Part shown: positions 1 through 27,169 of the stretch, piece after piece
Layout: every line of letters starts with the position of its first letter
Position numbering within the stretch: the first letter of the stretch is position 1
Source of the DNA: Sphingomonadales bacterium
GTDB taxonomy: Bacteria > Pseudomonadota > Alphaproteobacteria > Sphingomonadales > Sphingomonadaceae
Length of the DNA stretch: 27,169 nucleotides
Direction: 5' to 3'
Assembly (NCBI GenBank): GCA_013298745.1
Contig: JAAFIT010000002.1
Coordinates: 1 to 27,169, forward strand
Program-made: the position numbers and the translations under genes
The notes under the pieces: model-generated
The model's database searches: none
The model's input: the letters and a program-made list of their open reading frames with translations, nothing else
What the model was told of the DNA's origin: nothing

Positions 1-438
1 TTGGTAAAGATCGACTTCGATGCCTACATGTCATCGATCGAGCACTTGCAAAAGACGTTTACGCGCAGTGCCGATTGGCCGCACAACGGCATATCCGATA
101 CTGAAGCCATGCGGGATATGGAAACCGAGCAGGCTCGCTTCCGCAAGCGCGAGTCTTTTGCTTATTCCGTACTCACCAAGGATGGACGCCGCGAGCGCGG
201 TTGTGTGTATGTCTCTCCCAGTCCTGTTGCAGGGTACGACGCCGTGGTCAGGCTGTGGGTTACCAAGACCGAATATGACGCGGGCTTCGATGCCGAACTG
301 TTCGAGTGGGTCACCAACTGGATGCAAAGGGATTGGCCGTTCGCGAAAATTGCCTATCCCGGACGCTCCATTCCGTGGGAAAAGTGGGACTCCTTCGTTG
401 CAGCCAGCAAGGCACCCGACGCGGCAATGCAACAGTAG
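1..438 (+). CDS. GNAT-like acetyltransferase-fold protein, probably 5'-truncated
   Basis: The reading frame is open from the first base and ends at TAG 436-438. The TTG at base 1 could be a start, but the gene may well begin outside the window, so treat it as partial. The 145 visible residues have the pattern of small GNAT-like proteins: an acidic/aromatic start (DFDAYMSSIEHLQ), a DWP motif, a strand REXFAYSVLTKDG followed by GCVYVSPSP, and a C-terminal part with VRLWVTKTEYDAGFDAELFEWV. The VYV...VRLWVT region corresponds to the central sheet of GNAT folds. The acceptor substrate cannot be inferred. It has no obvious functional link to downstream genes, from which it is separated by about 350 bp. 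The assignment rests on remembered family patterns rather than a search. Confidence 0.6.
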   Translation: MVKIDFDAYMSSIEHLQKTFTRSADWPHNGISDTEAMRDMETEQARFRKRESFAYSVLTKDGRRERGCVYVSPSPVAGYDAVVRLWVTKTEYDAGFDAELFEWVTNWMQRDWPFAKIAYPGRSIPWEKWDSFVAASKAPDAAMQQ

Positions 439-787
439 CAGCAATGTCGAATTGATAGGCCGGGGAGGGCCCCTCGACGTTTACGTCAATGCAAGCCTGA
501 TCGGGCGTCTTGTCGTCGAGTGAAGCGTGCGGTCAATGGTCTAGACGGCACAGAAGTTGCTCTGACACGGGGTCACCACGACGCAATCACGCTCGTAGTG
601 CGACTGGAGTTTCCAGCGCCCAAAAAAAACCCGATCGCGGAAGGTCCAAACCAGTGGTATAGATTGTCGCAACATCACGCTATGGGCGCAGAAACCGGCA
701 ACTTCGGCAGGTTATACGTCGAATACCCCATAACGCTGCTGCGGGTTTCGGATAGTCTGTGGTCAGGTTCGGCATGGCAGGGATGAG
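439..787. other. Intergenic region with no confident gene; contains a short HipA-like relic
   Basis: This 349-bp stretch lies between the GNAT-like gene and the first desaturase. An 88-codon frame at 520-786 has no recognisable family pattern and an unconvincing start, so it is not called. At 470-523 the plus frame reads PLDVYVNASLIGRLVVE followed by a stop, which resembles the first strand and turn of HipA N-terminal domains (typically LDVYLNGRLVG). No start or continuation is present, so if real it is a gene relic. A run of eight A residues occurs at about 623-630. No clear promoter or terminator was recognised. Confidence 0.4.
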
Positions 788-1777
788 ATGGAAGGGGTTC
801 GCGTCGGCAAGAGGGTGATCGGGGCGCAGTCGCCCGTCACCATCGGCTGGGAAAATATTCCCAAGGTCGAAGGCGGTCCGGTGAAGCAGTTCGTCTTCAC
901 CTGGTTTCAGCCGACGATGCTCCTCGCGTTGATCCTCTTCTGGTATTACGCGCCCAATTCCATTGCCAAGGCCTCGACAGCGATCTGGATCGGCGTCGGC
1001 TTCAAGGTGCTGTTGCTGGGGCTGGAATGGGTCAATCCGCGCTACGAAAGCTGGCGGTTGACCTGGAAGGAACTGGTCACCGATCTGTTCTATGTCGGGC
1101 TCGGCTTCACGCTGCTGCGGCTTGTCGACAAGTTCATCGGCGACGATGTGATGATCGAAGCCGTGCAGCATGCCTTCCATTGGGAAAAGCTGCTGTGGTT
1201 CGGCTCGCTGCCACTGCTGCTACAGGCATTCATCATTTCGTTCATTTTCGATTTCGGCCAATATTGGATGCACCGCGGCATGCACAATTGGTACCCGCTG
1301 TGGCTGACGCATTCGGTGCATCACTACATCACCCAGCTGAACATCAACAAAGGCGCCGTGGGCAATCCCGTCGAGTTGTTCCTGATCGGACTGGGCATCG
1401 GCGGCTTTTTCGATTTCCTGCCGCGCGCCGCGCTGCTTGCCGGCACTCTTGGCCTGGCGATCAGCACCTATCAGCACATCAATGTCCGCTTCAACACACC
1501 AAGCTGGTGGCGGTATCTGTTCAACACCACCGAGCATCACAGCCTGCACCATTCGCAGGATTATGAAGCGACGCGCAGCAATTATGCCGGCACCTATATC
1601 TTCATCGATCGCATCTTCGGCACCTGCGTCGATGGTGAGGCCGAACTGCTCGGCATGGAAGGCGGCCGCCGGATGTCGATCCGCGAGCAGATGACCTATC
1701 CGTTCACCGAGGGCTGGAAGGCGCTGAAGGCTCGCTTTGGCGGCCGTGCAGTAAATGGCCCGGTACCGGCCGAGTGA
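788..1777 (+). CDS. Sterol desaturase / fatty acid hydroxylase family membrane di-iron enzyme (copy 1)
   Basis: This is an integral membrane protein of the fatty acid hydroxylase superfamily, which uses a histidine-bound di-iron centre and O2 to hydroxylate or desaturate lipids. The histidine boxes are visible in order: HRGMH (HX3H), HSVHH (HX2HH) and EHHSLHH (HX2HH), plus an isolated H in YQHINVRFNTP. Several hydrophobic segments lie in the first half. The substrate is unknown; hopanoid, sterol, carotenoid or acyl lipids are all possible. ATG 788 follows GGGATGAG. However, a GTG at 881 (frame-consistent, after AAGGCGG) aligns much better with the start of the paralogue at 20548 (VKQ versus MKQ), so the first 31 residues may not be translated. 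The 3' end overlaps the next gene by four bases, suggesting co-translation. A clear paralogue lies about 19 kb downstream. Confidence 0.87.
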   Translation: MEGVRVGKRVIGAQSPVTIGWENIPKVEGGPVKQFVFTWFQPTMLLALILFWYYAPNSIAKASTAIWIGVGFKVLLLGLEWVNPRYESWRLTWKELVTDLFYVGLGFTLLRLVDKFIGDDVMIEAVQHAFHWEKLLWFGSLPLLLQAFIISFIFDFGQYWMHRGMHNWYPLWLTHSVHHYITQLNINKGAVGNPVELFLIGLGIGGFFDFLPRAALLAGTLGLAISTYQHINVRFNTPSWWRYLFNTTEHHSLHHSQDYEATRSNYAGTYIFIDRIFGTCVDGEAELLGMEGGRRMSIREQMTYPFTEGWKALKARFGGRAVNGPVPAE

Positions 1778-2466
1778 ACAGGCCGACCGCCGCCCCCGCA
1801 ATCGTCGTCGAAGATTCCGCCAAAGCCGCGCAGGGGTATCGGCGCGCTATCGACTTGATCTGGCATGTGCACGGCAGCCTCGAATTGCCGTCGGGACAGT
1901 CGGCCGATGCGGCTTTTGCACGGCTCGACCCTTTGTTTCACGAGCCGGGAACCAGCTACGAGCGCAATGGCGACACGCTGACCTTCCGCAAGAAGGATCC
2001 TGTGGCGCAGGACAAGCTGTCGGTGTTCGACCGCGGTGTTCTGGCGATTGCGCGGGGTGACGCCGGGCCGGTGCTATCATACCGCATGCGCAGCCCGACC
2101 TTGCTGTTCTGCTTTCTGCTGCCGCTGTTTTTTCTCGGCATCGCCCAACTGACCATCGAAGTCGGCAGGCGCCAGAAGCCGCCGGTCGAAAAGGCCGAAA
2201 AGGCCGACAAGCTCGCCGAGATGCCGCTGCACCCGATCGACAAGTTTCTCGGGGCGCCGGAACCGGAGAAGAAGAAAACCGTCGGCACCGACAAGGCGAG
2301 CAAGGCCAAGGCTGCCGAGGAGAAGGCCGAGAAGGAAAGGAAAAAGTTTTCGCCGACGCCAGCCTATGTTTTTGCAGGCATTTTCGCATTTCTCTATCTC
2401 GTCGGGCGGTTCCTTGAAGACTGGCTGTTGAAAAGGTTGCTCCGCAAACGCCTGATGCCGGAATGA
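1774..2466 (+). CDS. Hypothetical two-TM membrane protein with lysine/glutamate-rich linker
   Basis: I do not recognise this 230-residue protein. It starts at GTG 1774 inside the GTGA overlap with the upstream desaturase, so the two are probably co-translated. Residues 1-105 form a soluble domain with a short aromatic motif (AIDLIWHVHG) and a strand-rich middle (SYERNGDTLTFRKKDP). A hydrophobic segment at about 107-127 is followed by a highly charged Lys/Ala/Glu linker at about 131-192 that is probably helical. A second hydrophobic segment lies at about 196-213, with a basic tail (KRLLRKRL). Both termini may therefore face the cytoplasm with the linker in the periplasm, or the reverse. Overlap with the desaturase suggests a helper or regulator of that enzyme, but this is inference from position only. 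Confidence 0.75.
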   Translation: MNRPTAAPAIVVEDSAKAAQGYRRAIDLIWHVHGSLELPSGQSADAAFARLDPLFHEPGTSYERNGDTLTFRKKDPVAQDKLSVFDRGVLAIARGDAGPVLSYRMRSPTLLFCFLLPLFFLGIAQLTIEVGRRQKPPVEKAEKADKLAEMPLHPIDKFLGAPEPEKKKTVGTDKASKAKAAEEKAEKERKKFSPTPAYVFAGIFAFLYLVGRFLEDWLLKRLLRKRLMPE

Positions 2467-2568
2467 CCCCGGCGCTCGAACGCGCCAGCGCCGGCTCCGC
2501 GCGACGGCGAACCTGCCCGCCACGCCACCGTTGTTGACTCGGCCTCCGCAGCCGCCAATCGTCAACAC

Positions 2569-4299
2569 ATGACGGGCAAATCCGATGTTGTTGCAACGCT
2601 GTCATCCGCGCCGCCGCTGGCCGGCGTGCGGTCGAGCAGCTTTGCCGCCATGCTGGCGGTGATCACCGGCATAAATGCCGTGTCGCTTTACGTTATTTTC
2701 CGCGCCTTGGCCGCAATCGCACCTGCAGACCGCGCCGTTATTGCAACGACATTATGGACGGTTTTCGGCGTTCTGGTGGTGGCTTCGATGGCAGGGGCCT
2801 GGTGGCTGATGCGATTGCGCAACCGCTGGCGCATAGCCGAGGCGGCGGCGGCGGACCGCGCCACACGGTTGACGGCCGAGATCGCAACGCATCGGAATAC
2901 CGACGCCGCCCTGCAAGGCGCCCGAGCCGCGGCTGAGGCGGCCAACCTCGCCAAGAGCCGCTATCTCGTCGGCGTCAGCCACGAGATCCGCTCGCCGCTC
3001 AACGCAATTTATGGCTATGCGCAACTGCTCGAACGCGGCGCCGGCATTGCGCCGGAGGAGGCAGGTGGCGTCATTCGGCGATCATCGGAACACCTTACCA
3101 ACATCGTCGATGGCCTGCTCGATATCTCGCGCATCGAAAGTGGCGTCCTCAAGCTCAATCGCGATATCGTGCCGTTGCCGGCCTTCCTCGAATCGCTCGT
3201 CGAAATGTTCCGCGTGCAGGCCGAGAACAAGGGGCTGCAATTCCACTATCACCCGGCGGCAAACCTGCCGGCCTTCGTGCGCACCGACGAAAAGCGCCTG
3301 CGCCAGATCCTCATCAACCTGTTGTCGAACGCGATCAAATACACGCCCACGGGGGAGGCGAGCCTGACGGTTCGCTATCGCGGCCTCATCGCCGAATTCG
3401 ATGTGGCCGATACCGGCATCGGCATTCCCGCCACCGAGATCGAGCGGATTTTCGAGCCGTTCGAGCGCGGCAGCGCCGACATTGCGCGTGCCCAGCCCGG
3501 CACCGGCCTCGGCCTCGCCATCACCCGGGTGCTGGCGCAGGTGATGGGCGGCGATGTTGCGGTCGTCAGCACGCCGGGTGTTGGCAGCGTGTTCAAACTG
3601 CGACTGATGCTCGCCGAACCCGGCGATGCCGTAGCGGCGACGGCGCGGCAGCGGGTGATCAGCGGCTATGGCGGCCGGCGCCGCACGATTTTGCTGATCG
3701 ACGATGATCCGGCGCAGCTGGCGGTGCTGCAAGGCCTGCTGCGGCCGCTTGGGTTCAGCGTTTATGCGGCGTCGAACGGACCAGAGGGCATCGATTTGGC
3801 GTTGCGTTGTACACCTGATCTGGTGCTGCTCGACATCCAGATGCCGGGCCTGTCGGGGTGGGACGTTGCGATGCGGCTCAGGGCGGTTGCGGCAGACGGC
3901 GACGGCGCGCCGGTGAAGATCCTGCTTGTCTCCGCCAATGCCCATGAATTTGCGGCCGGGGGTGATGGCGGCGCCGCGCACGATGGCTTTGTCACCAAGC
4001 CGGTCGAGCTTGAAGCACTGCTCGATGCCATCGCCGGCCAGCTCTGCCTTGATTGGTTGTCCGATGCGGCAACACCCGCCGATGCCGTTCTTTCAGCCGC
4101 CGATCTGGCACCGGCGGCGGCGCGCATCGCCGAACTGCGCCGGCTGGGGCAGGCCGGGCATATCCGCGGGCTCGAAGCTGCCTTGAATGCTCTTGCCGAG
4201 GAACTGCCGGCCAGCCGCCCGCTTGTCGATCAATTGCGCAGCCATGTGCGCGCCTTTGATCTCGGGGGCTTCCTGCGGCACCTGGACGCCCATGGCTAG
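2569..4299 (+). CDS. Hybrid sensor histidine kinase with C-terminal receiver domain
   Basis: The protein has 576 residues. Two TM segments at about 25-48 and 60-82 enclose only a very short periplasmic loop, so the signal is probably sensed in the membrane or cytoplasm. A helical linker follows. The phosphoacceptor is His138 in the HisKA H-box (VSHEIRSPLNAIYGY). The HATPase_c domain shows the N-box (NLLSNAIKYTP, about 250-260), the G1 box (DTGIGIP, about 281-287), the F-box (IFEPFERG) and the G2 box (GTGLGLAI, about 311-318). A receiver domain at about 372-490 has the acidic pair IDDDP, phosphoacceptor Asp422 (LLDIQMPG) and the conserved Lys in FVTKP. The C-terminal ~75 residues are helical and may be a degenerate Hpt-like segment. 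The stop lies inside the next gene (8-base overlap), so kinase and regulator are an operon. Sensed ligand unknown. Confidence 0.92.
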   Translation: MTGKSDVVATLSSAPPLAGVRSSSFAAMLAVITGINAVSLYVIFRALAAIAPADRAVIATTLWTVFGVLVVASMAGAWWLMRLRNRWRIAEAAAADRATRLTAEIATHRNTDAALQGARAAAEAANLAKSRYLVGVSHEIRSPLNAIYGYAQLLERGAGIAPEEAGGVIRRSSEHLTNIVDGLLDISRIESGVLKLNRDIVPLPAFLESLVEMFRVQAENKGLQFHYHPAANLPAFVRTDEKRLRQILINLLSNAIKYTPTGEASLTVRYRGLIAEFDVADTGIGIPATEIERIFEPFERGSADIARAQPGTGLGLAITRVLAQVMGGDVAVVSTPGVGSVFKLRLMLAEPGDAVAATARQRVISGYGGRRRTILLIDDDPAQLAVLQGLLRPLGFSVYAASNGPEGIDLALRCTPDLVLLDIQMPGLSGWDVAMRLRAVAADGDGAPVKILLVSANAHEFAAGGDGGAAHDGFVTKPVELEALLDAIAGQLCLDWLSDAATPADAVLSAADLAPAAARIAELRRLGQAGHIRGLEAALNALAEELPASRPLVDQLRSHVRAFDLGGFLRHLDAHG

Positions 4300-5191
4300 C
4301 CTTCCCAACGATGCACCGACGATCCTGGTTGTCGATGACACGCTTGAATCGCTGCAGTTTGTTGCCGCGGCGCTGGAGGCGGCAGGGATGACGGTTCTGG
4401 TCGCCGGTAATGGCGCGGCAGCGTTGCAATCGCTGACGCTGGTGTTGCCCGATCTGGTACTGTTGGATGCCGTGATGCCGGTCATGGATGGTTTTGAAAC
4501 GACACGGCGCATCAAGGCCGATCCGGCGTTGGCGGCGATTCCGGTGATTTTCATGACCGGGCTGACCGAAACCGAACATGTCGTGCGCGGCCTTGAAGCC
4601 GGCGGGGTCGATTATCTGCGCAAGCCGATTGTCGTTGACGAACTGCTGGCGCGGATCCGTGTCCATCTCGGCAATGCCCGCACCGCCCGGAACAGCCAGG
4701 CCGCGCTCGATCATGCGGGGCGGCCGCTGTTTGCGGTCGATGCTTCGGGAGCGGTACTCTGGTCGACGCCGCGCGCGCAGGCAATCCTTGGCCGGCATTT
4801 CCCCAAAGCTGCCTTGCTGGCACCGCTGGTCACCAGCCTGATCGGCCTTGCCGACAGCGGTGATCGCGGCGTTCACAGCCACATGGTCATCGGTGGTCGA
4901 GTCGAGCTGATCGTTCTTGCCCGCAGCAGGCCCGGCGAATGGCTGCTCCGCATTGCCGAGATCGCCGATGGCGCCGAGGAACGCCTGCTGGCGCACCACC
5001 ACAGCCTCACCGATCGCGAAGCCGAGGTGCTGCTGTGGATCAGTCGCGGCAAGGCCAATCGCGAGATCAGTGAAATCCTGGGTATCTCGCCGCGCACGGT
5101 GAACAAGCATCTCGAACAGGTGTTCGAAAAAATGGGCGTCGAAAATCGCGCCTCGGCGGCCGCAGCGGCTGTGAAGACGCTGAACCCGTAA
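4292..5191 (+). CDS. Response regulator, REC plus LuxR-type HTH output
   Basis: The start chosen is ATG 4292 (MASLPNDAPTILVVDD), which puts the receiver domain right at the N-terminus and overlaps the kinase stop by eight bases; no good Shine-Dalgarno is present, consistent with translational coupling. The receiver domain covers about 9-125: acidic pair VVDD, phosphoacceptor Asp59 (LLDAVMP), Thr in FMTG and Lys in LRKPI. A middle region at about 145-225 has no obvious family. The C-terminal LuxR/GerE HTH at about 228-290 begins LTDREAEVLLWISRGKANRE and ends TVNKHLEQVFEKMGVENR. The product (299 residues) is probably a DNA-binding activator phosphorylated by the adjacent hybrid kinase. The TonB-dependent receptor gene 155 bp downstream on the same strand is a plausible target, but this is not shown by the sequence. 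Confidence 0.92.
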   Translation: MASLPNDAPTILVVDDTLESLQFVAAALEAAGMTVLVAGNGAAALQSLTLVLPDLVLLDAVMPVMDGFETTRRIKADPALAAIPVIFMTGLTETEHVVRGLEAGGVDYLRKPIVVDELLARIRVHLGNARTARNSQAALDHAGRPLFAVDASGAVLWSTPRAQAILGRHFPKAALLAPLVTSLIGLADSGDRGVHSHMVIGGRVELIVLARSRPGEWLLRIAEIADGAEERLLAHHHSLTDREAEVLLWISRGKANREISEILGISPRTVNKHLEQVFEKMGVENRASAAAAAVKTLNP

Positions 5192-5243
5192 CACGCGCAC
5201 GGACCCGACCTACGTCAAACGCCCCATTGGCCGGCTTGCGGCG

Positions 5244-5263
5244 GCCTCATAGCCTTTTGAGGC
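5244..5263. other. Short inverted repeat between response regulator and TonB receptor
   Basis: GCCTCA at 5244-5249 and TGAGGC at 5258-5263 form six-base arms with an 8-base loop, 52 bp after the response regulator stop and 83 bp before the receptor start. No T-run follows, so it is a weak terminator or a possible regulator-binding site. Confidence 0.25.
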
Positions 5264-5317
5264 GGTAAGACGGCGTTGACGCGGCGACTGCAAGCCATGG
5301 GGAAGAATAGGAGATTC

Positions 5318-5335
5318 ATGCAGTCGAGGCGTTGA
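5318..5335 (+). other. Possible five-codon leader ORF (MQSRR)
   Basis: ATG 5318 has a strong Shine-Dalgarno (AGGAG at about 5309-5313) and reads MQSRR then TGA at 5333-5335. The stop lies beside the ribosome binding site (GAAGGGG) of the receptor gene at 5347. It could couple translation or act as a leader peptide, or simply be a chance frame. No terminator/antiterminator pair was seen. Confidence 0.25.
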
Positions 5336-5346
5336 AGGGGAATAGA

Positions 5347-7782
5347 ATGAGTGTGCGGGTGAAATGCGCGTTGCTTTCCGCGAGCATGTTGACGACGACA
5401 ATATTGAGTGTGACGCCCGCATCGGCACAGATTCAAATGGTGGCAGCCGATGCCGACGCCGGCGAGGAAACCATCATCGTCACCGCGACGCGACGTTCGG
5501 CCTCGCTCGCAGACGTGCCGATCAACATTTCGGCAATCGGCGCCGAACAATTGCAGGACCAGCGTCTCAACGACATCCGCGATCTTGGCGCTTTCACGCC
5601 CGGCGTGACCATCACTGATACCGGGCCGCGCGGTGCCGGCACCATCGTGATGCGTGGCCTTTCGGCCGATGATACCAGCACCTTTGCCGACAATGGCAAC
5701 AACGCCATCGGCACCTATCTCGGCGAAGTGCCGCTGTATCTCGATTTCAAGCTGATCGATTTGCAGCGCGTCGAAGTGCTGCTCGGGCCGCAAGGCACGC
5801 TGTATGGGCTCGGCACCCTCGCCGGTGCCATTCGCTATATCCCCGAGCGCCCCGACGCGACGCAGACGACCGGCTATGTCCATGGTCGGCTTTATGATGT
5901 GAAGGAAGGCAGCGGCCTCGGCTTTGTCGGCGATGCGGCGCTCAACCTGCCGATCATCAAGGATGTTCTCGCCTTCCGCACCGCCACCGGCTATTTTTCG
6001 GATCCTGGCTTCATCGATTATCCGTTTACGGTGAAGACGATCGGCGTGTCGCTGCCACAGCCCGGACCGCCGTCGAACCCGCTCGGCACCCAGGCGCAGC
6101 AGGATGCCAATCTGGTTCGCCAGGAAGACGTCAACTATGAACGCACTTTCACGACGCGCAACCAGCTCGGACTGACAGTCGACAATCTTAAGGCCTACCT
6201 CAGCTACGTTTATCAGGAAACCAAGACGAGCGGCCGCCAGGCCAATGGTGGCGGTGTCCTTGGTGAAGATCGTTACGAGGGCCCATGGCGGGTGCTCGAG
6301 CCAGCGACCCGGCGCTCGCACCTCGTCAGCTTGGAAGTCGAGGCGCAACTCGGCGATTTCGCCCAGCTGGTGTCGGCGACGGCGCGGACCTGGACACGCA
6401 ACCGCAGCTCGGTCGATGTTACCGATCTGCTGCTCGATCTCGATTATGGCTATGAAGGATTCCCGGCCTTCACCGGTTTCACCCGGCAAAGTGCCGATTC
6501 CGATCAGTTCAACCAAGAACTTCGACTGGTTTCGACGCATAGCGGGCCGATCAGCTGGGTGCTCGGCGGCTTCTACAATGAATTCAAGACGGCGACGTCG
6601 TATCGCGAGTACATCCCCGGCTTTTCCGCGTCGCCCACGGGCATCGATTTCGACGTCATCCCCAATGATGATGACAATGAATATGCCTCGTTCGGACGCA
6701 GCACCACCAAGGAAATGGCAGTCTTTGGCGAAGCCAGTTTCCAGGTCACACCCGCCTGGCAGGTGACCGGCGGGCTGCGCTATTATGATTACAAGCTCAC
6801 CCGCATCGGCGGATCGACGCTGCCGTTCGTCGACGGACCCGTTGCCAGTGACGATGACATTCCGTCGAGCACGGGCGAGGCCAAATCGAACGGCGTCGTC
6901 TGGAAGGCCAACACCTCGTACAAGTTCGGCAGCGATGCGCTGGTGTATGCGACCTATTCGACCGGCTATCGCATCGGCGGCGCCAACACCGGCGCTGCCC
7001 CTTGCGTGCTGCCGCTCAATACCAATGTGCAGAATATCTGTGCACTGCCCAACGAACTGTTCTTTGGCCCGGACAAAACGAAGAACCTCGAATTCGGCGT
7101 GCGCGCCGCGTTTTTCGACAAGAAGCTGAGCACCAACTTGTCGGTGTTCCAGGTCGATTGGGACGGCATCCAGCTGGGTGGCACCACCCTCAATGGCGGC
7201 ATCGGCATCACCGTAAACGGCGGCAAGGCACGCAACCGCGGTTTTGATTTTTCGTTCAACGGCCAGATCACCGATCGCTTCTCGGTGCGCGGCAATTACT
7301 CCTATCTCGATGCCAAGCTGACGCAGGACGTTCCGGAACTGCTGCAGATCCGCAACAGCCTCAATCCGAAGAACCGTCCCAAGTTCAGCGAAGTCGATGT
7401 CTTTGCCGGCGATCGCCTGCCCGGCTCGGCGCGGCATTCGGGGGCGCTGTCGGCCACCTATGCGCTGCCGGTGGGGGATAATGAGACGATCTTCAACTGG
7501 ACGGCGACCTATACCGGCGACATCCTGACCCGCGTCGGCCAACGCGCCTTTGGCGAGAAACTGCCGGGATATCTGCTCAACCGCGCTTCGGTGACCTATC
7601 GGACCCCGGTCTATGAAGTGTCAGTGTTCGCCAACAACATCTTCAACAAATATGCGGTGACGGGTGTTTCCAATGATCTCAGCCGCTTCGGCTTCGTCAA
7701 CGATGGCGTCATCTCGCGGTTCTACGCGCGCAGCGTGCTGACGCCGCGGGTTGTCGGGGTCGAGGGCCGCTATCGCTTCTGA
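5347..7782 (+). CDS. TonB-dependent outer-membrane receptor 1
   Basis: This is an outer-membrane active transporter of 811 residues. ATG 5347 is preceded by GAAGGGG; a TTG at 5332 is in frame but lies inside that site. A signal peptide (basic start, hydrophobic core, cleavage near ASA-Q at 27/28) leads to a TonB-box-like segment EETIIVTATRR at about 40-50. The plug domain follows, including GPQGTLYGLGTLAGAIRYIPERP-like signatures at roughly 150-180, then a long beta-barrel. It ends in RYRF, the usual C-terminal aromatic for BAM recognition. The substrate cannot be read from sequence. Upstream on the same strand is a two-component system; downstream and convergent is a TPR-sulfotransferase, a family often found next to TonB receptors in sphingomonads. 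A role in importing the substrate of the nearby ABC operon is possible but unproven. Confidence 0.95.
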   Translation: MSVRVKCALLSASMLTTTILSVTPASAQIQMVAADADAGEETIIVTATRRSASLADVPINISAIGAEQLQDQRLNDIRDLGAFTPGVTITDTGPRGAGTIVMRGLSADDTSTFADNGNNAIGTYLGEVPLYLDFKLIDLQRVEVLLGPQGTLYGLGTLAGAIRYIPERPDATQTTGYVHGRLYDVKEGSGLGFVGDAALNLPIIKDVLAFRTATGYFSDPGFIDYPFTVKTIGVSLPQPGPPSNPLGTQAQQDANLVRQEDVNYERTFTTRNQLGLTVDNLKAYLSYVYQETKTSGRQANGGGVLGEDRYEGPWRVLEPATRRSHLVSLEVEAQLGDFAQLVSATARTWTRNRSSVDVTDLLLDLDYGYEGFPAFTGFTRQSADSDQFNQELRLVSTHSGPISWVLGGFYNEFKTATSYREYIPGFSASPTGIDFDVIPNDDDNEYASFGRSTTKEMAVFGEASFQVTPAWQVTGGLRYYDYKLTRIGGSTLPFVDGPVASDDDIPSSTGEAKSNGVVWKANTSYKFGSDALVYATYSTGYRIGGANTGAAPCVLPLNTNVQNICALPNELFFGPDKTKNLEFGVRAAFFDKKLSTNLSVFQVDWDGIQLGGTTLNGGIGITVNGGKARNRGFDFSFNGQITDRFSVRGNYSYLDAKLTQDVPELLQIRNSLNPKNRPKFSEVDVFAGDRLPGSARHSGALSATYALPVGDNETIFNWTATYTGDILTRVGQRAFGEKLPGYLLNRASVTYRTPVYEVSVFANNIFNKYAVTGVSNDLSRFGFVNDGVISRFYARSVLTPRVVGVEGRYRF

Positions 7783-7801
7783 TGTCGCATCCCACGCAAG
7801 A

Positions 7802-7835
7802 CATCGCCATCAATCAGGCTTGATCGACGGCGATG
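7802..7835 (-). terminator. Stem-loop spanning the sulfotransferase stop codon
   Basis: Read on the minus strand, bases 7835 to 7802 can form a 15-bp stem (arms begin CATCGCC and end GGCGATG) with a 4-base loop; two pairs are G-U wobbles that exist only in minus-strand RNA and become A-C mismatches on the plus strand. It covers the sulfotransferase TGA (7814-7816). The T-run that follows is weak (TCTTG), so it may be an imperfect terminator or an mRNA-stabilising hairpin between convergent genes. Confidence 0.45.
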
Positions 7836-9376
7836 CCTTGCGCTTCGAGAAGCGCCCGCGCCGGGGCCAGTGCTTCGGCATGGCTGCGCCAGCGGGCGAC
7901 GGCGTCGCGGTAGATCGGCCGGCGCACCTGGGCGGCACTTGGTGTGGCGACCGCGGCTTTCTGAGTGTGGAAGGAAAGCGCCGCGTCGGTCCAGTCGAGG
8001 CCGCAATGGGCATAGAGCTTGCGGCTTTCGCCCTCCTGGTCGGCGACGAGCTGCTCATAGGACAGCTGGAGGATGCGGCCGGGTAGCCGTTGCTCCCAGA
8101 ACGCCATCAGCCGGTCGAAGCGAGCGTAATAGCGGGCGGTGTCGAGCAGGTCGTAGCTGTAGAAATAATAGGCCGAAGTGCTGGCGAACAGGTTCTTGTA
8201 GTTGCTCCACACGGTGTCGAGCGGGTGGCGGCGCAGGCAGACGATGCTGGCCTTGGGCAGCGCCCGCGCGATATGGCCGATGTTGAGGAAATTCGCCGGC
8301 AGCTTGTCGATGAAGCGCCCGCCGGCCATCAGGCGATGCTGGTTGGCGCGCGCCAGATAGGCGCGGCCGACGGCAGCGGGATCGAGATGGCCCGAGGCGG
8401 CGATCGTCTCGGGATCGATGACGCGCCGCGAGCGGGTGCCGGACAGTTGCTTGATCGCCAGCGGCATCGCCTGCAATTCGCCAGCACTGTGCACATCCGC
8501 GTGCGCCGACAGAATGCGATCGACGAGCGTTGTCCCGGTGCGCGGCATGCCGGTGATGAAGATCGGTGCCGCGGGGATGGTGCTGGCGCCGGCCAAGAAG
8601 TCCGCCCTTCGAAACCCGGCTTCGATGGAATCGAAGATCGCCGCGTCACTGGCGAAGTCATAGCCGATGCGCGCCTTGTGCGCGGCATTGGCGGCATCGA
8701 GGTGCCGGAACGCCGCCGCGCCATCGCCGATATCCTCATATTGCTTGGCGAGGGCATAGCGGATGCGCAGCGCGTCATCGGCTGGCGGTTGCCGCGACAG
8801 CACCGCCTCCATCCGCTCGATGTGATTGGCATCGCGGGTCGCGCGGGTAAGGCCGGCGAGCGCATGATGGGCGCGGCCATGGGCGGGGGCCTGTGCAAGG
8901 ATGATCTCGTGCTGCGCTGCCGCTTCGGCGGTGGCGCCAAGAAAGCCGAGCGCCAGCGCGAGGTTGAGCCGAAGCTCGATATTGCCGGGATCGCGCGCCA
9001 CCGCCGGTTCGAAACAGCGCCGTGCCGCCTGATGATCGCCCAGCCGGGCGTGGATGTTGCCAATGGTATCGAAGGTCAGCGCGTCGGCGGGCCCAAGCGC
9101 TTCGGCTGCCTCTGCCGCAGCCCGCGCCTCGCCATCGCGGCGCAGCAGGATGAGCAGCCGGGCGTGCTGCGCCAGATATTCGGCGGTCGGCGCGACGGCG
9201 ATGGCGGCTTCGATATGCACAAGACCGACGCCGATCCGGCCTTCGCTGGCCTCGGCAATCCCCAACAGAAACCGCCCCTCGGCGGCGTGCGCCGGGCTTG
9301 CCGCCATGGCGTACGCGTGGCGCCGCACGGCCGCCATGTCGCCGCGCGCCAGCGCCTCGCGGGCGGGGCTGCTCAT
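7814..9376 (-). CDS. TPR-repeat sulfotransferase family protein
   Basis: The 520-residue protein joins an N-terminal TPR solenoid (about 1-235, with repeats such as ALTFDTIGNIHARLGDHQAA and NLALALGFLGATAEAA) to a C-terminal sulfotransferase domain. The 5'-phosphosulfate-binding loop is visible at about 272-288 (IFITGMPRTGTTLVDRI). Further family signatures are VCLRRHPLDTVWSNYKNLF, which fits the 3'-phosphate binding region, and LQLSYEQLVAD. Such enzymes transfer sulfate from PAPS; the acceptor here is unknown. ATG 9376 overlaps the stop of the upstream metallo-hydrolase by four bases (ATGA), so the two are co-translated. No signal peptide is seen, so it is probably cytoplasmic. It is convergent with TonB receptor 1, 31 bp apart. 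Confidence 0.9.
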   Translation of the reverse strand: MSSPAREALARGDMAAVRRHAYAMAASPAHAAEGRFLLGIAEASEGRIGVGLVHIEAAIAVAPTAEYLAQHARLLILLRRDGEARAAAEAAEALGPADALTFDTIGNIHARLGDHQAARRCFEPAVARDPGNIELRLNLALALGFLGATAEAAAQHEIILAQAPAHGRAHHALAGLTRATRDANHIERMEAVLSRQPPADDALRIRYALAKQYEDIGDGAAAFRHLDAANAAHKARIGYDFASDAAIFDSIEAGFRRADFLAGASTIPAAPIFITGMPRTGTTLVDRILSAHADVHSAGELQAMPLAIKQLSGTRSRRVIDPETIAASGHLDPAAVGRAYLARANQHRLMAGGRFIDKLPANFLNIGHIARALPKASIVCLRRHPLDTVWSNYKNLFASTSAYYFYSYDLLDTARYYARFDRLMAFWEQRLPGRILQLSYEQLVADQEGESRKLYAHCGLDWTDAALSFHTQKAAVATPSAAQVRRPIYRDAVARWRSHAEALAPARALLEAQGIAVDQA

Positions 9377-10278
9377 GGCTGAGGCCGGGGTGGGCGGGGC
9401 GTGAGGATGAAATCGCCTTCGTTGCCGATCACCGGTGCCTTGGCCATGCGGTGCGCCGCGGCGGCGAGCCGATCGATCGCCGATGGCGGCAGTTCAAGCC
9501 GGTGCTCATCGGGATGGGTGGTGGCCTCCATCGCATAATCCTTGCCGGGCGTGGTTGTCATTTCGATGTGCGCGCCGAGCAGTGCGGCGACGGGATGCGC
9601 CTTCGCAAAAGCCGCGACCCGGTCGGCGCTGGCGACAAAAGTGGCGAATTGGTCGGTCGGCACATAGAGGCGGCCAGCATAGAGCATGTCGCCCGAAAAC
9701 AGCAGCCGGGTGTGTGGGTCATAAACCATGATATGCGCCGGTTCGTGCCCCGGTGTGGGAATGATCGACAGCACCCGCCCGCCGAGATCGAAGCTGGCGA
9801 TGTCGTCGGGCCAGGTCTTCACGCCGAAGAACCGCGCCACATCGGCGGGTTTCAGGCCGACGACCTCGGTAGCGGGCCGCGCAGCGAATTCGCTATCGCC
9901 CCGGATATGGTCGCCATGGCTGTGCGAATGCGCGACGACGAGCGGGATCGACGCGCGTTTGTTGGCCTTCAGCCAGTCGGCGATCACGGCATCGACTGCG
10001 GGGCGGATATCCAGCCCGCCGGCGCCGGAATCGATCAATAAGGCGCGATCCTGTCCGAACAGCAGATAGAGGAACGGCGCTTCGAAATTGGTGCGCACCG
10101 ATTGGCGGATGACGAAGGTGTCGCGGTCGATCGCCTGCACCTGCGTCTGCGGCTCGGCGGGGGTGGTGCCGTTGATCCATGGTACGAAGGGCGGCGGGCC
10201 AGCAGCTGCGGTGGCATTTGCGATCAGCGCTGCAACGACCACGGCGAACAGGCTGGCGACGCGAACTCCACTCGACAC
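9373..10278 (-). CDS. Secreted metallo-beta-lactamase-fold hydrolase
   Basis: The protein has 301 residues, with start GTG 10278 chosen because GGAG lies about 7 bases upstream and a clear signal peptide follows (VRVASLFAVVVAALIANATAAAG). The zinc-binding motif HSHGDH is at 119-124 (HXHXDH). Further probable ligands are the His in PTPGHEPAH, the Asp in LFSGDMLY and a late His in LLGAHIEM. The fold is therefore the MBL superfamily and the product probably acts in the periplasm. The substrate is not identifiable; lactonase, beta-lactamase-like or phosphodiesterase activity are all possible. It is the first gene of a two-gene minus-strand unit with the sulfotransferase and is divergent from the guanidine operon, sharing a 153-bp intergenic region that contains the NikR-like operator. 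Confidence 0.88.
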   Translation of the reverse strand: MSSGVRVASLFAVVVAALIANATAAAGPPPFVPWINGTTPAEPQTQVQAIDRDTFVIRQSVRTNFEAPFLYLLFGQDRALLIDSGAGGLDIRPAVDAVIADWLKANKRASIPLVVAHSHSHGDHIRGDSEFAARPATEVVGLKPADVARFFGVKTWPDDIASFDLGGRVLSIIPTPGHEPAHIMVYDPHTRLLFSGDMLYAGRLYVPTDQFATFVASADRVAAFAKAHPVAALLGAHIEMTTTPGKDYAMEATTHPDEHRLELPPSAIDRLAAAAHRMAKAPVIGNEGDFILTPRPPRPQP

Positions 10279-10349
10279 TGGCACTCTCCTGCGCCCTGTT
10301 GACGATGCGCACGAAAGGGATGGCGCTCCGCTTCCAAGACAATTATGAG

Positions 10350-10377
10350 TTATTACGGATCGGGGCAAACGTAATAT
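10350..10377 (+). promoter_or_regulatory. NikR-type operator 1 and overlapping candidate promoter of the guanidine operon
   Basis: TATTA at 10351-10355 and TAATA at 10372-10376 are exact inverted half-sites separated by 16 bases; the perfect arms extend inward to seven bases (TATTACG and CGTAATA). E. coli NikR binds GTATGA-N16-TCATAC, so the spacing is identical and the half-site differs mainly at one base. The AT-rich right arm contains TAATAT (10372-10377), a good -10 hexamer, with TTATTA (10350-10355) 16 bp upstream as a possible -35. A bound repressor would cover the promoter. The site is 55 bp before the first operon gene and could also affect the divergent hydrolase. Binding is inferred, not shown. 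Confidence 0.65.
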
Positions 10378-10431
10378 TTTTGTGCTCGTCCCGCAGCGTT
10401 CAACACCCGCCATAAATCTTGTGGAGTTTCG

Positions 10432-11517
10432 ATGATGGTGCACTGGGTCCACAAGACGGGCATCGCGGCGCTGGCGGCGGCAGCGCTGGTGTTGACGTCG
10501 TGCAGTTCGGCGCCCGAGCCGGCCAAGCCGCGCACCGAATTCGCCATCGGCTGGTCGATCTACGCCGGCTGGATGCCCTGGCCCTATGCCCAACAGGCCG
10601 GCATCGTGAAGAAATGGGCCGACAAATACGGCCTCACGATCAAGATCGTGCAGGTCAACGACTATGTCGAATCGGTGAACCAGTACACCGCTGGCAAGCT
10701 GGATGGCGTCACCGTCACCAACATGGATGCGCTGACCATCCCGGCCGCCGGCGGCAAGGACACCAGCGCCATCATCATCGGCGATTACAGCAACGGCAAT
10801 GATGGCGTGGTGCTGAAGAACGCCACCTCGCTCGCCAGCATCAAGGGCCGCACCATCAACCTCGTCGAACTGTCGGTGTCGCATTATCTGCTCGCCCGTG
10901 GACTCGAAACCGTCGGGCTGAAGCTCAGCGACGTCAAGACCATCAACACCGCCGATGCCGATATCGTCGGCGCTTTTGCTGCCCCTGAAGTGACCGCCGC
11001 GGTGACGTGGAACCCGCAGCTCAACGAGCTGAAGGCGGCGCCCGGTACGACGCTGGCGTTTGATTCGTCTAAGATTCCGGCCGAAATCCTCGATCTGCTC
11101 GTCGTCGACAGCGCGACGCTCAAGGCCAATCCGGCGCTCGGCAAGGCACTTGTCGGCATCTGGTACGAAACCATTGCGCTGATGCAGCGCCAGGATGCGG
11201 ACGGCGCCGCTGCGCGCGCCGCCATGGCCAAGCTGGCCGGGTCGACACCGGCGTCGTTCGATGCACAGCTGGTGACGACGCATCTTTATGCGACGCCGCA
11301 GGAAGCCCTTGCCGCCGCGACCGCGCCCGAACTCGTCACTACGATGACGCGGGTGCGTGATTTCAGCTTCAGCAAGGGGCTGTTCGGACCGGGGGCGACC
11401 GCGCCCGACGCCATCGGGATCGCGTTTCCTGCCGGCAAGACGCTCGGCAACGCCGCCAATGTCAAACTGCGCTTCGACCCGGCGTTCATGCAACTCGCCG
11501 CCGACGGCAAGCTGTAA
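10432..11517 (+). CDS. ABC transporter substrate-binding lipoprotein (urea carboxylase-region family)
   Basis: This 361-residue protein matches the periplasmic binding proteins found in urea/guanidine carboxylase operons, relatives of the SsuA/TauA/NMT1 class. It begins with a lipoprotein signal: hydrophobic core followed by LTSC, with Cys24 as the lipidated residue and Ser at +2. Mature features include EFAIGWSIYAGWMPWPYAQQAG and a long two-lobed body. ATG 10432 follows GGAG by five bases; ATG 10435 is an alternative. Genes for its permease and ATPase follow immediately (three-base gap, then overlap). Context makes guanidine or a related ureido compound the likely ligand. It is first in the operon, directly downstream of operator 1. 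Confidence 0.92.
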   Translation: MMVHWVHKTGIAALAAAALVLTSCSSAPEPAKPRTEFAIGWSIYAGWMPWPYAQQAGIVKKWADKYGLTIKIVQVNDYVESVNQYTAGKLDGVTVTNMDALTIPAAGGKDTSAIIIGDYSNGNDGVVLKNATSLASIKGRTINLVELSVSHYLLARGLETVGLKLSDVKTINTADADIVGAFAAPEVTAAVTWNPQLNELKAAPGTTLAFDSSKIPAEILDLLVVDSATLKANPALGKALVGIWYETIALMQRQDADGAAARAAMAKLAGSTPASFDAQLVTTHLYATPQEALAAATAPELVTTMTRVRDFSFSKGLFGPGATAPDAIGIAFPAGKTLGNAANVKLRFDPAFMQLAADGKL

Positions 11518-11520
11518 CGG

Positions 11521-12333
11521 GTGCGGATCGTCAACCTCAAGCCGACGCGCCGCGCCCGGGTGCTGCTCGGGGTCGCGCCGCTGTTGTTGCTGGTGATCGC
11601 CTATCTGATTGCGTCGGCGAGCCGCCACGCCATCAACCCGGCCGACAAGATTTTACCGACGCCGCAGGCGATGATCTCTGCGATGCAGTCGTTGGTGCTG
11701 GTGCCCGACACGATGACCGGGGAGCTGCTGTTCTGGGCCGACACGTCGGCGAGCCTGTGGCGGCTGGGGCTGGGGCTGGCGATTTCCACTCTGTCGGCGC
11801 TGTTGCTGGGCCTGGGGCTCGGTCTCATTCCCACCGCGCGGGCAACCTTTGGTCCGCTGGTGACGATCATCGCGGTGATTCCGCCGATTGCCTTGCTGCC
11901 GATCCTGTTCATCGCGCTGGGCTTGGGTGAGGCGGCCAAGGTGGCGCTGATCGTCATCGGCATCCTGCCGGTGATGCTTCGCGACATTGCCGCGCATGTC
12001 GAGGCGTTGCCGGCCGAACAATTGGTCAAGGCGCAGACTTTGGGGGCGAGCAGCTGGCATCTGGCGATCAGGGTCGCGCTGCCACAGGCGATGCCGCGCC
12101 TCATCCATGCCTTGCGCCTCGCGATCGGGCCGGCGTGGGTGTTCCTGATTTCGGCCGAAGCCATCGCCTCCGATGTCGGGCTCGGCTATCGAATCTTCCT
12201 CGTCCGCCGCTATCTGTCGATGGATATCATCCTGCCCTATGTGGCGTGGATCACGCTGCTGGCGATCGCCATGGACTGGGCGTTGCGGCAGGCGAGTGAG
12301 CGCGGCTTTGCCTGGGCGCACCCGACCCGATGA
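11521..12333 (+). CDS. ABC transporter permease (SsuC/TauC-like)
   Basis: This 270-residue inner-membrane protein has about six hydrophobic segments. The cytoplasmic EAA loop that contacts the ATPase is visible at about 160-190 (AEQLVKAQTLGASSWHLAIR followed by VALPQAMP). It starts at GTG 11521, three bases after the substrate-binding protein stop. Its own Shine-Dalgarno is weak, so it depends on coupling. It ends in an ATGA overlap with the ATPase gene. With its neighbours it forms a complete importer, predicted to import guanidine or a similar nitrogen compound. Confidence 0.92.
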   Translation: MRIVNLKPTRRARVLLGVAPLLLLVIAYLIASASRHAINPADKILPTPQAMISAMQSLVLVPDTMTGELLFWADTSASLWRLGLGLAISTLSALLLGLGLGLIPTARATFGPLVTIIAVIPPIALLPILFIALGLGEAAKVALIVIGILPVMLRDIAAHVEALPAEQLVKAQTLGASSWHLAIRVALPQAMPRLIHALRLAIGPAWVFLISAEAIASDVGLGYRIFLVRRYLSMDIILPYVAWITLLAIAMDWALRQASERGFAWAHPTR

Positions 12334-13112
12334 CGGCGCTGCTGTCCCTCCACAATGTCTGGGTCGAATATGGCGACAAGATCGTCCTCGAACGCGTCGA
12401 TCTCGAAATAGCCGAGCGCTCTTTCGTCTCGATCGTCGGACCCTCGGGGGCGGGGAAAAGCACATTGTTACGCCTGTTGCTTGGCCAGGAAGCGCCGACG
12501 CGTGGCCGCATCCTGCTCGATGGCGCGCCATTGAAGCCCGAATGCGGCCCCGATCGCGGGGTGGTGTTTCAACGTTACTCGGTGTTTCCGCATCTCGATG
12601 TCCGCCGCAACGTGCTGTTCGGCCTTGAATGCACGCGCGCACCGCTGACCGGCCGGCTGTTCGGCGCCGCCCGCCGCGCCGCGCTGGCCGAGGTCGATGC
12701 GATGCTGGCAGCGGTCGGGCTTGCCGACAGCGGCGATGCCTATCCGGCGCAACTCTCGGGCGGGATGCAGCAGCGCCTCGCCATCGCGCAGGCGCTGGTG
12801 ATGCGGCCGCGCATCCTGCTGCTCGATGAACCGTTCGGCGCGCTCGACCCCGGCATCCGCCGCGACATGCACGCCCTCATCACCCGGCTGTGGCGCGAAC
12901 AGGGGCTGACCATCATCATGGTCACCCACGATATCGCCGAGGCATTCGGCCTCGGCACCCGCGTTCTTACCATCGACAAGCGCCGCAACGATCCGCAGGC
13001 ACCGCACCGCTATGGTGCCACCGCCGTCTATGATCTGACGCTCGATCGGCGCGTTGCGGCGGAATCACGAAGCGCCGCCAGTATTACGATTGACGAAAAT
13101 GATAATAACTGA
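12330..13112 (+). CDS. ABC transporter ATP-binding protein (SsuB/TauB-like)
   Basis: The 260-residue ATPase energises the importer. Walker A GPSGAGKST is at 37-45, the Q-loop lies near VVFQRYSVFPHLDV, the signature LSGGMQQRLAIAQAL comes before Walker B ILLLDEPFGALD, and the switch His is in MVTHDIAEAFG. ATG 12330 overlaps the permease stop (ATGA). The extreme 3' end is unusual: its last codons (SITIDENDNN) are AT-rich against a GC-rich gene because they carry operator 2 of the NikR-like regulator. The C-terminal tail after about residue 225 is longer than the minimal ATPase domain. Confidence 0.94.
   Translation: MTALLSLHNVWVEYGDKIVLERVDLEIAERSFVSIVGPSGAGKSTLLRLLLGQEAPTRGRILLDGAPLKPECGPDRGVVFQRYSVFPHLDVRRNVLFGLECTRAPLTGRLFGAARRAALAEVDAMLAAVGLADSGDAYPAQLSGGMQQRLAIAQALVMRPRILLLDEPFGALDPGIRRDMHALITRLWREQGLTIIMVTHDIAEAFGLGTRVLTIDKRRNDPQAPHRYGATAVYDLTLDRRVAAESRSAASITIDENDNN
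13081..13108 (+). promoter_or_regulatory. NikR-type operator 2, upstream of the NikR-like gene
   Basis: TATTA at 13082-13086 and TAATA at 13103-13107 are exact inverted half-sites separated by 16 bases, the same geometry as operator 1. With flanking G the left half is GTATTA, five of six matches to the E. coli NikR half-site GTATGA. The left arm shares TATTACG with operator 1. It lies in the last codons of the ATPase gene and ends 17 bp before the regulator ATG, so it is placed for autoregulation of the regulator and downstream enzymes. TTGACG at 13090-13095 could be a -35, but no good -10 is spaced for it. Confidence 0.6.
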
Positions 13113-13124
13113 GAGGGGCAAGGG

Positions 13125-13610
13125 ATGACCGACGACACCCTTGGAACCGGCCTATCGCGGCTGAGCATGAGCCTGCCTTCCAACCTCTATCGCCAGCTCG
13201 ATGTGATGGTGCAGGAGCGCGGGCTGCCGTCGCGATCGCAGTTGATTGCCGAACTGATCCGCAACGCGCTCGCCGATCATGGCGAGGAAACCCACCCCGA
13301 CGCCTTGCTCGCCGGCACGATTACTTTGGTCTATCGCGCCAACATGGGCCGGGTGCGCGAGCAACTTGTGCAAACGCAGCACGAGTTTCTGAAGGAAGTC
13401 ATCTCGGCGCAGCATGTCTTCCTTGAAGACGATCAGTCGCTTGAAGTGTTGCTGGTGCAGGGCCCCGCCACCCGGCTGCGCGCGCTCTGCGATGCCTTGC
13501 GCAAGGTGCGCGGCGTCCAGCAGCTCAAACTGTTCACCACGACCGCGCTGCTGCCGCCGCTCCACGAACAGGTCAGCTTCAAGAGCGCTAAAGCCAGGAA
13601 GACCGCGTGA
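13125..13610 (+). CDS. NikR-family ribbon-helix-helix regulator with an incomplete nickel site
   Basis: The 161-residue protein has the NikR layout: N-terminal ribbon-helix-helix (strand RLSMSLPSNLYRQLDVMV at about 12-29, helices to about 52) and a C-terminal ACT-like ligand-binding domain. DNA-contacting strand residues are R12, S14 and S16, against R3, T5 and T7 in E. coli. The metal region aligns without gaps from TQH to LEV. His86 and His97 match nickel ligands His76 and His87, but Phe99 replaces His89 and Ser105 replaces Cys95. A normal square-planar Ni site therefore cannot form. A C-terminal extension of about 20 residues is also present. ATG 13125 follows a purine-rich site (AGGGGCAAGGG). 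It overlaps the next gene. It probably represses this operon through operators 1 and 2; the ligand could be guanidine or another metal. Confidence 0.88.
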   Translation: MTDDTLGTGLSRLSMSLPSNLYRQLDVMVQERGLPSRSQLIAELIRNALADHGEETHPDALLAGTITLVYRANMGRVREQLVQTQHEFLKEVISAQHVFLEDDQSLEVLLVQGPATRLRALCDALRKVRGVQQLKLFTTTALLPPLHEQVSFKSAKARKTA

Positions 13611-14428
13611 TGGTCACACTCAACGATCCGAATGCGGCGCGCGCCCATGCCCGGGCACAGGAAGGCCTTGTCGCCGATGCGATGCCAATCCTGCCGCCGG
13701 TCGCCGATGATCTGCCGGCGGGCGTCTCGGCGGATGACCTGGTGTGGGAAGAACGCATTGCCGGCGGCGGCTATGCCTCGCGGCGGCTGGCGCGCGGGTC
13801 GCGGACCCGGCTGATCGACGTCGACGGCGATGCCTGTGCCTCGATCCAGATCTTCAACGCCGAAATGCCGACCGAGCGGCTCAACGTTGCCGATACGGTC
13901 AAGATCCAGTGGAACGCCTATATCGGCGCCGGCAAGCTGCTGCTGTCGGACATGGGCCGGGTGCTGATGAGCATCGAGGCCGATGACGCCGGCAGCCATG
14001 ATGCCTTTTGCGGTGCCTCGAACGCCGCCGCCAACGCCCGTGCCTATGGTGAGGGCGGCAACTGGAGCGCGTTTCCCAACGCCCGCGACCGGCTGCTGCT
14101 TGGCGCCGCCAAACATGGCCTTGGCCGCCGCGATGTGCATCCGTGCATCAACCTGTTCAAGGGCGTGAGGATTGCCCAGGGCGGCAGCACCGTGCTCGAT
14201 ATCGGGCCGTTCGCGCCGGGCCGGGCGTTGACGCTGCGTGCCGAAATGGACGTCATTCTGGTTATCGCCAACTGCCCGCACGTCCTCGACACGCGGCCGT
14301 GGACCGTCACGCCGCTGCGCGCCACCGCCTGGCGTGGGCCGATCACCGGCACCGATGACGCCATCCGCAATGCGACGCCGGAGGGCCGCCGCGCCTTCCT
14401 TAACGTCGATGATTATTACCGCCGCTAA
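13610..14428 (+). CDS. Urea carboxylase-associated protein 2 (DUF1989), probable carboxyguanidine deiminase subunit
   Basis: This 272-residue DUF1989 protein belongs to the larger of the two urea carboxylase-associated families. Related pairs (CgdA/CgdB) were shown to deiminate carboxyguanidine to allophanate plus ammonia. Conserved-looking segments are VWEERIAGGGYASRRLARGSRTRLIDVDGDACASIQIFN, split here as WEERIAGGGYASR near residue 45 and DVDGDACASIQIFNA near 75. Others are AFCGASN, DVHPCINLFKGV and the late NCPHVLDTRP. These Cys/His positions suggest a metal-dependent active site. ATG 13610 overlaps the regulator stop (TGATG); GTG 13607 is an alternative start. It is followed after 13 bp by its partner. 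Confidence 0.88.
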   Translation: MVTLNDPNAARAHARAQEGLVADAMPILPPVADDLPAGVSADDLVWEERIAGGGYASRRLARGSRTRLIDVDGDACASIQIFNAEMPTERLNVADTVKIQWNAYIGAGKLLLSDMGRVLMSIEADDAGSHDAFCGASNAAANARAYGEGGNWSAFPNARDRLLLGAAKHGLGRRDVHPCINLFKGVRIAQGGSTVLDIGPFAPGRALTLRAEMDVILVIANCPHVLDTRPWTVTPLRATAWRGPITGTDDAIRNATPEGRRAFLNVDDYYRR

Positions 14429-14434
14429 GGAGGG
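14427..14434 (+). promoter_or_regulatory. Strong Shine-Dalgarno deciding the GTG start of the next gene
   Basis: AAGGAGGG, close to the full anti-Shine-Dalgarno complement, lies seven bases before GTG 14442 and starts inside the upstream stop codon region. It identifies GTG 14442 as the start, not any of the upstream in-frame codons. Confidence 0.75.
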
Positions 14435-14441
14435 CAGACAG

Positions 14442-15074
14442 GTGACCGATGTTGCACTTGCGGGCCTTGCTGGGCCGATCGTCCATGATGAAGTGGTTCC
14501 GGCGCGTGCGCCATGGATGCACGCGGTGAAGGCCGGGCAGACGCTGCGCATCGTCGATCTCGAAGGCAATCAGGCGGTCGATTTCCTGATGTATGCGGCC
14601 GCCGATGATGCCGAACGCTATAGCGCGCAGGACACGATTGCGGCGCAGTCCAACATCTTTCTGCGCACCGGCACGAAACTGCTGTCCAACGAAGGCCGGC
14701 CGATGATGACGATTACCGCCACCGCGGTCGATTATCACGACACCATCGGCGGCGCCTGTTCGTGCGAATCGAACACCCTGCGCTATGGCCACCACACCAA
14801 GGCGCAGCATGCGTGCGTCGATAATTTTCTCGATGCCAATGTCCGCGCCGGCCGCGGCAAGCGCGACATGGTGTCGAACATCAACTTCTTCATGAATGTG
14901 CCGGTAGAGGCCGATGGCGCACTGGGGATCGTTGACGGCATTTCGGCGCCGGGGCTGACGGTCGATCTGAAGGCCGATATGGATGTCATCGTCGTCGTTT
15001 CCAATTGCCCGCAGATCAACAACCCCTGCAACGGCTTCAACCCGACGCCCGTCCGCATGATCGTTGCGGCATGA
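14442..15074 (+). CDS. Urea carboxylase-associated protein 1 (DUF1989), probable carboxyguanidine deiminase subunit
   Basis: This 210-residue DUF1989 protein is the partner of the preceding gene; the pair is expected to form the heteromeric carboxyguanidine deiminase. Clear family segments are LRIVDLEGNQAVDFLMYAA, then GGACSCESNTLRYG, HHTKAQHACVDNFL and the terminal NCPQINNPCNGFNPTPVRMI. The clustered Cys and His residues suggest metal ligands. The frame stays open far upstream, but the strong ribosome site at 14427-14434 marks GTG 14442. It ends in an ATGA overlap with the carboxylase, so carboxylase and deiminase production are tightly coupled, fitting the need to process unstable carboxyguanidine. 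Confidence 0.9.
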   Translation: MTDVALAGLAGPIVHDEVVPARAPWMHAVKAGQTLRIVDLEGNQAVDFLMYAAADDAERYSAQDTIAAQSNIFLRTGTKLLSNEGRPMMTITATAVDYHDTIGGACSCESNTLRYGHHTKAQHACVDNFLDANVRAGRGKRDMVSNINFFMNVPVEADGALGIVDGISAPGLTVDLKADMDVIVVVSNCPQINNPCNGFNPTPVRMIVAA

Positions 15075-18000
15075 GCTTCGATACCGTTCTGATCGCCAAT
15101 CGCGGCGCCATCGCCTGCCGCATCATCCGCACGCTGAAGGCGATGGGCCTGCGCTCGGTGGCGGTCTATTCGGATGCCGATGCCGGGTCGCTGCATGTGC
15201 ATGAGGCCGATATGGCGATCCGCATCGGCGCTGGACCGGCGGCAGAAAGCTATCTCGACGTTGCCGCCATATTGCACGCGGCGAAGGAATCGGGCGCTGG
15301 CGCCATCCATCCCGGCTATGGTTTTCTCGCCGAGAATGCCGGCTTTGCCGAGGCGTGCGCGGTTGCCGGAATCACCTTCATCGGGCCAACGACCGACAAT
15401 ATCCGCGCCTTTGGCCTGAAGCACAGCGCCCGCGCGCTGGCCATCGCCCACGGCATCCCGCTGGCGCCGGGGACCGACCTGCTTGTCGATGTCGAGGCCG
15501 CGGTCACGGCAGCGGCGCAGATCGGCTATCCCATCATGCTGAAGGCTACCGCCGGCGGCGGTGGCATCGGCATGCGCGTTTGCCGCGATGAAGCCGCGGT
15601 GCGCGACGGCTTTGCCAGCGTCGCCCGCATGGGGGCGGCGAGCTTCGGTGACGCCGGCGTGTTCCTCGAACGCTATGTCGAGCGTGCCCGGCATATCGAA
15701 GTGCAGATCTTCGGCGATGGCGAAGGCCGCGTCGTGGCGCTCGGCGAGCGCGATTGCTCGCTGCAACGCCGCAACCAGAAGGTGGTGGAGGAAGCACCGG
15801 CGCCGAATCTGCCCGCTGCCGCCCGCGCCGGGCTTATTGCGGCGGCGGTCAAACTGGGCGAGGCTGCCCGCTACCGCTCCGCCGGGACGGTCGAGTTTCT
15901 CTATGACGAAGCCCGCGAGGATTTCTTCTTTCTGGAGGTCAACACGCGGCTGCAGGTCGAACACGGCGTCACCGAACAGGTGATGGGCATCGACCTCGTT
16001 GAATGGATGATCCGCGGCGCCGCGGGCGACTTCTCTTTCCTCGCCAACCCGCCGACCGAGGCGAGGGGCGCGTCGATCCAGGTCCGTGTCTATGCCGAAG
16101 ACCCCGCCCTCGATTATCGCCCGACATCCGGACTGCTTGCCGATGTGCAGTTTCCGCCCGTGCGCGTCGAAACCTGGGTCGCAAGCGGCAGCGAGGTCAG
16201 CAGCTTCTATGATCCGATGCTGGCGAAGATCATCGTCACCGCCGCCGACCGCGACGCCGCCGTGAAGGCCATGCAGGTGGCGCTCGACGACACAGCATTG
16301 GCCGGCATCGAGACGAACCTGCGCTGGCTGCGCGATGTCGTCCGCACCCCGGCGTTCGTCACCGGCGCCGTCTCGACAAAGGCACTGGAACGCGTCGTCT
16401 ATCGCCCGCGCAGCATCCGCGTGCTCTCCGGCGGCACGGCCACCAGCGTTCAGGATTTCCCCGGGCGCACCGGCTATTGGGCGATCGGCGTGCCACCATC
16501 GGGGCCGATGGATGATTTGTCGTTCCGGCTCGGCAACCGACTGCTCGGCAACGCCGAGGATGCCGCCGGGCTGGAAATCACTGCCACTGGGCCGTCGCTG
16601 CTGTTCAACACCGCCACGACGATCTGCCTGACGGGCGCCACTTTCGGCGCTTCTATCGATGGCGCGCCGGTGCCGCGCAACACGCCGGTCGCCGTCGCCG
16701 AAGGCCAGCAGTTGACGCTTGGCCGGGTCCGCGATGGCGGGGTGCGCGGCTATCTTCTGGTTGCTGGCGGGCTCGATATTCCGGCCTATCTCGGCAGCCG
16801 CAGTACCTTTGATCTCGGCGAATTCGGCGGCCATGCGGCCCGGCGGCTGCTCGCCGGCGATACGCTGCATTTGGGCGATGCCCCGGCCGGCGATGCCGCC
16901 GCCATCGCCGCGCCGCCGCCGATCGGCAAGGAATGGCGGCTGCGCGTGCTTTACGGCCCGCATGGCGCACCGGATTTCTTCACCGCCAGCGACATCGAAA
17001 CCTTCACCGCCACCAGCTGGAAGGTGCATTACAACTCCAACCGCACCGGCGTCCGGCTGATCGGGCCAAAGCCGCAATGGGCGCGAAAGGACGGCGGCGA
17101 GGCCGGGCTGCACCCGTCGAACATCCACGACAATCCCTATGCCATCGGCGCCATCGATTTCACCGGCGACATGCCGATCATCCTCGGCCCCGACGGCCCG
17201 TCGCTGGGCGGTTTCGTCTGCCCCTTCACCGTCATCGCCGCCGATCTGTGGAAGGTCGGGCAACTCGCCGCCGGTGACAGTGTGCGGTTTGCTGTCGTCA
17301 CCGCCGCCACCGCCACCGCCGCTGCGTCCGTTCAGGCTGACTGGCTGGCAGGCGCCGCCCCTGCCGCCGAAACCATGGCAGCACCCCAAGGTGTCGCCGG
17401 CCTTTCGCCCATCCTCGCCGATCGCCCCGCTGCGGCTGGTCGGCCGCGCACCGTCTATCGGCAACAGGGTGACCGCAACATCCTTGTCGAGTACGGTCCC
17501 ATCGTTCTCGATCTCGAACTGCGCATCCGCATCCACGCGCTGATGATCGAGCTGGAGCGCATGGCGCTCCCCGGCGTCATCGACATCGTTCCCGGCATCC
17601 GTTCGCTGCAATTGCATTTCGATGGCGTGACGTTGACGCAAACAGAGGCACTGGCAGCGCTGATCGACGCCGAGGAACGCCTCGGCGGCCTCGAAGATTT
17701 CACCATCCCGTCGCGGATCATCCATTTGCCGCTGAGCTGGAAAGACCCGGCGATCTATCAGACCATCGCCAAATATGAGGAGGCGGTGCGCGACGACGCC
17801 CCCTGGTGCCCCGACAACATCGAGTTCATTCGCCGCATCAACGGGCTGGACAGCATCGACGACGTCCACGGCATCGTCTTCAACGCCACCTATCTCGTCA
17901 TGGGCCTTGGCGACGTCTATCTCGGCGCACCCGTCGCCACACCGATCGACCCGCGCCACCGGCTGGTCACCACAAAGTACAACCCTGCGCGCACCTGGAC

Positions 18001-18676
18001 CCCGCCCAATGTCGTGGGCATCGGCGGCGCCTATATGTGCATCTATGGCATGGAAGGGCCGGGCGGCTATCAGCTTTTCGGACGCACCATCCAGGTCTGG
18101 AACACCCACCGGCAAACCGATGCCTTCATCGACGGCAAGCCGTGGCTGCTGCGCTTTTTCGACCAGATCCGCTTCTTCCCAGTCAGCCACGACGAGCTGA
18201 CCGAATGGCGGCGCGACTTTCCGCTGGGGCGACGTGCTATTCGCGTCGAGGAGACCGAGTTTCGCCTCGCCGATTACCGCGCCTTCCTTGCCGACAATGC
18301 TGCTTCGATCGACGCATTCCAGCAGCAGCGGCAGGCGGCGTTCGACGAGGAACGCGCCGATTGGGAGCGCAAGGGCGAGTTCGACCGGGTGGCAGCGCTG
18401 ACCGAAAGCGGCGCCGGTGCCGCCGAGGATACGGCGATTGCGCTCCCCGAAGGTTGCGAATGCGTCGAGGCCCCCTTCGGCGGTGTCATCTGGAAGATGC
18501 TGGTTGCCCCCGGCGAAAAGGTCGGCGCTGATACGCATCTGGCGATAATCGAGGCGATGAAAATGGAGTTTCCTGTCGAAGCGCCCGCCGCGGGCATCAT
18601 CGAAGCGGTCTATGTCAGCGAAAAGCAGGCCATCCAGCCTGGCGCGCCGATGTTCGCCTTCCGGCGCGCGTCATGA
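15071..18676 (+). CDS. Biotin-dependent guanidine/urea carboxylase
   Basis: A 1201-residue single-chain carboxylase. The biotin carboxylase module (about 1-445) starts FDTVLIANRGAIACRI, has the ATP-grasp glycine loop KATAGGGGIGM and the motif EVNTRLQVEHGVTEQ. Carboxyltransferase A/B domain (about 447-775) starts IRVLSGGTATSVQDFPGRTG; the C/D domain follows (about 782-1000). The biotinyl domain carries EAMKM with biotinyl Lys1164. It carboxylates guanidine or urea using ATP and bicarbonate. The stretch PWCPDN (911-916) corresponds to PWLPNN as I recall it in yeast urea amidolyase, and Asp915 may be the reported Asn-to-Asp change marking guanidine carboxylases; the exact equivalence needs an alignment. 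Unlike yeast, the allophanate hydrolase is separate, encoded by the next, overlapping gene. ATGA overlaps occur at both ends. Confidence 0.95.
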   Translation: MSFDTVLIANRGAIACRIIRTLKAMGLRSVAVYSDADAGSLHVHEADMAIRIGAGPAAESYLDVAAILHAAKESGAGAIHPGYGFLAENAGFAEACAVAGITFIGPTTDNIRAFGLKHSARALAIAHGIPLAPGTDLLVDVEAAVTAAAQIGYPIMLKATAGGGGIGMRVCRDEAAVRDGFASVARMGAASFGDAGVFLERYVERARHIEVQIFGDGEGRVVALGERDCSLQRRNQKVVEEAPAPNLPAAARAGLIAAAVKLGEAARYRSAGTVEFLYDEAREDFFFLEVNTRLQVEHGVTEQVMGIDLVEWMIRGAAGDFSFLANPPTEARGASIQVRVYAEDPALDYRPTSGLLADVQFPPVRVETWVASGSEVSSFYDPMLAKIIVTAADRDAAVKAMQVALDDTALAGIETNLRWLRDVVRTPAFVTGAVSTKALERVVYRPRSIRVLSGGTATSVQDFPGRTGYWAIGVPPSGPMDDLSFRLGNRLLGNAEDAAGLEITATGPSLLFNTATTICLTGATFGASIDGAPVPRNTPVAVAEGQQLTLGRVRDGGVRGYLLVAGGLDIPAYLGSRSTFDLGEFGGHAARRLLAGDTLHLGDAPAGDAAAIAAPPPIGKEWRLRVLYGPHGAPDFFTASDIETFTATSWKVHYNSNRTGVRLIGPKPQWARKDGGEAGLHPSNIHDNPYAIGAIDFTGDMPIILGPDGPSLGGFVCPFTVIAADLWKVGQLAAGDSVRFAVVTAATATAAASVQADWLAGAAPAAETMAAPQGVAGLSPILADRPAAAGRPRTVYRQQGDRNILVEYGPIVLDLELRIRIHALMIELERMALPGVIDIVPGIRSLQLHFDGVTLTQTEALAALIDAEERLGGLEDFTIPSRIIHLPLSWKDPAIYQTIAKYEEAVRDDAPWCPDNIEFIRRINGLDSIDDVHGIVFNATYLVMGLGDVYLGAPVATPIDPRHRLVTTKYNPARTWTPPNVVGIGGAYMCIYGMEGPGGYQLFGRTIQVWNTHRQTDAFIDGKPWLLRFFDQIRFFPVSHDELTEWRRDFPLGRRAIRVEETEFRLADYRAFLADNAASIDAFQQQRQAAFDEERADWERKGEFDRVAALTESGAGAAEDTAIALPEGCECVEAPFGGVIWKMLVAPGEKVGADTHLAIIEAMKMEFPVEAPAAGIIEAVYVSEKQAIQPGAPMFAFRRAS

Positions 18677-20448
18677 CGTCGCTCGCCCGCCTTGATGCCA
18701 GCGCCATCGCTGCCGCTGTCGGCAGTGGTCGTACCTCCGCTGTGACCGTGATCAACGACGTGCTGGCGCGGCTGGCGGTTTATGATGCGGTACAGCCGCA
18801 AGCCTGGATATCGCGATTCGATGCCGCGGCGCTTCTCGCCGCCGCCGCCGCCGTCGATGCGCGGGTCGCGACCGGCGAAGTGCTGCCGCTTGCCGGCGTA
18901 CCCTTTGCCGCCAAGGATAACATCGACGTCGTCGGCATCGATACCACGGCTGCGTGCCCCAGCTTTGCCTTCCGCCCGGCGGCGTCGGCGACGGTCGTCC
19001 AGCGCCTGCTCGATGCCGGCGCCATCTGCATCGGCAAGACCAACCTCGATCAGTTCGCCACCGGCCTTAACGGCAGCCGCAGCCCGCATGGCGCCCCGCG
19101 AAACGTCTATAATCTCGCTTATGTCAGCGGCGGCTCAAGCTCTGGCTCGGCGGTCGCTGTCGCCGCCGGGCTGGTTGCCTTTGCGCTGGGCACCGACACC
19201 GCCGGCTCGGGTCGCGTGCCGGCGGCGTTCAACCACCTCATTGGCCTCAAGCCCTCGCGAGGCCGCTGGAGCAACAGCGGCGTCATCCCGGCCTGCAAGA
19301 CGCTCGACTGCGTCACCGTGCTGACCTCGACCGTTGCCGATGCCGCGCTGGTCGATGGGGTCGTCGCCGGCTTCGATGTCGCCGACGCCTATAGCCGCGC
19401 CCTGCCAGACGTGCCGCGCGCCACCCGCCGCATCGGCGTGCCGCTCCCCCACCAGCGCCTGTGGTTCGGCGATCTCGAATCCGAACGCTATTTCAACCAG
19501 GCGCTGGCGACCCTCGCCGCACAAGGCGCAGACCTCGTCCACATCGACATCGCGCCGCTCAACGAAGCCGCGCAACTCCTCTACGGCGGCCCCTGGGTTG
19601 CCGAGCGCACCGCCGCGCTTGCCGCCGTCATCGCCGCCGACCCGGCCGATTTCGACCCCGTCGTCCGCGACGTCGTCACCCCCGGCCTCGCCATCGGCGC
19701 CGTCGACCTGTTCAACGGCATCTACCGCCTCGCCGAACTGCGGCGATACGCCGACGCGATGTGGGAGGGGATCGACCTGCTCTGCCTGCCGACCACCGGC
19801 ACCACCTATCGCCTCGCCGAGATGCGCGCCGCGCCGATCGCGCTCAATTCGGCTCTCGGCGCCTATACCAATTTCGTCAATCTGCTCGACATGGCGGCGA
19901 TCGCCGTGCCGGCGGGAACGCGCGACAATGGCACGGGTTTCGGCATCACCTTCATCGCGCCGGCTGGCACCGATCGCGCCCTGCTCGATGCAGGGCAATC
20001 CTATCTCGACGCGGCAAACCTCGCCGCACCCCCACCCCTGGACCTGGAGGGTCGCATGCAGACCGTGAAGCTCGCCGTTGTCGGGGCGCATCTGAAGGAC
20101 ATGCCGTTGCACTGGCAACTGACGTCTCGCGAGGCGAAGTTCGTCGCCGCGACGCAGACGGCGCCGGCCTACAAACTCTATGCCATGGCCAACAGCACCC
20201 CGCCCAAGCCGGCGCTGGTCCATGTTGATGATGGCGGTTCACCCATCGCCGTCGAAGTCTATGAACTCGATGTCGCCGCCTTTGGCAGCTTCGTCGTGGA
20301 TGTGCCGCCGCCACTCGCCATCGGCACGGTGATGCTGGCCGATGGCACACAGGTGAAGGGCTTTGTCGCCGAGCCGCGCGCGCTGGATGGCGCCGAGGAC
20401 ATCACCGCGCTGGGCGGCTGGCGCGCCTTTGTTGCGCGCGGCGCCTGA
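18673..20448 (+). CDS. atzF: Allophanate hydrolase (amidase signature family)
   Basis: This 591-residue enzyme hydrolyses allophanate to ammonia and CO2, the last step of the pathway. The amidase signature triad is Lys81 (FAAKDNID), cis-Ser155 (VSGGSSSGSA) and nucleophile Ser179 (DTAGSGR). The spacings of 74 and 24 residues equal those of the AtzF triad Lys91/Ser165/Ser189. The C-terminal domain (about 460-591, from MQTVKLAVVGAHLKDMPLHWQL) is present, as in full-length allophanate hydrolases. ATG 18673 overlaps the carboxylase stop (ATGA). It is the last gene of the operon; no obvious terminator follows in the 99-bp gap to the next gene, so some read-through is possible. The symbol is by family; DUR1 or UahA would be equivalent. 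Confidence 0.94.
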   Translation: MTSLARLDASAIAAAVGSGRTSAVTVINDVLARLAVYDAVQPQAWISRFDAAALLAAAAAVDARVATGEVLPLAGVPFAAKDNIDVVGIDTTAACPSFAFRPAASATVVQRLLDAGAICIGKTNLDQFATGLNGSRSPHGAPRNVYNLAYVSGGSSSGSAVAVAAGLVAFALGTDTAGSGRVPAAFNHLIGLKPSRGRWSNSGVIPACKTLDCVTVLTSTVADAALVDGVVAGFDVADAYSRALPDVPRATRRIGVPLPHQRLWFGDLESERYFNQALATLAAQGADLVHIDIAPLNEAAQLLYGGPWVAERTAALAAVIAADPADFDPVVRDVVTPGLAIGAVDLFNGIYRLAELRRYADAMWEGIDLLCLPTTGTTYRLAEMRAAPIALNSALGAYTNFVNLLDMAAIAVPAGTRDNGTGFGITFIAPAGTDRALLDAGQSYLDAANLAAPPPLDLEGRMQTVKLAVVGAHLKDMPLHWQLTSREAKFVAATQTAPAYKLYAMANSTPPKPALVHVDDGGSPIAVEVYELDVAAFGSFVVDVPPPLAIGTVMLADGTQVKGFVAEPRALDGAEDITALGGWRAFVARGA

Positions 20449-20547
20449 CGATGTTCATCTGTCGCACTGGATTGTGTTAATCTACGTCATTCGGCCACCT
20501 GCACCAGCGCTGCCATCGCCCTAGGACAGCATCGCGAGGGGAGTGTC

Positions 20548-21423
20548 ATGAAGCAAAAACTAATCGACCTGCTGCCACCGCTCACCGTCGCCGCCGTGCT
20601 GCTATTCTGGGCCAATGTGCCCAAGGCCTGGCTCGACCATTGGTGGCTGCTGATGGTCGTGATCTTCGCCGTCCTCGGCTTTGTCCAGTTGCTCGAATAT
20701 TTTGCCGAGCGGCACGAAGGCTGGCGCCTCAACAGGACCGAGTTCGCCACCGACGTCTTCTACGTTGCGCTCGGCGCCACGCTGATCAACTGGTTGACGA
20801 CGACGCTGGGCGAACCGCCGGTTCTGGCGGCGAAGGAAGCACTCGGCATCGCCACGCCCTGGATCACAGCGCTGCCGTTCCTGGTGCAGGTGGCGATGGC
20901 CATTTTCATCTTCGAATTCGGCCAATATTGGATGCACCGGCTGATGCATAACAACAGCTGGTTCTGGGCGACGCATGCGCCGCACCACCACATCACCCAA
21001 CTGAACGCCATGAAGGGCTATGTCGGCAATCCGATCGAGCTGTTCCTGATCAGCCTTGGCGTCACCGCGCTGTTCGATTGGGACAAGGCGGCGCTGTTTG
21101 CCGCGATCAGCGTCGGCAGCACCGTGGCGATCTATGCCCATGCCAATGTGCGCGCCAATCCGCCGATCTGGTATTCCTTTTTCTTCACGACGATCCGCCA
21201 CCACAGCCTGCATCATACCGCGCTCAGCTATGAAGACACGCGCTGCAACTATGGCAATTCACTGATCCTGATCGATCGAATCTTCGGCACCTACAAGGAA
21301 GGCGAATCGACAATTGTCGGGCAGGGGGAGCGCAAACGCCTGTCGATCAAGGAACAATGGGTGTTCCCGTTCCAACCGCTGATCGATCGGATGAAGGCCA
21401 AACGCGCGCAAGCCTCCAGTTGA
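20548..21423 (+). CDS. Sterol desaturase / fatty acid hydroxylase family membrane di-iron enzyme (copy 2)
   Basis: A 291-residue paralogue of the enzyme at 788-1777, sharing long segments such as FGQYWMHRXMHN, HHXITQLNXXKGXVGNP and HHSLHH. Histidine boxes are HRLMH, HAPHHH and HHSLHH, as expected for a di-iron centre, with several TM helices. ATG 20548 has a clear ribosome site (GAGGGGAG). The catalysed lipid oxidation is not identifiable. It follows the guanidine operon by 99 bp without a recognised terminator or promoter, and is followed 11 bp later by a secreted beta-propeller gene, so those two probably form a unit. Confidence 0.9.
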   Translation: MKQKLIDLLPPLTVAAVLLFWANVPKAWLDHWWLLMVVIFAVLGFVQLLEYFAERHEGWRLNRTEFATDVFYVALGATLINWLTTTLGEPPVLAAKEALGIATPWITALPFLVQVAMAIFIFEFGQYWMHRLMHNNSWFWATHAPHHHITQLNAMKGYVGNPIELFLISLGVTALFDWDKAALFAAISVGSTVAIYAHANVRANPPIWYSFFFTTIRHHSLHHTALSYEDTRCNYGNSLILIDRIFGTYKEGESTIVGQGERKRLSIKEQWVFPFQPLIDRMKAKRAQASS

Positions 21424-21434
21424 TTGGGAACCAG

Positions 21435-22361
21435 ATGAAGACGCATTTGGCCGTCATGGCTGTTGCCGCGGGCTTGGCTGTGAGTGCAATGGCGAGCGCT
21501 GCACCGGTGGAGACGGTCATCGATGTGCCGGGCTTTGCCGATTTCCTCGCCGTCGATGGCGATTCGGTGTGGGCCACCAACAAGGGCCGCGTCGAACGCT
21601 GGTCGAAGGCGGGCAAACTCGCCGAAGTCGCGATGACCCACCCATGCGGCGCCATGATCATCGCGGCAGGATCGCTGTGGGTCGCGGACTGCAAGGAAAA
21701 GACTGTCAACCGCATCGACATCAAGACGGCCAAGCGCACCGCGGTCATCGCCACCGGCCTGGCCAGCCCCGATGGTGAAATGAACGTCGTCTCGGGCGCC
21801 GGCTCGGTGTGGGTCGCCAGCGACAAAACCGGCCTCGTTGCTCGGATCGATCCCGCCACTAACAAGGTCATTGCGTCGATAAAGGTCGAGCCCGGCAGCT
21901 GCTATCTGGCGTTCGGCGAAGGCGCGCTCTGGGTGGTCAGCGCCGGCAGCCAGACGGTGCAGAAGGTCGATCCCGCCACCAACACCGCCGTCACGACGAC
22001 GAAGCTTGGTAAGGCGCCAGGCTTCCTCGCTGCCGGCGAAGGCGGTGTCTGGGTGCAAGAACAGGGCGATGGCACCGTCGCACGCGTCGATCCCGCCAGC
22101 GGCGCTGTCACCGGCCGCGTCAAGGTCGATGATACGTTGAAATGGGGTGACATCGATACCGGCGACGGCAAAATCTGGTTGCGCACCACTGCCAACCAAA
22201 CGTTTGTCGTGATCGATCCCAAATCCCTCGCCATTCTGGCACGTGTCGGCAATGCGTCCGGCAGCGGCGCGTTGCGCTACACCCCGTCAGGTGTCTGGAC
22301 TACGGCACATGACCGACACACACTGTCCTGGTGGAGCGACCCTGCTAGGATCGTGAATTGA
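21435..22361 (+). CDS. Secreted YncE/Vgb-like beta-propeller protein
   Basis: The start is ATG 21435, after GGGAA and right before a signal peptide (MKTHLAVMAVAAGLAVSAMASAA). An upstream in-frame ATG at 21357 lies inside the desaturase gene. The 308-residue product has repeated blades of about 40 residues, each with a strand ending in (G)XXWVA/WVV followed by VXRIDPATNKV or a variant. The pattern is that of YncE and virginiamycin B lyase-like propellers. Virginiamycin lyase activity should not be assumed, since most family members are binding or scaffold proteins of unknown role. Three Cys residues (HPCG, VADCK, GSCYL) could form a disulfide in the periplasm. Eleven bases separate it from the desaturase, so the two are probably co-expressed. 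Confidence 0.85.
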   Translation: MKTHLAVMAVAAGLAVSAMASAAPVETVIDVPGFADFLAVDGDSVWATNKGRVERWSKAGKLAEVAMTHPCGAMIIAAGSLWVADCKEKTVNRIDIKTAKRTAVIATGLASPDGEMNVVSGAGSVWVASDKTGLVARIDPATNKVIASIKVEPGSCYLAFGEGALWVVSAGSQTVQKVDPATNTAVTTTKLGKAPGFLAAGEGGVWVQEQGDGTVARVDPASGAVTGRVKVDDTLKWGDIDTGDGKIWLRTTANQTFVVIDPKSLAILARVGNASGSGALRYTPSGVWTTAHDRHTLSWWSDPARIVN

Positions 22362-22569
22362 GCCTATGACCTGCGCATGGCCGCCATTATTGGCCATCTG
22401 ACGAAGATCACACGATGTCTGTTTGCTTGAAAAGCAGCACTTTGTCATTCGTCCGTCGCCTTTTGATCGAACTTTGCCTTGAGACCCTCAGGGTCATGGG
22501 CAAGCCGGAACGAGGCATTCGACAGCGAGCCCGGCATTTCCCACCGCCGGTCTGGAACAAATGTCTTGA
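22362..22569. other. Convergent intergenic region with a possible gene remnant
   Basis: This 208-bp gap separates two convergent genes. On the minus strand a 30-codon frame, ATG 22537 to TGA 22445-22447, reads like genuine coding sequence (MPGSLSNASFRLAHDPEGLK). The frame continues upstream through KTFVPDRRWE, suggesting the tail of a lost gene rather than a new small one; I do not recognise the family. An inverted repeat ATGGCC-N9-GGCCAT at 22377-22397 follows the propeller stop, and a weak hairpin TGCTT-GAA-AAGCA lies near 22423-22435. Neither has a proper T-run. Confidence 0.35.
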
Positions 22570-23733
22570 TCAGGCCAATCTCGCCGCAACCGCTGGCGCC
22601 GCATAAACTGCGGCGATGATCGACTGGTCGCGAGGGTCGCCAATGATGTCGGTGCCCATGCGGTTCATCACATAACCAATGCCGACGCCAGTGGCCGGAT
22701 CGGCCATGGCGAACGAGCCGCCCCAACCGCTGTGACCGAACGCGGCCGATGACGGCCCATAGACATTGTCGCTGTTGAGCAGAAAGCCCGCCCCCCAGCG
22801 CGCCGGGATGGGCAACACTGCGTCTATTCCCTTGATGCGCAGCCGAATAGCGGCCTCGAGCGCGCCTCCTCCCATAAGCTGGACACCGCCACACACGCGA
22901 TCATGAGCAAGAGCGCCGTAGAGGCTGGCCAAGGCCCGTGCCGTCGCAAAGCCATTGGCCGATGGAATCTCGGCAGCCCGCCAGGCGGCGGTATTGGGTG
23001 CGAGCGGATCGACCGGCGGGTTGGCCAGCGCCGCGAACTGCGCTGGTGTCAGCGCCGATGCGCCGTCAGCGGCGGCACTGCTGCTGAGTTCGGGCGGAGC
23101 AATCATTTCGGCCGCTCGGTCGGTCCAGGCCGCCGGCAGCCCGATGGCGATTTCGAGGCCTCGCTGCTGCACGAACTCTGCGGCGACAAACGCGCCCAAG
23201 CTCTGGCCGGTGACGCGGCGGAACAGGCCGTTGGCGAGCGGGCCGATGCTGATGGCGTGATAGCCGGACGTGGAGCCCGGCGGAAACAGCGGCGCCTGCG
23301 CCGCCAACCGGTCGGCCGCTGCTTCGAAATCATGATAATCCTCGGGTCGCGCTTCCCCGACAAAGCCGGTCAGGCCAGCCTGATGTGACAAAAGCATAGC
23401 GACGGTGATCTCGCCTTTGCCGTTGACGGCGAATTCCGGCCAGTAGTCGGCAACGGGTCGGTCGTAATCGATCAAACCGCGGTCGGCGATCATCGCGAAG
23501 CAAAGCGCCGTCACGCCCTTCGTCGTCGACCAGACATTGGCCAGCGTGTCGCTCTCCCAGGGCAGCGTCCGGTTCGCGTCGCGATGGCCACCCCAAAGAT
23601 CGACGACCATCACGCCATCAACCATCACCGCAAGCGCCGCGCCTGCTTCCCCAGGTGCGACGAAGTTTGCTGCAAAGGCTGCAGCGACGCCTTCATAGCC
23701 AGGCCGTGCGATGCCGTGGATGGGTGTCGTCAT
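22570..23733 (-). CDS. Beta-lactamase-family serine hydrolase (EstB-like)
   Basis: A 387-residue class C beta-lactamase-fold hydrolase of the esterase/beta-lactamase-related type. The SXXK nucleophile motif is STTK at 69-72, the catalytic Tyr candidate is Tyr158 in SGYHAIS, and the third motif region is FGHSGWGGS near 340, in place of KTG. No signal peptide is seen, so it is probably cytoplasmic and more likely an esterase or amidase than a resistance enzyme. ATG 23733 has GAGGGA seven bases upstream; the TTG at 23748 lacks a ribosome site. Only 11 bp separate it from the TonB receptor 2 stop, so the two form an operon. A plausible role is hydrolysis of the compound imported by that receptor. 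Confidence 0.9.
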   Translation of the reverse strand: MTTPIHGIARPGYEGVAAAFAANFVAPGEAGAALAVMVDGVMVVDLWGGHRDANRTLPWESDTLANVWSTTKGVTALCFAMIADRGLIDYDRPVADYWPEFAVNGKGEITVAMLLSHQAGLTGFVGEARPEDYHDFEAAADRLAAQAPLFPPGSTSGYHAISIGPLANGLFRRVTGQSLGAFVAAEFVQQRGLEIAIGLPAAWTDRAAEMIAPPELSSSAAADGASALTPAQFAALANPPVDPLAPNTAAWRAAEIPSANGFATARALASLYGALAHDRVCGGVQLMGGGALEAAIRLRIKGIDAVLPIPARWGAGFLLNSDNVYGPSSAAFGHSGWGGSFAMADPATGVGIGYVMNRMGTDIIGDPRDQSIIAAVYAAPAVAARLA

Positions 23734-23744
23734 CGTACCGTCCC

Positions 23745-25994
23745 TCAACGGAAGTTAAGCGCGGCGCTGACACCGAAGGTGCGCGGCGCGCCATAGACGC
23801 GAAAGCCGTTGCCAAGGGCGCTCTGGTTGATGCCTTGCGTGACATAGCGCTCGTCGAAGAGGTTCTTTGCCCAGACCGAGATGTCCCAACGGTCGTCTTT
23901 CAGCATCGTTATGCGGCCATTGACCACCCAGAACTCATCCGCTGCGATGATCGGATCGTTAATCGCGTCCTTGAAGGCATATCCCGAATAGCGCACATCG
24001 GCCTGGAACCGCAGCGCCAGACTGTCGGAGAGATCGATGGTGTAGGCCGCGCCGGCGTTGGCGCTGAAGCTCGGCGCATCGGGAAGGCGATTGCCGGCCG
24101 GCACATCGCCGCTCGATGTGGCGAATGCTCCCAACCGCGAGTGGAGCAAGCCGATGCCGACATTGAGATTGAAGTTCCTGGTTGCCGCCCAGTTCAGGTC
24201 CAGATCGGCGCCATAGATTTCGGCATCTTCGACATTGCCGAGCCGCTGGATCGGCAAATTACCGACCGTGTCGCGGATGAAGGTCTGCACATCCGAATAG
24301 TCGTAATAGAAAACCGACCCGTTGAAGTTCAGCCCGGCATCGGGGACGCTTTGCTTGAGGCCGACTTCATAGGCGATGATCGATTCCGGCTTATAGGGCA
24401 CCAGCTGGCCGGAATTGGTTGCAACCCCGGCAAAGAACCCGCCGCTCTTCACGCCGCGCGTAATGCTGCCGTAGACAAGTGTCTGTTCCGTCGGTGTCCA
24501 GTTGAGGCCGGCCTTCCACGACCATTGATTGTCGGTGATCTCGGCATCCACTGCGGCCAGCGTGACCGGGGGCGAGCCGAACGGCGCAAACGACAGAAAG
24601 CTTGCCGGTGGCAGCGACACCAGATCGATCGTGCTGCCGACATTGCTGCGCTTCTCATAGGTATAGCGTCCGCCAGCCAGCAGGCTCAGCGTCGAGGCGA
24701 TTTTCCACTCGACATCGGCGAACAAAGCATAAGCTTCGGTCCGCTGGTCAGACGACGTAAAGGTGGTGGTGTTGAGCAGCGCTGGCAGATTGCCGTCATA
24801 GCTTGTGACGATATGATCCTTGAGGAAGGACGCGCCGGCCATCCAGGTGAACTGATCGGTCGATTGCGAAGCGCGGAGCTCCTGGCTGAACTGCTTCACA
24901 CTGTCTTTTGTGATGAAGTCGAGGATGGCAAACGGGCTGGCGTCGGTATCGACGCCCCAAATGCGGTCGAAATCGATGTAGCTGGTGATCGACGTCAGCT
25001 GCACTTGCCCTAGTCGGGCTTCGATGCGGCCGGTGACAGCGTACTTGTTGGCATTAAAGATTGGATCATAAGACCAGGCGCCGCGGAACGGATCGCCATC
25101 GGTGTCACTATAGCCGAGGAAGTTGATACAGCTCTGGTCGCCGGGGCAGGCCACGTTGGCCGGGGTCGACGGGCCGCGAATGGCGCCGAAGAATTCCGGA
25201 GCCCCCAGCTCTGACCGTGTGTGCTGGCCTTCGACCTTCAGCGACAGTTTCCAGACATCGTCAGGTTGCCACAGCAACTGGGCGCGGCCGAGCAGATCGG
25301 CGCGGCGCCCAAGATTCCGGTCGCGCTGTGTGTCGTAGAAAAAGCCGTCGCCTTGCCACATCCCCTTGGCGGCGACGCGCAACGCCAGCGTGTCGCCCAA
25401 TGGCACATTGACGGCACCTTCGATCTCGCCGGTGAGATAGTTGCCGAAGGTTCCGGCGACGCGCCCTTCAGTGACGCCGAGCTTTGGTTGGGCTGTAATC
25501 ACATTGATGGCGCCGGCCGTGGCATTGCGGCCGTAAAGCGTGCCTTGCGGGCCCTTGAGGATCTCGAGCCGTTCCAGATCAAAGAAGTTGAAATCCATCA
25601 GCGCAAGCGAGCCGAGATAGACGTCATCGACATAGACACCGGCGCTCGGGCTGTTGGTCGCGCTGAAATCGTTGAGGCCGACGCCGCGGATCGTGATCAC
25701 CGGGACCAGCCCAGGGATATTCTCTTTCACCGCGACATTGGGGCTGAGCTGCGGGAGGTTGGAGACGCCCTGGATACGCTGCGCACGAATCGCTTCGGCG
25801 TTTGCCACCGTCAGGGTGATGCCGACATCATTGGCGCTCTGGGCACGGCGCTGGGCCGTGACGATGATTTCGTTCTCGTCTTCTACAGCTTCGGCGGCGC
25901 TTGCCTGACCCGCTGCGCCCATCGCAACCGCAAGCACCATCGCAGTGCCCATTACGCGATATGAGGCCTTTGTCCCGGACACACGCATCTTCAT
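23745..25994 (-). CDS. TonB-dependent outer-membrane receptor 2
   Basis: A 749-residue outer-membrane active transporter. The start chosen is ATG 25994 (MKMRVSG), directly after GGGGGGA and followed by a signal peptide that ends near QASAA (about 33). The TonB-box region is ENEIIVTAQRR at about 40-50. The plug includes ITIRGVGLNDFSATNSPSAG and LKGPQGTLYGRNATAGAINV; the barrel follows, ending ALNFR. The plug style (VTAQRR, RNATAGAIN) is that of the large sphingomonad receptor group with unknown, often hydrophobic or aromatic/terpenoid substrates. The serine hydrolase 11 bp downstream is in the same unit, and a divergent tandem-TetR regulator is next to its promoter. Confidence 0.95.
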   Translation of the reverse strand: MKMRVSGTKASYRVMGTAMVLAVAMGAAGQASAAEAVEDENEIIVTAQRRAQSANDVGITLTVANAEAIRAQRIQGVSNLPQLSPNVAVKENIPGLVPVITIRGVGLNDFSATNSPSAGVYVDDVYLGSLALMDFNFFDLERLEILKGPQGTLYGRNATAGAINVITAQPKLGVTEGRVAGTFGNYLTGEIEGAVNVPLGDTLALRVAAKGMWQGDGFFYDTQRDRNLGRRADLLGRAQLLWQPDDVWKLSLKVEGQHTRSELGAPEFFGAIRGPSTPANVACPGDQSCINFLGYSDTDGDPFRGAWSYDPIFNANKYAVTGRIEARLGQVQLTSITSYIDFDRIWGVDTDASPFAILDFITKDSVKQFSQELRASQSTDQFTWMAGASFLKDHIVTSYDGNLPALLNTTTFTSSDQRTEAYALFADVEWKIASTLSLLAGGRYTYEKRSNVGSTIDLVSLPPASFLSFAPFGSPPVTLAAVDAEITDNQWSWKAGLNWTPTEQTLVYGSITRGVKSGGFFAGVATNSGQLVPYKPESIIAYEVGLKQSVPDAGLNFNGSVFYYDYSDVQTFIRDTVGNLPIQRLGNVEDAEIYGADLDLNWAATRNFNLNVGIGLLHSRLGAFATSSGDVPAGNRLPDAPSFSANAGAAYTIDLSDSLALRFQADVRYSGYAFKDAINDPIIAADEFWVVNGRITMLKDDRWDISVWAKNLFDERYVTQGINQSALGNGFRVYGAPRTFGVSAALNFR

Positions 25995-26027
25995 TCCCCC
26001 CATACACGCCGGATCTTGCCGACCGTT

Positions 26028-26047
26028 CCCAAACTTCGACGTTTGGG
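26028..26047. promoter_or_regulatory. 20-bp perfect inverted repeat in the receptor 2/TetR divergent region
   Basis: CCCAAAC at 26028-26034 and GTTTGGG at 26041-26047 are perfect seven-base arms around a 6-base centre (TTCGAC). The size suits a TetR-family operator. It lies 34 bp upstream of the TonB receptor 2 start and 97 bp upstream of the divergent regulator start. TCGACA also occurs at 26092-26097 and 26108-26113 as a direct repeat. Binding is inferred. Confidence 0.5.
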
Positions 26048-26143
26048 TTGGCCTGCATTCCATCACGCCAAATGCGAGGCGTCAAGATTTTTCGACAGTA
26101 GAGTATCTCGACAAACGTTGCGGACCAATCGGCGCTGTTCTAC

Positions 26144-27169
26144 ATGCCCGTTATGGGCGCGACGGCAGCAAGCAATCGCCGGTCATTCCGGCATGAAGAA
26201 CGGCGCACGGCTCTGCTCGCGGCGGCCGCGCAGGCGATCAATTCGCTGGGTGCTGGCGCCATCAACCTCAACGAGATCGCCGCCCGCATCGGCCTGTCGC
26301 GAAATGCACTCTATTATTACGTCGCGGACCGCACCGAACTGGTGTTCGAATGCTATCGCCAGACCTGCGAAGCGGCACTGGCGGACCTGGCCGAAGCCGA
26401 AGCTGCCAGCGAAGACGCCGGGGAACGTCTGCGGCGTTTCATCGATCTCGGGTTGGCGCATGATCGCCCGGTGCACGCGGTGCTCAGTGACCATGATATG
26501 CTTCCGGAACCGCAGCGGCGCACGATCCTCGACCTGCGTGCGCGCCAGATCGACAGGCTGACCGCGATTATCCGCGCAGGCATCGATCAGCGGCGTTTCC
26601 GGCCCTGCGATGCCGAACTGGTTGCTCAGGCCCTGGCCGGCATGCTGTCATGGGCGCAGCTTTCCGCCGCTTGGCTGGCCCATCGCGACGCACCTGCGAA
26701 CCGACGGCGCGCTGCCGAGGCGATGCACGCGCTGCTGCTGCACGGAGTGGCGGCGCCCGAATCGCGATTACCAGCCTTTCCGACCCTTTGGCCGCGTGCT
26801 TTCAACGCGTTCGACCGCCAGGCTGCTTCTGATGCCAAGGCCGAGCAGTTGATCGCCGCAGCGTCGCGGCTTTTCAACCAGCGCGGCATCGCCGGCGTCT
26901 CGCTAGACGAAATCGGTGCGACTGTCGGCGCATCAAAAGGGGCCGTTTATCACTATTTTCCCGACAAGGCGGCGCTGGTCGAAAGCTGTCTGGAACGGGC
27001 CTTTGGTTTGTATGACGAGTATATGAGCGCGGCCACGAGCTATCAGGGCAACGGACTGGTTAAGGCGATGATGTTGCATCATCTCAATTCCCAGGCCCAA
27101 GCCGGGCCGATTGCGCCGATGTTGCTTCACCCTGGTTATGACAGCCTTTCAGTTGGCGCCCGTGAGCGG
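26144..27169 (+). CDS. Tandem TetR-type regulator with two DNA-binding domains, 3'-truncated
   Basis: The frame opens at ATG 26144 (the frame is closed upstream by TAG 26099-26101) and has no stop through the window end, giving 342 residues of an incomplete protein. Two TetR_N helix-turn-helix domains are present in one uninterrupted frame. The first is at about 18-70 (INLNEIAARIGLSRNALYYY then VADRTELV). The second is at about 230-285 (VSLDEIGATVGASKGAVYHY then FPDKAALV). Between them is a helical ligand-domain-like region of about 150 residues; a second one probably follows the second HTH. It is divergent from TonB receptor 2 and probably controls that unit, perhaps through the inverted repeat at 26028-26047. 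The ribosome site is poor. Confidence 0.85.
   Translation, partial: MPVMGATAASNRRSFRHEERRTALLAAAAQAINSLGAGAINLNEIAARIGLSRNALYYYVADRTELVFECYRQTCEAALADLAEAEAASEDAGERLRRFIDLGLAHDRPVHAVLSDHDMLPEPQRRTILDLRARQIDRLTAIIRAGIDQRRFRPCDAELVAQALAGMLSWAQLSAAWLAHRDAPANRRRAAEAMHALLLHGVAAPESRLPAFPTLWPRAFNAFDRQAASDAKAEQLIAAASRLFNQRGIAGVSLDEIGATVGASKGAVYHYFPDKAALVESCLERAFGLYDEYMSAATSYQGNGLVKAMMLHHLNSQAQAGPIAPMLLHPGYDSLSVGARER

Follow-up and report, generated by a model that had tools for sequence, protein, structure and literature searches.

A palindromic putative operator and a NikR-like regulator gene at a guanidine carboxylase operon of Sphingomonadales

Genes and palindromes at the locus

The window (the whole stretch of DNA analysed, 27,169 nucleotides from contig JAAFIT010000002.1 of a Sphingomonadales bacterium) carries an operon for uptake and carboxylation with a palindrome, here called operator 1, in front of it and a second copy, operator 2, inside it. 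Operator 1 sits between the operon and a divergent gene for a metallo-beta-lactamase-fold hydrolase. The features are as follows:

9373–10341, minus strand: metallo-beta-lactamase-fold hydrolase, divergent; matched four NCBIfam families, each below its cut-off
10351–10376, no strand: operator 1, TATTACG-N12-CGTAATA, with the conserved core TATTAC-N14-GTAATA
10432–11517, plus strand: ABC transporter substrate-binding protein (TIGR03427, over cut-off)
11521–12333, plus strand: ABC permease (PF00528)
12330–13112, plus strand: ABC ATPase (PF00005)
13082–13107, no strand: operator 2, TATTACG...GATAATA, in the last ATPase codons, 17 bp before the NikR-like gene
13125–13610, plus strand: NikR-like regulator, 161 aa, with RHH_1 and NikR_C domains; fourth gene of the operon
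13607–14428, plus strand: UAAP1 (TIGR03425; DUF1989)
14442–15074, plus strand: UAAP2 (TIGR03424; DUF1989), tested as a longer ORF from 14238
15071–18676, plus strand: urea/guanidine carboxylase (TIGR02712, over cut-off)
18673–20448, plus strand: allophanate hydrolase (TIGR02713, over cut-off)
20548–21423, plus strand: FA_hydroxylase-family protein, a possible regulon member with no operator before it in the window

UAAP1 and UAAP2, which we take to be the subunits of carboxyguanidine deaminase, are encoded in one operon with the carboxylase and the allophanate hydrolase. D696 of the carboxylase aligns with N1330 of the K. lactis enzyme, presumably the deciding position, and Asp was found at the equivalent position in all 104 carboxylases whose loci spanned residues 690–705 (104 of the 109 loci searched), a count that is partly non-independent since loci L032–L057 and L113–L192 overlap in some genomes. 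According to excerpts of PMC12186494, guanidine carboxylases are recognised by Asp, and urea carboxylases by Asn. D696 thus indicates a guanidine-type carboxylase, and on these features the operon is a guanidine carboxylase operon.

Elsewhere such operons are often under guanidine riboswitches (PMC12186494, in extract). The riboswitch-run operons of Raoultella terrigena, Klebsiella michiganensis and Vreelandella boliviensis, as described in parts of PMC12186494 and PMC12508155, resemble that of the window in their Asp-type carboxylase and have in common with it an importer, carboxyguanidine deaminase, guanidine carboxylase and allophanate hydrolase; unlike them, the window has, where the riboswitch would be, a putative operator in the DNA and the gene for a regulatory protein. 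We considered control of the operon by a riboswitch or another known RNA element, but at gathering cut-offs the window and 27 related loci gave no match, guanidine riboswitches included. In the window, known RNA elements with E up to 1 amounted to one chance-level snoRNA match, under its cut-off. Guanidine-I was over cut-off in none of the 296 genomes of the order under stricter filters, with three sub-threshold matches in genomes without the regulator. The scan at locus level did pick up a guanidine-II riboswitch in locus L194 (genome G575), where, as in the window, a NikR-like gene occurs within 16 kb along with UAAP1/UAAP2 genes. Unlike in the window, a riboswitch stands just before UAAP1, and the NikR-like gene of L194 is transcribed divergently from ABC, creatininase-family and glutamine synthetase genes.

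Sequence and conservation of the putative operator

Operator 1 is a perfect inverted repeat, and the bases flanking it (10350, T, and 10377, T) are unpaired. The original prediction placed it 55 bp before the first gene and gave it perfect arms of seven bases; the distance to the start codon at 10432 is indeed 55 bp, and the arm length is true of this copy, the perfect arms of operator 2 being five bases long. The spacing was likened to that of the E. coli NikR operator, which is GTATGA-N16-TCATAC in extracts of PMC7055735, and this too was borne out, TATTA-N16-TAATA being in register with the TATGA-N16-TCATA core. The delta-proteobacterial NikR signal, given as GTGTTAC-[N13/14]-GTAACAC in part of PMC545781, contains the variant site of genome G054 described below, and the H. 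pylori NikR site, TRTTA-N15-TAWTA in excerpts of PMC5385501, is similar to that of the window. Sharing its register with the E. coli and delta-proteobacterial sites, the operator belongs to the known NikR kind.

Exact matches to TATTA-N16-TAATA occur twice in the window, at 10351 and 13082, and in none of 100 shuffles. These are also the only two places in the draft genome (2.96 Mb in 525 contigs, 79% complete), where the reversed control pattern occurs once. When the 90-bp stretch 10342–10431 was shuffled, the pattern appeared in 19 of 200,000 shuffles and any 7-bp inverted repeat with a spacer of 8–20 in 765 of 20,000; the window holds eight exact 7-bp inverted repeats with a 12-base spacer. 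Since inverted repeats as such are common, weight is placed on the sequence and its conservation, not on the dyad alone.

The regulator gene is present in 26 of the 296 genomes of the order. The carboxylase is over its family cut-off in 27 genomes, and the regulator is found in 26 of these and in none of the 269 others. The sole exception, G239 (L193), lacks both the NikR-like gene and the motif, and its operon, otherwise the same, is preceded by a LysR-type gene; a guanidine operon can thus run without the NikR-like regulator. The LysR-type gene of L193 adjoins a TonB-dependent receptor gene; this appears to be a regulator swap.

In 24 other genomes of the family the eight genes are arranged as in the window, L035 having an additional regulator gene ahead of them, and each of these neighbourhoods has TATTA-N16-TAATA before the substrate-binding-protein gene. 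The core TATTAC-N14-GTAATA was found in all 24 regulator-carrying genomes tested (the 26 of the order less the window's own and G054), at 43 places in about 89 Mb, as against one place for the reversed control. Forty-one of the 43 places lie no more than 4.5 kb from the regulator gene, and the remaining two, in G179, are at the cluster's far end. In 38 genomes lacking the regulator, the motif occurred at one place (1/38) and the reversed control at five, so single occurrences carry little meaning.

A search for the motif upstream of orthologous operons, as the original prediction had proposed, found TATTA-N16-TAATA before the first gene, that of the substrate-binding protein, in 79 of 79 loci, with its first base 68–172 bp before the estimated start; this supports the repeat as a candidate operator for the NikR-like protein encoded at the locus. 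The sample was the best 80 of 269 relatives, sphingomonads and erythrobacters by title, from which L128 was dropped as it had no substrate-binding-protein match. A motif-blind search of the 200 bp upstream recovered TATTAC-N14-GTAATA as the commonest 6-bp inverted repeat (77/79 loci). The next commonest, in 7 loci, was the same type of site read one base inward, and shuffled upstream stretches had no recurring repeat among those shown. The bases flanking the operator are poorly conserved. A chance palindrome is ruled out by the genome-wide rarity of the motif, its co-occurrence with the regulator and its motif-blind recovery in orthologous loci.

Less of the original prediction held for the promoter. 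The right arm was said to coincide with a good -10 hexamer; TAATAT matches TATAAT at 4 of 6 bases, and a consensus scan of 10240–10500 found no promoter. Over 80 loci (the 79 plus the window), the -35 match at the right distance for a -10 on the right arm was 2–3 of 6 bases, no better than in shuffled sequence, and the best consensus pair had its -10 on the right arm in 14 loci, including the window (7/12 bases). The further claim that the operator overlaps the operon promoter is opposed by a promoter-like pair, TRGACA-N15-19-NAYGYT, downstream of operator 1 in 50 of the 80 loci (shuffles, mean 0.025 loci), a pattern picked after the alignment had been viewed. Its spacer is 17 in 47 loci, and it begins 8 bp after the operator in 34; the pair is absent from 30 loci, the window and 29 others. 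If it is the promoter, the operator would lie at about -69 to -44, where activation or looping fits better than blocking. The position of operator 1 upstream of the -35 of this pair, in which these loci differ from NikR, thus favours activation, or loop repression relieved by a ligand, over simple blocking of the promoter.

A second operator was found in 78 of the 79 loci. It is of the operator 2 type, directly before the regulator gene, in 59 of the 79, and 20 loci have a copy upstream of operator 1 (operator 0), at 248–335 bp in 19 of them and at 133 bp in one; one locus carries both and L174 neither. In the first set of loci, 21 of 24 have a second operator, and L040, L048 and L055 have operator 1 only, L055 belonging to the window's genus. 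Loci mostly have either operator 2 or operator 0, which suggests that the second copy serves a purpose, either autoregulation or looping.

Operator 2 contains an inner TTGAC (window 13090–13094), each base of which is found in 98% of 55 distinct sites. It was tried as a -35 element, and by eye there was no -10 at 16–18 bp further; the stretch at that distance resembles the ribosome-binding site of the regulator gene. We considered that this TTGAC perhaps provides an extra contact. Operator 0 also holds a TTGAC, reading away from the operon, in L033, L039, L041, L042, L045, L046, L051 and L052, and in most of these eight loci it is followed by a T-rich-to-GTA stretch like TCCATANCGT. Operator 0 as the promoter of a divergent protein gene was rejected, as no ORF seemed conserved in the eight loci looked at; the stretch is possibly the promoter of a small RNA.

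The NikR-like regulator

Like the NikRs of E. coli, H. pylori, P. horikoshii and delta-proteobacteria, the regulator consists of a ribbon-helix-helix and a NikR_C domain, both over their Pfam cut-offs (PF08753, 77.4 bits, cut-off 22; PF01402, 31.2 bits, cut-off 20.5), and it is related in sequence to the solved NikRs (best E 9.3e-24). Its scores are below the cut-offs of all five curated NikR models that it matched (98.6/105, 91.1/111, 68.8/83, 67.2/119 and 60.7/175.45).

The nickel site of NikR, as described in extracts of PMC7055735, combines His87, His89 and Cys95 with His76 of a neighbouring subunit. At the positions of E. coli H76, H87, H89 and C95 the window regulator has H86, H97, F99 and S105, the ligands, unlike in NikR, being largely replaced. 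Among the 121 segments spanning residues 16–110 (from 107 of 109 loci, a set that takes in G239 and G575, and partly non-independent for the reason given above), the H87 equivalent is kept in 121, that of H76 in 5, the window's own protein among them, that of H89 in 1 (Phe in 112, Val in 8) and that of C95 in none (Ser in 120, Thr in 1); the sole His at H89 and the sole Thr at C95 fit the distant G575 protein. The nickel motif is replaced by Gln-His-Val-Phe-Leu-Glu-x-Asp-Gln-Ser, in which Q96, H97, F99, E101, D103, Q104 and S105 are nearly invariant. In the alignment, a Glu of the P. horikoshii NikR, which we take to be aligned with the second metal site, is Gln in the window regulator.

The regulator sequences thus lack the high-affinity nickel site of NikR, and since this is the defining ligand test of the family, the protein should not be filed as a nickel-responsive NikR. 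By sequence it is no nickel sensor. As most nickel ligands are gone and the targets are guanidine-degradation genes, 'NikR-like' must not be taken to mean nickel-responsive. Since the H87 position is kept in all 121 segments and the H76 position has His in 5, residual metal binding is possible. A pocket rebuilt and conserved in this way, offering carboxylates and an aromatic ring, would be suited to guanidinium.

It is very improbable that the protein still responds to nickel as an ordinary NikR does, through a degenerate site, and so places nitrogen genes under nickel control. The NikR_C score, the kept H87 position, the NikR geometry of the operator and the naming of many relatives as nickel-responsive by their sources (among the best 120 of 2086 homologues) would all accord with it, but C95 is changed in 121 of 121 segments, H89 in 120 and H76 in 116, the Glu at the presumed second metal site has become Gln, and all five matched NikR models fall short of their cut-offs. 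Moreover, none of the operon genes encodes a nickel transporter or a known nickel enzyme; NikR targets are genes for nickel uptake and nickel enzymes, whereas here they would be genes for guanidine uptake and carboxylation.

DNA binding, in contrast to the ligand site, appears NikR-like. We take residue 14 of the strand to be among the residues that contact DNA, and in the E. coli NikR the residue at this position is presumably Thr, going with GTATGA. Outside the family the half-site varies in step with this residue: Ser14 was found with TATTAC in the window, G947, G984 and G575 (one mismatch), Thr at this position with TATGAC in G993, and Gly14 with TGTTAC at both copies in G054, whose two loci have no TATTA-N16-TAATA. 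In the H. pylori NikR, Ser at the residue 14 position goes with TRTTA (excerpts of PMC5385501). No other sequence evidence speaks as strongly for the NikR-like protein itself reading the site as this joint change of strand residue and half-site, which is drawn from few independent changes. G947 and G054 have the operator before the regulator gene only; G947 has one operator in a rearranged operon with the transporter genes on the other strand, and no transporter genes were matched in the two loci of G054.

Taken with its conservation, these data make the palindrome very probably the operator of the NikR-like protein. That it is bound by another transcription factor, the NikR-like protein having some other role, is hardly credible: motif and regulator gene co-occur, the operator stands at the regulator's own gene in the 59 of 79 loci noted above, and the half-site varies with the specificity strand.

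Effector and direction of control

The best explanation overall, and one that we regard as fairly probable, combines a NikR-like operator with a rebuilt site sensing guanidine or the first pathway intermediate; binding, effector and direction of control we infer. As in NikR, a tetramer would use its two ribbon-helix-helix domains to bind the pair of TATTAC half-sites, and the second operator, at the regulator's gene or upstream of operator 1, would make the circuit autoregulatory and perhaps cooperative. The rebuilt C-terminal nickel site would sense guanidine or the first intermediate, and sensing would switch on guanidine uptake and carboxylation, the job of guanidine riboswitches in other bacteria. 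Control could be by activation, or by loop-mediated repression that the ligand relieves. The loss of most nickel-binding residues, together with an operator at a guanidine operon, makes the protein a candidate guanidine sensor.

For the effector itself, we lean only slightly towards guanidine or the first intermediate. With operator and regulator as described, the effector could instead be a later nitrogen metabolite (urea, allophanate or ammonium status), or the protein could be a ligand-free autoregulator. These alternatives together we hold to be unlikely, although co-occurrence ties the protein to the operon and not to one molecule, and the distant NikR-like proteins near creatininase-family and glutamine synthetase genes suggest that other nitrogen ligands are possible in the lineage. 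The near-invariance of Q96, H97, F99, E101, D103 and S105 is unlike a decayed site, however, and among the sequences examined this residue set is confined to the proteins of guanidine operons, the three distant ones lacking it.

Those three proteins, from L194, L201 and L202 (G575, G984 and G993), are more distant NikR-likes at 40–42% identity; they keep His-Val-His and have Thr for the nickel Cys. In all three loci the NikR-like gene has creatininase-family and type III glutamine synthetase genes beside it, and in L194 and L201 an ABC transporter as well. They perhaps represent another non-nickel branch with a different nitrogen ligand.

Guanidine sensing described so far in bacteria is by riboswitches only, and a 2025 review states, in the part excerpted, that no guanidine-binding transcription factor is known (PMC12186494). 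Among the open-access papers searched, to which this negative is confined, we found none joining NikR and guanidine carboxylase. Of two papers with both NikR and urea carboxylase, one, as far as its excerpts go, treats nickel use and yeast urea carboxylase apart, and the other matched through an author name. Among the matches listed, the only paper with both NikR and guanidine concerns, in the portion available, CdbA, a c-di-GMP-binding ribbon-helix-helix protein (PMC7156744).

Whether a NikR with its nickel site rebuilt into a guanidinium pocket is the first protein transcription factor to sense guanidine and replaces the riboswitch in sphingomonads, other nitrogen compounds being sensed by further branches of the lineage (the creatininase and glutamine synthetase operons), is to our mind evenly balanced. 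If so, a metal sensor would have come to sense a small organic cation, relatives labelled nickel-responsive may be misnamed, and a protein-based guanidine sensor would be at hand for biotechnology. A direct test of this needs one protein, one ligand and a 26-bp DNA, and NikR specificity becomes easier to read from the way in which strand residue and half-site change together.

A second NikR-like gene lies upstream of the operon in 13 of the 79 loci (L132, L142 and L143 among them), in 7 with an operator of its own. Beyond the allophanate hydrolase gene, the window has the FA_hydroxylase-family gene and a beta-propeller gene (20548–22361). In L037 (14694–15741) and L049 (13035–14249) an operator lies directly before the FA_hydroxylase gene, which makes this gene a possible regulon member; L036 and L047 have an operator site in the corresponding place. 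One guess is that the FA_hydroxylase-family protein is an oxygenase for substituted guanidines.
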